Part shown: in pieces, positions 1-64,000 of the stretch
How positions within the stretch are numbered: the first letter of the stretch is position 1
How the letters are laid out: each line of letters starts with the position of its first letter
Assembly: GCF_023973145.1 (NCBI RefSeq)
Contig: NZ_CP099546.1
Coordinates: 1,612,001 to 1,676,000, forward strand
DNA from: Natronosalvus vescus
GTDB taxonomy: Archaea > Halobacteriota > Halobacteria > Halobacteriales > Natrialbaceae
Length of the DNA: 64,000 bases
Direction of reading: 5' to 3'
Program-made: the position numbers and the translations under genes
The notes under the pieces: generated by a model
Told to the model about the DNA's origin: nothing
Seen by the model: only the letters and a program-made list of their open reading frames with translations
The model's database searches: none

Positions 1-1
1 G

Positions 2-547
2 CTCCACATCCTCGAAGTGCAGCGCTTGATTCGCCACATTCCGAAGGTCGTCGTCTGCGTCGTCCCTGGGTGGGCCGTCGGCGGCGGCCACTCGCTGCAC
101 GTCGTCTGCGATCTCACACTCGCCAGCGAGGAGCACGCGAAGTTCCTCCAGACCGACCCCGACGTCGGCAGCTACGACGCGGGGTTCGGCTCGGCGTACC
201 TCGCCCGCCAGATCGGGCAGAAGAAGGCTCGCGAGGTGTTCTTCCTCGGGAAGACCTACTCCGCCGCGGAAGCCGAGGAGATGGGCATGGTCAACGAGGC
301 CGTTCCCCACGACGAACTCGAGGATCGAGCGCTCGAGTGGGGCGAACGGATCAACGCGAAGAGTCCGAACGCGATGCGGATGCTCAAGTACGCGTTCAAC
401 ATGGCCGACGACGGGTTCGTCGGCCAGCAGGTGTTCGCCGGCGAAGCGACTCGCCTCGGCTACATGACCGACGAGGCCAAGGAAGGTCGAGACGCGTTCA
501 ACGAGGGACGAGAACCGGACTTTTCGGACTACCCCTGGCACTACTGA
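2..547 (+). CDS. menB: 1,4-dihydroxy-2-naphthoyl-CoA synthase, 5'-truncated by window edge
   Basis: This is the C-terminal ~180 residues of a crotonase-fold enzyme that closes the naphthoquinone ring of O-succinylbenzoyl-CoA in menaquinone synthesis, the main quinone of haloarchaea. The reading frame is already open at base 2, so the start lies outside the window. Visible family signatures are the oxyanion-hole GGGHSLH segment, a QTDPDVGSYDAGFGS block matching the QTGPKVGSFDGG block of MenB rather than generic enoyl-CoA hydratases, GQKKAREVFFL, and the C-terminal EGRDAFNEGREPDFSDYPW tail typical of MenB. The MenB assignment over a general enoyl-CoA hydratase rests on those blocks. The next gene is convergent. 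Confidence 0.93.
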   Translation, partial: LHILEVQRLIRHIPKVVVCVVPGWAVGGGHSLHVVCDLTLASEEHAKFLQTDPDVGSYDAGFGSAYLARQIGQKKAREVFFLGKTYSAAEAEEMGMVNEAVPHDELEDRALEWGERINAKSPNAMRMLKYAFNMADDGFVGQQVFAGEATRLGYMTDEAKEGRDAFNEGREPDFSDYPWHY

Positions 548-587
548 CCGGGATCGAATTTGGGCACGAACGTACGGGTCGGATTTC

Positions 588-1676
588 TCACAGGTGGGCA
601 CTCCCGGTTGCAATACGTTTGGCACGCATCGACATGTAATCGATACGCAGTTCCCAGTCTGACTCCGTCCCGGACTCTCGCTGGTGGCGGTAGATATCCT
701 CCCATACGGCCGCGAGCATGAACGCCGAAAGCGTTCGGTAGAACCGCTCGTTCTCGAAGGAGAGATCAGTTTGCTCCTCGTAGCGGGAAACGAGTTCCCG
801 GCGGTCGGGACTGCCTGGCCTGTTAGTAAACGGAGCGAGACCGGGGGCAGTGTCCCCCGTTAGCTTCGTTCTCACGTCCTCGTTCGGATACCGTTCCTCG
901 ATGCCGTCGAGTGGCGGCGTCGGGTCGTCAGCATCCCGCCACCGAAGCAGGAGGTAGCCGAGTTCGGTCAGCGGATCGCCGAGGAACGCCGTCTCCCAAT
1001 CGAGGACGCCCGCAATGGCGGGTCGATTCGTGCCCGCGAAGAGGATGTTTCCAGGCCTGAAGTCGCCATGACAGAGGGTGGTCTCCGACTCCGTCGGGAC
1101 GTTTCGCCGGAGCCAATCCGCTACGTCCCAGATACCGGGCGGTTCGTGGCCAGTCGCCTGCGTCGCCTGGACCAGTCGCGCAGTGGCCTCGTCGACCTGA
1201 TCTTGCGGTGTTCGTCGCTCGCACACGTGGGTGAACGGCCCAGTGTCCACCGAGTGGAGGGCAGCCAGCGTATCGATCAGCAGCGTCCCGATACGCCGTC
1301 GTGCGTCCGGATTCCGGAACCGTTCGGGCAGGTCGGAGCCGAGCGGCACCACCTCGCCCCCGAGGTACGTCGTAAGCAGAAACGGATCGCCGATAACCGA
1401 ACGGTTCTCACAAATCAGTATCGGCTCAGGTGCGGACAGTGCCGTGTCCCGAAGCCGGTGTAACACGTCGTACTCCCGCTCGAGGCTGATGAACGACTCG
1501 GTGTCGCGAAACTTGTTCGGCCGTCGTAGAACGTAGGCGTCCTCCTCCATCGCCGTCGAGATGGCGAGGGAGAGGTTGAGGCCGTCGTGGAGCACTTCGA
1601 CGCCGACTACGTCCTCGTCCAGTTCTTCCGATAGATACGAGGAGAGTGCGGGCAGATCGACGGCTTCGTCGGTCAT
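588..1676 (-). CDS. Aminoglycoside phosphotransferase (APH)-family small-molecule kinase
   Basis: This 362-aa protein has a protein-kinase-like fold. The catalytic loop is LCHGDFRPGNILF, with HGD and the metal-binding Asn. It is followed by the DFG-equivalent VLDWETAFLGDPLTELGYLL. This arrangement matches the ACAD10-like phosphotransferase branch often found with acyl-CoA metabolism genes, rather than true antibiotic kinases. The ATG at 1676 follows an AT-rich stretch (around 1700-1712) suitable for a TATA box of a leaderless transcript. The gene converges with menB, leaving about 40 bases between the stops. The substrate cannot be read from the sequence; hydroxyacyl-CoA or another small alcohol is a family-based guess. 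Confidence 0.8.
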   Translation of the reverse strand: MTDEAVDLPALSSYLSEELDEDVVGVEVLHDGLNLSLAISTAMEEDAYVLRRPNKFRDTESFISLEREYDVLHRLRDTALSAPEPILICENRSVIGDPFLLTTYLGGEVVPLGSDLPERFRNPDARRRIGTLLIDTLAALHSVDTGPFTHVCERRTPQDQVDEATARLVQATQATGHEPPGIWDVADWLRRNVPTESETTLCHGDFRPGNILFAGTNRPAIAGVLDWETAFLGDPLTELGYLLLRWRDADDPTPPLDGIEERYPNEDVRTKLTGDTAPGLAPFTNRPGSPDRRELVSRYEEQTDLSFENERFYRTLSAFMLAAVWEDIYRHQRESGTESDWELRIDYMSMRAKRIATGSAHL

Positions 1677-1737
1677 ATTGTGCCCAACACAGAAGCGGCA
1701 TAAAAAAGATACTCACGACACAACAAAGACGATATCT

Positions 1738-2135
1738 GACGCCATCGACATTCTCGTGAACAACGCCGGAATATCTCACAGCGGATCGGTCGAAGAAGCG
1801 GATCTGGTTGCGTTGCGACGAACGATCCGCGTCAAACTGGAGGGGGTGGTGAACGTGACTCACGCCGCATTGCCGGCCATACTCGAATCCGGCTGCGGCG
1901 ACATCATCACCGTCTCCTCGTTGAGCGCTCGCTTCGAAAAGAGATGTCGGACGAACAGGTTCGGGTGACTATCGTAATGCCGGGGCCGGTTTCGACCGAA
2001 CTGAACGACTGGGAACACTGGGACGGCCGGGCGATGGACGCCGCCGATGTCGCAAAAACGGTCGTCTTTGCTCTCTCCCGACCTCCTCACGTCGAACTGA
2101 CCGATATTAGTGTCAACACGACGGACAAGCTTTAG
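1738..2135 (+). pseudogene. Degraded short-chain dehydrogenase/reductase (SDR)
   Basis: Two fragments of an SDR lie in different frames. Bases 1738 to about 1944 read DAIDILVNNAGISHSGSVEE and on through the DIITVSSLSARFEKR strand, which is the NNAG motif and the catalytic-Ser strand. From 1944 a second frame reads MSDEQVRVTIVMPGPVSTEL to a stop at 2135, the PG motif and C-terminus. Missing are the N-terminal Rossmann TGxxxGxG region and the helix carrying the catalytic YxxxK, which should lie exactly at the frame junction near 1940. The gene therefore lost its 5' end and had an internal deletion that also shifted the frame. It cannot encode an active enzyme. Confidence 0.85.
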
Positions 2136-2379
2136 GCAGGTAGGTACAGAAACTCGTCGAGTAGTGGTGGTTGCTGTGTGGCATCGTGCTGATTCTTCTT
2201 TCGATGCACTAGTTCAGTCCTCTCAGCCACAGCGGGGTGCAACGACACTGAAACGGGGTTAGTGGGAATTCGAGATACGTGAGGGCTCGAGAGTGCGTAG
2301 AAGCACCACGAGGACGATGAGTGCGCTCCTGTACCACACATCGGAGGAGTTTACAGGCTGTCGGTCGTATCACGACCAC

Positions 2380-3171
2380 ATGAAGAGGCTGTCGGCGGTT
2401 AGACGACGGAGTCGGACAGTGGTACGCGAACAGCGCACGCTGCTCAAGGAACGTGGGTTTCTTACGTATCTTCGCTCGCGGCCACGCGCCCTCCTCGGAT
2501 CGTTCGGCCAGCTCCTGTTGGCGATGGATTCGCGCCGAATGGAGCCAACGGAGGTGCACGAGAAGTGGGCCGGTCGGTCGGGCGTCTACTCCCCGGAATT
2601 CTACGCCGATATGGGGGCGACCGGCGGAACCAGTTCGATCCGTTCCGTACTCGACGCTCGCGTCGACCACGACGCCGAAATTCTCGAGCTTGGTTGCGGT
2701 GGGGGTCGCCATCTGGCTCACCTCCGCGAGCACGGCTATACGAACCTCTCGGGGATCGACATCAACGAGGATGCCGTCGACGTGATGGAGGAACGCTACC
2801 CTGAACTCGCCACCGACGGCACGTTCTATCTGGACGCACTGGAGAACGTATTACCGACGTTCGAGGACGACCAGTTCGACGTCGTCTTCTCCGTCGAAAC
2901 GCTCCAGCACATCCACCCCGAGAACGAGTGGGTGTTCGAGGAAATCGCCCGGATTACGGATGACCTCCTGTTGACGATGGAGAACGAACCCGACGACGAT
3001 CAGTTGATGACGACCAAACAGGTCGAGGACTTTCCGCTGTACTTCAGGCGATGGAGACCGATTTTCACCGATCTCGGCCTCACACACGTCACCTCGACCG
3101 AGAACCAAATCGACACCCTCCGGGTGTTTCATCAGTCCGAGGCGGAGGCTGCACCGCCGAAAACTGACTAA
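2380..3171 (+). CDS. Class I SAM-dependent methyltransferase
   Basis: This is a 263-aa protein when read from the ATG at 2380. In-frame ATGs at 2293 and 2317 would add a poorly conserved-looking N-terminus. A basic N-terminal region (RRRSRTVVREQR) precedes the Rossmann methyltransferase core: motif I ILELGCGGGRHLAHL, an acidic residue ending strand 2 (GIDINEDAVD), and motif IV-like FDVVFSVETLQHIHPENEW. The His-containing motif and the ELARI-like helix are typical of Methyltransf_11/25-type small-molecule or lipid methyltransferases. The substrate is unknown. It stands alone between the SDR remnant and the convergent transporter gene. Confidence 0.8.
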   Translation: MKRLSAVRRRSRTVVREQRTLLKERGFLTYLRSRPRALLGSFGQLLLAMDSRRMEPTEVHEKWAGRSGVYSPEFYADMGATGGTSSIRSVLDARVDHDAEILELGCGGGRHLAHLREHGYTNLSGIDINEDAVDVMEERYPELATDGTFYLDALENVLPTFEDDQFDVVFSVETLQHIHPENEWVFEEIARITDDLLLTMENEPDDDQLMTTKQVEDFPLYFRRWRPIFTDLGLTHVTSTENQIDTLRVFHQSEAEAAPPKTD

Positions 3172-3293
3172 CTGCACCCGTGACGCCTGGAGGGGTAAAA
3201 TCTCGAGCGGGTACGGGGCGGCTCATTTCAGGAGTAACGGGTTACTCACTCGAGTGTCATCGTCGGTGGCAACCGGACACGAACTACCGTGGA

Positions 3294-4283
3294 TCAAAAC
3301 AGGAGCGTGAGCACTGCGAGCGACAGGGTACTCATCACCACGAACGCGAGCAACACTGCGAGTGCGGGGGTGACCCCAGCTCGTCGCAGCTCTTGGAATT
3401 GGATTTCGGTACCGAGACCGACGAACGCGATGACGAACAGCCAATTGTAGGCGTTCTCGATCGAGGCCTGCTGGCTCGCCGAGAACACGCCAGCGCTCGC
3501 GACGAGAACGAGTGCGAGAAAGCCGAGGACGAACTTCGGGAATTCGTCCCAGAGGGTTCGGAGCGAGGGTCGTCCACCGGAACCCGACTCCGTTCGTGCG
3601 TAATAACTCGCGTAGGCGAGCACGACGACGCCGATCAACGCGTTTCTGGCCAGTTTGGTCATCGTCGCCCACTGGCCGGCGACCTCCGAATGGGCGAAGC
3701 CGACCGCGACGACCGGCCCGGTCGAGAACATACTGACGCCGGCCCAGATACCGAAGACGACGTCGGACAGGCCAAGGATGCTCCCGACGATCGGATAGAC
3801 GACGATAGTCACCGCGTCGAACAACAACACCGTCGCCGCCGCGTAGGCGATCTGTTCCTCTCGTGCGCGGATCGCCCCGGCCACCGCAACCACGGCCGAG
3901 ACGCCACAGATGCCGGCTCCGGCTGCCAGAAGCGATCCGAATCGTTCGGTCAGCCCGAACACGTTCCGAGCGAGTAATTCGACGATGGTGACGGTGAGGG
4001 CGGTGACGAGGACGACGACGAGCAAGACGAGTCCACCTACCTCGAGAATCGTTCCGAGCGTCAGGGACGCGCCCATGAGGACGATTCCAGCGCCGAGCCA
4101 GAGGCCGTGAGTCGCAATACCTGCCTGGAGCCGGTTCGGAACGCCAACGGTGTTCGCCAACACGAACCCGATCGCGATCGCCACGAGGAGGTGATTGATC
4201 CCGGTCGCGAGCCCGAGTGCTCGCGCGAGCATCGCGCCAATGGTGAGGGCGAGCAACCCCGGAAGGAAACGACTGGCAGCCAT
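3294..4283 (-). CDS. YeiH-family putative sulfate exporter
   Basis: This 329-aa polytopic membrane protein of the YeiH/UPF0324 family is annotated in many genomes as a putative sulfate exporter. About ten hydrophobic segments are visible. Family-type blocks include GLWLGAGIVLMGASLTL, LLAAGAGICGVSAVVAVAGA, and FGIWAGVSMFSTGPVVAVGFA. The frame is open far upstream, but the ATG at 4283 gives the normal family length. It begins 7 bases after the stop of a 46-codon gene on the same strand, suggesting co-transcription. Transport direction and substrate (sulfate, sulfonate or taurine-derived anion) are inferred from the family name only. Confidence 0.85.
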   Translation of the reverse strand: MAASRFLPGLLALTIGAMLARALGLATGINHLLVAIAIGFVLANTVGVPNRLQAGIATHGLWLGAGIVLMGASLTLGTILEVGGLVLLVVVLVTALTVTIVELLARNVFGLTERFGSLLAAGAGICGVSAVVAVAGAIRAREEQIAYAAATVLLFDAVTIVVYPIVGSILGLSDVVFGIWAGVSMFSTGPVVAVGFAHSEVAGQWATMTKLARNALIGVVVLAYASYYARTESGSGGRPSLRTLWDEFPKFVLGFLALVLVASAGVFSASQQASIENAYNWLFVIAFVGLGTEIQFQELRRAGVTPALAVLLAFVVMSTLSLAVLTLLF

Positions 4284-4290
4284 GTGGGTG

Positions 4291-4431
4291 CTACCAGGGA
4301 ACCTGTATCTCGAGGAGGATAGTCGCGGCAACGACCGACGTGGCGACGGCGACGCTCTGCCAGTCTTGTTCGAGTCGCTGCCAGTACGAGAGGAACCTTC
4401 CCTTCGGCCACCCCGATCGGTCGCTCGACAT
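4291..4431 (-). CDS. 46-aa putative single-pass membrane protein preceding YeiH
   Basis: This short frame runs from the ATG at 4431 to a stop 8 bases before the YeiH start. It encodes a charged N-terminus (GWPKGRFLSYWQRLEQDW) followed by a hydrophobic segment of about 20 residues (SVAVATSVVAATILLEIQV). The composition is that of a small membrane-anchored protein, and the tight spacing to YeiH suggests an operon partner such as an accessory subunit. I do not recognise a family. Evidence for translation is limited to topology, start codon and spacing, so this is a moderate-confidence call. Confidence 0.55.
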   Translation of the reverse strand: MSSDRSGWPKGRFLSYWQRLEQDWQSVAVATSVVAATILLEIQVPW

Positions 4432-4781
4432 TCGTTCGGTGGGTTCAGAGCAGCGTATATACGCCTGTCGATAGCGTCCGAGATAGCGGAATTTGTTGCC
4501 GGTAGCTGGGAGTTGAGGGGTGATTCGGGGCACATCAAACGATGGTGGAACGGGGTGTCACTCGAGGGTGGGTGCAGACGGCACATCACCTGGACTCGTA
4601 TGGACGGTATCACTTTGAACTCGTGAGGACTGTGGCTCTCGGAGGTCGAAATCCAAATTGACTGAGGACGTTCGCGGCTCGCATCGGATGGACGTTCGTG
4701 GCAGCTATCAGAAGAGTCCTCAACGCGTCGACGGCGTCGACAGGCCAATTACCGTCGAAAACGAGGCCACTCGAGACCGCG
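4432..4781. other. Intergenic region, nothing recognised
   Basis: This 350-base stretch lies upstream of the YeiH operon and downstream of the PEP synthase gene, both on the minus strand. I see no frame with haloarchaeal-like acidic coding character and no convincing RNA structure. It presumably carries the promoter of the small membrane protein/YeiH unit and the 3' end of the ppsA transcript. Confidence 0.5.
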
Positions 4782-7130
4782 TTAGCGGATCGACTCCAGC
4801 AACAGCTTCTGTTCCATCCGCTTTACCTCGTGCTGGACGTCGCGGACGGCGTCGATGTTCGCCGAAATTGAGCTCACCCCTTTGTTGACGAGGAACTGCA
4901 CCATCTCCGGTTTCGAGCCCGCCTGGCCACAGATACTCGTGTCGACGTCGTGCTCGCGGCAGGTTTCGATCACGTCGCCGATTAACTGCAACACTGCCGG
5001 GTGGAGTTCGTCGAATCGGTCGGCGACGTTCCCGTTGTTGCGGTCGACGGCGAGGGTGTACTGCGTGAGATCGTTCGTCCCGAAGGAGGCGAAGTCGATA
5101 CCGGCTTCGGCCATCCCTTCGACCGACAGCGCCGAGGCGGGAGTTTCGATCATCACGCCCCACTTGCGTTTGTCGGGGTTGATCCCGGCCTCCTTCATGA
5201 GTTCCTTGGCCCGGTAGACGTCCTCGGCGTCGTTGACCAATGGGAACATGATCTCGACGTTGTCGTAGCCCATGTCGTACAGCCGGCGGAACGCCTCGAG
5301 TTCGTAGGCGAAGACCTCGGGTCGGTCGAGGCTCCGGCGGATGCCCCGGTAGCCGAGCATCGGATTGTGCTCGACGGGTTCGCCCTCACCGCCCTCGAGT
5401 TCGCGGAACTCGTCGGTCGGCGCGTCGAGCGTTCGCACGCGCACTGGTCGTGGATAGAACTCGTCGGCGACAGCCCGGATGCCTTCGATCAGTTCGCCGA
5501 CGTAGGCGTTCTCGCTGTTGTCCTCGATGTAGCGAGCCGGGGTCTTTCCGAGCGAGAGGATCATGTGCTCAATCCGAAGAAGGCCGACGCCGTCGGCACC
5601 GGTGGCTGCCGCCCGGTTGGCCGCTTCGGGAATCGAGACGTTTACTTTGACCTCAGTTGCCGTCATCGGTTTGACGGGCGACTGCGGGCGCACCTCGTCC
5701 AGCGGTTCGCGTTCGTCTTCACTGTCGGTGCTCCCCTCGAGAATCGTCCCTTTGTCGCCGTCGAGCGTGACGAGTTGGCCGTCCTCCAGGACGGAGGTCG
5801 CGTTCTGGGTACCGACGACGGCGGGCACGCCGAGTTCGCGGGAGACGATGGCGGCGTGGCTGGTCATGCCACCTTCGTCGGTGACGATGCCGGCGGCGCG
5901 TTTCATCGCCGGAACCATATCGGGCGTGGTCATCTCGGTGACGATGATGTCGCCGGTGGCCACCTTGTCGAGTTCGTCGAGCTTGCGGATGATCCGGACG
6001 GCACCGCTGGCCGACCCGGGACTCGAGCCGAGTCCGTCGACGAGTACCTCGCCTGTCCCGCTCGTCTGGGCACCATTCGAGGCGTCGTCACGAGTCTTGA
6101 CGCCGCTTCCATCGGTTGCGCTTGCCCCGGTCTCGGTTTCGGTATCGGCACCCTCGAGGTCGAACCCGCCCTCGATCGTCGTGATCGGGCGGGACTGGAG
6201 CATATAGATGTCGTCCCCAACCATCGCCCATTCGACGTCCTGTGGGCTGTCGTAGTGGTCTTCGACCTGTTCGCCGAGGTCGACCAGACTGGCGACGGCG
6301 TCCGCCGACAGCACTCGTTCGTTTCGCCGCTCGTCAGGTACCGGCCGTTCGACAGTGTCACCGGTCTCCTCGTCTCTGACGTGCATCACCTTCTTGTCGG
6401 CGACGGTGGCGTCGATCGAGCCGTCCTCGCGAGTGACCACGTAGTTGTCCGGGGAGACCGCTCCGGAGACGACGGCCTCGCCGAGACCCCAGGCGGCCTC
6501 GATGATCATCGTCGGCTCGCCCGTCGAGGGGTGGCTCGTGAACATGACGCCCGAGCGTTCGGCGTCGACCATCTGCTGGACGACGACGGCGATGTTGACG
6601 ACGGAGTGGTCGAATCCCTGCTCCTGCCGGTAGTAGATGGCCCGCTGGGTGAACAGCGAGGCCCAACATTGACGAACCCGGTCGAGCAAGTCGTCCTCCG
6701 TGATGTTCAGGAACGTCTCCTGTTGCCCCGCAAAGGAGGCGTCCGGGAGGTCTTCGGCCGTCGCGGAGGATCGAACGGCGACGAACGCCTCCTCGTCACC
6801 GCCGACTTCCCGATAGGCCTGGAGGATCTCCTCGCGGAGGTCGTCGGGGAACGGCGTTTCGAGGATTTGCGCCTGGGCCTGGTCGGCCGCTGACGCGAGA
6901 GCTTTCGAGTCCTCGACGTCGACGTCGACGACCTCGAACAGCTCCTCGTCGATGCCGGCGTCCTCGATGAAAGTTCGATAGGTGCCGGCGGTCACCACGA
7001 ACCCTGGTGGAACGGGCAGCCCTGCACCCGTCAGTTCCCCCAGGGAGGCTCCTTTACCGCCGACGGTCTCGAGGTCGTCGGCGCTGATCTCGTCCAGCCA
7101 GAGTACTGCCATCTGTGTGTGCGTGGACAC
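4782..7130 (-). CDS. ppsA: Phosphoenolpyruvate synthase (pyruvate, water dikinase)
   Basis: This 782-aa enzyme makes PEP from pyruvate, ATP and water, the entry step of gluconeogenesis. The order is normal: an N-terminal ATP-grasp domain (VGGKGASLGELTGAGLPVPP, AVRSSATAEDLPDASFAGQQ), a swivelling phosphohistidine domain with GGMTSHAAIVSRELG and catalytic His about residue 425, and a C-terminal TIM barrel with FGTNDLTQYTLAVDRN and the catalytic Cys in TSICGQAGS, about residue 734. An acidic, Thr/Ser/Gly-rich linker of about 35 residues (around 320-360) separates the ATP-grasp and His domains and looks species-specific. The start is the ATG at 7130, with a TTAA-containing AT-rich patch about 30 bases upstream. 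Confidence 0.96.
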   Translation of the reverse strand: MSTHTQMAVLWLDEISADDLETVGGKGASLGELTGAGLPVPPGFVVTAGTYRTFIEDAGIDEELFEVVDVDVEDSKALASAADQAQAQILETPFPDDLREEILQAYREVGGDEEAFVAVRSSATAEDLPDASFAGQQETFLNITEDDLLDRVRQCWASLFTQRAIYYRQEQGFDHSVVNIAVVVQQMVDAERSGVMFTSHPSTGEPTMIIEAAWGLGEAVVSGAVSPDNYVVTREDGSIDATVADKKVMHVRDEETGDTVERPVPDERRNERVLSADAVASLVDLGEQVEDHYDSPQDVEWAMVGDDIYMLQSRPITTIEGGFDLEGADTETETGASATDGSGVKTRDDASNGAQTSGTGEVLVDGLGSSPGSASGAVRIIRKLDELDKVATGDIIVTEMTTPDMVPAMKRAAGIVTDEGGMTSHAAIVSRELGVPAVVGTQNATSVLEDGQLVTLDGDKGTILEGSTDSEDEREPLDEVRPQSPVKPMTATEVKVNVSIPEAANRAAATGADGVGLLRIEHMILSLGKTPARYIEDNSENAYVGELIEGIRAVADEFYPRPVRVRTLDAPTDEFRELEGGEGEPVEHNPMLGYRGIRRSLDRPEVFAYELEAFRRLYDMGYDNVEIMFPLVNDAEDVYRAKELMKEAGINPDKRKWGVMIETPASALSVEGMAEAGIDFASFGTNDLTQYTLAVDRNNGNVADRFDELHPAVLQLIGDVIETCREHDVDTSICGQAGSKPEMVQFLVNKGVSSISANIDAVRDVQHEVKRMEQKLLLESIR

Positions 7131-7397
7131 CGTTTCCGATTAAGAAGGTTGCGAACAATACTGACAATTTCCAACTCGAATGTGAATAACTTTCTCGACT
7201 GTGGGATGGTGTTGGCGCACGTTCGATGCCGGCTGACAGATCCGCACAGACCGTCTAATCGACCCTCGGGTCACCGCCCGTGGTATCGACACGACTCGAT
7301 TCAATCTCGAGTTGAACGGCCGTAATACGACTTTACCGGCCGGTCAGAGGCTGTTAACGACTGTATACTAAGGGTGTGGGTCGGTGTCCGTGAAGGC

Positions 7398-7526
7398 ATG
7401 GAATGCGATAACTGCACAGTCGACAATTCCGTCGCGTATACGCTCACGACCTACGTGGAAGAAGGGAGAGCCGATACGGTCGATCTCCACTTCTGTTCCT
7501 CGCAGTGTCTTCGCGCTTGGACGTGA
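7398..7526 (+). CDS. 42-aa cysteine-pair (zinc-finger-like) protein
   Basis: This short frame begins with ATG at 7398 and encodes a protein starting MECDNC and ending HFCSSQCLRAWT. It carries one CxxC and one CxxxC spaced by about 26 residues, with an acidic middle (YVEEGRADTVDL), as expected for a minimal zinc-binding fold. Haloarchaea are known to encode many proteins below 80 residues with two cysteine pairs, and several affect growth or biofilm behaviour, but I cannot assign a specific one here. It is divergent from ppsA and convergent with the PP-loop synthetase gene. Confidence 0.7.
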   Translation: MECDNCTVDNSVAYTLTTYVEEGRADTVDLHFCSSQCLRAWT

Positions 7527-7581
7527 GGTTCGCGTCGACGTCGCGTGGCGAGTATCGTGGTCGACTCACGACGCTCACCAC

Positions 7582-8742
7582 TCACTCGAGCAGCGACTCG
7601 ACGTATCTGGTGACGTGATCGTCCATCCGACGTTTGTAGCCGGCCTGACGCGCCAATCGGTCGAGTTCGCGGGCGACGAGACTCCCGTACTGGACGGCCT
7701 TTTTCTCTCGCATGGCGACCGAGTCGGGGAGATACTGACTCGCCACGATCCGAAGCGCTCGTTTCCGTCGGTGTTCGTCGGCAAGCAGTGCCTCGGGTAA
7801 CTGGAGGGCCGCCTCGACGACCTCGTCGTGGAGGAAGGGAGCGACAGACTCGATGCCGCTCGCCTCGATCGCCAGGATGTCGCGAGGCAACTGCGTCGGA
7901 AGGGTCTGAATCTGTTCGAGAACCGCACCGCGGACGGTGTCGGCCTCGACGCGGTGGTCGAGGTGAACCACCTTCTCATAGCCGCCGAACAGTTCGTCGG
8001 CCCCCTGACCGACGGCCATCGCGTCGAACCCGTCGGCCGCGATGCGTTCGGCGACCAGATACAGCGGGAGGGCGATCTGGACGTCCATCGCGTTCGTCCG
8101 ACCGATCGCTCGCGCAACCGTCGGCGTCGCTTCCTCGAGATCGGACGGCTCGAGGTCGACGACGGTCAGATCACGCCCCATCGCCTCGGCGGCGGTTCGA
8201 GCCGCGTCGACGTCGTGGCTACCAGGGAAGCCGACGACGTACAGCGGCGCATCGAGAAGGTCGGCGACGAGCGCGGAATCGACCCCTCCCGAGAACGCCA
8301 CGGCGATGTCGGCATCCTCGTTGGTCACGGCGTCGGCAGCGGCCGTAATCGCCTCGTCGACTCGCTCGATAGCGTCGTCGGGATCGGTTCGAAGGGTCTC
8401 GACACCAACTTCCCCATCATCACTGTCTTCCGCGTGTGCAGGAAGCGTCCAAACGGTCTCCGGGGGAGCACCGCTCCGCTGTCTGGAACCGGCGGGGAAA
8501 AGAACGGGCTTTTCGAGGGCGCTCGGAGTGTAGGCGGTTCCAGCCGGCTCGAGCGGCGTCGTTCCCTCGAGCATCGCTCGCTCGACGAACAGTGGCACCC
8601 GCCCCAGGACGTCACGAACGAGCGCGTCCTCGAGCCAGCCGGCGTACCCGAATGTTCCAGGCAACGGATTGCGGGTCTCGAGGGTAGCGTGAACGATCTC
8701 CGGTGAGGCTCCCCGAAGACCGCCATCGGTCACGTCCGTCAT
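7582..8742 (-). CDS. Asparagine-synthase-like PP-loop ATPase without glutaminase domain
   Basis: This 386-aa protein has the C-terminal AMP-forming domain of asparagine synthetase B. The PP-loop is SGGVDSALVADLL, followed by VDLEPSDLEEATP and AVGQGADELFGGYEKV. The N-terminal ~120 residues do not contain the Cys-2 or strand order of a class II glutaminase domain, so glutamine-dependent asparagine synthesis is unlikely as such. The ATG at 8742 overlaps the stop of the upstream PHP gene by ATGA, so the two are translationally coupled. Possible roles include amidation or adenylation of an unidentified carboxylate using free ammonia, but the sequence does not define the substrate. Confidence 0.8.
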   Translation of the reverse strand: MTDVTDGGLRGASPEIVHATLETRNPLPGTFGYAGWLEDALVRDVLGRVPLFVERAMLEGTTPLEPAGTAYTPSALEKPVLFPAGSRQRSGAPPETVWTLPAHAEDSDDGEVGVETLRTDPDDAIERVDEAITAAADAVTNEDADIAVAFSGGVDSALVADLLDAPLYVVGFPGSHDVDAARTAAEAMGRDLTVVDLEPSDLEEATPTVARAIGRTNAMDVQIALPLYLVAERIAADGFDAMAVGQGADELFGGYEKVVHLDHRVEADTVRGAVLEQIQTLPTQLPRDILAIEASGIESVAPFLHDEVVEAALQLPEALLADEHRRKRALRIVASQYLPDSVAMREKKAVQYGSLVARELDRLARQAGYKRRMDDHVTRYVESLLE

Positions 8743-9425
8743 CGAAAGAGCTGATAGACGCCGCTGATCATCCGTCGTTTGACGCCGCCCGCGGCCTGTC
8801 GAAAGCTGATGTGCCAGGGCGTTCGCTTCCCTTCGATCGTCGTTCCCCCGGTTTTGATCGCCGACAGGATCGCGTCGCTCGAGCGCTCCTCGGCGTCGAC
8901 ACGGGTGACCGCCTGACCGACCATTTCGCTGATGTGGGCGTCGCTGCCGGCGGTCATGGGGAGGCCTCGCGACTCCGCGAACCGTTCGGCCTGCCGGTTC
9001 GCGCGGCCAGTGATGAGCCGGGAGTTGTACACCTCGATGGCGTCTGCCTTGGCCAGTTGCTTGCGCGAGATGCGTGCCATCACGCCGTGTCGGGACTCCT
9101 GGAACGGATGGGGGACGACGGCGATACCGCCTTGCTCGCGGATCGCCTCGAGCGTCTCCTCGTAGGAGAGCCCTGGCGGCACTGCTTCGGTGACGCCGAG
9201 ACCCAGTACGTGGCCGGCCTTGCTGGAGATCTCGATTCCCGGAATCCCGACGAGGCCGTACTCGGTGGCACGCTCTGCGGCCTCGAGGCTCGCGTCGATC
9301 TCGTCGTGGTCAGTGATCGCGATGGCATCGAGACCAACGGCTGCGGCCTGTTCTAAGATGAGTTCGATTGGATCACGGCCGTCGTACGACAGCGACGAGT
9401 GCACGTGGAGTTCGACCGACAACAC
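8739..9425 (-). CDS. PHP-domain metal-dependent phosphoesterase
   Basis: This 228-aa protein begins with a GTG at 9425, since no ATG is close. It has the PHP signature: ELHVHSSLSYDGRDP at the N-terminus, AIAITDHDEID, GIEISSKAGHVLGLGV, VVPHPFQESRHG, and GSDAHISEMVG. These supply the His/Asp/Glu ligands of a trinuclear metal site. PHP enzymes hydrolyse phosphoesters such as nucleoside 3',5'-bisphosphates, histidinol phosphate or DNA ends; which applies here is unknown. The 4-base ATGA overlap with the PP-loop gene downstream implies a two-gene operon and a shared pathway. Confidence 0.85.
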   Translation of the reverse strand: MLSVELHVHSSLSYDGRDPIELILEQAAAVGLDAIAITDHDEIDASLEAAERATEYGLVGIPGIEISSKAGHVLGLGVTEAVPPGLSYEETLEAIREQGGIAVVPHPFQESRHGVMARISRKQLAKADAIEVYNSRLITGRANRQAERFAESRGLPMTAGSDAHISEMVGQAVTRVDAEERSSDAILSAIKTGGTTIEGKRTPWHISFRQAAGGVKRRMISGVYQLFR

Positions 9426-9621
9426 GATTCTCTGCCTTGTACTCGTGCGGGATTGGACAAAAACACCTCGATCCGAACGGCCGCAATCCGATATGGGCGG
9501 CGGGCACTCGAGGCACCCCCATTCAGGGTGTCGGCTCGAGGCGACGAGCGGGAAATGAGGGTACCTGAACCGACAACCGATTGGAGGGAGAAAGGGTGAT
9601 CACAGCGCGAGAGAAGGGGAG

Positions 9622-10119
9622 CTACAGTTCCAGCGTGTACACGCACTCTTCGTGTTTTTCGTCACCGAGTTCGACGGTTCCCGTCCCGGTCTGTTCGAAT
9701 CCCAGATCCTCGTAAAAGCGACGGCCGCGCTCGTTCGAGGCCAGGTCGATCGCTCGCATGCGCTTCATATTGACGTCCTCAAGCGTCGCACGCAGGCGTT
9801 CGTGCAGCGCGGTTCCGATTCCCTCGCGCTGGTGGTCAGGGTGGACGTTCATTCGGAGGACATCCCCCTCGTCCCCCTGAATCACTCCATGGGTGAAGCC
9901 GACGATCTCGCCGTCTCGCTCGGCGACGATCACCGCGGTTCCGGGTTCCTCGAGCATTCGGCTGAACGTCTCGTCGTCGTACCAGTCGTCGACGGTCGAG
10001 TCGATAGTCTCTGACGAGAGTTCGTCGTACGTCTCGTGCCAGGTGTCCCTCGCGACCTCGCGGATCGCCTCCCGATCCTCCTGCGTCGCGGGCCGAAGTT
10101 CTGTGTCGTGTGGTGCCAT
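9622..10119 (-). CDS. GNAT-family N-acetyltransferase
   Basis: This 165-aa single-domain acetyltransferase has ELRPATQEDREAIREVA at the N-terminus, the central AVIVAERDGEIVGFTHG strand pair, and the acetyl-CoA-binding motif A, LRMNVHPDHQREGIGTALHE (R/QxxGxG/A type). The C-terminal NERGRRFYEDLGFEQTGT segment is the usual motif B with Tyr. The overall organisation resembles the RimI/YjcK-like general GNATs, so substrates may be small amines or protein N-termini. It starts at the ATG at 10119 and stands alone between the PHP operon and a Gfo/Idh oxidoreductase gene on the same strand. Confidence 0.85.
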   Translation of the reverse strand: MAPHDTELRPATQEDREAIREVARDTWHETYDELSSETIDSTVDDWYDDETFSRMLEEPGTAVIVAERDGEIVGFTHGVIQGDEGDVLRMNVHPDHQREGIGTALHERLRATLEDVNMKRMRAIDLASNERGRRFYEDLGFEQTGTGTVELGDEKHEECVYTLEL

Positions 10120-10303
10120 ACCACATCAACTTCGTCGAGGAACAAATTCGTTCGCTCACTTCGGCTCTTCGAGTCAGTTCCCCGCCCAACCGCTTAGGGG
10201 GTAATCGAGTTGCCCACCGTCAACCGCTTTGGAATACTCGAGTCTCACTCCACCGCTCAGCGCTTCGGCGGCCGATCCCCCACTACAGCGTCGACTGCGG
10301 GAC

Positions 10304-11422
10304 TTACTCGAGGGTAACCCACTCCCCGCGGTCGTCACTTTCTTCGATCGCTGCGAGCAGGCGCTGGGCGGCGAGCCCGTCCTCGAAGTTCGGCGCGAAG
10401 TCGTCGCCCGTTTCGACTGCGTTGAGGAACTCGTAGTTTTCGTGGACGAACGTGTGCTCCCAGCCGATGACGTGTCCCGGCGGCCACCAGTGGTCGACGT
10501 AGGGGTCGTCCTCGTCGGTCACGAGAATCGTCTCGTAGCCGCGGTTCTCGTCACGGAGCACCTCGAGTTCGTTCAGTCGCTCGAGGGAGAACCTGAGACT
10601 CCCGTCGGAGCCGTGGATCTCGATCGTGTGGTCGTTCTTGTGGCCACTCGCGAACCGCGAGGCCTCGAAGGTGCCGACGGCACCGTTTTCGAACTCGGCC
10701 TGGGCGGTGTAGGCGTCGTCGACGGTAACGGGTCGCGTCTCGTCGTCACCCTCCACGGGTCGCTCTTCGACGAACGTCTGGAGGTGCCCGCTAATGCGTT
10801 CGATCTCGCCGGCGAGGTCGTCGTCGCCGACGAGGAATCGAACCAGATCGATCGTGTGTGATCCAAGGTCACCGAGCGCACCCGAGCCAGCTAACTCGGC
10901 GTCGTTACGCCACGACCACGGCGCTTCGGGATCGACCAGCCAGTCCTGGAGATATCGACCGCGCACGTGGTGGATCTCGCCTAACTCGCCCGCCTCGAGC
11001 AGGTTCTTCGCGTAGCGGATCGCCGGGACGAACCGGTAGTTGAACGCACAACCGGCCGGAACGCCGGCGCCTGCCGCCGCTTCAGCCATTTCCTCGGCCG
11101 TCTCGAGCGTCGGTGCGAGGGGTTTCTCACAGAAGACCGGCGTGCCGGCCTCGAGGGCGGCGATCGACGGCTCGGCGTGGACGTGGTTCGGCCCGAGGTT
11201 GTAGAAGACGTCGACCTCGTCGACGACGTCCGCCCAGTCGGTCGCCGTCGACTCGAACCCCAGTTGATCGGCGGCGGACTCGAGGGCTTCCTCGTTTCGG
11301 CCGACGAGTACGCTGCGTTCGACGTCGGGCGCATCCGGGAAAAACATCGGGAGGCGTGCGAGCGCGTTGGCGTGCGCTTTGCCCATGAATCGGTACCCAA
11401 GGACGCCAATGGAGAGGGTCAT
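10304..11422 (-). CDS. Gfo/Idh/MocA-family NAD(P)-dependent oxidoreductase
   Basis: This 372-aa protein has an N-terminal Rossmann domain (IGVLGYRFMGKAHANAL), the canonical EKP motif in VFCEKPLAPTLETAEEM, and the C-terminal alpha/beta domain with GALGDLGSHTIDLVRFLVG, where the Asp and His are the usual catalytic pair. Members act on inositols, sugars or sugar acids. The FMGKAHANAL form and the WWPPGHVIGWEHTFVHENYEF tail resemble haloarchaeal sugar dehydrogenase-type members. A 16-bp palindrome lies 62-77 bases upstream of the start and may be an operator. Substrate undetermined. Confidence 0.86.
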   Translation of the reverse strand: MTLSIGVLGYRFMGKAHANALARLPMFFPDAPDVERSVLVGRNEEALESAADQLGFESTATDWADVVDEVDVFYNLGPNHVHAEPSIAALEAGTPVFCEKPLAPTLETAEEMAEAAAGAGVPAGCAFNYRFVPAIRYAKNLLEAGELGEIHHVRGRYLQDWLVDPEAPWSWRNDAELAGSGALGDLGSHTIDLVRFLVGDDDLAGEIERISGHLQTFVEERPVEGDDETRPVTVDDAYTAQAEFENGAVGTFEASRFASGHKNDHTIEIHGSDGSLRFSLERLNELEVLRDENRGYETILVTDEDDPYVDHWWPPGHVIGWEHTFVHENYEFLNAVETGDDFAPNFEDGLAAQRLLAAIEESDDRGEWVTLE

Positions 11423-11483
11423 ACGGACATCTTCATTCGCGGCGTAGTTATTGTTTTGCGCTTCGTCAATGATCGCGGACGGG

Positions 11484-11499
11484 GTGACTCTGTAGTCAC
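11484..11499. promoter_or_regulatory. Perfect palindrome upstream of the Gfo/Idh gene
   Basis: GTGACT-CTGT-AGTCAC is a perfect inverted repeat with 6-bp arms and a 4-base centre. It lies 62-77 bases upstream of the oxidoreductase start at 11422, between it and the end of tyrS. The symmetry fits a dimeric regulator site, but arms this short can arise by chance. Confidence 0.35.
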
Positions 11500-11515
11500 T
11501 GGTACCCAGATCAGT

Positions 11516-11534
11516 AACTTCAGAAAGTGAAGTT
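11516..11534 (-). terminator. Hairpin downstream of tyrS
   Basis: AACTTC and GAAGTT form a 6-bp stem around a 7-base loop, about 33 bases past the tyrS stop in the direction of transcription. There is no U-rich tract of the length usual for archaeal termination, so it may instead be a second dyad in the Gfo/Idh promoter region. Confidence 0.25.
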
Positions 11535-11566
11535 TTAACAATGAACGCGTCGATATGGGTCTGATA

Positions 11567-12550
11567 CTACGCGTTACGCAGCTCCAGAAGCTTCTCACGA
11601 CCCGGCGCGATCAACTCGTCGAGGTAGCTCGCGAGCGTTCCCTTCGCGTCGGCCGGGTGGAGTTCGCCGGACTCGAGATCGGTCGCCAGCGCCTCGAAGG
11701 TCTCGTACGTGAGGTCGCCACCGTACTTTTCGGGTCGCTCGACCAGCACCGTCTCGAAGCGCGGGAAGACGTGGTACTCGAACAGTTCGAGGACGGGGTT
11801 CTCGAGGTCGCCCTCCGGCTCGCGGGTCGGGGGACAGAACGCCGAGTTGACCTTCTCTTCCAGGTCGTCGCTCGAGTCCTCCATCGAGATAGTGATCCCC
11901 TCGCTCGAGGACATCTTCCCCTCGCCGGTGGTGAGGTCGGCGACGATGGGCGTGTGGAGACACGGACGGGCGTCGTATCCCAGCCCCGGGAGTTCCTCGC
12001 GCATCAGCATGTGCACCTTGCGCTGATCCATCCCGCCGACGGCGAGGTCGAGATCCAGGTACTCGATGTCGAGCGCCTGCATGAGCGGGTAGACGACGTG
12101 GCTCACCTTCGCCGTCTCGCCGCTCTGGAGTTCGGCCATCGCCCGCTGGGCACGCTTGAGCGTCGTCGACAGCTCGAGTTCGTGGAGGTCGAGCACGTAG
12201 TCGTCCTCGAGCTGGTACTCGGAGCCGTAGACGAACTCCGTCCGGGACTCCTCGAGGCCGTAGGCGAGGAACTGGGCGCGCATCTGCTCGGCAGTCTCGC
12301 GAATTTCCTCGAACGTGCCCTTCCCGTTGAGGTAGGCGTGGACGTCGGCGAGGAGGACGACGACCTCCATGCCAGCGTCCTGGAGGTCGATGAGCTTGTT
12401 CGCCGTCAGCAGGTGCCCGAGGTGGAGCACGCCGGAGGGCTCGTATCCCACGTAGACGCGCTTTCCCTCGGGATCGGCGGCCAGTTCGCGTACCTCCTCG
12501 TCGGTAACGACCTCGTCGACGTTCCGCGTCATCAGCTCGTAGGTATCCAT
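11567..12550 (-). CDS. tyrS: Tyrosyl-tRNA synthetase (archaeal type)
   Basis: This 327-aa class I synthetase is the short archaeal/eukaryotic form without the bacterial S4 domain. Visible are the HIGH-equivalent HLGH in YEPSGVLHLGHLLTANKL, the tyrosine pocket region VYPLMQALDIEYLDLDLAVG with GGMDQRKVHML, and the KMSSS loop in TGEGKMSSSEG. Its job is charging tRNA-Tyr in the cytoplasm. The start at the ATG at 12550 is supported by a TATA-like element about 25-30 bases upstream, consistent with a leaderless mRNA. Confidence 0.96.
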   Translation of the reverse strand: MDTYELMTRNVDEVVTDEEVRELAADPEGKRVYVGYEPSGVLHLGHLLTANKLIDLQDAGMEVVVLLADVHAYLNGKGTFEEIRETAEQMRAQFLAYGLEESRTEFVYGSEYQLEDDYVLDLHELELSTTLKRAQRAMAELQSGETAKVSHVVYPLMQALDIEYLDLDLAVGGMDQRKVHMLMREELPGLGYDARPCLHTPIVADLTTGEGKMSSSEGITISMEDSSDDLEEKVNSAFCPPTREPEGDLENPVLELFEYHVFPRFETVLVERPEKYGGDLTYETFEALATDLESGELHPADAKGTLASYLDELIAPGREKLLELRNA

Positions 12551-12572
12551 ACGTGGACGGTGCCGGAGCAGG

Positions 12573-12580
12573 AATTTATG
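12573..12580 (-). promoter_or_regulatory. TATA-box candidate for tyrS
   Basis: On the minus strand the sequence reads CATAAATT at about 23-30 bases before the tyrS ATG, the spacing expected for a transcript that starts at or next to the initiator codon, as is common in haloarchaea. Confidence 0.45.
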
Positions 12581-12614
12581 TGTTTGTGAACGTCGTCACC
12601 ACGCCCACGGTGTC

Positions 12615-12818
12615 CTAAAAGGGCTTCAGAACCGACTCGAGGCGGTCTCGGGCACTACCAGCGAGATAGCCCGTCGCGGCACCGACGCCCGCCCCGACGG
12701 CACCGGTGACTGGGCCGCCGACGCCGCCGACGGAGCCGCCGAGTTCGGCTCCCTTCGCCGCGCCGCGGGACGCGTGTTTCGATCGCAGACAGGGTGGTCG
12801 CAGATCAGGTCGTGGCAT
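12615..12818 (-). CDS. 67-aa glycine-zipper-like small protein
   Basis: From the ATG at 12818 this frame encodes a short basic N-terminus, then a Gly/Ala-rich segment with GxxxG spacing (GGSVGGVGGPVTGAVGAGVG) and a charged C-terminus ending in ARDRLESVLKPF. Such glycine-zipper segments usually pack in or on membranes. The frame is open further upstream into the adjacent GGTAC-rich repeat, where it would read low-complexity Val-Pro-Ala; the ATG at 12818 excludes that. No specific function can be given. It lies directly upstream of tyrS on the same strand. Confidence 0.5.
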   Translation of the reverse strand: MPRPDLRPPCLRSKHASRGAAKGAELGGSVGGVGGPVTGAVGAGVGAATGYLAGSARDRLESVLKPF

Positions 12819-12849
12819 GGTTCGAGAGTGTGTGCCTCGAGTGATAGTA

Positions 12850-12946
12850 GTACTGGTCGCTGGTACAGGTGCAGGTACAAGTACTGGGATTGGTGCTGGT
12901 ACGGGTACTGGTTGCTGATGCTGGTACGGGTACTGGTCGCTGGTAC
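12850..12946. repeat. GGTAC/ACTGGT-rich degenerate tandem repeat
   Basis: Low-complexity DNA built from CTGGTAC and GGTACTGGT units. An 18-base copy of GCTGGTACGGGTACTGGT occurs at 12895-12912 and again at 12920-12937, period 25. A 17-base copy of GTACTGGTCGCTGGTAC occurs at 12850-12866 and 12930-12946, period 80. The block lies between two very small minus-strand genes. Confidence 0.75.
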
Positions 12947-12984
12947 TGGTGTTGGCACTCGACGCTGATACCGGTCGCTGCCGT

Positions 12985-13116
12985 TCACTTCCCAACCACT
13001 CTGAGCCCAATCCCGAGGAGCAGACAGATCGCGCCGAGAGCCATACCGATTGGTGGAATTGGGACGATCAAAAACACGATTCCGGCGAGGATCACGATCG
13101 TCGAGAGGCGAACCAT
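12985..13116 (-). CDS. 43-aa hydrophobic small membrane protein
   Basis: The ATG at 13116 opens a 43-residue frame with two hydrophobic stretches (STIVILAGIVFLIVPIPPIG and LGAICLLLGIGLRVV) joined by a Pro-rich turn, ending in GK. It looks like a two-helix hairpin membrane protein. The hydrophobic periodicity, the conventional start and the absence of stops support it as real. The repeat block follows immediately downstream. Function unknown; no motif suggests a partner. Confidence 0.55.
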   Translation of the reverse strand: MVRLSTIVILAGIVFLIVPIPPIGMALGAICLLLGIGLRVVGK

Positions 13117-13227
13117 ACTGAGTTTTCGAGGGCGACACGGGTAATGATTGGTGCAGGCATATCCGCGCCCACTGCCTCATCGATGCCTGGCTGGTCTGCG
13201 TTCACAGCCTCACTCGAGTCTGGTCGA

Positions 13228-13695
13228 TCAGTCGGCGTTCGTCGCCGACGTGGCCGACTCGAGCGGTTCCGAGCGCCAGTAGCCCTGAACGTACGCGCCG
13301 ATGAACATTCCGGCGATCCCCCAGAGGATGGCGTAGTTCCCGATACCGAGGCTGGCGTAGGCCGCGCCGGGACAGATCCCGGACAGTCCCCAGCCAACGC
13401 CGAAGATGCCGCCGCCGATGACGACGTTCTTGTCGAGCGATTTGAGGCGGCGTTCGTAGGGAGAGCCGGTAAACGGAGCCCGCCCGAGCACTCGCGGTGC
13501 GCCGAAAATCGCGAGTCCGGAGACGATAGCGGCACCGAACATCACGAACAACAACCCGAAGTCCTCGAACTGGAGGAAGTTGAGGACGATTTCGGGCTGG
13601 GCCATGTGGCTGAAGCCGAGCCCGAACCCGAAGATGAGCCCGCCGACGAACACCACCGGCATGAACAGCGGATGAGCTTCGTGGTCGGCAGCCAT
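13228..13695 (-). CDS. YeeE/YedE-family membrane protein, second half of a split transporter
   Basis: This 155-aa protein has four hydrophobic segments. The C-terminal half carries GWGLSGICPGAAYASLG, the Cys-containing motif of the YeeE/YedE thiosulfate/sulfur-uptake family (DUF6691-like half). Its ATG overlaps the stop of the preceding gene by one base (TAATG), so the pair is translationally coupled and likely forms a two-subunit pore equivalent to full-length bacterial YeeE. The likely substrate is thiosulfate or a related sulfur species, by family. Confidence 0.85.
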   Translation of the reverse strand: MAADHEAHPLFMPVVFVGGLIFGFGLGFSHMAQPEIVLNFLQFEDFGLLFVMFGAAIVSGLAIFGAPRVLGRAPFTGSPYERRLKSLDKNVVIGGGIFGVGWGLSGICPGAAYASLGIGNYAILWGIAGMFIGAYVQGYWRSEPLESATSATNAD

Positions 13696-14279
13696 TACGG
13701 GCTCACCCCCAGCGCCTGGACGAGCTGGGCGATGCCGATGGCGACCAGCAGAAACGTCGCGACCCCGACGAACGACGCGCTCGAGGCCGAGCCGACGCCA
13801 CAGACGCCGTGGCCGGAGGTACAGCCTTTCCCGACGCGGGTTCCGATGCCGATGAGGATTCCGCCGAGGAACAGCCGCCAGGGCTGTACCTCGGTCACCC
13901 AGATCGTGAGTCCGCCGACGTCACGGAGTTCGCCGGTCGTCGCCGTCTGGTGGAGTGAACTCGAGACCAGCCCCGACTGGAAGGTTAGCGCGTAGACGAA
14001 CGCGCCGGCGACGATCCCAAGCGCGAAGACGACGCGCCAGTCCCTGGAAGCACGATACCGCTGAAATCGTGATCGGTCGGAGACGTACGAGAGCGTCGAC
14101 TCGAGGAACGTACTCGCGCCGGCGGCGATGCCGGTCGCGAGGTAGATGACGACCACCCCGAGGCCGACGAGCGCTCCGCCGACGGCGTAGTGTTCGATCC
14201 CGTTGGGAAACGGATCCGCGGGGAGGAACGCAACCGCCTCTGTGATGAGCATAGTCGTCACAAGGGAGCCACCGGACAT
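13695..14279 (-). CDS. YeeE/YedE-family membrane protein, first half of a split transporter
   Basis: Starting at the ATG at 14279, this 194-aa protein has about five membrane segments. It carries the diagnostic motif GKGCTSGHGVCGVGSASSAS, where cysteines are proposed in YeeE to relay thiosulfate through the pore. It is followed with one-base overlap by the DUF6691-like half. A codon for TTG directly precedes the ATG but is a weaker start. In other genomes such pairs accompany sulfurtransferases or beta-lactamase-like persulfide enzymes, which are not adjacent here. Confidence 0.87.
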   Translation of the reverse strand: MSGGSLVTTMLITEAVAFLPADPFPNGIEHYAVGGALVGLGVVVIYLATGIAAGASTFLESTLSYVSDRSRFQRYRASRDWRVVFALGIVAGAFVYALTFQSGLVSSSLHQTATTGELRDVGGLTIWVTEVQPWRLFLGGILIGIGTRVGKGCTSGHGVCGVGSASSASFVGVATFLLVAIGIAQLVQALGVSP

Positions 14280-14360
14280 CAATGCTTCACCACCGGGGAA
14301 AATCGTCCGTACTGTGACGCGGTCTAGAAGTCGACCCGATTGACCCGACGATAAACGGAC

Positions 14361-15158
14361 TCAGTCGGCGATCGTCGATCCGGTCAGCGTCTCGAGTTTC
14401 CGGGCCGTGTAGCCGAAGACGTTTCGGTAGCCGTACGGGGACATCAGGACGGGGTAGAACGGTTCGCTCGCGACCTGTTTCTCACCGTCCGCGGCCGCGA
14501 ATGGGTCACCGCGGTCGACCCGCTCGAAGTTCTCGACGAACACCTCGTAGGTGTCTGCGGACTCCTTTTCGATTCGGCTAACGAGTTCGAACACCGGTAG
14601 ATCACGGCGAACGGTATCACCAGGTAGTGCATCTACCGCTGTCAGAAACGCCCGCGTCAGTCGATCCGCGTTTTCGGCGGCGGCGTCGGTTCCCTGCAAC
14701 CCGCACTCGACCTCGATCGTTTCGGCTTCGCTGAACAGCCGCCCCTCGGCGTAGGGGCCGGTCTCGACGATCGACGTCACCGGAAGTTGTGGACAGATCT
14801 CCCTGGCGGTCTCGGTGAGGCTGTTGACGATTGCGAACGGTTCTGCATGACTCTGGGTGGAATGCATCGAGAAACCCAGACAGCCCTCGAGTTCGCGGGC
14901 GAGGTCGTATGCCAGTCGGCCTTCGTGGGTTTCGGCCTCGGGATGGCCCGGAAACGCCCGGTTGAGATCCTCGTCGACGTACCGAACCTTCCGTTCGAGT
15001 GCTTCCTCGTTCGCAATAATGAGCTTCACCGGTCGTTTGACGGCCGGTTGCTCCTCGAGCAACCGTTCTACGGCGCGGACGCCACACGGTTCGTCGCCGT
15101 GGACGGCGGCGACGACCGCGATGTCGGGCGTCCCCGACCCGAGCTGTGCAACTCTCAT
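14361..15158 (-). CDS. Succinylglutamate desuccinylase/aspartoacylase-family zinc hydrolase
   Basis: This 265-aa M14-like carboxypeptidase-fold enzyme has the zinc ligands in AVVAAVHGDEPCGVRAVE (HxxE). The VDEDLNRAFPGHPEAETHEG block carries the substrate-binding Asn-Arg, and the third His ligand lies in LGFSMHSTQSHAEPF. The ETGPYAEGRLFSEAETIEVE segment carries the catalytic Glu. The family deacylates N-acyl amino acids. The adjacent gene is divergent. The natural substrate is not indicated by context. Confidence 0.85.
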   Translation of the reverse strand: MRVAQLGSGTPDIAVVAAVHGDEPCGVRAVERLLEEQPAVKRPVKLIIANEEALERKVRYVDEDLNRAFPGHPEAETHEGRLAYDLARELEGCLGFSMHSTQSHAEPFAIVNSLTETAREICPQLPVTSIVETGPYAEGRLFSEAETIEVECGLQGTDAAAENADRLTRAFLTAVDALPGDTVRRDLPVFELVSRIEKESADTYEVFVENFERVDRGDPFAAADGEKQVASEPFYPVLMSPYGYRNVFGYTARKLETLTGSTIAD

Positions 15159-15310
15159 TGGTCGTGCTAAGGATGGTCAGGCTCAAAGGCGATTCGGTTC
15201 CTGGCAGCGGCTGTGACCGGTGGTCGTCGATCGCGACCAATGTAGCCATACCCATTCGAGTTGCCACGTTGAAGCGAATATTCAAGAGTCTCACGTGCAT
15301 CCGCACACGC

Positions 15311-15784
15311 ATGGACGATCTCGCTGACGCGGGGATCTACTCCTTCGAATCCTCGTTTCTCGACCGCTACGTACAGGTCGGCATCGCGAGCGGTCGCGTG
15401 GTGTCCGTCTCGTTTCCCGACCAGCCCGACCCGAACGCCGTCGAGGGTGATCATCCGATCCTCGAGCGAATCGACGAGTACCTCGAGGGTGTCTCGGAGG
15501 TCGCCTTCGACGACGTCGAACTCGCGCTCACCGTGCCCACGGATCAGCGCGCCGTGCTCGAGCAGGTCAGAGCGATCCCCTACGGCGAAAGCGTCGGCGT
15601 TCAATCGATCGCCCGCATGACGCCGGGGCTGGATCCCGACGATGACGACGACGCGATCCTCATCCGGACGACCCTCGACGAGAACCCAATTCCGATCGTC
15701 ATTCCCGACCATCGGGTTCGAGACGGGCCGAGTGCGGCCCCACCGCCGGTCGAACAGAAGTTGCGATCGCTCGAGGAGCTATGA
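15311..15784 (+). CDS. MGMT-family protein lacking the acceptor cysteine (ATL-like)
   Basis: This 157-aa protein matches the C-terminal domain of O6-alkylguanine-DNA alkyltransferase: the helix-turn-helix region IPYGESVGVQSIARM and the active-site strand NPIPIVIPDHRVRDG. In active enzymes the last motif is PCHR; here residue 133 is Asp, giving PDHR, so self-alkylation is impossible. Known alkyltransferase-like proteins (ATL, PWHR) bind alkylated DNA and hand it to excision repair, and a similar sensing role is a reasonable inference. The ATG at 15311 gives the domain's expected length. An acidic DPDDDDDA insertion follows the HTH region. Confidence 0.82.
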   Translation: MDDLADAGIYSFESSFLDRYVQVGIASGRVVSVSFPDQPDPNAVEGDHPILERIDEYLEGVSEVAFDDVELALTVPTDQRAVLEQVRAIPYGESVGVQSIARMTPGLDPDDDDDAILIRTTLDENPIPIVIPDHRVRDGPSAAPPPVEQKLRSLEEL

Positions 15785-15834
15785 CGGGACTGTTTTTCTC
15801 TTGTGTACAGCGGGTGTGAGCCGGCTGAACGGTA

Positions 15835-16182
15835 TCAGGAGTCCGTCCACACGGCGAACACGTAGAGACCGATCCCGACGAACACGGCGATCGATGCGAT
15901 GGCATCGATCAGAATGTCGACGAGGACGACGGCGATAAGCTGCGCGATACCGCCGACGATGAGACAGATTCCCGACCCACCGAGCGGGGAGAACGGTTTC
16001 TCTGCGGCAGAAAACAGTACGCCACCGACGCCAAGAGCAACGAACCCAAAGACGATATTCGCCGCGATGCGAGCGTAGATATCGTTTGCGAACTCGCCGT
16101 ACAGAAACAGGACGAAGTACAGGATGATGCCGAACACGATCGCGCGCTGTACCGTCTCGGAGACGGACTCGAGTGCGTTCAT
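15835..16182 (-). CDS. 115-aa four-helix membrane protein, unknown function
   Basis: The start is the ATG at 16182; the frame is open upstream but there it overlaps the CPBP gene in another frame. Four hydrophobic segments are visible (IVFGIILYFVLFLYG, ANIVFGFVALGVGGVLF, LIVGGIAQLIAVVLVDILID, and IAVFVGIGLYVFAVW). It lies 25 bases after the CPBP protease gene, in the same direction, so it is probably the last gene of a lonB-CPBP-membrane protein operon. No family recognised. Confidence 0.65.
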   Translation of the reverse strand: MNALESVSETVQRAIVFGIILYFVLFLYGEFANDIYARIAANIVFGFVALGVGGVLFSAAEKPFSPLGGSGICLIVGGIAQLIAVVLVDILIDAIASIAVFVGIGLYVFAVWTDS

Positions 16183-16207
16183 ACCGCTCTCGAGGAACCC
16201 CGGATGC

Positions 16208-17305
16208 TTAGCTTTCCGTGATCGGCTCGCCAGGCGATTGCGCCCACTCGAGACCAAGCCCCTCGTGGACGACGAACTCGAGGGCGTTGATGAGGTAATG
16301 AGCGACGACGACGACGAGCAGGCTCTGGGTGACGATGAACAGCGCCGCCAGGACGAGTCCGAGCGCGCCGGTGACGATGATTCCGACGGTGCCTTGCATC
16401 CCGTGGCCGACGGCAAACGCGAGCGAAGAGCCGACTGCGAGCAGCCAGATCGGGACGTCGAACCCGGCTGAGAGTGCGCCGATCAGCGCGGCTCGAAAGA
16501 GCAGTTCCTCGAAAAACGCGATTATCGGGAGGACGAACACGAGCAGCAGGAACCAGCCACGAGCGTCCTCGGGGGCGAGTAATTCGCGGAGGGATTCGTC
16601 GTGATCGATGCCCAGGCGGACGGATAGCCCCGCACCGAGCTCGTTCGCCACGTAGAGGGCGATACCGATTCCCGTTCCAACGAGCAGTCCGGTGACCAGA
16701 TACTCCTGGTCGAACCGTACGCCGAGGGCTTCGGGCGGGATCGCGGCGTACACCGCTGCCCCGAGGATGACGGCAGCGAGGAGCCCCTGTGAGAAGGCGA
16801 CGTTCGCGAGCAACATCCCCGTCGAGAGGTGGCGTGGATCGTTCCGTCGATGCGGTGACGATCGAGACCCGGCTGCGGGCTGGGCTGGTGTTCGAACGTC
16901 GGGGCTGGAAGACGCTGTTGATCGAGTATCGGTCTCGAGGTGACCCGGAGCCACATCGTCCGACGCACCCGTGTTCGATGGGGACGTCCCACCGGAGCTC
17001 AGTGGGGGCGATCGTGGCTCCTCGGGGGATGGCGAGTCGCCCTCCCGCTCGAGGGTGGATCCCCGCTCGACTGTTTCGACATCGGAGTCTGCCTCGCCGT
17101 CGTCCGACTCAGTGGGATCGGATCGGTGTGGGGCCGATCGTTCCGCGTCCGACGCTTCCCACTCGGCGTCTCGAGGACTCCATTCCTGGGACTCCACGAG
17201 CTGTTGCGATGGCTCTTCGAACGCCTGTTGGGTGAGGTACGAGAGAACGAGCAACACCGTCAGGACGACGCCCGTAACAACGGCGAACGTCGCCCACTGA
17301 GTCAT
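16208..17305 (-). CDS. CPBP-family intramembrane glutamic protease
   Basis: This 365-aa protein has one N-terminal membrane helix (residues about 6-24), a disordered acidic Ser/Pro-rich linker of about 135 residues (25-160), and a polytopic CPBP (Abi/Rce1-like) domain. Catalytic motifs are EELLFR (E266, E267, R271), a His in AFAVGHGMQG (H301), and HYLIN (H336, N340). The domain cleaves within membranes or acts on prenylated or bacteriocin-like substrates in relatives. It starts 18 bases after the lonB stop, implying co-transcription with the membrane protease LonB. The long linker is unusual for the family. Confidence 0.85.
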   Translation of the reverse strand: MTQWATFAVVTGVVLTVLLVLSYLTQQAFEEPSQQLVESQEWSPRDAEWEASDAERSAPHRSDPTESDDGEADSDVETVERGSTLEREGDSPSPEEPRSPPLSSGGTSPSNTGASDDVAPGHLETDTRSTASSSPDVRTPAQPAAGSRSSPHRRNDPRHLSTGMLLANVAFSQGLLAAVILGAAVYAAIPPEALGVRFDQEYLVTGLLVGTGIGIALYVANELGAGLSVRLGIDHDESLRELLAPEDARGWFLLLVFVLPIIAFFEELLFRAALIGALSAGFDVPIWLLAVGSSLAFAVGHGMQGTVGIIVTGALGLVLAALFIVTQSLLVVVVAHYLINALEFVVHEGLGLEWAQSPGEPITES

Positions 17306-17323
17306 CTGTCGTGGTCTGATTCG

Positions 17324-19582
17324 TTACTGCGGGCTCGGGTTCGAACCCGTTCCCGTCCCCGTGACAGTGCTCTGTCCCTCGAGCGCGGAGCCCGTGATGA
17401 ATTTGAGCCGGTCGAGTAGCGAGTCCTTCTCGGGTTCGCCGATGAGGGCGACCTCGAGTACCTCGCTGATGTTGTCACAGGGGATGATTTCGATCATCTC
17501 CTTGTACTCGTCCTCGATCATCACGTCCTGTTCGTTGGTCTTGGGGATGATGACCTTGTCACAGCCGGCTTTCGCCGCAGCCTCGATCTTGTGCGTCACC
17601 CCACCGACGGGGAGGACGTCTCCACGAACCGAGAGCGATCCAGTCATCGCGACCGACTGGTCGACCGGGATATCCTCGAGCGCGGAGATGACGGCCGTCG
17701 CTACCGTGATGGAGGCGGAGTCACCGTCGACCCCCTGTTGGCCGGCCTGGACGAACTGGATGTGGACGTCCTTCTCCGAGAGGTTCACGTCGGAGAACTT
17801 CTTGATGATCGCCGAGACGTTCTGGACGGACTCTTCGGCCATCTCCTTGAGCTGACCGGTGGCGATGACCTGGCCCTGCCCTTGTGCAGGCGCGATTTCG
17901 GCCATGACCGGGAGCATGATTCCGGAGTCTTCGCCCATGACGGCCAACCCGTTGACGCGGCCTTCGACGCCGCCTTTGTTGACCTGGAGTTCGTAGTCCT
18001 TGCGGCGTTCGATGTAGTCGTCGGCCAACTGCTGTTCGATCGAGCGCGAGCGGCTCTTTGCCTGCAGGACGTGCTCACGCGTCGTGAACTCGGTGTCCTC
18101 CGCGCGGGCGATGTCACCGGCAACCCGGACGAGTCCACCGAGGTTCCGGAAGAGAAGCGTGAGGTGCTCCTTTCGGCCGGCCCGGCGCATTGCCTCGAGG
18201 ATGACCTCCTCGACGGCGTCGCGGGTGAAGTGAGGCAGGCGGCCGTCGCGTTCGACCTCCTGGGCGATGAACCGGGCGTACTTCCGGCGCATCTCGGGGG
18301 TGTCCTCGATGGTGTCGTCCATGTAGACCTCGTAGCCGTACCCCTTGATCCGCGAGCGGAGTGCGGGGTGCATGTTCTCCATTGCGTCTAAGTTCCCTGC
18401 GGCGATCATGACGAAGTCACAGGGCACGGGCTCGGTTTGCACCATCGCACCCGAGGAGCGCTCGGACTGGCCAGTGATGGCGAACTCGCCTTCCTGGATG
18501 GCCGTCATCAGCTTCTGCTGGGTGCGGACGTCGAGCGTGTTAATCTCGTCGACGAACAGCACGCCCTTGTTCGATTTGTGGATCGAACCCGGTTCGACGC
18601 GGTCGTGAGACGGCGTCTCCATCCCGCCGGACTGGAACGGGTCGTGACGGACGTCGCCGAGCAGGGCACCGGCGTGGGCGCCCGTCGCGTCCTCGAACGG
18701 TGCCGTGCGCTGCTCGCCGTTGTTGACGATCATGTTCGGCACCATGGCATCCATGCCACGGGAGGTGTAGCGGAAGATCAGCCAGATGATACCTGCAGCG
18801 AGGATACCCAGTAGGATCTGTCGGGCAATCAGCGCGTAGACGACGATGATCGCGATGATGATCCACATCAGGATCGATCGCATCTGGTTGCGCTTACGGG
18901 CTTCCTCTTTGTGTGCGTCGATGATCTGTTCGCCCTTTCCGGCGGGCACCGTCCGAACCTTTGGCTCGTTGCCGTCGTCGGGGTTGTGGTAGACGAGAAC
19001 GTCCTGGAGATCCTCCTGCGGAAGAAGTTGGCTCATCGCCTTCGCGAGCATCGACTTCCCCGTCCCGGGAGAGCCGATCATCATTACGTGACGACGCTGC
19101 TTGGCCGCCTTGATGATGATGTCTCGTGCCTCGTCCTGTCCGATCACCTGATCGACGAGTCGATCAGGCACCTCTATATCGGCCGTCGAGTCGATTTTTA
19201 AGCCACCGAGAAGGTCGTCCTCGGCGATTTCTTCGTCGATTTCGACGCCGGGATCGACCTCGACAGCGCTTCCCAGGTCTTCGATCGTCTCGATATCGTC
19301 ATCGTCGTCTGCAGGTTCCTCGTGTGCGTCGACGCCCGCCGCTCCGTCAATTCCCTCCTCGAGTTTGGCCAGCGAGTCCTCGAGCGGGTCGTCGGGATCG
19401 GTTTCGCTGTCCCGTTCGACTGGATCCGACTGGGAATCGCCAGTCCCATCGGTAGCGGAGCCATCGGGTGACTTTGGCTCGTCGTCGCCATCGTGGGGGG
19501 CAGTGTCCGTGGACTGGTGTCCCTCCTCGGGATCCCCGTCCTCGTCCGTTGACGGGCCGTCAACGTTCGTATCGTTGCTCAT
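17324..19582 (-). CDS. lonB: Membrane-anchored ATP-dependent protease LonB
   Basis: This 752-aa archaeal Lon has a ~125-residue acidic N-terminal extension, then the AAA+ domain with Walker A GSPGTGKS (170-177). Two membrane helices (about 235-270) are inserted into the ATPase domain, as in all archaeal LonB. Walker B VLFVDEIN is at 341-348, and the C-terminal serine protease domain carries the Ser-Lys dyad (S622 in DGDSAS; K665 in HKIEAA). It degrades regulatory and damaged proteins at the membrane; in haloarchaea LonB is essential and controls carotenoid synthesis through phytoene synthase. The Gly/Thr-rich C-terminal tail is short and variable. Confidence 0.96.
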
Positions 19583-19715
19583 AGAATGCTATTCAGTATG
19601 CGAACCGAAGGGATTGCGACTGATATACTTTCTCCCTTCAGTCGATCTCTGGCTGCCACAGAGGAGGCGTTAAACGGTTGAATTCGCCGGTATTTCGTTC
19701 GGGCCGACCTCGCCA

Positions 19716-19724
19716 CGCTTAAGA
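19716..19724 (+). promoter_or_regulatory. TATA-box candidate for nadM
   Basis: A CTTAAG-centred AT-rich patch in an otherwise GC-rich intergenic region lies about 28 bases upstream of the nadM ATG, the usual position for a leaderless haloarchaeal transcript. Confidence 0.4.
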
Positions 19725-19747
19725 GTCCGACAGCCGAACAGTCAGGT

Positions 19748-20266
19748 ATGAGACGGGGGTTTTACATCGGTCGCTTCCAGCCGTATCACAACGGCCATCA
19801 CACGATGGTCGAGCGCATCGCCGAGGACGTCGACGAACTCGTCCTCGGGATCGGGAGCGCTGGCGACTCGCATACGACCCGGAATCCGTTTACCGCGGGT
19901 GAGCGCATCATGATGCTCACCAAAGCTGTCCAGGAGTTCGACCTCACCACGTACGCCGTGCCGATCGAAGACCTCGAGCGCAACTCCGTGTGGGTCAGCC
20001 ACGTCCAGAGCATGAGCCCCGACTTCGACGTGGCCTACTCGAACAACCCGCTCGTGATCCAGCTCTTTCGGGAAGCCGGCGTCGAAATACGCCAGTCGCC
20101 GATGTTCAAGCGCGAGGTGCTCGAGGGGAGGTCGGTTCGCGAGCGGATGATCGCCGACGAGGACTGGCGATCGCTGGTTCCCGACGCGGTCGTCGAGGTC
20201 GTCGAGGAGACCGGCGGCATCGAACGTATTCAGATGGTCGCTGACGACGACTCGAACGGCTCCTGA
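19748..20266 (+). CDS. nadM: Nicotinamide-nucleotide adenylyltransferase
   Basis: This 172-aa archaeal NadM transfers AMP from ATP to nicotinamide mononucleotide to make NAD+. The nucleotidyltransferase signature is complete: GFYIGRFQPYHNGHHTMVE at the N-terminus, GSAGDSHTTRNPFTAGERIMML, and SNNPLVIQLFREAG. The C-terminal phosphate-binding helix region, GRSVRERMIADEDWRSLVP, replaces the usual ISGT(S)xVR. Length is normal for archaeal members. It is followed after 71 bases by the SAM hydrolase gene in the same direction. lonB is divergent. Confidence 0.95.
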   Translation: MRRGFYIGRFQPYHNGHHTMVERIAEDVDELVLGIGSAGDSHTTRNPFTAGERIMMLTKAVQEFDLTTYAVPIEDLERNSVWVSHVQSMSPDFDVAYSNNPLVIQLFREAGVEIRQSPMFKREVLEGRSVRERMIADEDWRSLVPDAVVEVVEETGGIERIQMVADDDSNGS

Positions 20267-20337
20267 GAGGATCTGTACTCCTCGAGCGCCCTCGAAAAGC
20301 CACAGCCTCTTTATCGAATCGCCCGTCACAGACCGAC

Positions 20338-21159
20338 ATGATCACCCTGTCCTCGGATTTTGGGTCGCCGTACCCTGCAGCGATGAAGGGAGTGTTGCTC
20401 GAGCGCACCGACAGCCGATTGGTCGACGTCGCCCACGACTTCCCGCGGGGCGATATCCGGGCGAGTGCGTTCTGGCTTCGCGAGGTACTCCCGTACTATC
20501 CGCCGGCGACCCACCTCGTGGTCGTCGACCCTGGAGTCGGCACCGATCGACACGCGATCGTCGTTCGAGCCGGTGACCACGTCCTCGTCGGGCCGGATAA
20601 CGGGGTTCTTCTCCCGGTTGCTCAGCGGCTGGCCGGGCAGGGTGGCGACGGTCACGACGGCGCTTTCGCCGATGCACTCGATGTCTTCAGGGTCGACGAA
20701 GACGGCCTCGAGACGCCGGTTCCGACGGGGAGCGAGTCAGCCGACGGGAGTACCACGTTCCACGGCCGCGACGTCTTCGCCCCCGCAGCGGCCGCCGTCG
20801 AGAGCCGAAGGGTATCGCTCGACCAATTATCCTGGTCGTCACCGCTCGAATCGCCCGTGGAGTATCGGCTCCCAGCGGCCGAGGTCTCCGACGAGCGCGT
20901 GGCTGGCGAAGTGCTCGTCGTCGACGACTTCGGGAATCTAATTACGAATGTTCCAGGAACGGTGCTCGAGGACGTCACGGAGATCGTCGCGAACGGCGAT
21001 CGGATACCGGTTGGCGACGCGTTCGCCACCGTCCACCCCGGAGAACGGGTCGCCCTCGTCGGCAGCCACGGCAACGTCGAACTGGACGTCAACGACGGCC
21101 GCGGCGACGACGCGTTCGGACTCGAGGCGGGTGACGACGTCGTTCTCGAGTGGGTGTGA
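20338..21159 (+). CDS. SAM hydroxide adenosyltransferase (DUF62/SAM hydrolase)
   Basis: This 273-aa member of the fluorinase/chlorinase-related family uses water, not halide, to split S-adenosylmethionine to adenosine and methionine. Signature blocks are ITLSSDFGSPYPAAMKG at the N-terminus, HLVVVDPGVGTDRHAIVV, and LVGPDNGVL. The C-terminal beta-barrel domain holds VDDFGNLITNVPG. A CTTTATCGA patch about 25 bases before the ATG fits a leaderless promoter. Compared with archaeal relatives it has a small Ser/Thr-rich insertion (TGSESADGSTTF). The pairing with nadM may be incidental. Confidence 0.9.
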   Translation: MITLSSDFGSPYPAAMKGVLLERTDSRLVDVAHDFPRGDIRASAFWLREVLPYYPPATHLVVVDPGVGTDRHAIVVRAGDHVLVGPDNGVLLPVAQRLAGQGGDGHDGAFADALDVFRVDEDGLETPVPTGSESADGSTTFHGRDVFAPAAAAVESRRVSLDQLSWSSPLESPVEYRLPAAEVSDERVAGEVLVVDDFGNLITNVPGTVLEDVTEIVANGDRIPVGDAFATVHPGERVALVGSHGNVELDVNDGRGDDAFGLEAGDDVVLEWV

Positions 21160-21484
21160 TCGGTGCGCTGACAGCAGTTCGCAGGAACATAGGTGAACGC
21201 GTACTACCGATTCCCGTAGCGAGCTTGTATCGACTGTCGCAGCTCCATCGAATATCGGCCGGTGTGACTCGCTGGTGTAGCTGTCACGGTCTCGAGTGCT
21301 GTCACCCACTCGAGTACGTTCCACTTTACCGACTCACCGAACAGCGCAAGTGCTCGTGGATGTAGTGTCAGTAGGATTATGCGTGGGTGATGTCCGCGAA
21401 GGGAGATCACCTGCATCGTATCGCTCGGCGGCGGTGCCGCCTCGCGTTTCGCGGTCGTGATCGTGAATACGACCGCGCATGCGA
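21160..21484. other. Intergenic region holding two hairpins
   Basis: No credible coding frame on either strand. Near the tRNA end there are two GC-rich inverted repeats: GGCGGC-GGT-GCCGCC at 21427-21441 and a 9-bp stem at 21450-21477 listed separately. The remainder shows nothing recognisable. Confidence 0.5.
21450..21477 (-). terminator. 9-bp inverted repeat just 3' of tRNA-Leu
   Basis: CGCGGTCGT and ACGACCGCG form a perfect 9-bp stem around a 10-base loop, starting 8 bases past the tRNA 3' end in its direction of transcription. It may act in 3' trailer processing or termination. There is no clear U tract. Confidence 0.4.
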
Positions 21485-21569
<85 letters not shown>

Positions 21570-21671
21570 TCGCTGCGTCTTTCTGCACTCATCGGTATCC
21601 AGTGTGCATATAAAAGCCCTTTCTTTTCTTATCGGGCCTGCGCCGAGGTCACATGGGAACCAATAAGCGGT

Positions 21672-21681
21672 GAGTTAAAAT
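21672..21681 (+). promoter_or_regulatory. TATA-box candidate that decides the MBF1 start
   Basis: GAGTTAAAAT is centred about 27 bases before the ATG at 21704. That spacing puts the transcription start on this ATG and makes the in-frame ATG at 21680, which overlaps the TATA element, unlikely as the real start. Confidence 0.5.
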
Positions 21682-21703
21682 GTCCCAACGGCCAACATCT
21701 GGC

Positions 21704-22225
21704 ATGGCCAAATACTCCACGGGCTCGTCGTCGAGTGGCGGCGGGACGACCTGTGAGCTCTGTGGTGCCGAGAGCGACTCGCTCACTCGAGCAACGGTCG
21801 CCGGCGCCGACCTCGAGGTCTGCCCGGACTGTGCCCCCCACAGCGACCAGCAACAATCCGGCCGCTCCCGCTCCCGAGGCGGGCGGTCGGGCTCGCAGTC
21901 GTCGGACGAACCGAGCAGAAAGAAGAAAGCGGCCCAGAACGTCGCCCGTGCGAACCCCATCTGGGACGGCGACTCCGAACACTGGGAAAAGGAGGGGACG
22001 AACTACGACGACGATCCCCTCCCGTATCTCGTCTCCGGCTACGGTGATCGCCTCGAGCAGGCCCGTCAGGAGGCGGGGTTCAAACGGGACGAACTCGCCG
22101 ACGAACTGGGCTGTCGGGAGTCAGATCTGCTGGCGATCGAACAGGGACGAGCGACCCAGGCAGGCGTCGGCGGCGGGCTGATTACGGCACTTGAGGACGT
22201 CCTCGACGTCGAACTCGCCGAGTAG
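21704..22225 (+). CDS. mbf1: Archaeal multiprotein bridging factor 1 (aMBF1) transcription factor
   Basis: This 173-aa protein starts with MAKYSTGSS. An N-terminal C4 zinc ribbon (CELCG and CPDC) is joined by a flexible Ser/Gly/Arg- and Lys-rich linker to a C-terminal Cro/C1 helix-turn-helix (LEQARQEAGFKRDELADELG, then CRESDLLAIEQG). This is the order found in archaeal MBF1. In eukaryotes MBF1 bridges activators and TBP; the archaeal protein associates with the 30S ribosome and its role is still debated. The basic KKK patch before the HTH is characteristic. Confidence 0.93.
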   Translation: MAKYSTGSSSSGGGTTCELCGAESDSLTRATVAGADLEVCPDCAPHSDQQQSGRSRSRGGRSGSQSSDEPSRKKKAAQNVARANPIWDGDSEHWEKEGTNYDDDPLPYLVSGYGDRLEQARQEAGFKRDELADELGCRESDLLAIEQGRATQAGVGGGLITALEDVLDVELAE

Positions 22226-22340
22226 CGAATCGAGGGGCGAGCCATGTGCCGAGTCGAGAACACGGAACCGATCCACGCGCCGACACGAAAACCGGCTGCC
22301 GGCGGCCAGACTTTTATCTACGGACGACACAGGGAGACCA

Positions 22341-23579
22341 ATGAGCGGGCAACGGGCGGCCTCCGAGCCGTACACGACGCGGTTTGAAACCGAGGTGACA
22401 GCGGTCGATGGAGCGCGGGTCTGGCTCGAGACGACGTACTTCTACGCCGAAAGCGGCGGACAGCCGGCCGACCAGGGGCGGATCGGTGACGTCCCCGTCG
22501 AGGACGTCTACCTCGAGGACGGCGAGCAAGTACACGTCCTCTCGGAGCCGCCGTCGTTTCGATCCGGCCACCGCGTGCTGTGTTCGATCGACTGGTCGTT
22601 CCGAATGTACTGCATGCGCGCCCATACCGCGAGCCACGTCCTCTACGGTGCCGGGCGTCGGCTCTTCGACGATCTGGGATACGGTGGGTTCGATATCGGC
22701 GAGGAGAAGATCCGCGTCGACCTCGAGACGACGAGCGACATCGACGACGAGGCGCTGGTCGAGCTCGACGAACTGGTCAACCGGGCCGTCTGGGAGTCGC
22801 GACCGGTCTCCTGGGAGTCCGTCCCGGTGGCGGACGCCCGCGAGCGCGAGTTCATTGCGTTCAACGAAGCGACCGAGGAGGGAGCGTTCGCGAAGGGACG
22901 GGTGCGCGTTGTGACGGTCGGGTCGAAGGACGACAACGGCCGAACGACCAACGGGTCGTCGAACCCGTGGGACGTCGCCGCCTGCGGGGGGACACACGTA
23001 CGAAACACCCGCGAAATCGGCCCGGTGACGGTACTCGACCGCTCGAATCCCGGCGAGGGGCTCACCAGAGTCGAGTTCGCCGTCGGGCCGCGGGCGATCG
23101 ACCGCCGGGCAGCCGAAAAACGGGCGGCGTTCACCGCAAAACGAACACTCGGCACCGACGTCTCCTCGATCGGCTCCGAACTGGCGGCGGCACTCGACCG
23201 CCAGGACGAACTCAGGCAACAGCTGCGCGACCTCGAGGCCACAGTCGTCGAACGCTCGCTCGAGGCCACGGCACCGATCGAGCGCGAGAATGGGACGTGG
23301 CTCGTCACCACCGTCGACGGTATCGAACCGGAAGCGCTCGGCGACGTCGTTCGTGGGGTGCCGGCGACGGCCGCGGACGTGATCGCCGTCGTCGGCGAAA
23401 CCGACTATCCGTTCGTCGTCGTGCGCACGACCGGCGACGTCGATGCGCAAGCACTCATCGACGACCTGACCGTCGCGTACGGCGGCGGGGGCGGCGGCTC
23501 CGAAACGTTCGCCCAGGGCGGTGGCTTCGACGTGGCAGCCGCCGAGATTGTGGGGGCGCTCGAGTCGGGACTGGACTGA
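22341..23579 (+). CDS. alaX: Alanyl-tRNA editing protein AlaX with DHHA1 domain
   Basis: This 412-aa trans-editing factor hydrolyses Ser- or Gly-mischarged tRNA-Ala. The N-terminal beta-barrel (TTYFYAESGGQPADQGRIG) precedes the editing site with HTASH (H95, H99) and CGGTH (C215, H219), the four zinc ligands. The C-terminal ~130 residues form a DHHA1-like domain ending in the Gly-rich AYGGGGGGSETFAQGGG motif. This is the long AlaX form. The ATG at 22341 was chosen because the upstream open frame would overlap the MBF1 gene and shows no domain sequence. Confidence 0.93.
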   Translation: MSGQRAASEPYTTRFETEVTAVDGARVWLETTYFYAESGGQPADQGRIGDVPVEDVYLEDGEQVHVLSEPPSFRSGHRVLCSIDWSFRMYCMRAHTASHVLYGAGRRLFDDLGYGGFDIGEEKIRVDLETTSDIDDEALVELDELVNRAVWESRPVSWESVPVADAREREFIAFNEATEEGAFAKGRVRVVTVGSKDDNGRTTNGSSNPWDVAACGGTHVRNTREIGPVTVLDRSNPGEGLTRVEFAVGPRAIDRRAAEKRAAFTAKRTLGTDVSSIGSELAAALDRQDELRQQLRDLEATVVERSLEATAPIERENGTWLVTTVDGIEPEALGDVVRGVPATAADVIAVVGETDYPFVVVRTTGDVDAQALIDDLTVAYGGGGGGSETFAQGGGFDVAAAEIVGALESGLD

Positions 23580-23610
23580 TTCGAGAGGTAGGGTCGGACT
23601 GATTCGAGAG
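23573..23610. repeat. 15-base direct repeat across the alaX stop
   Basis: GGACTGATTCGAGAG occurs at 23573-23587 and again at 23596-23610. The first copy contains the alaX stop codon. This is probably a small local duplication. Confidence 0.6.
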
Positions 23611-23794
23611 AAGAGCTAATTGACACTCGAGTCGGTGATGAGCTGAACCAGTGTCGGGAGAGTCCCTGCTGGAACAGGGCAGCACGTTTTGTGGATGGCA
23701 CGTATCGTTCCGAGTACATCGAGCCGGATGCTCGATTTGCCGATTTCAGGATCGAAGTATAAGGTTTTACTACTATGCGAGTCAATGCGTGATT

Positions 23795-25033
23795 ATGGGC
23801 ATCGATTATTCGCAGCTACACGACCCCAACGCCGAGTACACGATGCGGGATCTCTCGGCTGAGACGATGGGCGTCACCGCAAAGCGCGGGGGCGGACGCG
23901 ACGTCGAGATTACCGACGTGCAGACGACGATGGTCGACGGAAACTTCCCGTGGACGCTCGTCCGGATCTACACGGACGCGGGCATCGTCGGCACCGGTGA
24001 GGCCTACTGGGGCGCAGGCGTCGCCGAACTCGTCGAGCGAATGACGCCGTTCCTGCGAGGGGAGAACCCCCTCGACATCGACCGATTGACCGAACACCTC
24101 GTGCAGAAGATGTCCGGGGAAGGATCGCTCGCCGGCGTTACCGTCACCGCCATTTCGGGCATCGAAATCGCGCTCCACGACCTCGCCGGAAAGATCCTCG
24201 AGGTGCCCGCCTACCAGCTTCTGGGCGGGAAATACCGCGACGAGATGCGCGTTTACTGTGATTGTCACACCGAGGAGGAAGCCGACCCGATCGCCTGTGC
24301 CGAGGAAGCCGAACGGGTCGTCGACGACCTCGGCTACGACGCGCTAAAGTTCGACCTCGACGTGCCCTCCGGGCACGAGAAGGATCGCGCGAACCGCCAC
24401 CTGCGCGACATCGAAATCGAACACAAAGCGAGCATCGTCGAGGCCGTCACCGAAGCCGTGGGCCACAGAGCCGACGTCGCGTTCGACTGCCACTGGACGT
24501 TCTCCGCCGGCAGCGCCAAGCGTCTGGCCGAACGCCTCGAGGAGTACAACGTCTGGTGGCTCGAGGATCCCGTTCCGCCGGAGAATCACGACGTCCAGCG
24601 GGAGGTCACCCAGTCGACGACGACGCCGATCACCGTCGGCGAGAACGTCTACCGAAAGCACGGCCAGCGGCAGTTGCTCGAGAAGCAGGCGGTCGACATC
24701 ATCGCACCGGACATGCCGAAAGTCGGCGGGATGCGCGAGACGCGGAAGATCGCCGATTTGGCGGACATGTACTACGTTCCGGTGGCGATGCACAACGTCG
24801 CGTCGCCGATTGCGACGATGGCGTCAGCTCACGTCGGCGCAGCGATTCCGAACTCGCTGGCGGTCGAGTACCACAGCTACGAACTCGGCTGGTGGGAGGA
24901 TCTGGTCGAGGAGGACGTCATCGAGGAGGGTTACATCGAGATCCCCGAGGAGCCCGGTCTCGGCCTGACGCTCGACATGGACGCCGTCGAAGAACACATG
25001 GTCGAGGGCGAGGAGTTGTTCGACGAAGCGTAA
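23795..25033 (+). CDS. Enolase-superfamily sugar-acid dehydratase (mandelate racemase family)
   Basis: This 412-aa protein has an N-terminal capping domain (VEITDVQTTMVDGNFPWTLV) and a TIM barrel. Metal-ligand strands are visible as VAFDCHW, WWLEDPVPPE and TVGENVY, and the C-terminal catalytic His is in VAMHNVASP. It resembles the gluconate/xylonate-type dehydratases of haloarchaeal semi-phosphorylative Entner-Doudoroff or xylose pathways, which remove water to give 2-keto-3-deoxy acids. The exact sugar acid is uncertain. The ATG at 23795 follows an AT-rich promoter (AGTATAAGG around 23755-23763). It has no sugar dehydrogenase neighbour here. Confidence 0.85.
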   Translation: MGIDYSQLHDPNAEYTMRDLSAETMGVTAKRGGGRDVEITDVQTTMVDGNFPWTLVRIYTDAGIVGTGEAYWGAGVAELVERMTPFLRGENPLDIDRLTEHLVQKMSGEGSLAGVTVTAISGIEIALHDLAGKILEVPAYQLLGGKYRDEMRVYCDCHTEEEADPIACAEEAERVVDDLGYDALKFDLDVPSGHEKDRANRHLRDIEIEHKASIVEAVTEAVGHRADVAFDCHWTFSAGSAKRLAERLEEYNVWWLEDPVPPENHDVQREVTQSTTTPITVGENVYRKHGQRQLLEKQAVDIIAPDMPKVGGMRETRKIADLADMYYVPVAMHNVASPIATMASAHVGAAIPNSLAVEYHSYELGWWEDLVEEDVIEEGYIEIPEEPGLGLTLDMDAVEEHMVEGEELFDEA

Positions 25034-25315
25034 GAGACGTCGAGTTCGGAATCTGTGTTCGTTTGGGATGTTTGTGGTCGACGGATCGCCGTCTTCGCGG
25101 ATTTGACCAGATTCGAGCACCATCCGCCGAGCGTCTCAGGTCGATGGGATCGTGTCGTGTCCGCCTCGCTCGATTCCAATCCAAAGTTTCCACCGGTAAC
25201 ACGGCGATTACGCGTACGAAGGCGCTCAGTACTGTATCGTCTCTCGTTCTAATCTCTCCGTGAAACTGGAACGATTTGTCCTGCTTTACGTCCCGGGGTG
25301 GACGGTATAAACGTC

Positions 25316-26659
25316 ATGGACGACCACCCTGAAGAATCTGAAGGCAGCCGATTATCGGCAGACAGAGAGACGATTCGCCGCTGGGCGGACGAACACACCG
25401 CGATACCAGTCCAACACCGGGACGAGTCGGATCGCTACCGCATCATTTCGGAGTCCGAAGCGACCGACGATCACGAGACGGTGGATTGGGACGATTTCTT
25501 TGCCCAACTCGACGAGGACGATCACGTCGTCATTTATCACGGCACGGAGACGTCCAACCCCTTCGAGGTAACCCGCCGTGAAGACGCACTTACGCGAAGT
25601 AGCGTCGACCGAGAGGACTTGAAAGACCGACTCCTCGAGGGGGAGACGGTAACGACAGAGGTGACAGAGACGACCGTCGTCGAGAGCGTCGTCGTCGAGG
25701 AGGCGACAATCGAGAGCAAACTCGTCGACACCGAGGTGATCGACGAGAGCGTGTTCGATGTCGAACTCCTGATGCGCGAGTGTACGAACTGTAGCCTACA
25801 CGACGAGGGCACCGTCGAAAACAGAGAGTGGTTCGACGAGGATCGATACCTCGATTCGGTAGCGAGTACGGAATCTGAGCCGATGGAGACTGAGATGGGC
25901 TCCATGGAATCGACTTCAGCGATCCCGTACTCCGCCGAGTTGGACGTCGAGGAAACGTGGGCGGTCACTCGCGGGTTCACCGAGCGGTTCACCGTCGAGA
26001 GCCACGTTGCGGGCACCGACGTCGTCGAGACCGATACCGTCGAGGATCGCGACATCGATATCGAGGGGCTCCAGCGAACGATAGCCGAGAGCGACCTCCT
26101 GGATCTCGATATGTCGCCCGAGAACGTCCTGGTACAGTGTGATATCGAGACGGAGTTCAGCGACGACGACCGAATTCACACCCACTTCACCCGCGAACAC
26201 GTCGTCGAAGACGAGGTGGTCGATCGCAAGCGCCTGTACGCCGACGTCACCGGGGGCGAACTGTTGACGATGGAGACGGTTCACAGCGAGGAAGTGGCCA
26301 CCGAAGACGCCGGAGCGATGTCGGGCGACACGACGGAAGGGGGCGTCGCGCAGACCACCGAAGACATCGGAGAGCCGGGCGAAGGTGAACCCGTCGAAGG
26401 AACTGCGCGAGTAACGCTGTCGGACGATGAGATCGGAAAAACGGTCGTCGACGCAACAGACGAAGAACTCGGGATGGTAACCGGTGTCGACGATAGCGCC
26501 CAAATTATGTACGTCGACGCGCACCCGGGTATCACCGAACGGATCAAAGCTACGCTCGAGTGGGGCGACGTCGACGAGGATGACGTCCCGGTGGAAGTCG
26601 ACCAGATTCAACGCATTACCGACGACCGCGTCCAACTCAAGGAGGCAGAACACCTGTAA
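25316..26659 (+). CDS. Acidic multidomain protein with C-terminal PRC-barrel
   Basis: This 447-aa protein starts at the ATG at 25316; an in-frame GTG at 25298 overlaps a TATA-like element. The first ~100 residues form a small alpha/beta region. Then comes a long stretch of Val/Thr/Glu-rich beta-repeats (TTEVTETTVVESVVVEEATI) resembling DUF2382-type stress proteins. The last ~75 residues are a PRC-barrel (DDEIGKTVVDATDEELGMV, then HPGITERIKATLEWGD). That module is repeated as a stand-alone 79-aa protein at 35667-35906. Two cysteines occur in CTNCS. PRC proteins have been linked to archaeal cell division (CdpB) and RNA processing; the role here is unknown. Confidence 0.7.
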   Translation: MDDHPEESEGSRLSADRETIRRWADEHTAIPVQHRDESDRYRIISESEATDDHETVDWDDFFAQLDEDDHVVIYHGTETSNPFEVTRREDALTRSSVDREDLKDRLLEGETVTTEVTETTVVESVVVEEATIESKLVDTEVIDESVFDVELLMRECTNCSLHDEGTVENREWFDEDRYLDSVASTESEPMETEMGSMESTSAIPYSAELDVEETWAVTRGFTERFTVESHVAGTDVVETDTVEDRDIDIEGLQRTIAESDLLDLDMSPENVLVQCDIETEFSDDDRIHTHFTREHVVEDEVVDRKRLYADVTGGELLTMETVHSEEVATEDAGAMSGDTTEGGVAQTTEDIGEPGEGEPVEGTARVTLSDDEIGKTVVDATDEELGMVTGVDDSAQIMYVDAHPGITERIKATLEWGDVDEDDVPVEVDQIQRITDDRVQLKEAEHL

Positions 26660-26661
26660 TT

Positions 26662-26922
26662 TCACGAACGGCCTGTTACGGACGAGGACAACCGGGAGGT
26701 TTCGTCGGCACTCACGCCGCCAGGACACTTCACCGTCTTATCGTCGTGATCAGCTTCGAGCTCGGTATTTTCGTCGCTACAAGGCGAACGCTGTGATCCA
26801 ACTGAACTGTCCGCGTCGATTTCGTCGGGGGCACGCCCGATCCGCTCGAGTTCGTCTTCGATGTCGGTCGTGCGTTCGGCTTCGTCCTCGTACGGTCGGT
26901 CGGTGTCGTCTTCGGCTATGGA
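26662..26922 (-). pseudogene. Possible remnant of an acidic protein gene, no start codon
   Basis: On the minus strand, 86 sense codons run from a stop at 26923-26925 to TGA at 26662. They read like haloarchaeal protein: AEDDTDRPYEDEAERTTDIE, DELERIGRAPDEIDADSSVG, then a Cys-containing tail with VKCPGGVSADE. There is no ATG; the only internal starts are GTGs near the end. The composition, with Asp/Glu far above chance, suggests the C-terminal part of a gene whose 5' end was lost, or a gene with an undetected start. I do not recognise a family. Confidence 0.4.
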
Positions 26923-27020
26923 TTAATCCCTTGTGTGGTGTCCAGACCGAGGACACAAGTGGGGCGACCGTCATCTGCAACGGCAGGTGTGGGCTCGACG
27001 TGCTGGCAGAAAAGAAAGAC

Positions 27021-27049
27021 AGATAAAAGGCGACGCAGTGTGAACACAC
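27021..27049 (+). promoter_or_regulatory. secE-spt5 promoter with palindrome between TATA box and start
   Basis: AGATAAAA at 27021-27028 is centred about 29 bases before the secE ATG, fitting a leaderless mRNA. A perfect 12-base palindrome, GTGTG-AA-CACAC, lies at 27038-27049, between the TATA box and the start, where a bound repressor would block polymerase. Confidence 0.5.
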
Positions 27050-27053
27050 AGAT

Positions 27054-27230
27054 ATGGACGTTCCCTACGATCTCACCTCGTACGTGCGGGTGCTGAAGAT
27101 GGCGACGACGCCCACGCGCGAGGAGTTCATGCAAGTGTCAAAGATCGCCGGGGCGGGAATCCTGCTCGTCGGTTTCATCGGATTCCTGATCGGCGTGATC
27201 ATGATGATCCTCACCGGCGGTGGATTCTGA
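27054..27230 (+). CDS. secE: Preprotein translocase subunit SecE (Sec61 gamma)
   Basis: This 58-aa protein is the clamp subunit of the SecYE translocon. An amphipathic N-terminal helix ([20 protein letters not shown]) contains the conserved surface-helix residues; it is followed by one membrane helix ([20 protein letters not shown]). Length and layout are typical for archaeal SecE. The stop overlaps the spt5 start (TGATG), so the two are translationally coupled, as is standard in archaea. In many haloarchaea an ftsZ gene lies just upstream; it is absent here. Confidence 0.95.
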
Positions 27231-27667
27231 TGGCCATCTTCGCAGTCAAAACCACGGCGAGTCAGGAGCAGACCGTCGCCGACATGATCATTAACCGCGA
27301 AGAACCGGACGTACACGCCGCCCTCGCCCCCGACTCGCTGACCTCCTACGTGATGGTCGAGGCCGACAACGACGCCGTACTCGAGCGGTTGCTCGAGGAC
27401 ATTCCTCACGCGCGAACGGTAATTCCCGGGAAGTCGGACATCACCGAAGTCGAGCACTTCCTCTCACCCAAGCCGGACGTGGAGGGGATCGCCGAGGGCG
27501 ACATCGTCGAACTCATCGCTGGCCCGTTCAAGGGCGAGAAGGCGCAGGTACAGCGGATCGACGAAGGGAAAGATCAGGTGACCGTCGAGTTGTACGAGGC
27601 GACGGTGCCGATTCCGGTGACAGTTCGGGGCGATCAGATTCGGGTGCTGGATTCCGACGAGCGGTAA
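27230..27667 (+). CDS. spt5: Transcription elongation factor Spt5 (NusG homologue)
   Basis: This 145-aa protein has an N-terminal NGN domain ([18 protein letters not shown] to [20 protein letters not shown]), which binds the RNA polymerase clamp with Spt4 and closes the cleft around DNA. A C-terminal KOW domain follows ([20 protein letters not shown] to [18 protein letters not shown]). Length matches archaeal Spt5. It is coupled by a one-base overlap to secE. Confidence 0.96.
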
Positions 27668-27767
27668 CGGACTCGAGCCGTTCTGGGGGATCGGTCTTTT
27701 TACATCCTATCATTTGATATCCCTGGTCAAATCCGTCGCTCGCGAGAGGCGCTTCCTGCACGTCAAC

Positions 27768-28217
27768 TCAGAAGTTACAACCGGCCTCCTCTTGCTCTTC
27801 GACGTCCTTCGCCATCACGAGACTACGTTCAGAACCGTCCACAATCCATACGTCAGCAAAGAGGCAGTCGCCCGCCGTTTCCTCCTCGTGGAGGTTCGTT
27901 ACATTGGCTACCTGTAGCTCGTCTACACCACTGATTACGAAATACAGATCGTAATCGGCTGGTTCAGACGACCACGCCGGCTCGATCCACACCTCGTCAG
28001 TAGCGTTGATTTCGCTGGTGTCGCGGTACACGATCTCATTGTTTCTTTCGATCAACAGATCCACTCGATGTGTTTCGTCCGTCGTATTAGCGATACGGAC
28101 GCTTCCAAGTCGAATGCCCGACTCCGACTCACCAGACAACCGTTCCATACAACCTGCAGTAGTCGAAATTCCGAGAATAGAAAGGAGTAGACGGCGAGAA
28201 ACCACTGGATCGTACAC
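27768..28217 (-). CDS. Putative Tat-type lipoprotein, unknown function
   Basis: This 149-aa protein starts at a GTG at 28217 (a second GTG lies four codons on). The N-terminus has a twin-arginine-like SRRLLLSILG followed by a lipobox STTAGC, so it should be exported folded and anchored by a lipidated Cys on the outer face of the membrane. The rest is an acidic beta-rich domain (IRLGSVRIANTTDETHRVDL) with two C-terminal Cys that could form a disulfide. This layout is common among haloarchaeal surface lipoproteins of unknown function. Confidence 0.72.
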   Translation of the reverse strand: MYDPVVSRRLLLSILGISTTAGCMERLSGESESGIRLGSVRIANTTDETHRVDLLIERNNEIVYRDTSEINATDEVWIEPAWSSEPADYDLYFVISGVDELQVANVTNLHEEETAGDCLFADVWIVDGSERSLVMAKDVEEQEEAGCNF

Positions 28218-28416
28218 ACGTCACCATATTCAGCTCACAATATAAACGTTCAGCACGGATCGACACGTGAAACACTGTACCTGAATACACACCCGAACAC
28301 AAGAGGAGGCATCGAACCGTGTGTAACTCGTTCGTTACGAAGGGTACGTCTCGAGGGGATTCGGACAAGCAATCGCTCGAGCCACTACACACGACCCGGC
28401 TGATCGCGCGGAACGG

Positions 28417-28710
28417 TCAGGACGGCCCCTCGAGGAACTCCGCGAGGCGCTGTGTATCCACCACCCCGTCGATCTCCTCTAACAGATCCTCTCGGTGACG
28501 GACGTCCTCGGCGTCGGCACCGTAGGCGCGGACGTACTCCGCGCGGCTGTGTTCGGTGAACACGTGTCGGATCGCGAGATAGCCGTCGGGGACGATCGTC
28601 CCGCAGACGTCACACTCGAGGCGTTCGTGCGTTTGTACCTGGTGCGCAATAGCCGACTCGACGTCGTCGAACACTGCCCCACAGTCGTCGATTCCACATT
28701 CCCAGGCCAT
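28417..28710 (-). CDS. Small two-finger C2H2-type zinc protein
   Basis: This 97-aa protein has two C2H2-like units: CGIDDCGAVFDDVESAIAHQ with QTH, and CDVCGTIVPDGYLAIRHVF with TEH. A helical, acidic C-terminal half follows (EDVRHREDLLEEIDGVVDTQ). Similar one-page proteins are widespread in haloarchaea and are probably nucleic-acid or protein-binding adaptors; no target is known. The start is the ATG at 28710. The downstream gene on the minus strand is the lipoprotein, about 200 bases away. Confidence 0.8.
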   Translation of the reverse strand: MAWECGIDDCGAVFDDVESAIAHQVQTHERLECDVCGTIVPDGYLAIRHVFTEHSRAEYVRAYGADAEDVRHREDLLEEIDGVVDTQRLAEFLEGPS

Positions 28711-28828
28711 TCACTCTCACTCGAGATACTCGGGCGGTTCTTAAAGGTTTTTTCGCCCGTGTTGATGGATCGATCCCCGGAGCCAGGAAATCAACATCCA
28801 TATCTTCTCGCTCGGAAAAGGAACGCCC

Positions 28829-29593
28829 GTGAGCGATGGAGAGCCTGTCCGAGTCGATTGCCACGTGAAGGTGCTGAACGATCGTGTCGTCGAGTACGCT
28901 CGACAGGCCGGCATCGAGGTCCTGGTGTACGCCCCTCATTTCACCCGACTCCCAGAGATCCGCGAGCAGGCGTGGGCGTACTCGACGGAGGCTGTACAGG
29001 TATTCCCGGCACGGGAGGTGTTCACGGGATCGTGGCGTGACCGAAAACACGTCCTCGCGATCGGGCTCGAGGAAGCGGTGCCCGATTTTATTACGCTCGA
29101 AGCCGCGATGGAGGAGTTCGAGCGCCAGGGGGCAGCAGTGCTGGCTCCCCATCCGGAGTTTCTGAACGTCTCATTGACTGGTGACGATCTCCGCCGATAC
29201 CGAGAGATCATCGACGCCGTCGAAATTTTCAATCCGAAACACCTGCCGGTGCACAACCGACGGGCGAAACGACTCGCCAGCGAACTCGACCTCGCTCAGT
29301 TCACCTCCTCGTACGCCCACCTCCCGAGTTCGGTGGGCGTCTCACACGTCGCGTTCGAGCGACCGATCGAGACGGAAGCCGACCTCGTGGAGGCACTTCG
29401 CGAAGATGCACCGCGACGCATCGTCTACGACAACGGATTCCGCCGCGTGCGGACGACTACGGCGGAACTCGGTCACCTCCTGTACGAAAACACCTGGGAA
29501 AAAATCGATCGACTGCTCCTCTCGGGGACGGAGCCCACTCATCCCGACCACATCTTCTACGAGGGACGTTTTGACGACGTCTCGGTGTACTGA
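28829..29593 (+). CDS. PHP-associated domain protein, putative phosphoesterase
   Basis: This 254-aa protein starts at a GTG at 28829, the only start consistent with the N-terminal strand. PHP-like ligands appear as VDCHVKVLND, VLVYAPHFTRLPEI, VFPAREVF, VLAPHPEFLNV and EIFNPKHLPVHNRR, with SSYAHLPSSVG near the end. The first motif is DCH rather than the usual DxHxH, so the metal site is atypical. The conserved C-terminal block HLLYENTWEKIDRLLLSGTE characterises a haloarchaeal subfamily. Substrate unknown. Confidence 0.78.
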   Translation: MSDGEPVRVDCHVKVLNDRVVEYARQAGIEVLVYAPHFTRLPEIREQAWAYSTEAVQVFPAREVFTGSWRDRKHVLAIGLEEAVPDFITLEAAMEEFERQGAAVLAPHPEFLNVSLTGDDLRRYREIIDAVEIFNPKHLPVHNRRAKRLASELDLAQFTSSYAHLPSSVGVSHVAFERPIETEADLVEALREDAPRRIVYDNGFRRVRTTTAELGHLLYENTWEKIDRLLLSGTEPTHPDHIFYEGRFDDVSVY

Positions 29594-29648
29594 CGGCGGT
29601 GCTATTGTGAGTGGTAATTCTGGGTTCTCGAGAGCGTTCCACGAGCAA

Positions 29649-30155
29649 TCACGAACCCTGATCACGATCGGCCGACCGATCAGCGGTACTCGACTCGAGT
29701 GACTCGTCCCCTCGAGCAACGGCGAGCGTTCGCCGAACCCGATCCCAGTGACTGCCTTTCCAGAAGTGCTGGTCGCACGTCCGGCACTGCCAGACGGGAC
29801 GTTCGCTGGTATCCGGTGCGTATGACGGCGTGGTGAACCCGACGGAGACTGCCTCGAGTTCCCCGTTGCACCGCCCACAGCGCCACGGTTCGGATGGCAG
29901 CGTGAGATCGACGCCAGCCTCGTACAGTGTGCGTAACTGATCGGAAACGTCCCGGGACTCGAGGAGGATGCTATCGTCGGCCCGCCGAGCGAGTTCGACG
30001 TCCCGTGTGACGACGGTTCGTCCCTCCCTGGTGGCGGCTTCGAGGACATCGTCGTCGTGCTCCAGGTCGCGATCGCCGGCGTACAGCGTGTCGTGGCCAC
30101 ACATCCGACAGTGAGCGACGAGACCGCCGCACATGACGTCGATGAGGAGTTTCAT
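29649..30155 (-). CDS. Mut7-C RNase-domain protein with zinc ribbon
   Basis: Starting at the ATG at 30155, this 168-aa protein has a PIN-like Mut7-C domain: LLIDVMCGGLVAHCRMCGHD, then GRTVVTRDVELARR with acidic active-site residues. It is followed by a C4 zinc ribbon (CGRCNGELE and CRTCDQHFWKGSHWDRV). The family (DUF82) is predicted to cleave RNA. It lies 32 bases downstream of polX on the same strand, so DUF5788-polX-mut7C is probably one transcription unit. The C-terminal ~20 residues are a variable Ser/Asp tail. Confidence 0.85.
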   Translation of the reverse strand: MKLLIDVMCGGLVAHCRMCGHDTLYAGDRDLEHDDDVLEAATREGRTVVTRDVELARRADDSILLESRDVSDQLRTLYEAGVDLTLPSEPWRCGRCNGELEAVSVGFTTPSYAPDTSERPVWQCRTCDQHFWKGSHWDRVRRTLAVARGDESLESSTADRSADRDQGS

Positions 30156-30187
30156 ACGGATAGGAGAAAAGGTCGAGCGTGCAGCGA

Positions 30188-31939
30188 TCAGTGAAGGAAC
30201 TCGCGAAGGCGATCGACGTCCCACGTGTTGATCACGTCGTCCGCCTCGGCCCACCCTCGCCGGGCCGTGTGGACGCCCCAGCGGACGTACTCGAGGGTCG
30301 CCGGCCGATGGGCGTCCGTGTTGATCGCGATCGTCGCTCCAGCATCGATTGCGGCCTGGATCGCGCTCCCCCAGAGATCGAGCCGCCGGGGGTTGCTGTT
30401 GACCTCGAGTGCCGTTCCGTGGTCTGCGGCTGCGGCCCCCAGCGTTTCGGCGTCGATGGCGAGCCCCTCGCGTTCGTTGAGCAATCGACCGCTCGGGTGC
30501 CCGAGGATGTCGACCGCGGGGTTCTCGATCGCTCGGAGGAGTCGTCGTTCGGCGTCGCCAGGATCCTGATCGAGCGCGCTGTGTGGCGAGGCGACGATCA
30601 CGTCGAGCACGTCGATCACGTCGTCACCGAGCCCGATGGCCCCGTCGGCGTCGACGTTCGCCTCGATGCCGGCGAACACCTCGAGGTCGACCGTGTCAGC
30701 GACCTCGCGGATCGCCTCGACTTGCTCGAGGATCTCTTTGTCGCTCAACCCGACACCGCCGACGATGCCGGGGCCGTCCGCGTGGTCAGCGATGGCGTAG
30801 TAATCGTAGCCGGCGGCCTCGGCGGCGGCGACCATCTCCTCGATCGTGTTGTTGCCGTCCGACCAGTTCGTGTGGGTGTGGAGGTCGCCCCGGATCTGCT
30901 CTCGCGTGAGAAGATCGGGGAGGTCGCCGGCGGCAGCCGCGTCGATCTCGCCGCGATCCTCGCGAAGTTCCGGCGGGATCAACGGCAATCCGAGGGCTTC
31001 GTACATCCCGGCCTCGGTCTCGCCGGCAACTCGGTCGCCCACGCGCTGGCCGGCGTCCGGATCGTCGATTCCACTGACGTCGAAGGCACCGTACTCGTTG
31101 AGTTTCATCCCCCGGTCGATGGCGTAGTTGCGCAACCGGACGTTGTGATCCTTGCTTCCGGTGAAGTACTGGAGCGCCGAGCCGTACTCCTCGGGAACGA
31201 CGACGCGGAGGTCGACGCGAACGTCGCCGACGCGGACGCTGGCCTTCGACGGACCGGACTCGATTTCGTCGTCGACGGAGTCCCAGGCGACGAACGACTC
31301 GACGACGTTTTCGCCCGATTCGGTCGCCGCGAGGACGTCCACGTCGCCGATCGTCTCCCGCCAGCGCCGGATTGAGCCGGCGACCTCACACCGTTCGACG
31401 GCCTCGAGCGACTCGAGGAAGGTCAGCACGTCGTCGGCCAGCGGTCTGGCTTCCCCGAGCAGTTGTCGCTCGCCGATCGTGCGGGCGAACTCGATGTTCT
31501 CGAGGATGTTCTGTTCGGTTTTCGCGCCGAAACCCGACACCGACTGGATCTCGCCGGCCTCGGCGGCCGCTTCCAGGTCGCCGAGGGTTTCGATCCCGAG
31601 GGCGCGGTACAGTGTGCCCACGGTTTTCGGGCCGACGCCCTCGACCCGGGTTAGCGCGGCCATCTCGACGGGGAGTTCCTCGCGGAGTTCCTCGAGTTCT
31701 TCGATAGTTCCGGTCTCGACGTACTCGACGATTTTCGAGCCGATGGCGTCGCCGACCCCTTCGATGTTCTCGACGGCGTCCTCGTCCCCGGCTGCGACCT
31801 GCTCGGCGATCGGTACCGGATGGGCGCGGATGTTGTCGGCGGCCCGCCGGTAGGCGCGTGGTTTGTACTCGACGTCGTTGGCGTCCAGCAGGTCTGCAAA
31901 CTCGTCGAATCGGGCCGCGAGTTCGGCGTTGGTTGCCAT
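30188..31939 (-). CDS. polX: DNA polymerase/3'-5' exonuclease PolX
   Basis: This 583-aa family X polymerase fills short gaps in base-excision or end-joining repair. The N-terminal half has two helix-hairpin-helix regions (YRRAADNIRAHP, MAALTRVEGVGPKTVGTLYR) and the nucleotidyltransferase active site GSIRRWRETIGDVDVLAATE. The C-terminal half is a PHP exonuclease domain (GDLHTHTNWSDGNNTIEEM, YYAIADHADGPGI, LGHPSGRLL). The ATG at 31939 overlaps the stop of the upstream DUF5788 gene (TAATG), so that is the start rather than an upstream one. Confidence 0.96.
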   Translation of the reverse strand: MATNAELAARFDEFADLLDANDVEYKPRAYRRAADNIRAHPVPIAEQVAAGDEDAVENIEGVGDAIGSKIVEYVETGTIEELEELREELPVEMAALTRVEGVGPKTVGTLYRALGIETLGDLEAAAEAGEIQSVSGFGAKTEQNILENIEFARTIGERQLLGEARPLADDVLTFLESLEAVERCEVAGSIRRWRETIGDVDVLAATESGENVVESFVAWDSVDDEIESGPSKASVRVGDVRVDLRVVVPEEYGSALQYFTGSKDHNVRLRNYAIDRGMKLNEYGAFDVSGIDDPDAGQRVGDRVAGETEAGMYEALGLPLIPPELREDRGEIDAAAAGDLPDLLTREQIRGDLHTHTNWSDGNNTIEEMVAAAEAAGYDYYAIADHADGPGIVGGVGLSDKEILEQVEAIREVADTVDLEVFAGIEANVDADGAIGLGDDVIDVLDVIVASPHSALDQDPGDAERRLLRAIENPAVDILGHPSGRLLNEREGLAIDAETLGAAAADHGTALEVNSNPRRLDLWGSAIQAAIDAGATIAINTDAHRPATLEYVRWGVHTARRGWAEADDVINTWDVDRLREFLH

Positions 31940-32406
31940 TACCGCCCCCTCCGTGTCGCTGCCCCGTCCTCGCGTCCGAGGGCCTTCTGCAGGAACGTCA
32001 TCCATCGCTTCTTGTCCGCCATCTGCTGGGCCTGTTGCTCGCGTTCGAGATCGGTCGGGCCCAGGCTCTCGAGGGCGTTGAGCGCCCGGTCGATGCCGAT
32101 GATCGAGGTGACCAGCCGTTCACCCTCTTCGCGGGTGATGTCCCCGTCTTCGATTTGCTGGACGCGCTGAAGGCGCTCTCTTCGCAGATTCTTCTTCGCC
32201 TGCTCGACGCGTTCGCGCTCGCCCGAGGGTACCGTGTCCCGGCGCTTGATTTCGAAGACGAACTGTCGGAGGTCGATCGACTCCCCCTGGACGGTGATCT
32301 CCTCGGGGATGTCCGCACCGATGGTCGCGCCCTCCCGACCGACGCGCTCGAGCAGCTGTTTGCGCTCGTACTCTTTCACACCCGGTAGTGGGGCCTGTGG
32401 GGGCAA
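31939..32406 (-). CDS. DUF5788-like helical protein coupled to polX
   Basis: This 155-aa charged, helical protein has a conserved-looking core: KEYERKQLLERVGREGATIG, EITVQGESIDLRQFVFEIKR, and the long helix ERVEQAKKNLRRERLQRVQQ. I associate this pattern with the haloarchaeal DUF5788 family from memory. The true start may be the GTG nine codons in. Its stop overlaps the polX ATG by one base, so it is translationally coupled to the repair polymerase and may assist it, for instance as a coiled-coil accessory factor. No catalytic motif is visible. Confidence 0.7.
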   Translation of the reverse strand: MPPQAPLPGVKEYERKQLLERVGREGATIGADIPEEITVQGESIDLRQFVFEIKRRDTVPSGERERVEQAKKNLRRERLQRVQQIEDGDITREEGERLVTSIIGIDRALNALESLGPTDLEREQQAQQMADKKRWMTFLQKALGREDGAATRRGR

Positions 32407-32481
32407 AAATCCTCGTCACGTCGGCTCTCGAGCGACTCATAACCCCAAACCCCATAGCATCGCGCCACATACGGGCCGCCA

Positions 32482-33423
32482 ATGGCAACGTGTGACGTGT
32501 GTGGGAAAAACGAAAGCATGCCGTACAACTGTCGGCACTGCGGGGGCACCTACTGTGGGGAGCACCGCTTGCCGGAGAACCACAACTGTACGGGGCTTCA
32601 CAACTGGAACGACCCGAAAGGGGTGTTCGACAGCGGGTTCGACGATAGCGTCAACGGTGGCGGAAAATCGAAGGCCTCGAGTCTGAGCGACAAACTGCCG
32701 ATCGAAACGGGGCCGGGTGGTCCGCTGGCGTACTTCCGTGGGAACATGACGTACACGTTCTTGGCGCTGATGTGGCTGACGTTCCTCGCACAGATCCTCG
32801 TCAGCACGATTTTCGGGAGCGGAGCCATGCGATTTCTGTTCGTCCTTACTCCCCAGAATCCCGAGTACGTCTGGACGTGGGTCACGTCTATCTTCGCTCA
32901 CGGCGGCTTCATGCACATCGTCTTCAACAGCATCGTGATCTTCTTCTTCGGGCCGCTCGTCGAGCGCTACGTCGGTTCTCGGAAGTTCGCGATCCTCTTT
33001 ATCGTTAGCGGCGCTCTTGCCGGCCTGAGCCAGATCGGTATCCAGATCGTCGAGGGCGTCCCGCCGGCTCCGTTCGGGGGCGTCCTCGGCGCGAGTGGCG
33101 CTGCCCTCGCGATTATGGGTGTGTTGACGATCCTGAACCCAAACCTCAAAGTCTACCTCTACTTCATTCTCCCGGTTCCAATCTGGTTGCTTGCGGCAGG
33201 GACAGCACTCATTAGTGTCGCCTTCATCGGCGGTGGCGCGGCCGGTGCTGGTGGAATCGCCCACGCGGCCCACCTCGTCGGCCTGGTGGTCGGCCTGGCC
33301 TACGGCGAGTACGTCAAACGAACCCAGAACATTCGAACACAAAACCAGTTCCAGCTCGGTGGTGGGCCGGGCGGTCCAGGCGGGCCGGGTGGCCCAGGTG
33401 GCCCCGGTCGCGGTCGCTTCTAA
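32482..33423 (+). CDS. Rhomboid intramembrane serine protease with N-terminal AN1 zinc finger
   Basis: This is a 313-aa protein. Residues 4-36 follow the AN1 pattern exactly (C4, C7, C17, C20, C25, H28, H34, C36). A Gly/Ser linker leads to a six-helix rhomboid domain with the catalytic Ser in GASGA (S205) and His in AAHLVG (H264), plus the HxxxN of helix 2 in HIVFNS. It ends in a Gly/Pro tail made of GGP units encoded by a short DNA repeat (33358-33417). The soluble AN1 finger presumably recruits substrates, possibly ubiquitin-like (SAMP) or unfolded proteins, to the protease. Confidence 0.93.
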   Translation: MATCDVCGKNESMPYNCRHCGGTYCGEHRLPENHNCTGLHNWNDPKGVFDSGFDDSVNGGGKSKASSLSDKLPIETGPGGPLAYFRGNMTYTFLALMWLTFLAQILVSTIFGSGAMRFLFVLTPQNPEYVWTWVTSIFAHGGFMHIVFNSIVIFFFGPLVERYVGSRKFAILFIVSGALAGLSQIGIQIVEGVPPAPFGGVLGASGAALAIMGVLTILNPNLKVYLYFILPVPIWLLAAGTALISVAFIGGGAAGAGGIAHAAHLVGLVVGLAYGEYVKRTQNIRTQNQFQLGGGPGGPGGPGGPGGPGRGRF

Positions 33424-33483
33424 CCGCTCGAGTCGCGTACACCGATTTTCGGTTCCCTATCCCCCCCGTTCATCGCTCCGACC

Positions 33484-34455
33484 ATGTCATCGAACCCACG
33501 ACCCGACCTCGCACCGGATCCCTCGCTTTCGCGAGCCGAGATGGAAGCCCTGCAATCCGTAATCGCTGAGGCGGCGATCTTCGAGGACGATTTCGCGTTC
33601 GATCCGGCAGCCGTGACGGCTTCGCTCGAGCATCCGACGTCGAAATCGGTCGGCGGGCAGACCACGTTGACCCAGGACGGCGACCGCGACCAGGAGCAAG
33701 ATCACGACAACGAGCACGGCCACGATCACGAGCAAGACCGTGAGCAAGAGCACGACCACGACCTCGACGACCCGCCGCTCGTCGCCGGCGTCGATCAATC
33801 GTTCCTCCTCGAACGTGAGCCGGAACAGGCACTCAGCGCCATCGTCGTCGTACAGGCGGGCGAGGTAGTCGAACGAACTGCCGCCGTGACACCCCTCGAG
33901 ATCCCCTACATCCCGGGACTGCTGGCCTTCCGGGAAGGCGGGCCGATCCTCGAGGCCGTCGAGACCCTCTCCTGTGATCCCGACCTGTTTCTCTTCGACG
34001 GCAGCGGCCGTATTCACTTCAGACAGGCGGGGATTGCGACCCACATGGGCGTCGTCGTCGACGTCCCCAGCATCGGCGTCGCAAAGAGCCTCCTCTGTGG
34101 GAATCCAGTGGACGACCTCGAGGGGCTCGAGACCGGGTCGCGTGTCGCCATCGAGGCCGGTTCGGGGTCGCGGGTAGACGCACCGGCAGGAACCCTGCTC
34201 GGCTACGCCGTCCAGACCAGGCAGTACGAGTCGCCGAATCGCCACATCAATCCGCTGTACGTCAGTCCCGGCCACCGTATTGGCCCGGAGACGGCCGCCG
34301 ATATCGTCTGCGGACTCACGGCAGGGTACAAACTCCCGGAGCCGGTTCGGCTGGCCGATCAGTATGCCGATGAGGCGAAGCGCGAACACTGCCTCGACAG
34401 CGATCACGACCACGACCACGGCCACGATCGGGATCACGACCACGACCTCGAGTAA
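33484..34455 (+). CDS. nfi: Endonuclease V with His/Asp-rich insertions
   Basis: This 323-aa enzyme nicks DNA next to deaminated adenine (hypoxanthine). Motifs are AGVDQSFL with the first Asp (D104), the EIPYIPGLLAFREGGP loop with catalytic Glu (E139), LFLFDGSGRIHFRQAGIATH with the second Asp, and VDVPSIGVAKSLLCG. Two abnormal segments exist: about residues 66-96, rich in Asp/His/Glu/Gln, and the C-terminus 309-323, a run of His-Asp pairs. Typical EndoV is about 225-260 residues, so these account for the extra length. Both are encoded by GAC-CAC-type DNA repeats. Confidence 0.92.
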   Translation: MSSNPRPDLAPDPSLSRAEMEALQSVIAEAAIFEDDFAFDPAAVTASLEHPTSKSVGGQTTLTQDGDRDQEQDHDNEHGHDHEQDREQEHDHDLDDPPLVAGVDQSFLLEREPEQALSAIVVVQAGEVVERTAAVTPLEIPYIPGLLAFREGGPILEAVETLSCDPDLFLFDGSGRIHFRQAGIATHMGVVVDVPSIGVAKSLLCGNPVDDLEGLETGSRVAIEAGSGSRVDAPAGTLLGYAVQTRQYESPNRHINPLYVSPGHRIGPETAADIVCGLTAGYKLPEPVRLADQYADEAKREHCLDSDHDHDHGHDRDHDHDLE

Positions 34456-34505
34456 GCTGATCCTATGCCACAGAACGTATGTGGCCAGTCGGTGTAATAC
34501 GGCCG

Positions 34506-35030
34506 ATGACGATCGACGACGATCTGAGCGCCGGGATCAACGTCACGCTCCACTTCGTCTTTCTCGGGATGCTGGCCTGGGTATCCGGCCAACCGCTGCT
34601 CTTCCCGAGTCTGGGCCCGTCGGCGTACCTCATGGCCACGGGCGAACAGCCGCGCGCCCAGGGAGCCTATCACATCATCGGTGGGCACACGATCGCGATG
34701 GTCTGTGGGCTCCTCGCGTACCTGCTGGTCGGGGACGGTCTGGTCGTCACGGACGTGTTCGACGGGGCGGTTCCGCTCTCGAGCGAGGTCGGCAGGCTCG
34801 CTATCAGTGCACTCCTCGCCATGGTCTTGACGACCGTCGCAATGCTCAAATCGGGAACGAATCACGCCGCCGCGTGTGCGACGACACTCATCGTCGGCCT
34901 CGGCCTCATGTCGACGGTACTCGACGGACTGATCATCGTCGTCAGCGTTGCCCTGTTGGTCGGTTTTCACGACCTCGCCGTCGAACGCGTGCAGGATCGC
35001 TACGGCGTCGAACCCGAGGACGCACGGTAA
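34506..35030 (+). CDS. HPP-family membrane protein
   Basis: This 174-aa polytopic protein of the HPP family has about four to five hydrophobic segments and the conserved loop PLLFPSLGPSAYLMATGEQP, which contains the family-typical GPSA sequence. The region PSLGPSAYL, then HIIGGHTIAMVCGLLAYLL and TNHAAACATTLIVGLG matches the HPP architecture. In cyanobacteria and plants HPP proteins transport nitrite into plastids; in archaea the substrate is unknown. The ATG at 34506 was chosen over an upstream in-frame one at 34479. It follows nfi by 50 bases. Confidence 0.85.
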   Translation: MTIDDDLSAGINVTLHFVFLGMLAWVSGQPLLFPSLGPSAYLMATGEQPRAQGAYHIIGGHTIAMVCGLLAYLLVGDGLVVTDVFDGAVPLSSEVGRLAISALLAMVLTTVAMLKSGTNHAAACATTLIVGLGLMSTVLDGLIIVVSVALLVGFHDLAVERVQDRYGVEPEDAR

Positions 35031-35057
35031 TTACCGCGCGAATAACCGGCGCGTGGA

Positions 35058-35609
35058 TCACTCGACAGAGTGGGGGGTATCATCGTCCGACGCCGAACTC
35101 GAGTCGCCCATCTGGGTGGCTGGAACGCCAGCAACCGTCTCTCCCGGTGGGACGTCCCTCGTCACGAGCGAGTTCGCCGCAACGCTCGCGCCAGCGCCGA
35201 TTTCGACGCCGGGCAGGATGATCGCCCCGGCGCCGATCATCGCTCGTTCGCCGACGACGACCTCGCCGGTGCGGTACTCGTCCTGGAGAAACTCGTGGCA
35301 GAGAATCGTGGCGTCGTAGCCGACGATGGCGTGATCTTCGACCGTGATCAGCTCCGGCCAGAACACGTCGGGCGTCGCCTCGAGTCCCCACGACACACCG
35401 TTGCCGACGGTCACTCCCAGTCGGCGCATGAGCCACCGTTTGAGTCTCAGGCTCGGGGAGATGCGGATGAGCCAGACGACGACGTAGTTGATCGCGACTC
35501 GTAGCGGGTGGCGAGCGCTCGTCCAGTGGCCGAGCGAGTTCGCTGTCCCGGGCGTCGGATGGCGCTGTACGCGGTCGTGTCTCGAAGGGTCGCCGTCGGT
35601 CACTGCCAC
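35058..35609 (-). CDS. Left-handed beta-helix acyltransferase (hexapeptide family)
   Basis: No ATG is near the 5' end. A GTG at 35609 is the likely start, with an upstream TTG at 35639 as alternative, giving about 183 aa. The N-terminal amphipathic helix (RVAINYVVVWLIRISPSLRL) precedes hexapeptide repeats (TVEDHAIVGYDATIL, VVVGERAMIGAGAIILPGVE, IGAGASVAANSLVTRDVPPG) and the terminal VAGVPATQMG. This is the NodL/LacA/maltose O-acetyltransferase type. It may act on sugars in surface glycans or lipids. It is transcribed after the 79-aa PRC-barrel gene, about 57 bases away. Confidence 0.8.
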   Translation of the reverse strand: MAVTDGDPSRHDRVQRHPTPGTANSLGHWTSARHPLRVAINYVVVWLIRISPSLRLKRWLMRRLGVTVGNGVSWGLEATPDVFWPELITVEDHAIVGYDATILCHEFLQDEYRTGEVVVGERAMIGAGAIILPGVEIGAGASVAANSLVTRDVPPGETVAGVPATQMGDSSSASDDDTPHSVE

Positions 35610-35666
35610 GGCGTTGGTCGTAATCCTACAAGAAACCAACTGCTCGCCTGGATGAGGGCGACCAGT

Positions 35667-35906
35667 TCACATCCGTTCGAGTCGAATTTCGTCGTCGGTG
35701 ATCCGCTCGACGTTGGTGTCGTCGAGTTCGTAATTCTCCCCGGAGACGTCACCCCAGCCGAGTTTGGATTTGATCGTATCGGCCATACCCGGATCCGGGT
35801 TGACGTAGGCGGTTCCGTCGCGAACGTCCTCGACGATACCGATTCGGTCGCCGTTTGCGTTCACGACTGTTTTTCCTTGGTCGTCGCCGCTGAATCGTGC
35901 GGACAT
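35667..35906 (-). CDS. 79-aa stand-alone PRC-barrel protein
   Basis: The ATG at 35906 opens a single PRC-barrel domain: FSGDDQGKTVVNANGDRIGI at the start, YVNPDPGMADTIKSKLGWGD in the middle, and VERITDDEIRLERM at the end. It aligns over its full length with the last ~75 residues of the 447-aa protein at 25316-26659, including the conserved DPG/HPG and the KxxLxWGD motifs. Single PRC-barrel proteins in haloarchaea include division-linked CdpB paralogues. Whether this one has that role is not shown here. Confidence 0.8.
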   Translation of the reverse strand: MSARFSGDDQGKTVVNANGDRIGIVEDVRDGTAYVNPDPGMADTIKSKLGWGDVSGENYELDDTNVERITDDEIRLERM

Positions 35907-35979
35907 ACAGACTACCGTCACCGAACGACCGAATATAAGCCGACCTTGAAATTGCGCGTCGAGTCCTGAATCCGGAACG

Positions 35980-37272
35980 TTACTGCCCGTGCAGTTCGTC
36001 CATGTGGTCGATCCGTCGCTGCACCAGATCCGCTTTTCCGATGTCGTGGCGCATGTGCAGCCCCTCGTCGCCGGCGACGCCGAGTGCGTCCTCCGCGATC
36101 TCTTCTGCCGCGGCAATCGTGTCGGCGAGGCCGACGACCGCGAACGATCGCGAGGTGGTCGTGTAGATGCCGTCCGCTCGCTCGTCGACGCTGGCGTAGT
36201 ACAGCAGCGCATCACCTGCGCTCTCTTCGTCCACCCGTACCTTCGCGCCCGCTTCGGGGTCGGTGGGGTAGCCCTCGGGAACGGCGTACTTACAGACGGT
36301 CGCCTGGTTCGTGAACGCGAGTTCCGGAAGCGGGTCGCGATCCCGGGCGGCCGTCAGCACCTCGAGGAACGGCGTCTCGAGCACGGGCAGGGTGTTCATC
36401 GCCTCGGGGTCGCCGAATCGGGCGTTGAACTCGATCACTTTCGGCCCGTCTGCGGTGAGCATGAACTGGCCGTAGAGGATTCCCTTGTAGCCCTCGAGTG
36501 CCTCGACGGTTTCCTCGATGATGTCGACGGCGGCCTCGTACTCGGCCGCGGTCATGAACGGGAGTTCCCGCGAAGCATCGGAGTAACTGCCCATGCCGCC
36601 GGTGTTCGGCCCCTCGTCGCCTTCGTAGGCGCGTTTGTGATCCTGCACGGCGGGGGCGGTGCGGACGTCGCCGTTGGCGACGAACGCCTGGACGGTGAAC
36701 TCCTCGCCGATCAGGCGCTCCTCGAGGACGAGGCGGTCGTAGTCCGAGTCGCGGATGTAGGCCTTGCCTTCCTCGGGCGTGACCTGGTCGCCGATGACCT
36801 TGACGCCCTTGCCGCCGGTGAGGCCGGCCGGCTTGATCACGAGGTCACCGTCGTACTCGTCGATGTAGTCGCAGGCGGCCTCACCGTCCTCGAACGTCTC
36901 GAAGTCGGGACAGCCCGTGATGTCGTTCTCGCGCATGAACCGCCGCTGAAACGCCTTGTCCGTCTCGATCCGGGCTTCGTCCTGGTTCGGGCCGAAGGCG
37001 TAGACGCCGGCGTTCTCGAGTGCGTCCGCAACGCCTGCCTCGAGTGGCGCTTCAGGGCCGACGACGGCGATGGTCGCCTCGACCGACTCGGCGTACTCAA
37101 GGACGGCCTCGGGGTCGGTCGTCTCGAGGGTCTCGAACGCGCTCGCGAGTCGAGCGATACCCGGGTTTTTGTTCCCTGCACAGGCGTACAGTTCCGCCTC
37201 GCTGTCGGCCAGCGACCGGGCGATGGCGTGCTCGCGGCCGCCGCCGCCGATCAGCAGTACGTGTTCGCGCAT
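35980..37272 (-). CDS. purD: Phosphoribosylamine-glycine ligase
   Basis: This 430-aa ATP-grasp enzyme makes glycinamide ribonucleotide, the second step of de novo purine synthesis. Its N-terminal domain begins LLIGGGGREHAIARSLADSE. Substrate and ATP-grasp blocks include AVVGPEAPLEAGVADALENA, VIKPAGLTGGKGVKVIGDQV, NTGGMGSYSDASRELPFM, and VIEFNARFGDPEAMNTLPVL. Length and domain order are normal. The start is the ATG at 37272. No other pur genes are nearby. Confidence 0.96.
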   Translation of the reverse strand: MREHVLLIGGGGREHAIARSLADSEAELYACAGNKNPGIARLASAFETLETTDPEAVLEYAESVEATIAVVGPEAPLEAGVADALENAGVYAFGPNQDEARIETDKAFQRRFMRENDITGCPDFETFEDGEAACDYIDEYDGDLVIKPAGLTGGKGVKVIGDQVTPEEGKAYIRDSDYDRLVLEERLIGEEFTVQAFVANGDVRTAPAVQDHKRAYEGDEGPNTGGMGSYSDASRELPFMTAAEYEAAVDIIEETVEALEGYKGILYGQFMLTADGPKVIEFNARFGDPEAMNTLPVLETPFLEVLTAARDRDPLPELAFTNQATVCKYAVPEGYPTDPEAGAKVRVDEESAGDALLYYASVDERADGIYTTTSRSFAVVGLADTIAAAEEIAEDALGVAGDEGLHMRHDIGKADLVQRRIDHMDELHGQ

Positions 37273-37439
37273 GGTCGAATCCGGTACGCAGGAACCTGTA
37301 AAGGTTGCCCTTTCTCGAGGAAGAGGTATGCACGGTCGTGGTGTTTCTGTGGATTCGAGGCGGAGCGAGGCGGTAGATGTGGCGGCAACGACGTGCCATA
37401 CACGGAACTATTTTCGTTCGGCGTTCAAACCACCCGACG

Positions 37440-39548
37440 ATGAACCCGCCCCCGACCAGACGCGAGAACGCGAGCTACGAACGTCACGGCACCGTCGTCG
37501 AGGATCCCTACCGCTGGCTCGAGAACGGCGAGGACGAGCGTGAGGCTATCGACGAGTGGGTCGACGCGCAGAACGATCACGCCGACGCCTCCCTCGAGTC
37601 CGCGGCAGTCCGCGACGCGCTCCAGCCGGAGTTCGAATCGGTCGCCAGGGTCACCGACTACGGCTCGATCGCGGCCCGACCGTCCGGGTACTTCCAGGAA
37701 ATCGAACGTGAGGACGACGATCAGGCCGTCCTCACCTACCGGGAGTCGCTCGAGGACGATCGCGAGGTGCTTCTCGATCCGAACGAATGGAGCGAGGACG
37801 GCACCGTGGCGATGGGGTGGTGGTCGCTCTCGCCCGACGGCGACCGCCTCGCCTACGGCGTCGACGAGGGCGGGAACGAACAGTACGACGTGACCGTCAT
37901 CGAGGTCGCCTCCGGCGACGTGATCGACGAATTACCCGACCTCGGGCGGTGCCACAGCGTCGGCTGGGCGTCCGACGGCCTCTACTACTACCGGACGGGC
38001 GGTGCCGACGACGGCGGCCAACTCGAGAAGTCGATCCACTACCACGCCTTCGGCACCGATCTCGCGGACGACGCCCTTCTCTACGAGATCGACGACCCCT
38101 CGACCTGGCCGCAGTTGCAGACCGACCGCGACGGCGAACACCTGCTCGTCACCCTCGTCAGTGCCTGGGAGCGTAGCGAGATCCTGTACGCGCCCGTCGG
38201 CGAGACCGAGTTGACGCCCGTCTTCGAGGGCACCGACCACCTCTACGTGCCGCTGGTCGACGGCGACACGGCCTATCTGCGGACGAACCTCGAGGCCCCC
38301 ACCTACCGGCTGGTCGAACTCGACCTCTCGAGCGTCGACGGCCCGGTCGATCCGCATGAACTGCCCGAGGTGATCTCGGCTCGAGATGGGATTCTCAAGA
38401 CCGTCACGCTCGCCGACGATCGGCTGATCTGTCGGTACGAGCACGCGGCGGTGTCGGAACTCGAGGTGTTCGACCCGGAGGGGACGTCACTCCACACTGT
38501 CGACCTCCCGGGACTCGGTACCGTCACTGGGCTGTCGGGCAACCGCGACGAGCCGGAACTGTTCTTCGGCTACGAATCGTTCGACCATCCGCCTGCGGTG
38601 TTTCGATACGACCTTGCTGCTGAAACCGACGGCGATGGGAACGGAGACGGAAACGGAAACGCCGACGGAAACGAGAATGAGATCGGAAACGGAGGCGACG
38701 CCCTCGAGGAACTCGACCGTCCCGATCTCGAGTCCGACGTCGACCTCGTCGTCGAACAGGTCTGGTACGAGTCGACCGACGATGTCGAAGTGCCGATGTT
38801 CGTGATCCACCGCGAGGGGCTCGAACGCGATGGACACAATCCGACGCTGCTGTACGGCTACGGCGGCTTCGAGATCAGCGTGACGCCGTCGTACTCCCGA
38901 TTCGGACAGGCCTTCCTGCGCTCGGGCGGCGTCTACGCCGTCGGCAACTTCCGGGGCGGCGGCGAGTTCGGCAAGGACTGGCACCGGGCGGCCCGCCACG
39001 AGCGCAAACAGCACACCTTCGACGACATGATCGCCGCCGCGGAGTACCTGATCGAGCAGGGCTACACCTCGAGCGACCGGCTCGCGATCCAGGGCGGCTC
39101 CAACGGCGGCCTGACGGTCGGTGCGGTGATGACGCAGCGACCCGACCTGATGCGGGCCGTGCTCTGTCACGTTCCGCTGCTCGACATGCTGCAGTTCCAC
39201 ACGTTCCTGCTCGGTGAGTCCTGGACGACCGAGTACGGCTCGCCGGACGATCCCGACGCCTTCGAGTGGATCTACGAATACTCGCCGTACCACAACCTCG
39301 AGGAGCGCGACTACCCCGCCGTGTTTTTCAAAACGGCCGAGAGCGACACCCGCGTTCATCCGGTACACGCCTGGAAGATGGCTGCCCGAATGCAGGAACT
39401 CGACACGGGCGAGCACCCGATCCTCTGTAAGACCGATCGCGACACGGGTCACGGGACTGGCAAGCCGACCTGGATGATCGTCGAGGAGGCGCTCGACACC
39501 TGGTCGTTCGTGTTCGAGGAACTGGGGCTCGAGTACGTCGCGCCGTAA
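37440..39548 (+). CDS. Prolyl oligopeptidase (S9A family)
   Basis: This 702-aa enzyme has the family's seven-bladed beta-propeller (residues about 75-400) followed by an alpha/beta-hydrolase domain. The catalytic triad is Ser554 (QGGSNGGLTVG), Asp636 (SDTRVHPVHAWKM) and His671 (DTGHGTGKPTWM). It should cleave after proline in short peptides in the cytoplasm, since no signal peptide is present. Residues about 397-421 are a Gly/Asp/Asn insertion (GDGNGDGNGNADGNENEIGN) from a DNA hexamer-like repeat, located where the propeller returns to the hydrolase domain. The ATG at 37440 gives normal family length. Confidence 0.93.
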   Translation: MNPPPTRRENASYERHGTVVEDPYRWLENGEDEREAIDEWVDAQNDHADASLESAAVRDALQPEFESVARVTDYGSIAARPSGYFQEIEREDDDQAVLTYRESLEDDREVLLDPNEWSEDGTVAMGWWSLSPDGDRLAYGVDEGGNEQYDVTVIEVASGDVIDELPDLGRCHSVGWASDGLYYYRTGGADDGGQLEKSIHYHAFGTDLADDALLYEIDDPSTWPQLQTDRDGEHLLVTLVSAWERSEILYAPVGETELTPVFEGTDHLYVPLVDGDTAYLRTNLEAPTYRLVELDLSSVDGPVDPHELPEVISARDGILKTVTLADDRLICRYEHAAVSELEVFDPEGTSLHTVDLPGLGTVTGLSGNRDEPELFFGYESFDHPPAVFRYDLAAETDGDGNGDGNGNADGNENEIGNGGDALEELDRPDLESDVDLVVEQVWYESTDDVEVPMFVIHREGLERDGHNPTLLYGYGGFEISVTPSYSRFGQAFLRSGGVYAVGNFRGGGEFGKDWHRAARHERKQHTFDDMIAAAEYLIEQGYTSSDRLAIQGGSNGGLTVGAVMTQRPDLMRAVLCHVPLLDMLQFHTFLLGESWTTEYGSPDDPDAFEWIYEYSPYHNLEERDYPAVFFKTAESDTRVHPVHAWKMAARMQELDTGEHPILCKTDRDTGHGTGKPTWMIVEEALDTWSFVFEELGLEYVAP
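38621..38697 (+). repeat. GGAAACG/GACGG low-complexity repeat inside the peptidase gene
   Basis: In-frame degenerate repeat of GGAAACG and GGCGATG-like hexamers that encodes the Gly/Asp/Asn-rich linker in the prolyl oligopeptidase. Confidence 0.7.
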
Positions 39549-39611
39549 ACCGCTCCGCTCGTCTCGCCTAATGTTCTAATGTTATGTAGCTCCAACCGCA
39601 ACGGAGCCACA

Positions 39612-40661
39612 ATGCGACAGTACCTCGACCTCGTCGATTCGGTGCTCTCTTCGGGTTCGTACAAACCCAACCGAACCGGCGTCGACACCATCTCCTCGTT
39701 CAGCCAGCACTACGAGATCGACCTCGAGCGAGGCTACCCGCTCCTGACGACCAAGAAGATGGACGGCTACCGCTGGAACTCGATGATCCACGAGATGTGC
39801 TGGTACCTCTCGGGCGACGAGCACATCCGCGACCTGCGCGAGGAAACCAAGATCTGGAACGCCTGGGCCGACGAAGACGGTAGGCTCGACACCGCCTACG
39901 GCCGTTTTTGGCGACGGTATCCAATTCCCGACGACGAGAGTAAACTCGAGGGCGAGTCCTGGGCCGGCATCGACGCCGGCGAGGCCTCGAGCGGATCGGT
40001 TCCCGGGAGCCAGTGGGTCAACGAGGAAGCCGATGGCCGGCAGACGTTCGACCAGCTCGGATACGTGCTCGACCAGCTCTCCGACAATCCGAACTCCCGC
40101 CGACTCGTCGTCAACGCCTGGCACCCCGCGAACGCGGCGGTCTCGACGCTGCCGCCGTGTCACTACACGTTCGTGTTCAACGTACAGGGCGACCAGCTCA
40201 ACTGTCACCTCACCCAGCGATCCGGCGACGTCGCCCTCGGCGTTCCCTTCAACATCGCTGCGTACTCGCTGCTGACGAAACTCGTCGCCCAGCAGACGGG
40301 GCTCGAGGCAGGCACCTTCGGCCACACCATCGTCGACGCACACGTCTACTGCGGCACCGGTGAGCGCGGGTCGTGGTACGAAGACAATCTCGAGGCGCTG
40401 CAGGCTCGTCTCGACGACGTCGACAGCCCCGACGGGTACGCCGACGTCCGCGAGTGGCTCCTCGAGGAAGCTCCGGCCGAGGCCGAGGGCGAGGAACGAT
40501 TCGATCACGTCCCGAACCTGCTCCGGCAGTGTACGCGCGACCCACTCGAGCGACCGACGCTCGAGATCGCCGACGTGACGATCGACGACCTCTCCCACGA
40601 CGACGTCGAACTGATCGGGTACGAGTCCCACGATGGACTTCGGTTTTCGGTCGCCGAATGA
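39612..40661 (+). CDS. thyA: Thymidylate synthase (ThyA type)
   Basis: This 349-aa folate-dependent enzyme methylates dUMP to dTMP and produces dihydrofolate. Catalytic Cys183 lies in LPPCHYTFVFNV. Other blocks are DSNPNSRRLVVNAWHP-like NSRRLVVNAWHPANA, QRSGDVALGVPFNIAAYSLL, and GTFGHTIVDAHVYCG. It contains a haloarchaeal insertion (GESWAGIDAGEASSGSVPGS) and an acidic C-terminal region that make it longer than the ~264-aa E. coli enzyme. Its stop overlaps the next ATG (ATGA), coupling it to dihydrofolate reductase, which recycles its product. Confidence 0.96.
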   Translation: MRQYLDLVDSVLSSGSYKPNRTGVDTISSFSQHYEIDLERGYPLLTTKKMDGYRWNSMIHEMCWYLSGDEHIRDLREETKIWNAWADEDGRLDTAYGRFWRRYPIPDDESKLEGESWAGIDAGEASSGSVPGSQWVNEEADGRQTFDQLGYVLDQLSDNPNSRRLVVNAWHPANAAVSTLPPCHYTFVFNVQGDQLNCHLTQRSGDVALGVPFNIAAYSLLTKLVAQQTGLEAGTFGHTIVDAHVYCGTGERGSWYEDNLEALQARLDDVDSPDGYADVREWLLEEAPAEAEGEERFDHVPNLLRQCTRDPLERPTLEIADVTIDDLSHDDVELIGYESHDGLRFSVAE

Positions 40662-41206
40662 CGACGGAACGAGCCCCCTCGAGCGCCGATCTCGAGACCG
40701 ATCTCGAACTCGTCGGCATCGTCGCCGTCGCCGAGAACGGAATCATCGGCCGCGACGGGGAGATGCCCTGGCACGTCCCCGAGGATCTCGCTCACTTCAA
40801 ACGCCAGACCACGGGCCACCCGGTCATCATGGGCCGAATCACCTACGAGGGCATCCTCGAGGCACTCGGCGAGCCTCTTCCGAACCGAACCTCGATCGTT
40901 CTCACGAGTCGCGACCTCGAGACGCCCGAAAACGCCGTCGTTGCGTCGAGTCTCGAGGGGGCGCTCGAGGCTGCCGAGCAAGCGGCTGCCGAACGCCACG
41001 GCGGCACTGACCGCGCGTTCGTCGCCGGTGGCGCGACGGTCTACGAACAGTTGCTGCCCGCCCTCGATCGGCTCGTCGTGACCGAGATTCACGACCGGCC
41101 GGAGGGAGACACGTCGTTCCCGGCGTGGGATCGCTCGGACTGGGACGAAGTCGACCGCGAGGAACACGACGGATTTGCCTTCCTCGAGTACGTGCGGCGG
41201 GAGTGA
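40658..41206 (+). CDS. folA: Dihydrofolate reductase
   Basis: This 182-aa enzyme regenerates tetrahydrofolate from the dihydrofolate made by ThyA. Motifs are VGIVAVAENGIIGRDGEMPW (N-terminal strand and Met20-like loop), the catalytic acid region WHVPEDLAHFKRQT, GHPVIMGRITYEGI, and AFVAGGATVYEQLLP, the NADPH-binding glycines. The ATG overlaps the thyA stop (ATGA). The same hts-hdr gene arrangement is known from Haloferax, where the reductase confers trimethoprim resistance. Confidence 0.95.
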   Translation: MTTERAPSSADLETDLELVGIVAVAENGIIGRDGEMPWHVPEDLAHFKRQTTGHPVIMGRITYEGILEALGEPLPNRTSIVLTSRDLETPENAVVASSLEGALEAAEQAAAERHGGTDRAFVAGGATVYEQLLPALDRLVVTEIHDRPEGDTSFPAWDRSDWDEVDREEHDGFAFLEYVRRE

Positions 41207-41235
41207 CTTGTGGCCGACGTAAACCGGTTCAAACC

Positions 41236-42099
41236 GTGAAGGGAGAACTCGAGGCGGCGCTGTCCGCTGCGCTCGACTCGACCCCCGAGCGCGTTACCGA
41301 ACTCGAGGGCGGGATGATCGGCTCCGTTTTCAGGGTCGCGCTCGAGGACGGCCGAACGGTCGTCGCCAAAACTGGCGAGACGCCCCTCGAGACCGAGGCG
41401 TTCATGCTTCGCTACCTCGCCGACGAGGGCGACCTTCACGTCCCCGACGTGTACCACGCGAGCGACGACCTGCTCGTGCTCGAGCACGTCGCGGGAGCGA
41501 CAGCTCACGACGACCGAGTGGCCCGGGACGCTGCGATCCACCTCGCGTCGCTCCACGAAATCAGCGAGGACGGCTTCGGCTTTCCGCGGGACACCCTCAC
41601 CGGGCCGGTTCGCCAGCCCAACCAGTGGACGGACTCGTGGCTCGAGTTCTATCGTGACCAACGGCTTCGACACGTCGCGTCACTCGCGGCTGATCCGCGA
41701 CGGGGGTCGGGGATTCTACCGTCGGACACACGGAGCCGGGTCGAGGCCGTCGCCGACGATCTCGAGGCACTGCTCGAGGGTCATGCGACGGAACCTTCGT
41801 TGATCCACGGCGACGTCTGGCGAACGAACATCCTCTCTCGAGGCGGATGGGTGACGGCATTTCTCGATCCCGCAACGTACTACGCCGATCCGGAGATCGA
41901 ACTGGCGTACGTCGACTGGACGGACACCTTCGGCTCGGCTTTCTTCGACGCGTACGAGCGGCGGCGCGGTATTCGCGACGGGTTCTGGAACCGGCGTCGG
42001 TTCGTTTATCGCCTCTATCCGCTGCTCGTCCACGTCCACCTCTTCGGTGGGGCATACCTGGACGAACTCGAGGGGACGTTGACGGGGCTCGGGTACTAG
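41236..42099 (+). CDS. Fructosamine kinase-family protein
   Basis: This 287-aa protein starts at a GTG at 41236. It has the FN3K layout: a Gly-rich loop GGMIGSVFRVAL, the ATP-anchoring Lys in VVAKTGETP, a catalytic loop LIHGDVWRTNILSR, and AFLDPATYYADPEIELAYV. Members phosphorylate glycated lysines (ketosamines) on proteins, which then decompose, so they repair sugar damage. It closely follows folA (about 30 bases), so it may be read on the same transcript. Length is typical of bacterial and archaeal FN3K-like proteins (about 288 aa). Confidence 0.86.
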   Translation: MKGELEAALSAALDSTPERVTELEGGMIGSVFRVALEDGRTVVAKTGETPLETEAFMLRYLADEGDLHVPDVYHASDDLLVLEHVAGATAHDDRVARDAAIHLASLHEISEDGFGFPRDTLTGPVRQPNQWTDSWLEFYRDQRLRHVASLAADPRRGSGILPSDTRSRVEAVADDLEALLEGHATEPSLIHGDVWRTNILSRGGWVTAFLDPATYYADPEIELAYVDWTDTFGSAFFDAYERRRGIRDGFWNRRRFVYRLYPLLVHVHLFGGAYLDELEGTLTGLGY

Positions 42100-42256
42100 C
42101 TGCTCTATGAGGTGTGAGCTTGTATTTGAGGTGAGGTTCGAGAGATAGTAGGACGGGCCGCTGTATGCTATGGCGGCTGTTTATCAGCCACTGAACTACC
42201 GACCCCATTGGTGGTTTCAGTTATACTTTTGACACTCGGTGTCGAACCGTCCGCGT

Positions 42257-42943
42257 ATGAACACCTGGCAGCGCCGCTCGAGACACCTCGAGACCTTCGT
42301 GAGCGTCGTCGCTGAGCGCCAGACCTACCGAAACCTGGCGTACCTGCTGCTGGCGATTCCGCTCGGATTTGCCTACTACGTCGGTATGCTGTTCGGGTTC
42401 GTCCTCGGGATCATTCTGGTGCTCGCTATCGTCGGCATCCCGCTGGTCGTCCTCTCCCTAATCGGGTCGCGGTACGTCGTCGATTTCGAACGGCGACTCA
42501 CGAACGCCTTGCTCGCGACCGAAATCGAGGCTCCAAACGACGTCCCATCGGTCAGCGACGATGGGATCATCTCGACCGTCGTCGGGCTGATCCGTGCGGA
42601 ATCGACGTGGAGAGGGCTGGGCTTTCTCGTCCTCAAATCGGTGATCGCGTTCGTGGCGTTTCTGTTCCTCTTCATCGCCGGGTTTACCGCGCTCGCACTC
42701 ACGCTCGCTCCGCTCAGCAGTTCAGTCGAGATCTGGGAGGTCTGGACGATCGAGACGCGCTGGGAGTCCGCCCTGGCCGTCCCGATTGGGGTCGTTGTCG
42801 GCGTGCTCGTTCTCCACGCGATCAACGCGATCGCTGACATTACGTCGACGATTGCGGTGGCGTTACTCGGCACCGCTCACGGATCGGCGAACGCCGAGAG
42901 CGTCTCCGCGAACGGTGATGGCCAGAAACCGGGAAAACCGTGA
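42257..42943 (+). CDS. Putative sensor-domain membrane protein
   Basis: This 228-aa protein starts at the ATG at 42257; an in-frame GTG at 42239 is possible. It matches the 'putative sensor' domain layout: two membrane helices close together (LAYLLLAIPLGFAYYVGMLF, LGIILVLAIVGIPLVVLSLI), a short cytoplasmic region with RRLTNALLATEIEAP, then two more helices (VLKSVIAFVAFLFLFIAGFT, VPIGVVVGVLVLHAINAIAD). In Actinobacteria the domain precedes histidine kinases; here it stands alone with no kinase neighbour, so the signalling role is uncertain. Confidence 0.72.
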   Translation: MNTWQRRSRHLETFVSVVAERQTYRNLAYLLLAIPLGFAYYVGMLFGFVLGIILVLAIVGIPLVVLSLIGSRYVVDFERRLTNALLATEIEAPNDVPSVSDDGIISTVVGLIRAESTWRGLGFLVLKSVIAFVAFLFLFIAGFTALALTLAPLSSSVEIWEVWTIETRWESALAVPIGVVVGVLVLHAINAIADITSTIAVALLGTAHGSANAESVSANGDGQKPGKP

Positions 42944-43027
42944 CACTGTGTCCCATTCGATGGCAGATTTTGCGCCACGAGACCGATAGGTTCACACGGC
43001 CCCCCTTCCTCGTTCTAGCCAATATCG

Positions 43028-45763
43028 ATGACTGAAGATACCACCGCTGATCCGTTCGGAGCGATTCGCGAGCTCGAACGGGACGGCGAGACGTACAAGT
43101 ACGCCGACCTTACCGTGCTCGAGGAGGAAGGACTCTGTGACCTCTCGAGCCTGCCCGTGAGCATCCGCGTGCTGCTCGAGTCCGTCCTGCGGAACGTCGA
43201 CGGCGAGATGGTGACCGAATCCGACGTGAAAAACGCCGCCTCCTGGCAGCCGGAGGTGCCCGACGTCGAAGTGCCGTTCAGTCCCTCGCGGGTCGTCCTG
43301 CAGGATCTGACCGGCGTGCCGGCCGTCGTCGACCTCGCCGCGCTGCGCTCGGCCGCCGACCGCGCGGGCGAAGATCCCACTATCGTCGAACCCGAGGTTC
43401 CCTGTGACCTCGTGATCGACCACAGCGTCCAGGTCGACTACTTCGGCAGCGCGGACGCCTACGAGAAGAACGTCGAAATCGAGTACGAGCGCAACGAGGA
43501 GCGCTACCGCGCGATCAAGTGGGCCGAACAGGCCTTCGAGGACTTCAACGTCGTACCTCCAGGGACGGGGATCGTCCACCAGGTCAACCTCGAGTACCTC
43601 GGTCAGGTCGTCCACGACCGCGAGATCGGCGGCGACCAGTGGCTCCTGCCCGACACCCTGGTCGGCACCGACAGCCACACCCCGATGATCAACGGCATCG
43701 GCGTCGTCGGCTGGGGTGTCGGCGGCATCGAAGCCGAGGCCGCACTGCTCGGCCAACCGATCACGATGACCCTGCCCGAAGTGGTGGGCGTCGAACTCAC
43801 CGGCGAGCTTTCCGAGGGTGTCACCGCGACAGACCTCGTGCTCCACATCACCGAAAAGCTCCGTCAGGTCGGCGTCGTCGACAAGTTCGTCGAATTCTTC
43901 GGCCCCGGCGTCTCTCAGCTTTCCGTGGCGGATCGGGCGACCATCTCCAACATGGCCCCCGAGCAGGGGTCGACCATCTCGATGTTCCCCGTCGACGAGA
44001 AGACCCTCGAGTACCTCGAGTTGACCGGTCGCGACGAGGAACACATCGACCTCGTGCGCGAGTACCTCGAGACCCAGGGCCTCTTCGGCGAGCACGACCC
44101 CGAGTTCACCGATGTTGTCGAATTCGACCTCGGCGAGGTCGAACCCAGCCTCGCCGGCCACAAGAAGCCCCACGCCCGCATCCCGATGGGCGACCTCGAC
44201 GAGCACTTCCCGACGTTGCTCGAGGAGGAAGGCGTCATCGACTCCGGAGCGGCGGAAAGCGACGGCGGCCTCGTCGCCGAACGCCAGCCCGGCCTCGACG
44301 AGAAGGTACCCGTCACGCTCGAGGACGGTACCGAGATCGAGATCGGTCACGGCTCCGTGCTCGTGAGCGCGATCACCTCCTGTACAAACACGTCGAACCC
44401 CTCGGTAATGGTCGCCGCGGGTCTGCTCGCGCGCAACGCCGTCGAAGCCGGTCTGGAGGTGCCCGACTACGTCAAGACCAGCCTCGCCCCCGGGAGCAAG
44501 GTCGTCACCGAGTATCTCGAACAGGCCGACCTGCTCGACGACCTCGAGGCACTGGGCTACCACGTCGTCGGCTACGGCTGTACGACCTGTATCGGCAACG
44601 CCGGCCCGCTAGCCGATCCCATCGAGGCCGCCATCGACGAGTACGGCCTCTGGACGACCAGCGTCCTCTCGGGCAACCGAAACTTCGAGGCCCGGATCCA
44701 CCCGAAAATCCGCGCGAACTACCTCGCCAGCCCGCCTCTCGTGGTCGCCTACGGCCTCGCCGGCAAGATGGACATCGACCTCGAGAACGAGCCCATCGGC
44801 ACGAACGACGACGGCGAGGCAATTTACCTCGAGGACGTCTGGCCCGACCCCGAGGAGATCCGACAGACCATCCACGACAGCGTCTCCGCCGAGCTGTTCG
44901 AGGCGAAGTACGCGAGCATCTTCGAGGGCGACGAGCGCTGGGAGGCCCTCGAGGCCCCCACGGGCGACGTCTACGAGTGGGACGACGAGTCGACGTACAT
45001 CCGCGAGCCGCCGTTCTTCCAGGACTTCCCGCTCGAGGAACCCGGCGTCGAGGACATCGAGGGAGCGCGCTGCCTGCTCACCCTCGGTGACACCGTGACG
45101 ACCGACCACATCAGCCCCGCGGGGCCGTTCAGCGAGGCCCTTCCTGCAGGTCGATGGCTCGCCGCGCAGGGCGTCGAACCCTACGAGTTCAACACCTACG
45201 GTTCGCGCCGCGGGAACCACGAGGTCATGATGCGCGGGACGTTCGCGAACGTCCGCATCCAGAACGAGATGCTCGACGGGAAGGAAGGCGGTTACACCAT
45301 CCATCACCCAACCGACGAGGAGACGACCGTCTACGACGCCAGCATGCGGTATCAGGACGAGGACACGCCGCTGATCGTCATGGCCGGCGTCGAACTCGGT
45401 ACCGGCTCGAGTCGCGACTGGGCGGCCAAAGGAACCGACCTGCTCGGCATCCGCGCGACCATCGGACAGAGCTACGAGCGGATCTACCGTGACAACCTGC
45501 TCGGCATGGGCGTGCTGCCGCTGCAGTTCACAGACGGCGAGGGCTGGGCGGAACTCGGCCTCGACGGCTCCGAAGTGTTCGAGATCCGCGGCCTCGAGGA
45601 CGGCCTCGAGACGAACGCCGAACTGACGGTGATTGCGGAGGATGAAAACGGCGAGACGACCGAGTTCGACGTCACCGCCCAGGTCGGCACGCCTGCCGCA
45701 GTGAAGTACGTCGAGAACGGCGGCGTCCTGCACCTCGTGCTGCGCCGTCTACTGACGGAGTAA
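43028..45763 (+). CDS. acnA: Aconitate hydratase
   Basis: This 911-aa cytoplasmic TCA-cycle enzyme isomerises citrate to isocitrate through a [4Fe-4S] cluster held by C452 (TSCTNTSNPSVM), C518 and C521 (GYGCTTCIGNAGPL). Other blocks are TDSHTPMINGIGVVGWGVGG, GDTVTTDHISPAGPF, and GVELGTGSSRDWAAKG in the C-terminal swivel domain. The length and the domain order (1-2-3-linker-4) match the IRP/AcnA type. The start is the ATG at 43028. It is monocistronic, judging by 82-base gaps on both sides. Confidence 0.97.
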   Translation: MTEDTTADPFGAIRELERDGETYKYADLTVLEEEGLCDLSSLPVSIRVLLESVLRNVDGEMVTESDVKNAASWQPEVPDVEVPFSPSRVVLQDLTGVPAVVDLAALRSAADRAGEDPTIVEPEVPCDLVIDHSVQVDYFGSADAYEKNVEIEYERNEERYRAIKWAEQAFEDFNVVPPGTGIVHQVNLEYLGQVVHDREIGGDQWLLPDTLVGTDSHTPMINGIGVVGWGVGGIEAEAALLGQPITMTLPEVVGVELTGELSEGVTATDLVLHITEKLRQVGVVDKFVEFFGPGVSQLSVADRATISNMAPEQGSTISMFPVDEKTLEYLELTGRDEEHIDLVREYLETQGLFGEHDPEFTDVVEFDLGEVEPSLAGHKKPHARIPMGDLDEHFPTLLEEEGVIDSGAAESDGGLVAERQPGLDEKVPVTLEDGTEIEIGHGSVLVSAITSCTNTSNPSVMVAAGLLARNAVEAGLEVPDYVKTSLAPGSKVVTEYLEQADLLDDLEALGYHVVGYGCTTCIGNAGPLADPIEAAIDEYGLWTTSVLSGNRNFEARIHPKIRANYLASPPLVVAYGLAGKMDIDLENEPIGTNDDGEAIYLEDVWPDPEEIRQTIHDSVSAELFEAKYASIFEGDERWEALEAPTGDVYEWDDESTYIREPPFFQDFPLEEPGVEDIEGARCLLTLGDTVTTDHISPAGPFSEALPAGRWLAAQGVEPYEFNTYGSRRGNHEVMMRGTFANVRIQNEMLDGKEGGYTIHHPTDEETTVYDASMRYQDEDTPLIVMAGVELGTGSSRDWAAKGTDLLGIRATIGQSYERIYRDNLLGMGVLPLQFTDGEGWAELGLDGSEVFEIRGLEDGLETNAELTVIAEDENGETTEFDVTAQVGTPAAVKYVENGGVLHLVLRRLLTE

Positions 45764-45845
45764 GTAGAACGGCGTTTTACTGTCTTCTTCGGTTACTCGA
45801 GCCCCGTACGTCGGCCTTTTACAACTCCCGTCCGTACACACACCT

Positions 45846-48107
45846 ATGGATTCCACCGAGGGCACCCCTACCGAGCGCAATCGCCTCGAGGACGCGCCCA
45901 GTCCCTACCTGCGCCAGCACGCGGACAATCCCGTCAACTGGCAGCCCTGGGACGAGCATGCGCTCGAGACGGCGAAAGCACACGACGTCCCCATCTTCCT
46001 CTCGATCGGCTACTCGGCGTGTCACTGGTGTCACGTCATGGAGGAGGAGAGCTTCGAAGACGACGGGGTCGCCGAGTTGCTGAACGACCACTTCGTCCCC
46101 ATCAAGGTCGACCGTGAAGAGCGCCCCGACGTCGACAGCATCTACATGACCGTCTGCCAGCTGGTGACGGGTCGTGGCGGCTGGCCGCTCTCGGCCTGGC
46201 TCACCCCCGACGGACGCCCGTTTTACGTGGGTACCTACTTCCCCAGGGAACCCCAGCGCGGAATGCCCGGGTTCCGTGATCTCCTCGAGAACATCGGCCA
46301 CTCCTGGGAGCAGGATCGCGAGGAGATGGAAAACCGAGCTGATCAGTGGACGGCCGCGGCGCGCGACCAGCTCGAGGACACCCCCGCACCGCCGGAGGGC
46401 GTCGAGACGCCGGGGAGCGACCTGCTCGAGTCGGCCGCCGGCACGGCTCTCCGCGGGCTCGACGAGCAACACGGCGGCTGGGGCTCGAGCGGCCCAAAAT
46501 TCCCCCAGCCATCGCGGCTCCACTTGCTCCTCCGGGCGGCCGACCGCACCGGCCGGCGTCAGTCGCTCGAGGCGGCGATCAAAACGCTCGACGGGATGGC
46601 CACCGGCGGGCTGTACGACCACGTCGGCGACGGCTTCCACCGCTACTGCGTCGACCGGGACTGGACGGTGCCACACTTCGAGAAGATGCTGTACGACAAC
46701 GCCGAGTTGACGCGGGCGTACCTGGCGGCCTATCAGGCCGTGGACGACGACCGATACGCCGACGTGGCCCGGCGGACGCTCGCGTTCGTCGAGCGCGAAC
46801 TGACCCACGACGACGGCGGCTTCTTCAGCACGCTCGACGCCCAGAGCGAGACTCCGGAGGGCGAACGCGAGGAAGGGGTTTTCTACGTGTGGACGCCCGA
46901 GGAGATCAGGGAGGCGCTCGAAGACGACCGTGACGCGGATCTCGTCTGCGATCGCTACGGCGTGACCGCCTCGGGGAACTTCGAGGGATCGACGGTACTG
47001 ACCATCTCGGCGTCGGTCGCGCATCTCGCCGAGGAGTACGACCTCGAGCGGGGTGAGGTGGAATCGCGACTCGAAGACGCTCGAGAGACGCTGTTCGAGG
47101 CCCGGAAGGAGCGTCCACGGCCGAACAGGGACGAGAAGGTGCTGGCCGGCTGGAACGGGTTGATGATCGCCGCGTTCGCCGAGGCTGCGATCGTTCTCGG
47201 CGAGGACGCCTACGCCGAGACGGCGACCGAGGCGCTCGGATTCGTCCGGGATCGGCTCTGGGACGACGAGGCGGGTCGGCTCTCGAGGCGATACAAGGAC
47301 GCCTCCGGTTCGGGACTGACGAACGGTGATACCAATGGCGACGGTACAGACGGTGAGGTCGGTATTGACACCGAGAGCGAGGTCGGTATTGACACCGAGG
47401 GCGAGGTCGGCATCGACGGCTACCTCGAGGATTACGCCTTCCTCGCTCGCGGCGCGCTGACGTGCTACGAGGCGACCGGCGACGTCGAACACCTGGCGTT
47501 CGCCCTCGAGCTGGCGAGGGTGATCGATGCGGAGTTCAGGGACGGCGACCGGGAGACGTTGTATTTCACCCCAGAGAGCGGCGAGTCGCTCGTCACGCGA
47601 CCGCAGGAACTCGACGATTCGTCGACGCCCTCCTCGACCGGCGTCGCCGTCGAAACCCTGCTCGCGCTGGATCACGTGTCCGACGACCCATTTGGCGAGA
47701 TCGCCGCGGCCGTGATCGACACTCACGCCAGCCGGATGCAGTCGAGTCCGCTCGAGTACACGAGCCTCGTCCTCGCAGCGGATCGACTCGACACCGGACT
47801 CGCGGAGCTGACGGTCGCGGCCGACGAGGTGCCCTCCGCCTGGCGCGACCGGATCGGCTCGACGTTCCTCCCCGACCGGTTGCTCGCCCGTCGTCCACCG
47901 ACTGACGACGAACTCGAGGGCTGGCTCGACGCGCTCGACATCGACGCTGATTCCGACCTCGATACCGAAGCCGCCCCGCCGATCTGGGCCGGCCGGGAGG
48001 CTCGAGACGGCGAACCGACGCTGTACGCCTGCCGGGAGCGGACGTGCTCGCCGCCGACCCACGACGTCGAGGAAGCGCTCGAGTGGCTGCTCGAGGGCGG
48101 TACGTAA
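45846..48107 (+). CDS. DUF255/thioredoxin-domain protein (YyaL/SPATA20 family)
   Basis: This 753-aa protein has an N-terminal thioredoxin-like domain with CHWC (SIGYSACHWCHVMEEESFED), preceded by the family signature SPYLRQHADNPVNWQPWDEH. It is followed by an (alpha/alpha)6 barrel resembling glycosidases, with HGGWGSSGPKFPQPSRLHLL and KMLYDNAELTRAYLAAYQ. Function is not settled; roles in redox or cellobiose 2-epimerase-like reactions have been proposed for relatives. A 24-base in-frame minisatellite (EVGIDTES/EVGIDTEG/EVGID) sits about residues 504-524. Confidence 0.9.
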   Translation: MDSTEGTPTERNRLEDAPSPYLRQHADNPVNWQPWDEHALETAKAHDVPIFLSIGYSACHWCHVMEEESFEDDGVAELLNDHFVPIKVDREERPDVDSIYMTVCQLVTGRGGWPLSAWLTPDGRPFYVGTYFPREPQRGMPGFRDLLENIGHSWEQDREEMENRADQWTAAARDQLEDTPAPPEGVETPGSDLLESAAGTALRGLDEQHGGWGSSGPKFPQPSRLHLLLRAADRTGRRQSLEAAIKTLDGMATGGLYDHVGDGFHRYCVDRDWTVPHFEKMLYDNAELTRAYLAAYQAVDDDRYADVARRTLAFVERELTHDDGGFFSTLDAQSETPEGEREEGVFYVWTPEEIREALEDDRDADLVCDRYGVTASGNFEGSTVLTISASVAHLAEEYDLERGEVESRLEDARETLFEARKERPRPNRDEKVLAGWNGLMIAAFAEAAIVLGEDAYAETATEALGFVRDRLWDDEAGRLSRRYKDASGSGLTNGDTNGDGTDGEVGIDTESEVGIDTEGEVGIDGYLEDYAFLARGALTCYEATGDVEHLAFALELARVIDAEFRDGDRETLYFTPESGESLVTRPQELDDSSTPSSTGVAVETLLALDHVSDDPFGEIAAAVIDTHASRMQSSPLEYTSLVLAADRLDTGLAELTVAADEVPSAWRDRIGSTFLPDRLLARRPPTDDELEGWLDALDIDADSDLDTEAAPPIWAGREARDGEPTLYACRERTCSPPTHDVEEALEWLLEGGT
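47355..47417 (+). repeat. 24-base in-frame tandem repeat, 2.6 copies
   Basis: GAGGTCGGTATTGACACCGA followed by GAGC or GGGC occurs at 47355-47378 and 47379-47402, with a partial third copy to 47417. Near identity implies recent expansion or slippage. It keeps frame and encodes EVGIDTE units. Confidence 0.85.
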
Positions 48108-48139
48108 GCTGCGCAACGAAACGGATCCGAAAAGGGCGG

Positions 48140-48523
48140 TCAGTTCGTGGTCTCGAGCGCCGCCTCGATCTCCTCGGCGATGAAGACCGCTGGCGGGAGC
48201 GCTTCGCTCTCGACGAATCGGGCGACCTCGGTGCCGTCGTCGGCTTCGACGACGATCGTCGGAATGTACTCGACGTCGTAGGCGTCGACCTTCGGCCCCT
48301 CCTTGTCCGTGTCGACGGCGAGTTCCTCGATTCGATTTTCCGGAATATCTGCCGCCTCGAGCGCCGCCCCGAAGTCCGGGAGCAGCGCGCGGCAGTCCTT
48401 ACACCAGTCACCGCCCCACACGAGGTACGTCAGGTCGTCGCGGTGGGCCGCGAGGGTGTCGACGGTGTCCTCGTAGGAGGCGCTGTCCCAGGTCGGGTTC
48501 GGGCGCATGGTCTCGAGCGTCAT
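48140..48523 (-). CDS. Thioredoxin-like protein with WCKDC motif
   Basis: This 127-aa single-domain protein has the thioredoxin active site in VWGGDWCKDCRALLPDFGAA and the cis-Pro in VEYIPTIVVEADDGTEV. A longer helical insertion carries IPENRIEELAVDTDKEGP. It lacks a signal peptide, so it is cytoplasmic. It converges with the DUF255 gene, which also has a CxxC thioredoxin domain, and is divergent from cysteine synthase. It may act as a thiol-disulfide reductant or thiol sensor. Confidence 0.85.
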   Translation of the reverse strand: MTLETMRPNPTWDSASYEDTVDTLAAHRDDLTYLVWGGDWCKDCRALLPDFGAALEAADIPENRIEELAVDTDKEGPKVDAYDVEYIPTIVVEADDGTEVARFVESEALPPAVFIAEEIEAALETTN

Positions 48524-48630
48524 CGTTGGTCACGATATCGTTCCCAGGGGCTTAACGAATCGGTTTGGTCACCGGCACGTCCTGCCTCAGCCCGCTACGG
48601 CTTTCCGTCTCGAGTTCGTAGCAGCGATCG

Positions 48631-49614
48631 ATGAAAGGCAGTATCCTGGACACGATCGGTTCCCCGCTCGTCCAGGTCGAGTCGCCGGAGGGTGCGACGG
48701 TCGCCGCCAAAGTCGAGTCGTTCAACCCCGGCGGCTCGGCGAAGGATCGGCCCGCCGTAGCGATGGTTCGAGCCGCCGAACGCGAGGGCGTCCTCGAGCC
48801 GGGCGATCACATCGTCGAACCGACGAGCGGCAATACAGGTATCGGCCTCGCGCTCGTCTGCGCCGCCCGGGGGTACGACCTGACGATCGTCATGTCGGCG
48901 TCGAAGTCGAAAGAGCGCCAGCAGCTCATGGCCGCCTACGGTGCGAGCCTCGAGTTGATCGATGGCGATATGGAAGCCGCCCGCAAGCGCGCAAACGAGA
49001 TCGAAGCCGAGGGTGCGGTACAGCTGGGACAGTTCGAGAATCCGGCGAATCCGGAGGCCCACTACCTGACGACGGGGGAGGAGATCGTCGAACAGGTCGG
49101 CGACCGCACCATCGACGCGTTCGTCGCCGGCGTCGGTACCGGCGGGACGCTGTCGGGGGTAGGCCGTCGACTCCGCGAAGAGTTCCCCGAGATGGAGATC
49201 GTCGCCGTCGAACCCCAACGCAACGCCGTCCTCTCGACCGGCGAAGCAGGGCAGGACGACTTTCAGGGGATGGGTCCCGGCTTCGTCAGCGACAACCTCG
49301 ACACCGATCTCATCGACCGAATTGAGACCGTCGCACTCGAGGACGCCGAAGTCGAGTGTCGTCGACTCGCTCGCGAGGAGGGGATACTGGTGGGGCAATC
49401 GAGCGGGGCGACGAGTCTCGTTTCCCAGGCGGTCGCGCGCGACATCGCCGACCCCGGGCTCGAGTGTCCGGAGGTGCCCGACGCGTTCGACGGCGAACTC
49501 GCTCGAGCGACCCAGACCGACGGTGGGAGCGACGTCGACGACTGTCCGCTGGTGGTCACCGTCTTCTGGGACAGCGGGGAGCGATACCTCTCGACGGGTC
49601 TGTTCGATCGGTAA
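48631..49614 (+). CDS. cysK: Cysteine synthase-family PLP enzyme
   Basis: This 327-aa fold-type II PLP enzyme carries the Schiff-base Lys38 in ESFNPGGSAKDRPAVAMVRA, the Asn loop EPTSGNTGIGLALVCAARGY, the phosphate-binding GVGTGGTLSGVGRRLRE, and the C-terminal GQSSGATSLVSQAVA. It should combine O-acetylserine (or O-phosphoserine) with sulfide to make cysteine. The partner serine acetyltransferase gene lies 12 kb away at 61867. The C-terminal ~40 residues with an acidic Asp-rich insertion (QTDGGSDVDDC) are longer than the E. coli form. Confidence 0.92.
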   Translation: MKGSILDTIGSPLVQVESPEGATVAAKVESFNPGGSAKDRPAVAMVRAAEREGVLEPGDHIVEPTSGNTGIGLALVCAARGYDLTIVMSASKSKERQQLMAAYGASLELIDGDMEAARKRANEIEAEGAVQLGQFENPANPEAHYLTTGEEIVEQVGDRTIDAFVAGVGTGGTLSGVGRRLREEFPEMEIVAVEPQRNAVLSTGEAGQDDFQGMGPGFVSDNLDTDLIDRIETVALEDAEVECRRLAREEGILVGQSSGATSLVSQAVARDIADPGLECPEVPDAFDGELARATQTDGGSDVDDCPLVVTVFWDSGERYLSTGLFDR

Positions 49615-49664
49615 CAGAAGCGCTCGAAATCGTTTCACGTCGACGACGGTGCTGATCGCGAGAG

Positions 49665-50261
49665 CTACGGCGAAAACTCCGACTCGGTGAGTCGGACGAC
49701 CAGCGTGTCCTCGACGTCGCGGAGGTCGTATTCGGGTACCTCGCCGTCGACCCGGCGGACGTAGAGCGGTTCGACGAGTTTCGGGCGGACGGTGGCGGTT
49801 CCGGGGGACGGATCAGTGGCTTCAGACGACCCGCTCTCGGCACTCGAGGTCGGATCCGAATCGGTCTGTGGCTCCTCCCCCTCGCCAGTCACGGTGGCTG
49901 CCTGATCAGTTGCAGGAGTCGCGTCGGGCCGTTCGAGGCCGAACAGTTTCAGGTGCTCACCGGTGTCCTCTGGCTCGATGTCACCGTTTCGGAGGGCCAC
50001 GGCGAGGTTTCGCGAGAGCCACTCTTCGTCGCTCACGCTCGGTTCCTGGATCAGTACCTCGTCGACGAACCGCACGATGTACCACTGGAGGTCGTTACAG
50101 AGCGAGACGGCCGCGCCGAGGCTGACCGTCCGGACGGCGATGGAGTTTTCGAACGGGCGCGCCAGGTCGTAGGTCGCGAGCGCCTCTCGAGACGTCTCTC
50201 GGGAGAGGAGCTCGTACTGCAGGGTGACGTCGGGGGAACCGACGAAGCAGACGCGCGTCAC
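49665..50261 (-). CDS. DUF5804-like haloarchaeal protein
   Basis: This 198-aa protein has a conserved-looking N-terminus (TRVCFVGSPDVTLQYELLSR, then ETSREALATYDLARPF) and a C-terminal strand block (RRVDGEVPEYDLRDVEDTLV). An acidic Ser/Thr-rich linker of about 40 residues with no expected fold separates them. From memory it matches the DUF5804 family restricted to haloarchaea; I cannot confirm the number. It is divergent from the SufS-SufU fusion gene. No catalytic motif is evident. Confidence 0.68.
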   Translation of the reverse strand: MTRVCFVGSPDVTLQYELLSRETSREALATYDLARPFENSIAVRTVSLGAAVSLCNDLQWYIVRFVDEVLIQEPSVSDEEWLSRNLAVALRNGDIEPEDTGEHLKLFGLERPDATPATDQAATVTGEGEEPQTDSDPTSSAESGSSEATDPSPGTATVRPKLVEPLYVRRVDGEVPEYDLRDVEDTLVVRLTESEFSP

Positions 50262-50404
50262 TGTTCAGTACTGTGTGCGTCGCCGTAATGTATTTTCGCC
50301 TCGAGGTGGAGACTGTGTGAACCTGACAGTATCGGATCGTGGTGCCGTTCTGGCTCGTTTCACACACTTTCGTTTGTATCACCGATTTCGGGCCGTGCCA
50401 CCCG

Positions 50405-50445
50405 TTTCGTCTCGAGCCAGAACACTTTCGTCTGAGCCAGAACAC
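50405..50445. repeat. Tandem 20/21-base repeat upstream of the SufS-SufU gene
   Basis: TTTCGTCTCGAGCCAGAACAC at 50405-50425 is followed directly by TTTCGTCTGAGCCAGAACAC at 50426-50445, differing by one base insertion. It lies 76-116 bases upstream of the start codon and may be a duplicated operator or a simple local duplication. Confidence 0.6.
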
Positions 50446-50492
50446 TGGCCACCCGCGTGGTACTCCACCTCATTTTACCTAGTCACAACTAA

Positions 50493-50500
50493 TTTAATGA
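50493..50500 (+). promoter_or_regulatory. TATA-box candidate for the SufS-SufU gene
   Basis: TTTAATGA lies about 25 bases before the ATG at 50521 and fits a leaderless mRNA. It also argues against the in-frame ATG at 50497, which falls inside this element. Confidence 0.5.
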
Positions 50501-50520
50501 ACCGAGTGAATAGTAACGTT

Positions 50521-52131
50521 ATGACACGGTCGATTCGAGCTGATTTTCCGATCCTCGAGCGTGAAATCGACGGCCACCCCCTCGTCTACCTCGACAACGC
50601 GGCGACGACTCAGACGCCGCGACCTGTCTACGAGGTGTTCGAGGAGTACTTCACGGGGTACAACGCGAACGTCCACCGCGGCATCCACACGCTGAGCCAC
50701 GAAGCTTCGGTGGCCTACGAGGAGGCTCACGACCGCCTCGCCAAGTTCGTCGGTGCGAGCGGCGGTCGAAAGGAGATGATCTTCACGAAGGGGGCGACCG
50801 AGAGCATCAACCTCGTCGCCTACGGACTGGGACTGAACGAACTGGAGCCCGGCGATCAGATCGTGACGACGGAGATGGAACACCACGCCTCGATGGTGAC
50901 CTGGCAGCAGGTCGCGAAGAAGACCGGTGCCGACATCGAGTACATCCGCGTGACCGAGGACGGCCACCTCGACGTGGAACACGCCAAATCCCTCATCGGC
51001 CCGGAGACGGCGATCCTCTCGGTGGTGCACGTCTCGAACGTCCTCGGGACGATCAACCCCGTCGAAGCCCTCGCTGCAATGGCCCACGAACACGACGCCT
51101 ACGTGGTCGTCGACGGGGCCCAGTCCGCACCCAACCGACCGGTCGACGTCGAGTCGATGGGTGCCGATTTCTTCGCCTTTTCGGGACACAAGATGGCCGG
51201 CCCGACCGGGATCGGCGGCCTCTACGGCAAGCAAGCGATCCTCGAGGAGATGGAGCCGTTCCTCTTCGGCGGCGAGATGATCCGTCACGTCACGTTCACT
51301 CGCTCGAGCTGGAACGAACTCCCCTGGAAATTCGAAGCCGGCACCCCGCCAATCGCGGAGGGGATCGCCCTGGCGGCCGCCGCCGACTACCTCGAGGCGA
51401 TCGGGATGGACGCCATCGCCGCCCACGAGAACGAACTGGCGCAGTACGCGCTCGAGGCACTCGAGGCGCGTGACGACGTGACGACGTACGGGCCGCCCCT
51501 GGGCGAGGAGCGCTCGGGCCTCGTCGCGTTCAACGTCGACGGCGTCCACGGCCACGACCTCTCCTCGCTGTTGAACGACCGGGGAATTGCCGTCCGTGCG
51601 GGCGATCACTGTACCCAGCCGCTGCACGACAAACTCGACATACCCGGCTCCGTCCGAGCATCGTTCTACGTCTACAACACGACCGAGGAGATCGATCGAC
51701 TGCTCGAGGCGATCGACGACGCCCCGGCGAAACTCGAGGCCTACTTGCGTTCCGGTCGCTACCACGAGCGGCTGGTCGACCACCACGAGAACCCGCGCAA
51801 CGCCGGCGGTCTCGAGGACGCCACGCTGGTCAAATCCTCCGAGGAGACCTCCTGTGGGGACGACGGCGAGTTCCACGTGGACGTCACCGCAGATGGAACG
51901 ATCGAGGACGTCGCCTTCGAGAGCGAGAGCTGTGCGGTCAGCAGCGCCGTCGCGAGCATCCTCTCGACGGAGCTCGTGGGGATGACCGTCGAGGAGGTCG
52001 CCGACCTCGAGGGTATGATCGTCGACCATCTCGAGGGGCAGTACCCGTCGCTGCGTCACGAGTGCGTGGTCGGGCCGGAGGACGTGATTCGGACGGCTGC
52101 ACAGGAGTACCTCGAGACATTGGAGCGGTAG
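50521..52131 (+). CDS. SufS cysteine desulfurase fused to SufU-like scaffold
   Basis: This is a 536-aa fusion. Residues 1-405 are a group II cysteine desulfurase: PLP Lys224 in FAFSGHKMAGPTGIGG, and the active-site Cys364 in VRAGDHCTQPLHDKL. Residues about 412-536 match SufU/IscU: YHERLVDHHENPRNAGGLED, then Cys445 with Asp447/448 (TSCGDDGEF), Cys471 (ESCAVSSAVAS) and Cys515 (RHECVVGPEDV), the zinc/sulfur-acceptor Cys-Asp-Cys-Cys set of SufU. One chain can therefore hold both sulfur donor and acceptor. No other suf genes flank it. A tandem repeat lies upstream. Confidence 0.93.
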   Translation: MTRSIRADFPILEREIDGHPLVYLDNAATTQTPRPVYEVFEEYFTGYNANVHRGIHTLSHEASVAYEEAHDRLAKFVGASGGRKEMIFTKGATESINLVAYGLGLNELEPGDQIVTTEMEHHASMVTWQQVAKKTGADIEYIRVTEDGHLDVEHAKSLIGPETAILSVVHVSNVLGTINPVEALAAMAHEHDAYVVVDGAQSAPNRPVDVESMGADFFAFSGHKMAGPTGIGGLYGKQAILEEMEPFLFGGEMIRHVTFTRSSWNELPWKFEAGTPPIAEGIALAAAADYLEAIGMDAIAAHENELAQYALEALEARDDVTTYGPPLGEERSGLVAFNVDGVHGHDLSSLLNDRGIAVRAGDHCTQPLHDKLDIPGSVRASFYVYNTTEEIDRLLEAIDDAPAKLEAYLRSGRYHERLVDHHENPRNAGGLEDATLVKSSEETSCGDDGEFHVDVTADGTIEDVAFESESCAVSSAVASILSTELVGMTVEEVADLEGMIVDHLEGQYPSLRHECVVGPEDVIRTAAQEYLETLER

Positions 52132-52273
52132 TCTAGAGGTTCGAACCCCGAAGATATAATTTCTATAGTGTGCTGATACAGTTACTGTAGCAAATGTTGG
52201 AGGTCACCGCGAGTGCATCGTGTCACGAGACACGTGTCCGACTATTAAGAGGTATCAGTCGGTATGTGGCCAC

Positions 52274-53245
52274 ATGATACGAGTTGCCGAGAGCCCCACA
52301 CCAACCACGCACGCGCCGGCCGACTGGCCGACCGACGCGGAGCGAGTCTACGCCACCCAGCAAGCCCGCCTCGCCGACCACTACAACCTCGAGGTCGAGT
52401 CCCGGTCGCTCGAGACCAAGGTTGCCGGGCGGGTGCACTACCTCGAGGCCGGCGACCCCGACGGGGAACCGGTCGTCTTGCTCCACGGCGTCTCGATGAC
52501 CGCGGCGACGTGGCTGCCGATGGTCTCCGCACTGACCGACGAGTATCGGGTGTACATCCCTGACCGTCCGGGACGAGGGCTGTCGGACGCTCCGAGCTAC
52601 CGCGGTCGCGACCTGCGACGGTTCATGGTCGCGTATCTGCTCGAGCTGTTCGACGGGCTCGCCCTCGATCAGCCTCACGTCGTCGGCAGTTCCCTTGGGG
52701 GCCAGCAGGCGTTCTTGCTCGCGATCGATCACGACCACGTCGACCGGCTGTGTCTCGTGGGTGCCCCCGGCGGAATCTCACGCGAGTTCCCCGTGCTCCA
52801 GCGACTGTTGACCGTCCGCGGGGTCAACCGACTCCTCTTCTGGCTCGAGGGGCGCGGTGATCCAGTCGAGAACGCCATGGATGCGGCCGAACAGGTGCTC
52901 GTCGACGACACGTCGGCGATTCCGGACGAGTTTTACGAAGTCATCGCTGCCAGCAAGGAGCTACCGGGGCGTCAGGAAAGTCTGCGATCGCTGACGACCG
53001 AGCAGGGCTCGTTCGGCCGGATGCACCCGTTGTTCGATCTCCGCGACGAAATCATCGACATCGAGCGCCCGACGGCGTTCGTCTGGGGCACCGAGGACGC
53101 CTACTGGCCGCCCGAGGTCGGCCGTCCCGTCGCCGATCGAATGGTGAACGCGACGTTCGAGGTGCTCGAGGGACACGGCCACGTGCCCTGGATGGAGCCA
53201 GGCGACGAAACGGAAACGCGGATTCGGTCGTTCCTGGACGGGTGA
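52274..53245 (+). CDS. Alpha/beta-hydrolase family protein
   Basis: This 323-aa protein starts at the ATG at 52274. It has the oxyanion strand PVVLLHGVSMTAATW, the nucleophile elbow VVGSSLGGQQAFLLA (GxSxGG), the acid strand in AFVWGTEDAYWPP, and His in VLEGHGHVPWMEP. The first ~60 residues are a predicted helical cap region with an acidic, Ser/Thr-rich start. Substrates of this esterase/lipase/dehalogenase-like group vary widely and none is indicated by context. It is preceded by 142 bases without a gene and converges with thiI. Confidence 0.85.
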   Translation: MIRVAESPTPTTHAPADWPTDAERVYATQQARLADHYNLEVESRSLETKVAGRVHYLEAGDPDGEPVVLLHGVSMTAATWLPMVSALTDEYRVYIPDRPGRGLSDAPSYRGRDLRRFMVAYLLELFDGLALDQPHVVGSSLGGQQAFLLAIDHDHVDRLCLVGAPGGISREFPVLQRLLTVRGVNRLLFWLEGRGDPVENAMDAAEQVLVDDTSAIPDEFYEVIAASKELPGRQESLRSLTTEQGSFGRMHPLFDLRDEIIDIERPTAFVWGTEDAYWPPEVGRPVADRMVNATFEVLEGHGHVPWMEPGDETETRIRSFLDG

Positions 53246-53363
53246 CGGGAGGGAGCCTCGAGTATCGATGCGAACGACCAGCGGAGGACTCTCACTCGAG
53301 ACAATAGAGATCCGCTCAAGACAGAAGTGAGATTCACTCGAGCCTACAGCGGATCTACCCAAC

Positions 53364-54548
53364 CTACAGCGAAATCCGATCGGCGTTCGCCGCCGCCGCT
53401 TCCGCGCGATCGAACAGGTCGTCGGGTTCGACCTCGAGCAGGCGCTCGAGTAGAGCGTTGGTCTCGGCGCGGTCGGGGGCGACCCGGTTACAGCCGGCGT
53501 TGATCGTCGAGTCCCGGTAGGTACCGATCTCGCGGGCCGTGGCGACGATATCCTGTTTGTCCCAGGTCAGGAGGGGGCGGTGAATCGGCAGGCGGGTCGC
53601 CCGGCTGGTGACGCCGACGTTCTGGGCCGTCTGGCTCGACTTCTGGCCGATCGCCTCACCGGTCACGATCCCGCTGGCGTCGTGCTCGTGGGCGATGTGC
53701 TCGGCGGTGCGATAGAAGAACCGACGGAGTGAGAGCATGCGGCCTTCCTCCATCGTCTCGGCGAGCAAGGAGACGGTCTCGCCGCCTGGGACGCGGTAGA
53801 CCGAAAGGTCGACGTTCGGCGCATACCGGGACAGCGAGCGGATCGTTTCGATCGCCCGCGCTTCGTGATCCGGGCCGCCGTAATCGCCGAGGGCAACGTA
53901 GACCGGGATTACCGGCGACCCCCGGCGCATGATCTCGTAGGCGGCGACCGGGGAGTCGATCCCGCCGCTGACGAGGGCGACCATCGGGGCCTGGGATCGT
54001 AGCGGGAGCCCGCCGGGGCCGGAGAATCGATCGAGGAAGAGGTACGCGGCGTCTTCCCGAACCTCCACGCCGAACGTGATGTCGGGGTCGTCGAGGTCGA
54101 CTTCGGGGTCGAACTCGTCCTCGACGGCCTCCCAGATGGCGGTGCCACCCCGCCGAGCGAGATCCTCGCTGGTAAACGGAAGGCGCTTGTCGGCCCGGCT
54201 GGCGTCGACGGCGAACGTACCGACGTCGGCGTCGTAGCTCGCGAGGGCTGTCTCCGCGAGCGCGTCACAGATCGTCTCGAGCTCTGGTTCCACGACGAGG
54301 GCTGGGCTGGTCGAGACGACGCCAAAGACGTCCGACGCAGCCCGGGCAGCGTCCTCGACGGCGGCTTCGGTGGTCTGGATCAGCGGTCGGTTCCAGTTCC
54401 CCTCCACGTCGCCCGACACCGAGCGGTCGGCGAGGGTGGCCTCGAGGTTTTCCGCGAGGATGTCCACCATGTACCGCTTGACGGTGTTGCTCTTCGTGTT
54501 GAGATCCCCGTGTCGGACGAGGACGGTGTCGGCGCCGGGCGGGTGCAT
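53364..54548 (-). CDS. thiI: tRNA 4-thiouridine synthase ThiI
   Basis: This 394-aa enzyme makes 4-thiouridine at position 8 of tRNA. It has an N-terminal ferredoxin-like and THUMP region (RHGDLNTKSNTVKRYMVDIL, then DAAYLFLDRFSGPGG) and a PP-loop ATPase domain (MVALVSGGIDSPVAAYEIMR). The second block is IVTGEAIGQKSSQTAQNVGV. No C-terminal rhodanese domain is present, as in most archaea. The sulfur may come directly from sulfide or from a cysteine desulfurase; a SufS-SufU fusion lies 1.2 kb away. The start is the ATG at 54548. Confidence 0.94.
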   Translation of the reverse strand: MHPPGADTVLVRHGDLNTKSNTVKRYMVDILAENLEATLADRSVSGDVEGNWNRPLIQTTEAAVEDAARAASDVFGVVSTSPALVVEPELETICDALAETALASYDADVGTFAVDASRADKRLPFTSEDLARRGGTAIWEAVEDEFDPEVDLDDPDITFGVEVREDAAYLFLDRFSGPGGLPLRSQAPMVALVSGGIDSPVAAYEIMRRGSPVIPVYVALGDYGGPDHEARAIETIRSLSRYAPNVDLSVYRVPGGETVSLLAETMEEGRMLSLRRFFYRTAEHIAHEHDASGIVTGEAIGQKSSQTAQNVGVTSRATRLPIHRPLLTWDKQDIVATAREIGTYRDSTINAGCNRVAPDRAETNALLERLLEVEPDDLFDRAEAAAANADRISL

Positions 54549-54688
54549 GGATCAGGATAGATGGGCTGCGCTATAAGGGGGTTACGGGGTGGGACGACCG
54601 TCTGTACTCGCCTCGACGACGGTGTGAAACCAGCCCACACCGTACCGGGAACACGGCATTTATTCGCCCTCGAGCCCTGGTACCGTCG

Positions 54689-57514
54689 ATGACCAGCGGG
54701 GACGTTGCCGCCTTCACCCACCTCGGCTCGCGCGTTCGCGATGCCCTCTCAGAGCGCGGGTTTGCGACGCCGACGGCGCCACAGCGACTGGCGATTCCGC
54801 CGCTCGCGGCGGGCGAGGACACGCTCGTGATCGCCCCTACCGGGAGTGGAAAGACCGAGACGGCCATGCTCCCCGTCTTCGACGACCTCGTCGCCGACCC
54901 GCCGGAGGGGTTCGGCGCGCTCTACGTCACGCCGCTGCGCGCGCTCAACCGCGACATGCGCGATCGCCTCGAGTGGTGGGGCGAGTACCTCGACCTCGAG
55001 GTGGACGTGCGCCACGGGGACACCACGCAGTACCAGCGCGGGAAGCAAGCCGAGTCGCCACCGGACGTCCTGATCACGACGCCCGAAACGCTGCAGGCGA
55101 TGCTCACCGGTGAACGGCTCCGGGAGGGGCTCGAGGACGTCTCCCACGTCGTGATCGACGAGGTACACGAACTGGCGGCCTCCAAACGAGGTGCGCAGTT
55201 GGCCGTCGGCCTCGAGCGCCTGCGCGAACTGTCTGGGTCGTTCCAGCGCATCGGCCTCTCGGCGACCGTCGGCGACCCCGAATCCGTGGGCCAGTTCCTC
55301 ACGGGTGGGCGACCGTGTACGATCCGGGAGATCGACGTCGGGAGCCTGATCGACGTGCAGGTACGGCGTCCCGCGGTGACGAGCGAGGACGAGCGACTGT
55401 CGGGAAAACTCGCAACTGACGCGACGACGGCCAGCCACGTCCGGTTCATCCGCGACCTCGTCGACGACCACGAGTCGACCCTCATTTTCGTCAACACCCG
55501 CCAGACGGCCGAAGCGCTCGGATCGCGGTTCACTCAACTCGAGTTACCGATCGGGGTTCATCACGGCTCGCTCTCGAAGGCGGCCCGGATCGACGTCGAG
55601 GATCGGTTCAAAGCCGGGGAACTCGACGCGTTGCTCTGTACGTCCTCGATGGAACTCGGCATCGACGTCGGTCGGATCGATCACGTAATCCAGTACCAGA
55701 GCCCGCGCCAGGTCTCGCGGCTGCTCCAGCGGATCGGGAGGGCAGGTCACCGTCGGGACGCTGTGTCGAAGGGTACCATCGTCACCACCAGGCCCGACGA
55801 CACCCTCGAGGCGCTGGCGATCGCCCGACGGGCGAAAGCCGGCGAGGTCGAGCCCGCCTGGATTCACGAAGGGAGCCTCGACGTGGTCGCCAACCAGCTC
55901 CCCGGCATCGTGCAATCGACGGGATCGCGCCACCTCACCGAGGTGTACGGCCTCCTCACGCGAGCGTACCCGTTCGCCGACCTCGAGGAGGAAACGCTCA
56001 GGACTGTCGTCGAGGAACTCCACCGCAACCGGATCGTCTGGTTCGACGAGAGCGCCGACCGAATCGAGACCACCGGCGGCACCTGGCAGTACGTCTACGC
56101 GAACCTCTCGATGATCCCCGACGAGGCGACCTACGAGGTTCACGACATCGCCTCGAGCGGCCAGATCGGCACCCTCGACGAGCGGTTCGTGACGACGTTC
56201 GGGCAGCCGGGAGCCACCTTCATCCAGCGCGGGGAGATGTGGCGGATCGTCGAGATCGACGACGACGAAGAGCGGGTGAACGTCACCCCGATCGAGGATC
56301 CCGCCGGCGAGGTACCGTCCTGGATCGGCCAGGAGATCCCAGTACCGCAGGCGGTCGCCCAGGAGGTCGGCGAGATCCGTACCGCTGCCGGCTCCCAACT
56401 CGAGGTCGGAGCCGACGTGGAGGCCGTCGGTCGCGACCTGGCCGAACGCTATCCCGGCGACGAATCGACGCTCGTCGACGCCTGCGAACAGCTTCGTGAC
56501 CAGCTCGACGGCGAGGCCCCGATGCCGACGGACGACCGAATCGTCCTCGAGCGACAGGGGCCGACCGTCGTGATCAACGCCTGTTACGGCCACCGGACGA
56601 ACGAAACGCTCGGTCGCGTGCTGTCGGCCCTGCTCGGTCAACGTTCGGGCTCGTCAATCGGGCTCGACACCGACCCGTACCGGATCGAACTCGAAGTGCC
56701 GACGTCGGTCGCGACGAGCGAGATCGTCGAAGTGTGCACCGAGACGGATCCCGACCACGTGGAGACGATCGTCGAACTGGGTCTCAAGCGATCCGATGCC
56801 CTCGCCTTCCGCCTCTCGCAGGTCTCGGCGAAGTTCGGCGCGCTCAAGCGGTGGCAGGGATCGGGACGCCTGTCGAACGAACGCTTGCTGGCCGCGCTCG
56901 AGGAGACGCCGATGTACGCCGAGTCGATCAGGGAGGTGTTTCACGAGGATCTCGACACGGTGAGTGCAGGCCAGGTGCTTGCGGGGATTCAGTCGGGTTC
57001 GATCTCGCTCGAGACGGTTCGCGGCCGGACGGCCATCGGAAGCGCCGGTCGCTCAGGCGGCAAGGAGCTGTTGGCGCCCGAAAACGCCGATGCGAGCGTC
57101 ATCAAGACGGTCAAAGAGCGCCTGCACGACGATCGGGTCGTCCTGGTGTGTACCCACTGTACGGAGTGGCTCTCGCGGACGAAAATAAAGCGAGTTTCCG
57201 ACCAGCCCGAGTGTCCGAACTGTGGCTCGACCCGCATCGCCGCGTTGAGCCCGTGGGCCGATGAGGTGGTACAGGCCATCCAGGCGGATTCGAAGAGCGC
57301 CGAACAGGTGGAGCATACCCAGCGGGCCGTTAGAAACGCCGGACTGGTGCAAAGCCACGGCAAGAAAGCCGTCATCGCGATGTCAGCCCGCGGGGTCGGC
57401 CCGCACAACGCCGCCCAGATCATCAGTCGGTTACGCGAGAACGAAGCGGATTTCTACCGGGACATCCTCGAGAAAGAGCGCCAGTACGCGCGGACGAAGG
57501 CGTTCTGGGATTGA
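54689..57514 (+). CDS. lhr: Lhr-type ATP-dependent superfamily 2 helicase
   Basis: This 941-aa helicase has motif I IAPTGSGKTETAMLPVFDDL, motif II VVIDEVHELAASKRGAQLAV, motif III LSATVGDPE, and motif VI QRIGRAGHRRDA in the first ~370 residues. A winged-helix and Lhr core follow. The C-terminal region carries a C4 zinc site (CTHCTEWLS and CPNCGSTR, about residues 818-850), a feature of archaeal aLhr2. These enzymes unwind DNA and RNA-DNA hybrids during repair and resemble Hel308-linked proteins. The start is the ATG at 54689. Confidence 0.94.
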   Translation: MTSGDVAAFTHLGSRVRDALSERGFATPTAPQRLAIPPLAAGEDTLVIAPTGSGKTETAMLPVFDDLVADPPEGFGALYVTPLRALNRDMRDRLEWWGEYLDLEVDVRHGDTTQYQRGKQAESPPDVLITTPETLQAMLTGERLREGLEDVSHVVIDEVHELAASKRGAQLAVGLERLRELSGSFQRIGLSATVGDPESVGQFLTGGRPCTIREIDVGSLIDVQVRRPAVTSEDERLSGKLATDATTASHVRFIRDLVDDHESTLIFVNTRQTAEALGSRFTQLELPIGVHHGSLSKAARIDVEDRFKAGELDALLCTSSMELGIDVGRIDHVIQYQSPRQVSRLLQRIGRAGHRRDAVSKGTIVTTRPDDTLEALAIARRAKAGEVEPAWIHEGSLDVVANQLPGIVQSTGSRHLTEVYGLLTRAYPFADLEEETLRTVVEELHRNRIVWFDESADRIETTGGTWQYVYANLSMIPDEATYEVHDIASSGQIGTLDERFVTTFGQPGATFIQRGEMWRIVEIDDDEERVNVTPIEDPAGEVPSWIGQEIPVPQAVAQEVGEIRTAAGSQLEVGADVEAVGRDLAERYPGDESTLVDACEQLRDQLDGEAPMPTDDRIVLERQGPTVVINACYGHRTNETLGRVLSALLGQRSGSSIGLDTDPYRIELEVPTSVATSEIVEVCTETDPDHVETIVELGLKRSDALAFRLSQVSAKFGALKRWQGSGRLSNERLLAALEETPMYAESIREVFHEDLDTVSAGQVLAGIQSGSISLETVRGRTAIGSAGRSGGKELLAPENADASVIKTVKERLHDDRVVLVCTHCTEWLSRTKIKRVSDQPECPNCGSTRIAALSPWADEVVQAIQADSKSAEQVEHTQRAVRNAGLVQSHGKKAVIAMSARGVGPHNAAQIISRLRENEADFYRDILEKERQYARTKAFWD

Positions 57515-57622
57515 TTTGGGATGTGATATGTCGGTGCCAGCACTCGAGCCAAAGATCACCGACTGCGTAACCGCCGACCAGTGGCCCGAAACGTTATTAG
57601 TTTCTGGTTTGTCAGCACGAAT

Positions 57623-58372
57623 ATGTCTGCACAGACAACTGACGGGGGAAGCGACATAGAGAAATGGAAACTACCGACGATCGCCGGCATCGTCGCGTTT
57701 CTCGGCGGATTTTTGGTCACCTACGTATTGAAGGGGAGCGACGTCAGTGGTGAAATCGCGGAAGAGTGGAACGGTGGCGCAGAGGAAGTCGGCGAACCGA
57801 GCACGTTTGAGGCCGTCTCCTGGCTCTTTTTCGAAGCCCACCAGGTGTCGATTGAGATGTCCGGTTCGTGGGGCGACGAGTCATTTACCGAACCGGCAGA
57901 AATTCAGGAGCTAGCCGCATGGGACGGCTACCTTCAGTTGATTCCGATCATCGCCATCATTGCGGTCGCCTTCGTCTTCGTCAAAAACTACACGCAGACG
58001 GCATCGGCAGAGGAGGGGGCAAAGCAGGGCGCAATGATCGCAGCAGGCTACGCACTCGCAGCGCTCGTTATCGCCTACACCGGCACGTACTCGGAGTCGA
58101 TGACCGACGACTTCGTCGGCACGGTTTCGATGTCCATCGGTCCGGATCTCGTCGAAGCCCTGTTGCTCGCCGGACTCGTCTATCCAGCCCTTGGTGGCGC
58201 GCTCGGCGGTTACTTCGGCCACGAACAGCGGCCGGTGGCCGAGAATGCGGCACCCGAAAACGGGGTGGAGCAAACCTACGATGAGTCTGACGACACGGTC
58301 ACCGCCCCATCGGTGGAACAATCCGATGGTACGTCCTCGGAACCTCCGGCAGAAACCGAACAGACGCAGTAA
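57623..58372 (+). CDS. Haloarchaeal membrane protein of unknown function
   Basis: This 249-aa protein starts at the ATG at 57623 rather than an in-frame ATG at 57581. There are about four hydrophobic segments (LPTIAGIVAFLGGFLVTYVL, LQLIPIIAIIAVAFVFV, AMIAAGYALAALVIAYTG, and LVEALLLAGLVYPALGGALG). A soluble acidic loop (VSGEIAEEWNGGAEEVGE) separates the first and second, and the acidic Thr/Ser-rich tail of about 45 residues should be disordered. The topology suggests a small channel-like or accessory membrane protein. I do not recognise a function. It lies between lhr and the phospholipid decarboxylase gene. Confidence 0.7.
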   Translation: MSAQTTDGGSDIEKWKLPTIAGIVAFLGGFLVTYVLKGSDVSGEIAEEWNGGAEEVGEPSTFEAVSWLFFEAHQVSIEMSGSWGDESFTEPAEIQELAAWDGYLQLIPIIAIIAVAFVFVKNYTQTASAEEGAKQGAMIAAGYALAALVIAYTGTYSESMTDDFVGTVSMSIGPDLVEALLLAGLVYPALGGALGGYFGHEQRPVAENAAPENGVEQTYDESDDTVTAPSVEQSDGTSSEPPAETEQTQ

Positions 58373-58587
58373 CGCAGGCAAACTACCGTTTTCGAAAACC
58401 GAATTCGACCGTAATCGGCCACGAGCGGCGTCGTCGATCCCGGTCAGAAACGACGCTCGAGAGGGTACTCAGAATCTCGTTGGTCGCTCGAGCGCCACCG
58501 GTGGTACCGAGGACGACCAGGATCATTCGGCGTTGCAGTGGCCATGCAGTCCGTAACGGCCAAAACGTTCCGCTTCATTGTTTCGGT

Positions 58588-59367
58588 ATGAAGTTTGCGC
58601 CGGGCGCATGGCGGTACGCCCTCCTCCCACTGCTTGCAGCCCCGTTCGCGTTCATCTTTAGCGTGACCGCGAGCGTCGTTCTCCTCGTTCTGGGGGCCGC
58701 GACGCTCGGCTTCTTTCGCGACCCCGAACGAACGCCGCCACCGTCGGGCGTAGTCGCCCCCGCCGACGGCACCGTCTCGGTCTGCCGGGAGGAAGGCACG
58801 CGGGTTCGCCTCGGGACGTTCATGAACGTCCACAACGTCCACGTGGTTCGCGCCCCCTTCGACGCGACAGTCCACGAGGCCGAACACGTTCCTGGCGCAC
58901 ACAAACCGGCCTTCTCGAAGGACTCCGACCGGAACGAGCGAGTGCACCTTCGGCTCGAGCCTACCACGGGCCGGGCGTCGACCGAACCGGACACCACTGA
59001 CGAAACGAACGCCGACGACGACTCGAGTCCGGCCGCCGAGGTGACGTTTATCGCCGGTGCGTTCGCCCGCCGGATTTTCCCCTACGTCGAAACCGGCGAG
59101 TCGATCGAACGCGGCCAGCGGATCGGACACATCGCCTTCGGCAGTCGGGTCGACGTGGTGTTCCCGCCCTCCGTTTCACCGGACGACCTGGCCATCGAGA
59201 TGGGCCAGAAGATGACCGCTGGCGAGACGGTAATCCTCGAGCCCGATGCTGATACGGGGCTCGGGATGAGTAGCCTCGAGGGCGAAACGGGGCTCGAAAT
59301 GGGTGGCCTCGACGATGAGGCGGTCGACAGCAACGGCGACGGTTCCACAGAAGACGTCGCGAACTGA
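58588..59367 (+). CDS. asd: Archaetidylserine/phosphatidylserine decarboxylase-family protein
   Basis: This 259-aa membrane protein converts archaetidylserine to archaetidylethanolamine. The N-terminal helix (YALLPLLAAPFAFIF) is followed by RDPERTPPPSGVVAPADGTV, FMNVHNVHVVRAP, and the self-cleavage site IAFGSRVDVVFP, where Ser186 becomes the pyruvoyl group. In haloarchaea a homologue (PssD) is required for archaeosortase-dependent lipid anchoring. An acidic Thr/Asp loop of about 25 residues sits before the last strands, and the C-terminus contains a duplicated 26-base unit (GLGMSSLEGE/GLEMGGLDDE). Confidence 0.9.
   Translation: MKFAPGAWRYALLPLLAAPFAFIFSVTASVVLLVLGAATLGFFRDPERTPPPSGVVAPADGTVSVCREEGTRVRLGTFMNVHNVHVVRAPFDATVHEAEHVPGAHKPAFSKDSDRNERVHLRLEPTTGRASTEPDTTDETNADDDSSPAAEVTFIAGAFARRIFPYVETGESIERGQRIGHIAFGSRVDVVFPPSVSPDDLAIEMGQKMTAGETVILEPDADTGLGMSSLEGETGLEMGGLDDEAVDSNGDGSTEDVAN
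59254..59312 (+). repeat. Imperfect 26-base duplication in the asd 3' end
   Basis: ACGGGGCTCGGGATGAGTAG at 59254 and ACGGGGCTCGAAATGGGTGG at 59287 begin two 26-base copies with four differences, period 33. The duplication is in frame and lengthens the C-terminal tail of the decarboxylase. Confidence 0.7.
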
Positions 59368-59383
59368 CGCTACGGACACCAAC

Positions 59384-59423
59384 GGTCGACTCGCGGAAAC
59401 AGTGGTCGACTCGCGGAAACAGT
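59384..59423. repeat. Perfect 20-base tandem duplication between convergent genes
   Basis: GGTCGACTCGCGGAAACAGT occurs twice back-to-back at 59384-59403 and 59404-59423. It lies between the stops of asd and cdc48, where transcripts converge. Probably a recent duplication. Confidence 0.85.
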
Positions 59424-59459
59424 GGTGAACTGCCCAAAAAACTGTCCTGACGGCCTCAA

Positions 59460-61637
59460 CTACCGCTTGTCGTCGACCGCCGCCCGTGCGTCCTCGAGGT
59501 GGCGGCGTTCGACGACCACCTCGTCGGCGCGGTCGTTCGCTTCCGCCGGGCCGTACTTCGTCGCGACCTCCCGAATCGCCCGCATCGAGGCGTCGCGGAC
59601 GAGCGCCTCGAGGTCGGCGCCGGTGTACCCCTCGAGGTCGGCGGCCACCTCGTCCAGGTCGACGTCGTCGGCGAACGGTTTGCCGCGGCTGTGTACCTCG
59701 AGAATCTCGCGGCGGGCCTCGAGATCCGGTTCGGGAACGAGCACGTGGGTGTCGAGTCGGCCGGGGCGCAAGAGTGCGGGATCGAGGTGCTCCTTGCGGT
59801 TGGTCGCTGCGAGCACGACGAGGTTCGGGTTCTCCCGCATTCCGTCGAGTTCTGTCAGCAGCTGTGAGACGACCCGTTCTGTCACCTCGTGGCTGTCCGC
59901 GCCGCGGCTGGCGGCGATGGCGTCGATCTCGTCGAAGAAGACGATGGATGGTGCTGCCTGTCGGGCGCGCTCGAAGACTTTTCGGATCGCTTTCTCGGAC
60001 TCGCCGACGTAGCGATCGACGATTTCGGGGCCGTCGACCCGGACGAAGTTGACGTCGGTCTCGCCGGCGAGTGCCCGCGCGAGCAGGGTCTTCCCGGTTC
60101 CCGGCGGGCCGTACAACAGCACGCCGGATGGCGGATCGGTGTTCGTCCGTTCGAAGAGCGTCTCGTAGGTCAGCGGCCACTCGACGGACTCCCGAAGCAC
60201 CTGTTTGGCGTCCTCGAGGCCACCGACGTCGTCGAAGTCCATGTTTGGCGACTCCGCGACGTACTCCCGCATGGCCGACGGTTCGACGGCCGCCAGCGCC
60301 GTGTCGAAGTGGGTCTTGGTTACGGTCGGGTTCGTACTCCAGGTGGCACGCTCCTCGGCGTCGGTCGGTCGGCCGCGGATCGCCGCCATCGCGGCCTCCG
60401 TGACGACTGCGTCGAGGTCAGCACCGACGAAGCCGTGGGTGCGACTGGCGATTTTCTCGATGCTCACCCCTTCGTCGAGGGGCATCCCGCGGGTGTGTAC
60501 CTCGAGGATCTCGCGGCGACCGTCCCTGTCGGGGACGCCGATCTGGATCTCACGGTCGAAGCGCCCGCCGCGACGGAGCGCGGGGTCGATCGAGTCGACC
60601 CGATTCGTGGCCCCGATAACGATGACCTCACCGCGGGCGTCGAGACCGTCCATGAGGGTGAGCAACTGGCCGACGATCCGGTTCTCGGCGTCACCCTCGT
60701 CGTTTCGCGTGCCCGCGATGGAGTCGATTTCGTCGAAGAAGATGATCGTCGGGGCGTTCTCGCGGGCCTCCTCGAACGTCCGGCGAAGCTGTTCTTCGGA
60801 CTCGCCTTTGTACTTCGACATGATCTCCGGGCCGGAGATGGTGACGAAGTTTGCTTCGACCTCGTTGGCGACCGCGCGGGCGATAAGGGTCTTCCCGGTG
60901 CCGGGCGGGCCGTAGAGGAGGACGCCCGAGGGTGGATCCACGCCGAGGCGTTTGAACAACTCGGGCTCCGAGAGCGGCAGTTCGATCATCTCTCGCACCT
61001 GCTCGAGTTCCTCGTCGAGGCCGCCGATGTCCTCGTAGGTCACGCCGGATGGCCGATCCGGCTTCGAGGGTTCAGACGGTGAGGCGGACGGCTGAGACGG
61101 CATCGACGGCCCGGAGCCGTCTGTATCGTCGAACACGAGGACGGTCGTCGAGCCGGTGATGCGGACGTCACCGGCGGGCTCGGTTTCGACGACGCTGAAC
61201 GGCTCCGGCGCGACGCCCTCTATACGGATCTGTTCGCCGGCTTTGATCGGCCGGTTCCGGAGTTTCTGGTTGGCGACGCGCTCGGCGAGCCGTGATTCGG
61301 CGTCGCTCAGCGATGGTGGTGGAGACAGCGTTACCGTTTCTGCCTCCCGGATTAATGTCTTGTCGGCGGCCATCACTCGGACTGTATCACCGACGTTGAC
61401 GCCAGCATTCGCTCGCGTGTCGCCGTCGATCTGTACCACCTGTTCGGGTATCGCCGGATCGGCCGGCCACATCTTCGCGACGGTCTGTGTCTCGCCCTCG
61501 ATCACGACCGTGTCGCCGCTCAACACGCCGAGCTTTCGTCTGGCTAACTCCGGGATGCGAGCGACGCCACGACCTGCATCGCGCTTTTCGGCCGCGCGAA
61601 CCGTCAGCGTCACACCATCGTCGTCCGACTCGCTCAT
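59460..61637 (-). CDS. CDC48/p97-family AAA+ ATPase
   Basis: This 725-aa hexameric unfoldase has an N domain (residues 9-170, AAEKRDAGRGVARIPELARR), a Ser/Pro-rich linker (175-198), and two AAA+ modules. Walker A sites are GPPGTGKT at 243-250 and 510-517, and Walker B FFDEID occurs twice. Arginine-finger regions read RRGGRFDREIQIGVPDRDGR and LRPGRLDTHVLVPEPD. It feeds substrates to the proteasome or extracts proteins from complexes. The ATG at 61637 begins the N domain; an earlier in-frame ATG at 61802 overlaps the divergent gene's promoter and adds no domain. Confidence 0.96.
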   Translation of the reverse strand: MSESDDDGVTLTVRAAEKRDAGRGVARIPELARRKLGVLSGDTVVIEGETQTVAKMWPADPAIPEQVVQIDGDTRANAGVNVGDTVRVMAADKTLIREAETVTLSPPPSLSDAESRLAERVANQKLRNRPIKAGEQIRIEGVAPEPFSVVETEPAGDVRITGSTTVLVFDDTDGSGPSMPSQPSASPSEPSKPDRPSGVTYEDIGGLDEELEQVREMIELPLSEPELFKRLGVDPPSGVLLYGPPGTGKTLIARAVANEVEANFVTISGPEIMSKYKGESEEQLRRTFEEARENAPTIIFFDEIDSIAGTRNDEGDAENRIVGQLLTLMDGLDARGEVIVIGATNRVDSIDPALRRGGRFDREIQIGVPDRDGRREILEVHTRGMPLDEGVSIEKIASRTHGFVGADLDAVVTEAAMAAIRGRPTDAEERATWSTNPTVTKTHFDTALAAVEPSAMREYVAESPNMDFDDVGGLEDAKQVLRESVEWPLTYETLFERTNTDPPSGVLLYGPPGTGKTLLARALAGETDVNFVRVDGPEIVDRYVGESEKAIRKVFERARQAAPSIVFFDEIDAIAASRGADSHEVTERVVSQLLTELDGMRENPNLVVLAATNRKEHLDPALLRPGRLDTHVLVPEPDLEARREILEVHSRGKPFADDVDLDEVAADLEGYTGADLEALVRDASMRAIREVATKYGPAEANDRADEVVVERRHLEDARAAVDDKR

Positions 61638-61866
61638 GATCGTTCCTTGCAGTCGAACGACCTTGAGAATTGCCCACGTCGATGCGGACTCGAGACAATC
61701 GATAGGCTTCTTGCCCGGGCGTGGAAAAGCCAGGTATGGTGTGTCCGGGAACCGAAGTTCGCACTGACATCGACCGCCTCCGCTCTGTCGATCGGTCTTC
61801 ATCTACTGGGTCAATCGTGTGTCGTACCCACCGACGGATACGCTGGCACGGATGGGGACGATAACG

Positions 61867-62376
61867 ATGTTCGGACGGATGCGCGAGGACGTTCGCGCGA
61901 TGGCCGAACGCGATCCGGCTGCGAAAAGTGCTCTCGAGGTGTTCCTCTGTTATCCCGGGTTACACGCCCTCTGGATGCATCGACTCGCCCACCAACTGTG
62001 GCGTGGCAACTGGCGACTGCTCGCTCGAGTCCTCTCACAACTCGCCCGGTTTCTGACGGGGGTCGAAATCCATCCCGCCGCACGGATCGGCCGGCGGGTA
62101 ACGATCGACCACGGCATGGGCGTCGTTATCGGCGAAACGGCGATCGTCGGCGAGGACGTCCACCTGTATCACGGCGTCACTCTCGGTGGGGCGACGAACG
62201 AACCGGTGAAGCGGCATCCGACGCTCGAGGACGGGGTACTCGTCGGGGCCAATGCGACACTGCTCGGCGACATCACCATCGGCGATGAGGCGACCGTGGG
62301 CGCCGGTTCTGTCGTCACGGACTCCGTCGAGCCAGGTGCGACCGTTGCCGGCGTACCGGCCCGGAGAGTGGACTGA
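61867..62376 (+). CDS. cysE: Serine O-acetyltransferase
   Basis: This is a 169-aa protein from the ATG at 61867; in-frame alternatives are an ATG at 61852 and a GTG at 61819. It acetylates serine to O-acetylserine, the substrate of cysteine synthase. The N-terminal helices ([34 protein letters not shown]) precede the hexapeptide beta-helix with [20 protein letters not shown], the catalytic His region, [15 protein letters not shown], and [10 protein letters not shown]. It is the short SAT form. It is divergent from cdc48, and the cysK gene lies 12 kb upstream. Confidence 0.9.
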
Positions 62377-62562
62377 TCGGCTCTGGCGGAACTGTTTTCG
62401 GGAATCGTTTCATGACCACCGACGAGAGCCTCGAGTGAACGACCTCGATCCCGGAGCGGAGCGACACCGATTCCGGAGCAGGACGACATCGATCACGGAT
62501 CCGACTGACGATCGTCCTGTACCGCTAAGGGGTTCGAGCCCCGAGACACACTCGAGACGTAC

Positions 62563-63465
62563 ATGTCGCCCTCGCACGACCGAACGAATCCACCCGACTC
62601 GTCGCGAACGCCGGCAGCTAACGCCGAACTGGCGCTGTTACTCGAGGTTGCAGGGACGCCGAAACCCGGAAACGTCGACCGACGCCGCGATTTTCCCGAC
62701 CTGCGATTCGAACACTTTCTGGCCGGTGCGGTCGGCGCTCGGCCAGGTCTCGAGCGCGCGGAACGCGGCGAGGCGATCGGGGCGACGTTCGAACGAGCCG
62801 TCGAGGGGATGGCAGCACAGCGGGGTGGAAACACCCAGTTTGGTAGTCTCCTGTTGCTCGTCCCCCTCGTCGCCGCGACTCGAGCGGAACGCGAACTGGA
62901 TCACCAGACCGCCAGATCGACCGTCGAGGCGACCACGGTCGAGGACAGCGTCGGGTTCTATCGCGCGTTCGATCACGTCGACGTCTTCGTCGACGACCCG
63001 CCGGCTGACCTCGAGCCACTCGACGCTCGTCGGGGCAAGGATGCGATCCCGGCGCTCGAGGAACGGGGCATAACGCTGTACGACGTGATGGACGCGAGCG
63101 TCCCCGGCGACGACGTCGCCCGGGAGTGGGTCACCGGGTTCGAACGGTCGTTCGAGACCGCCGATCGACTGGCAGCGCTCGATCCGGCCCGTTCGGCGAC
63201 CGACCGCGTCGCCTCGGTGTTCCTCTCCTTGCTCGCGGAGCGGCCGGACACGCTCATCGAGAAGCGTCACGGCGAGACGGTCGCCGCTGACGTCACTGAC
63301 CACGCCACCGACCTTCTCGAGTCGGGTGGCCTCGAGACCGTCCCTGACCGGGTCGACGCCTTCGCGGCCGATCTCGTCGACCGCGGCGTCAATCCGGGAA
63401 CGACGGCCGACATTACCGCTGCGGGGCTGTTCATCGCCCTCGATCGGGGAGGGTTCGACCTGTGA
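62563..63465 (+). CDS. CitG-like triphosphoribosyl-dephospho-CoA synthase family protein
   Basis: This 300-aa protein has the CitG/MdcB domain: LALLLEVAGTPKPGNVDRRR, the FEHFLAGAVGARPGLERAER block, TQFGSLLLLVPLVAATRAER, and the SVFLSLLAERPDTLIEKRHG motif. In bacteria CitG makes the prosthetic-group precursor of citrate lyase, but no lyase genes are here. The stop overlaps the GTG of the DUF447 gene (GTGA), so the pair is coupled. In methanogens and methylotrophs CitG-like and DUF447 proteins occur near methanopterin genes; haloarchaea use folate, so the role here is open. Confidence 0.86.
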   Translation: MSPSHDRTNPPDSSRTPAANAELALLLEVAGTPKPGNVDRRRDFPDLRFEHFLAGAVGARPGLERAERGEAIGATFERAVEGMAAQRGGNTQFGSLLLLVPLVAATRAERELDHQTARSTVEATTVEDSVGFYRAFDHVDVFVDDPPADLEPLDARRGKDAIPALEERGITLYDVMDASVPGDDVAREWVTGFERSFETADRLAALDPARSATDRVASVFLSLLAERPDTLIEKRHGETVAADVTDHATDLLESGGLETVPDRVDAFAADLVDRGVNPGTTADITAAGLFIALDRGGFDL

Positions 63466-64000
63466 GCGATCCCGAGGCCGACGGCGGAGCGGAACACGAT
63501 GGAGAATCGATTGGCTGGCCGATCGACCTGGACGGCGTCGCCGAAACCGTCGTCACGACGCTCGGCCCCAACGGGCTGTGGAACGTCGCAGCCCTCGGCG
63601 TGTTCGCCGGCGACCCCGCTCGAGCCCGCACCTGGGGGAACACCCGGACGCGCCGAAACTTCCACCGGCAGGGCGAGGGCTACGTTCAGTTCGTCCACGA
63701 CCCCGTCGACTTCGTCGACGCCGCCTTGACGATCACCGAACGGGACGACCCCGTCCTCGACTCGGCCGACGCCTGGGTGCGGGTAGCAGTCGAGTCGGTC
63801 GATTCGGGGACGATCGACGGCACCGACTGGGAGGAGTGGACGCTCGAGCCACTCGAGTCGGTAATCGAACACGAGACGGTGACGCCGATCAACCGCGGGT
63901 TCGGTGCTGTCATCGAGGCGACGGTCGCCGCTTCGCGACTGGAAGTCGACGGCTACGATCGGACTGATCTGGAGAGCCGCCTCGATCACGCACTCGACGT
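63462..64000 (+). CDS. DUF447-family protein, cut at the window end
   Basis: The visible ~179 residues begin at a GTG at 63462. An acidic N-terminus (DPEADGGAEHDGESIGWPID) precedes the split-barrel-like flavin-binding fold: VAETVVTTLGPNGLWNVAAL, GNTRTRRNFHRQGEGYVQFV, and HDPVDFVDAALTITERDDPV. The DUF447 family is structurally related to FMN-binding pyridoxamine oxidase-like proteins and is nearly always beside a CitG-like gene in archaea. Function unknown. It continues beyond base 64000. Confidence 0.88.
   Translation, partial: MSDPEADGGAEHDGESIGWPIDLDGVAETVVTTLGPNGLWNVAALGVFAGDPARARTWGNTRTRRNFHRQGEGYVQFVHDPVDFVDAALTITERDDPVLDSADAWVRVAVESVDSGTIDGTDWEEWTLEPLESVIEHETVTPINRGFGAVIEATVAASRLEVDGYDRTDLESRLDHALD

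Follow-up and report, generated by a model that had tools for sequence, protein, structure and literature searches.

Among proteins related to MGMT (AGT, Ogt), the alkyltransferase-like proteins (ATLs), such as Atl1 and E. coli YbaZ, have the MGMT fold without the acceptor cysteine. The residue that takes its place may be alanine. The usual residue is tryptophan, and, as described in the available part of one account (PMC10779285), ATLs keep the flipping tyrosine and the arginine finger but have lost the asparagine hinge and the N-terminal domain. The Cys-MGMTs native to other Halobacteriota combine a two-domain fold with the asparagine hinge, a PxHRV strand, the histidine and a terminal glutamate, and all these features are shared by the haloarchaeal family described here. 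The family differs from the native proteins in that aspartate stands for the acceptor cysteine, the flipping tyrosine has been lost, the arginine finger is not kept, the active-site loop is four residues shorter, and the helix-turn-helix (HTH) contains an acidic insertion. A search of the open-access literature on archaeal and haloarchaeal ATL and MGMT proteins, with subscription papers and preprints outside its scope, gave no paper on the family among the matches listed; moreover, the available parts of PMC7776575, PMC3287961, PMC10117719 and PMC10470531 contain no mention of such a protein.

The member of the family analysed here lies in the window, i.e., the whole stretch of 64,000 nucleotides of Natronosalvus vescus DNA under study (Table 1). 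Its translation contains NPIPIVIPDHRVRDGPSAAPPPVEQKLRSLEEL, and the acceptor strand, PCHRV in MGMT, reads IPDHRV. The protein matches the MGMT DNA-binding domain of Pfam (PF01035; 29.4 bits, cut-off 27), and its match to the NCBIfam ogt model is below the cut-off (20.6 vs. 46.4). The open reading frame, the GAC codon and the PF01035 match thus bear out the earlier note, which had described an MGMT-family protein with Asp133 for the acceptor cysteine. An N-terminal domain of approx. 75 residues is kept ahead of the C-terminal domain. The AlphaFold model (mean pLDDT 69.1) was built from 20 close sequences and is poor over residues 128-157, where pLDDT is below 50; it was used for the fold only. 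The best 30 Foldseek matches to this model were MGMT structures only, as were the best 31 matches from VIA-align (top Z 7.7, rmsd 6.5 over 132 aligned residues). Pfam, the structure searches and hhalign therefore agree that both the MGMT fold and the PF01035 domain are present. Residue numbers for family columns follow human MGMT (Cys145, Tyr114, Asn137, His146, Arg147, Glu172). An Rfam search of positions 14300-17400 gave no match.

Table 1. The MGMT-like gene of the window, its parts and its neighbours (positions counted from the first letter of the window)
Feature	Position	Strand	Remarks
AstE/AspA catalytic-domain gene	14361..15158	-	divergent neighbour; trpC instead in most relatives
Promoter-like element GCGAATATTCAAG	15274..15286	+	25-37 bp ahead of ATG
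Acceptor-less MGMT homologue, CDS	15311..15784	+	157 aa + stop; ATG start agrees with M(E/D)xxxDAGIY of relatives
HTH region, residues 89-124	15575..15682	+	Val97 for flipping Tyr, Ile116 for Arg finger, acidic insertion DPDDDDD
Pocket strand N125-P-x-P-x-x-I-P-D133-H134-R135-V-R137	15683..15721	+	
Asp133 codon GAC	15707..15709	+	at the MGMT acceptor cysteine position (human Cys145)
C-terminal segment	15722..15781	+	active-site loop shortened: GPSAAPPPVEQ for Gly-Tyr/Phe loop; final Glu155 retained (human Glu172 equivalent)
Rce1-like CPBP protease homologue	16208..17305	-	convergent neighbour
LonB protease	17324..19582	-	conserved syntenic neighbour
NMNAT-like nucleotidyltransferase	19748..20266	+	neighbour common to outgroup Cys-MGMT genes

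The gene is almost universal in Halobacteria. A contig scan identified 19 relatives that are 58-72% identical to the window protein, all of them haloarchaeal and all reading PDHR; when they were aligned with it, PDHRVRDGPSAAPP was found in 20 of the 20 rows and the C-terminal motif was invariant. A profile of these 20 proteins matches in 390 of 391 Halobacteria genomes, the single exception (G339) being 88% complete, and in 79 of the 80 genomes of a representative set picked for coverage of most genera. Among the 127 distinct proteins read, Asp fills the acceptor position in 111, Ser in 8, Thr in 5, Cys in 2 and Gly in 1, and the same strand keeps the asparagine hinge and the histidine in all 127 and the arginine in 126. 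The residue was read in 110 loci (96 distinct proteins) and then in 31 further loci, mostly from low-scoring or variable groups; because this second batch was picked for its variability, the share of Asp is, if anything, understated. These counts leave out a separate MGMT (L020) and a copy of the window gene (L021), and one protein (L160), whose NQVP falls outside the motif pattern, was scored as Thr by eye. In the first 110 loci, every residue at the site was a nucleophilic one, a pattern broken by one Gly among the 31 more; in one genus-level group (g50), D, S and G are all present.

Two synonymous Asp codons are in use (GAC in 77 and GAT in 25 of the 110 loci), and purifying selection on the family is clear from dN/dS, whose median is 0.11 among 187 close pairs; these were used in preference to saturated pairs (median 0.39, set aside). 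A strain-specific mutation or a sequencing error, which the earlier note had kept in view while proposing an alignment of haloarchaeal relatives, is ruled out by conservation across the class: the close relatives all have Asp, and the two proteins with Cys both belong to deep-branching families. Broken copies of the gene were observed in two genomes of the representative set, namely G316 (L187; frameshifted, with matches in two frames) and G369 (G369:C1:1023609-1024118; interrupted by approx. 70 bp). No relative was found in searches of plasmids, phages and viral contigs.

Outside Halobacteria, the best matches of a phylum search are far weaker (E 3e-14 or worse), and the acceptor cysteine is present in all 18 readable outgroup proteins, these being 18 of 20 fetched loci (L121 and L130 failed the motif pattern and were left unread). 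In a tree of 113 proteins from which the acceptor column had been removed and whose bootstrap had yet to settle fully, the Asp family (70 rows, a few of them Ser/Thr) forms one clade (100/95). Its sister (98/95) comprises four proteins of two deep-branching families, half of them with Cys and half with Ser. The remaining Cys-MGMTs of haloarchaea, among them the one encoded in the genome of the window (L020), group apart in a clade of their own (100/99). A second, quicker tree (109 rows), which excludes the mis-cut row L169, agrees and requires at least 9 residue changes at the site, 7 of them within the Asp family. Both trees leave out most of the near-identical Haloarcula and Natronococcus loci and keep seven of them, the window and the distinct loci from L045 onward. 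In profile comparisons, the family aligns with native MGMTs of other Halobacteriota over 147 columns (hhalign, E 1.9e-26) and more weakly with the separate haloarchaeal Cys-MGMTs (E 8.7e-13, 101 columns).

The gene neighbourhood agrees with the tree, as TBP, NMNAT and LonB neighbours are common to the family and the native Cys-MGMTs. In particular, TBP lies directly upstream at the deep loci, with NMNAT or LonB nearby in three of four; several outgroup Cys-MGMT genes adjoin TBP, NMNAT or LonB; and LonB lies in the vicinity at 51 of 74 loci of the Asp family. Within deep-branching haloarchaeal families (L052, L053, L054, L055 and L154), the acceptor site has Cys in two genomes and Ser in three, and the tyrosine and the lid loop are still there in four aligned proteins. 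These Cys and Ser forms are intermediates of the conversion. Given such forms, the phylogeny and the shared neighbours, the family descends from a Cys-MGMT and is the native, vertically inherited archaeal MGMT, converted in place within Halobacteria near the base of the class. An origin from the separate haloarchaeal Cys-MGMT is ruled out by the tree and by synteny. That second, cysteine-containing protein, for which the earlier note had advised a search, does exist in the same genome (G000:C1:989215, L020); it shares the Pfam domain and occurs in the same genomes as the family, but it has PCHRVV, the tyrosine and a non-acidic recognition helix. Of the 76 non-deep genomes of the representative set, 31 carry a separate Cys-MGMT, and none was found in the other 45; these counts were read from a search table and depend on its E-value limit, and some genomes are incomplete.

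What has been lost and what has been kept do not follow the ATL pattern. The flipping tyrosine is found in 0 of 66 Asp proteins (Val in 48) vs. 18 of 18 outgroup proteins and 21 of 21 separate haloarchaeal Cys-MGMTs, and the active-site loop position of Gly-Tyr/Phe is deleted in 66 of 66. The arginine-finger column, which falls in a poorly aligned insertion, is scattered, with Arg in 11 of 66. Arginine-finger loss alone proves little, since it does not abolish MGMT function in the separate haloarchaeal Cys-MGMTs, 20 of 21 of which lack the finger. At this position, these proteins (L132-L151, L020) have Val/Ile (18), Gln (2) or Arg (1) and keep the tyrosine and the cysteine. Kept in the aligned Asp proteins are Asn137 (66/66), His146 (66/66), Arg147 (65/66) and Glu172 (66/66; the final Glu is present in 74 of 74 rows aligned).

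The HTH has also changed. Its helices are still predicted, to which extent the statement in the earlier note that the HTH remains holds, but, compared with Cys-MGMTs, the segment has approx. 5-6 additional residues, and it is strongly acidic. The mean net charge is -4.3 (range -8 to -1) in the Asp proteins, the haloarchaeal Cys-MGMTs averaging -1.24 and the outgroup proteins +2.89; acidity is general among haloarchaeal proteins, and the Cys-MGMTs of the class share the same salty cytoplasm. Moreover, of the regions compared, the HTH is the one that varies most among the Asp proteins (mean pairwise identity 0.457 vs. 0.745 in Cys-MGMTs), and the preceding helix shows the opposite order (0.646 vs. 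0.570). The pattern is that of a constrained protein in which the constraint has shifted off the DNA face.

As the acceptor cysteine is missing, the textbook MGMT reaction is, judged from the protein sequence, excluded, and action on alkylguanine in DNA is most likely no longer retained. The reading to which we incline, by a modest preference, is that the former repair pocket has been repurposed for another ligand or partner. On this view, the ancestral haloarchaeal alkyltransferase, once its acceptor cysteine had gone early in the history of the class, would have been remodelled for a different job, in which it would neither transfer alkyl groups from DNA nor flip bases. The former alkylguanine pocket, predicted to be polar (Asp, sometimes Ser/Thr) under a short lid rich in Pro and Ala, may bind another polar ligand, i.e., a small molecule, a nucleotide or a peptide, and the protein might take part in a core process of haloarchaea by binding a ligand or a partner. 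Function is deduced here from missing features, and the pocket model is weak at residues 128-157; an indispensable Asp is countered by a site that tolerates S, T and, once, G.

The earlier note had seen in the protein an ATL-like one with an acidic pocket, in which Asp might alter the choice of lesion or abolish nucleotide flipping. As a damage flag, the protein would bind O6-alkylguanine in DNA, read lesions differently owing to Asp and recruit nucleotide-excision repair. The MGMT fold, the PF01035 match and the absence of the acceptor cysteine fit this proposal, and lesion handling would be useful in the genomes with no separate Cys-MGMT detected. However, at four sites (tyrosine, arginine finger, asparagine hinge, acceptor) E. 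coli YbaZ has Y, R, L and W vs. V, I, N and D in the window protein, and the haloarchaeal family is the reverse of ATLs on each point tested: Tyr is lost and the arginine finger is not kept, and the asparagine hinge and the N-terminal domain, which ATLs lack according to the available part of PMC10779285, are kept. The acidic and relaxed HTH also speaks against a lesion-binding role. ATL membership is not supported by Tyr/Arg/Asn and domain content, and an ATL function is, from these residues, unlikely. Of the earlier proposal, the missing cysteine stands and the kinship with ATLs does not; flipping would indeed be abolished, though less by Asp than by the loss of Tyr and Arg together with the acidic HTH.

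Similarly improbable is an enzyme with an Asp-His-Glu nucleophile site, in which His134 and Glu155 would aid Asp133 (Ser/Thr in relatives), an ester would form and be hydrolysed, and the protein would turn over a free small molecule as a dealkylase or hydrolase. In haloalkane dehalogenases, an ester formed on an Asp nucleophile is subsequently hydrolysed, which offers an analogy. Residues for such a site (Asp/Ser/Cys, His and Glu) are present, with the model unreliable at residues 128-157; nucleophile-capable C, S, T or D occupies the acceptor position in 126 of 127 distinct proteins, Asn and Ala, each one base from GAC/GAT, are never seen, and His and Glu are retained throughout (127/127 and 74/74). 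On the other hand, the one Gly and the mixture of D, S and G in g50 indicate that the residue is not indispensable there, and retention of His-Arg may be structural, as the strand of the ATL YbaZ (PWHRVV) keeps both without catalysis. It is still less probable that a suicide repair protein became a multi-turnover enzyme of the core haloarchaeal gene set, whose pocket would form and hydrolyse an ester on a free small molecule (e.g., an alkylated nucleobase or an alkylating metabolite), not on DNA.

The neighbourhood suggests a further candidate role, in which the protein would act as a transcription factor on the divergently oriented trpCBA operon and detect a metabolite with its former pocket. 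The labels LonB, TBP, TrpC (IGPS) and cytidylyltransferase-like NMNAT were checked in Pfam; TrpA and TrpB were named by recognition. The trpC gene lies divergently upstream in 53 of 74 loci, and an operator-like element with the consensus TTGTACANTNANGNACTNATNTGTACATAAGNCTTGCG is strongly conserved at the haloarchaeal trpC start (e.g., L188:1501-1530 (G000:C1:1210182), L001, L056 and L088): all 46 loci with adjacent trpC score 23-30 of 31, and the shuffled maximum is 18. However, the convergent LonB gene is kept equally often, so that adjacency reflects local synteny only; the element goes with trpC and not with the MGMT-like gene, including in genomes with trpC elsewhere; and a protein that binds an element this constant would be expected to preserve its recognition helix, for which pairwise identity in the Asp family is 0.453. 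Weakened by the equal LonB synteny and by an element tied to trpC, a role as regulator of trpCBA is quite doubtful. The window gene itself has no trpC-type element ahead of its start, the score there being 15 of 31 positions. An element similar to the promoter-like one of Table 1 (TTSAAG) occurs upstream in 78 of 109 loci scanned. Beside the AstE/AspA-like gene, a pair of small sulphur-transport-type membrane proteins (DUF6691 and Sulf_transp in Pfam) is encoded at 13228-14282 (-), an arrangement found among the compared loci only in L111, of the same genus.

Finally, a degenerating relic or an annotation or sequencing artefact, which the absent catalytic residues and the broken copies in G316 and G369 might suggest, is hardly credible for a gene of 390 out of 391 genomes with a dN/dS of 0.11, two Asp codons and an invariant C-terminal motif in close relatives.

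The repurposed pocket remains the reading that we prefer, and the class includes genetically tractable organisms, in which deletion and biochemistry would be straightforward. In Haloferax, nadM, lonB and abi correspond to HVO_0782-0784, and the latter two are transcribed as a unit, as given in the available parts of PMC8305020 and PMC4343526; the orthologue would presumably be the gene next to HVO_0782-0784. Annotation as MGMT usually goes by the fold, and genes of this family are therefore likely to be counted as alkylation repair despite lacking the textbook chemistry. The finding also bears on O6-alkylguanine handling in most haloarchaea, a separate Cys-MGMT having been detected in fewer than half of the non-deep representative genomes. 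The Cys and Ser forms of the deep-branching families offer a stepwise record of how a suicide repair enzyme lost its acceptor and, on this reading, would have gained a near-universal core role.
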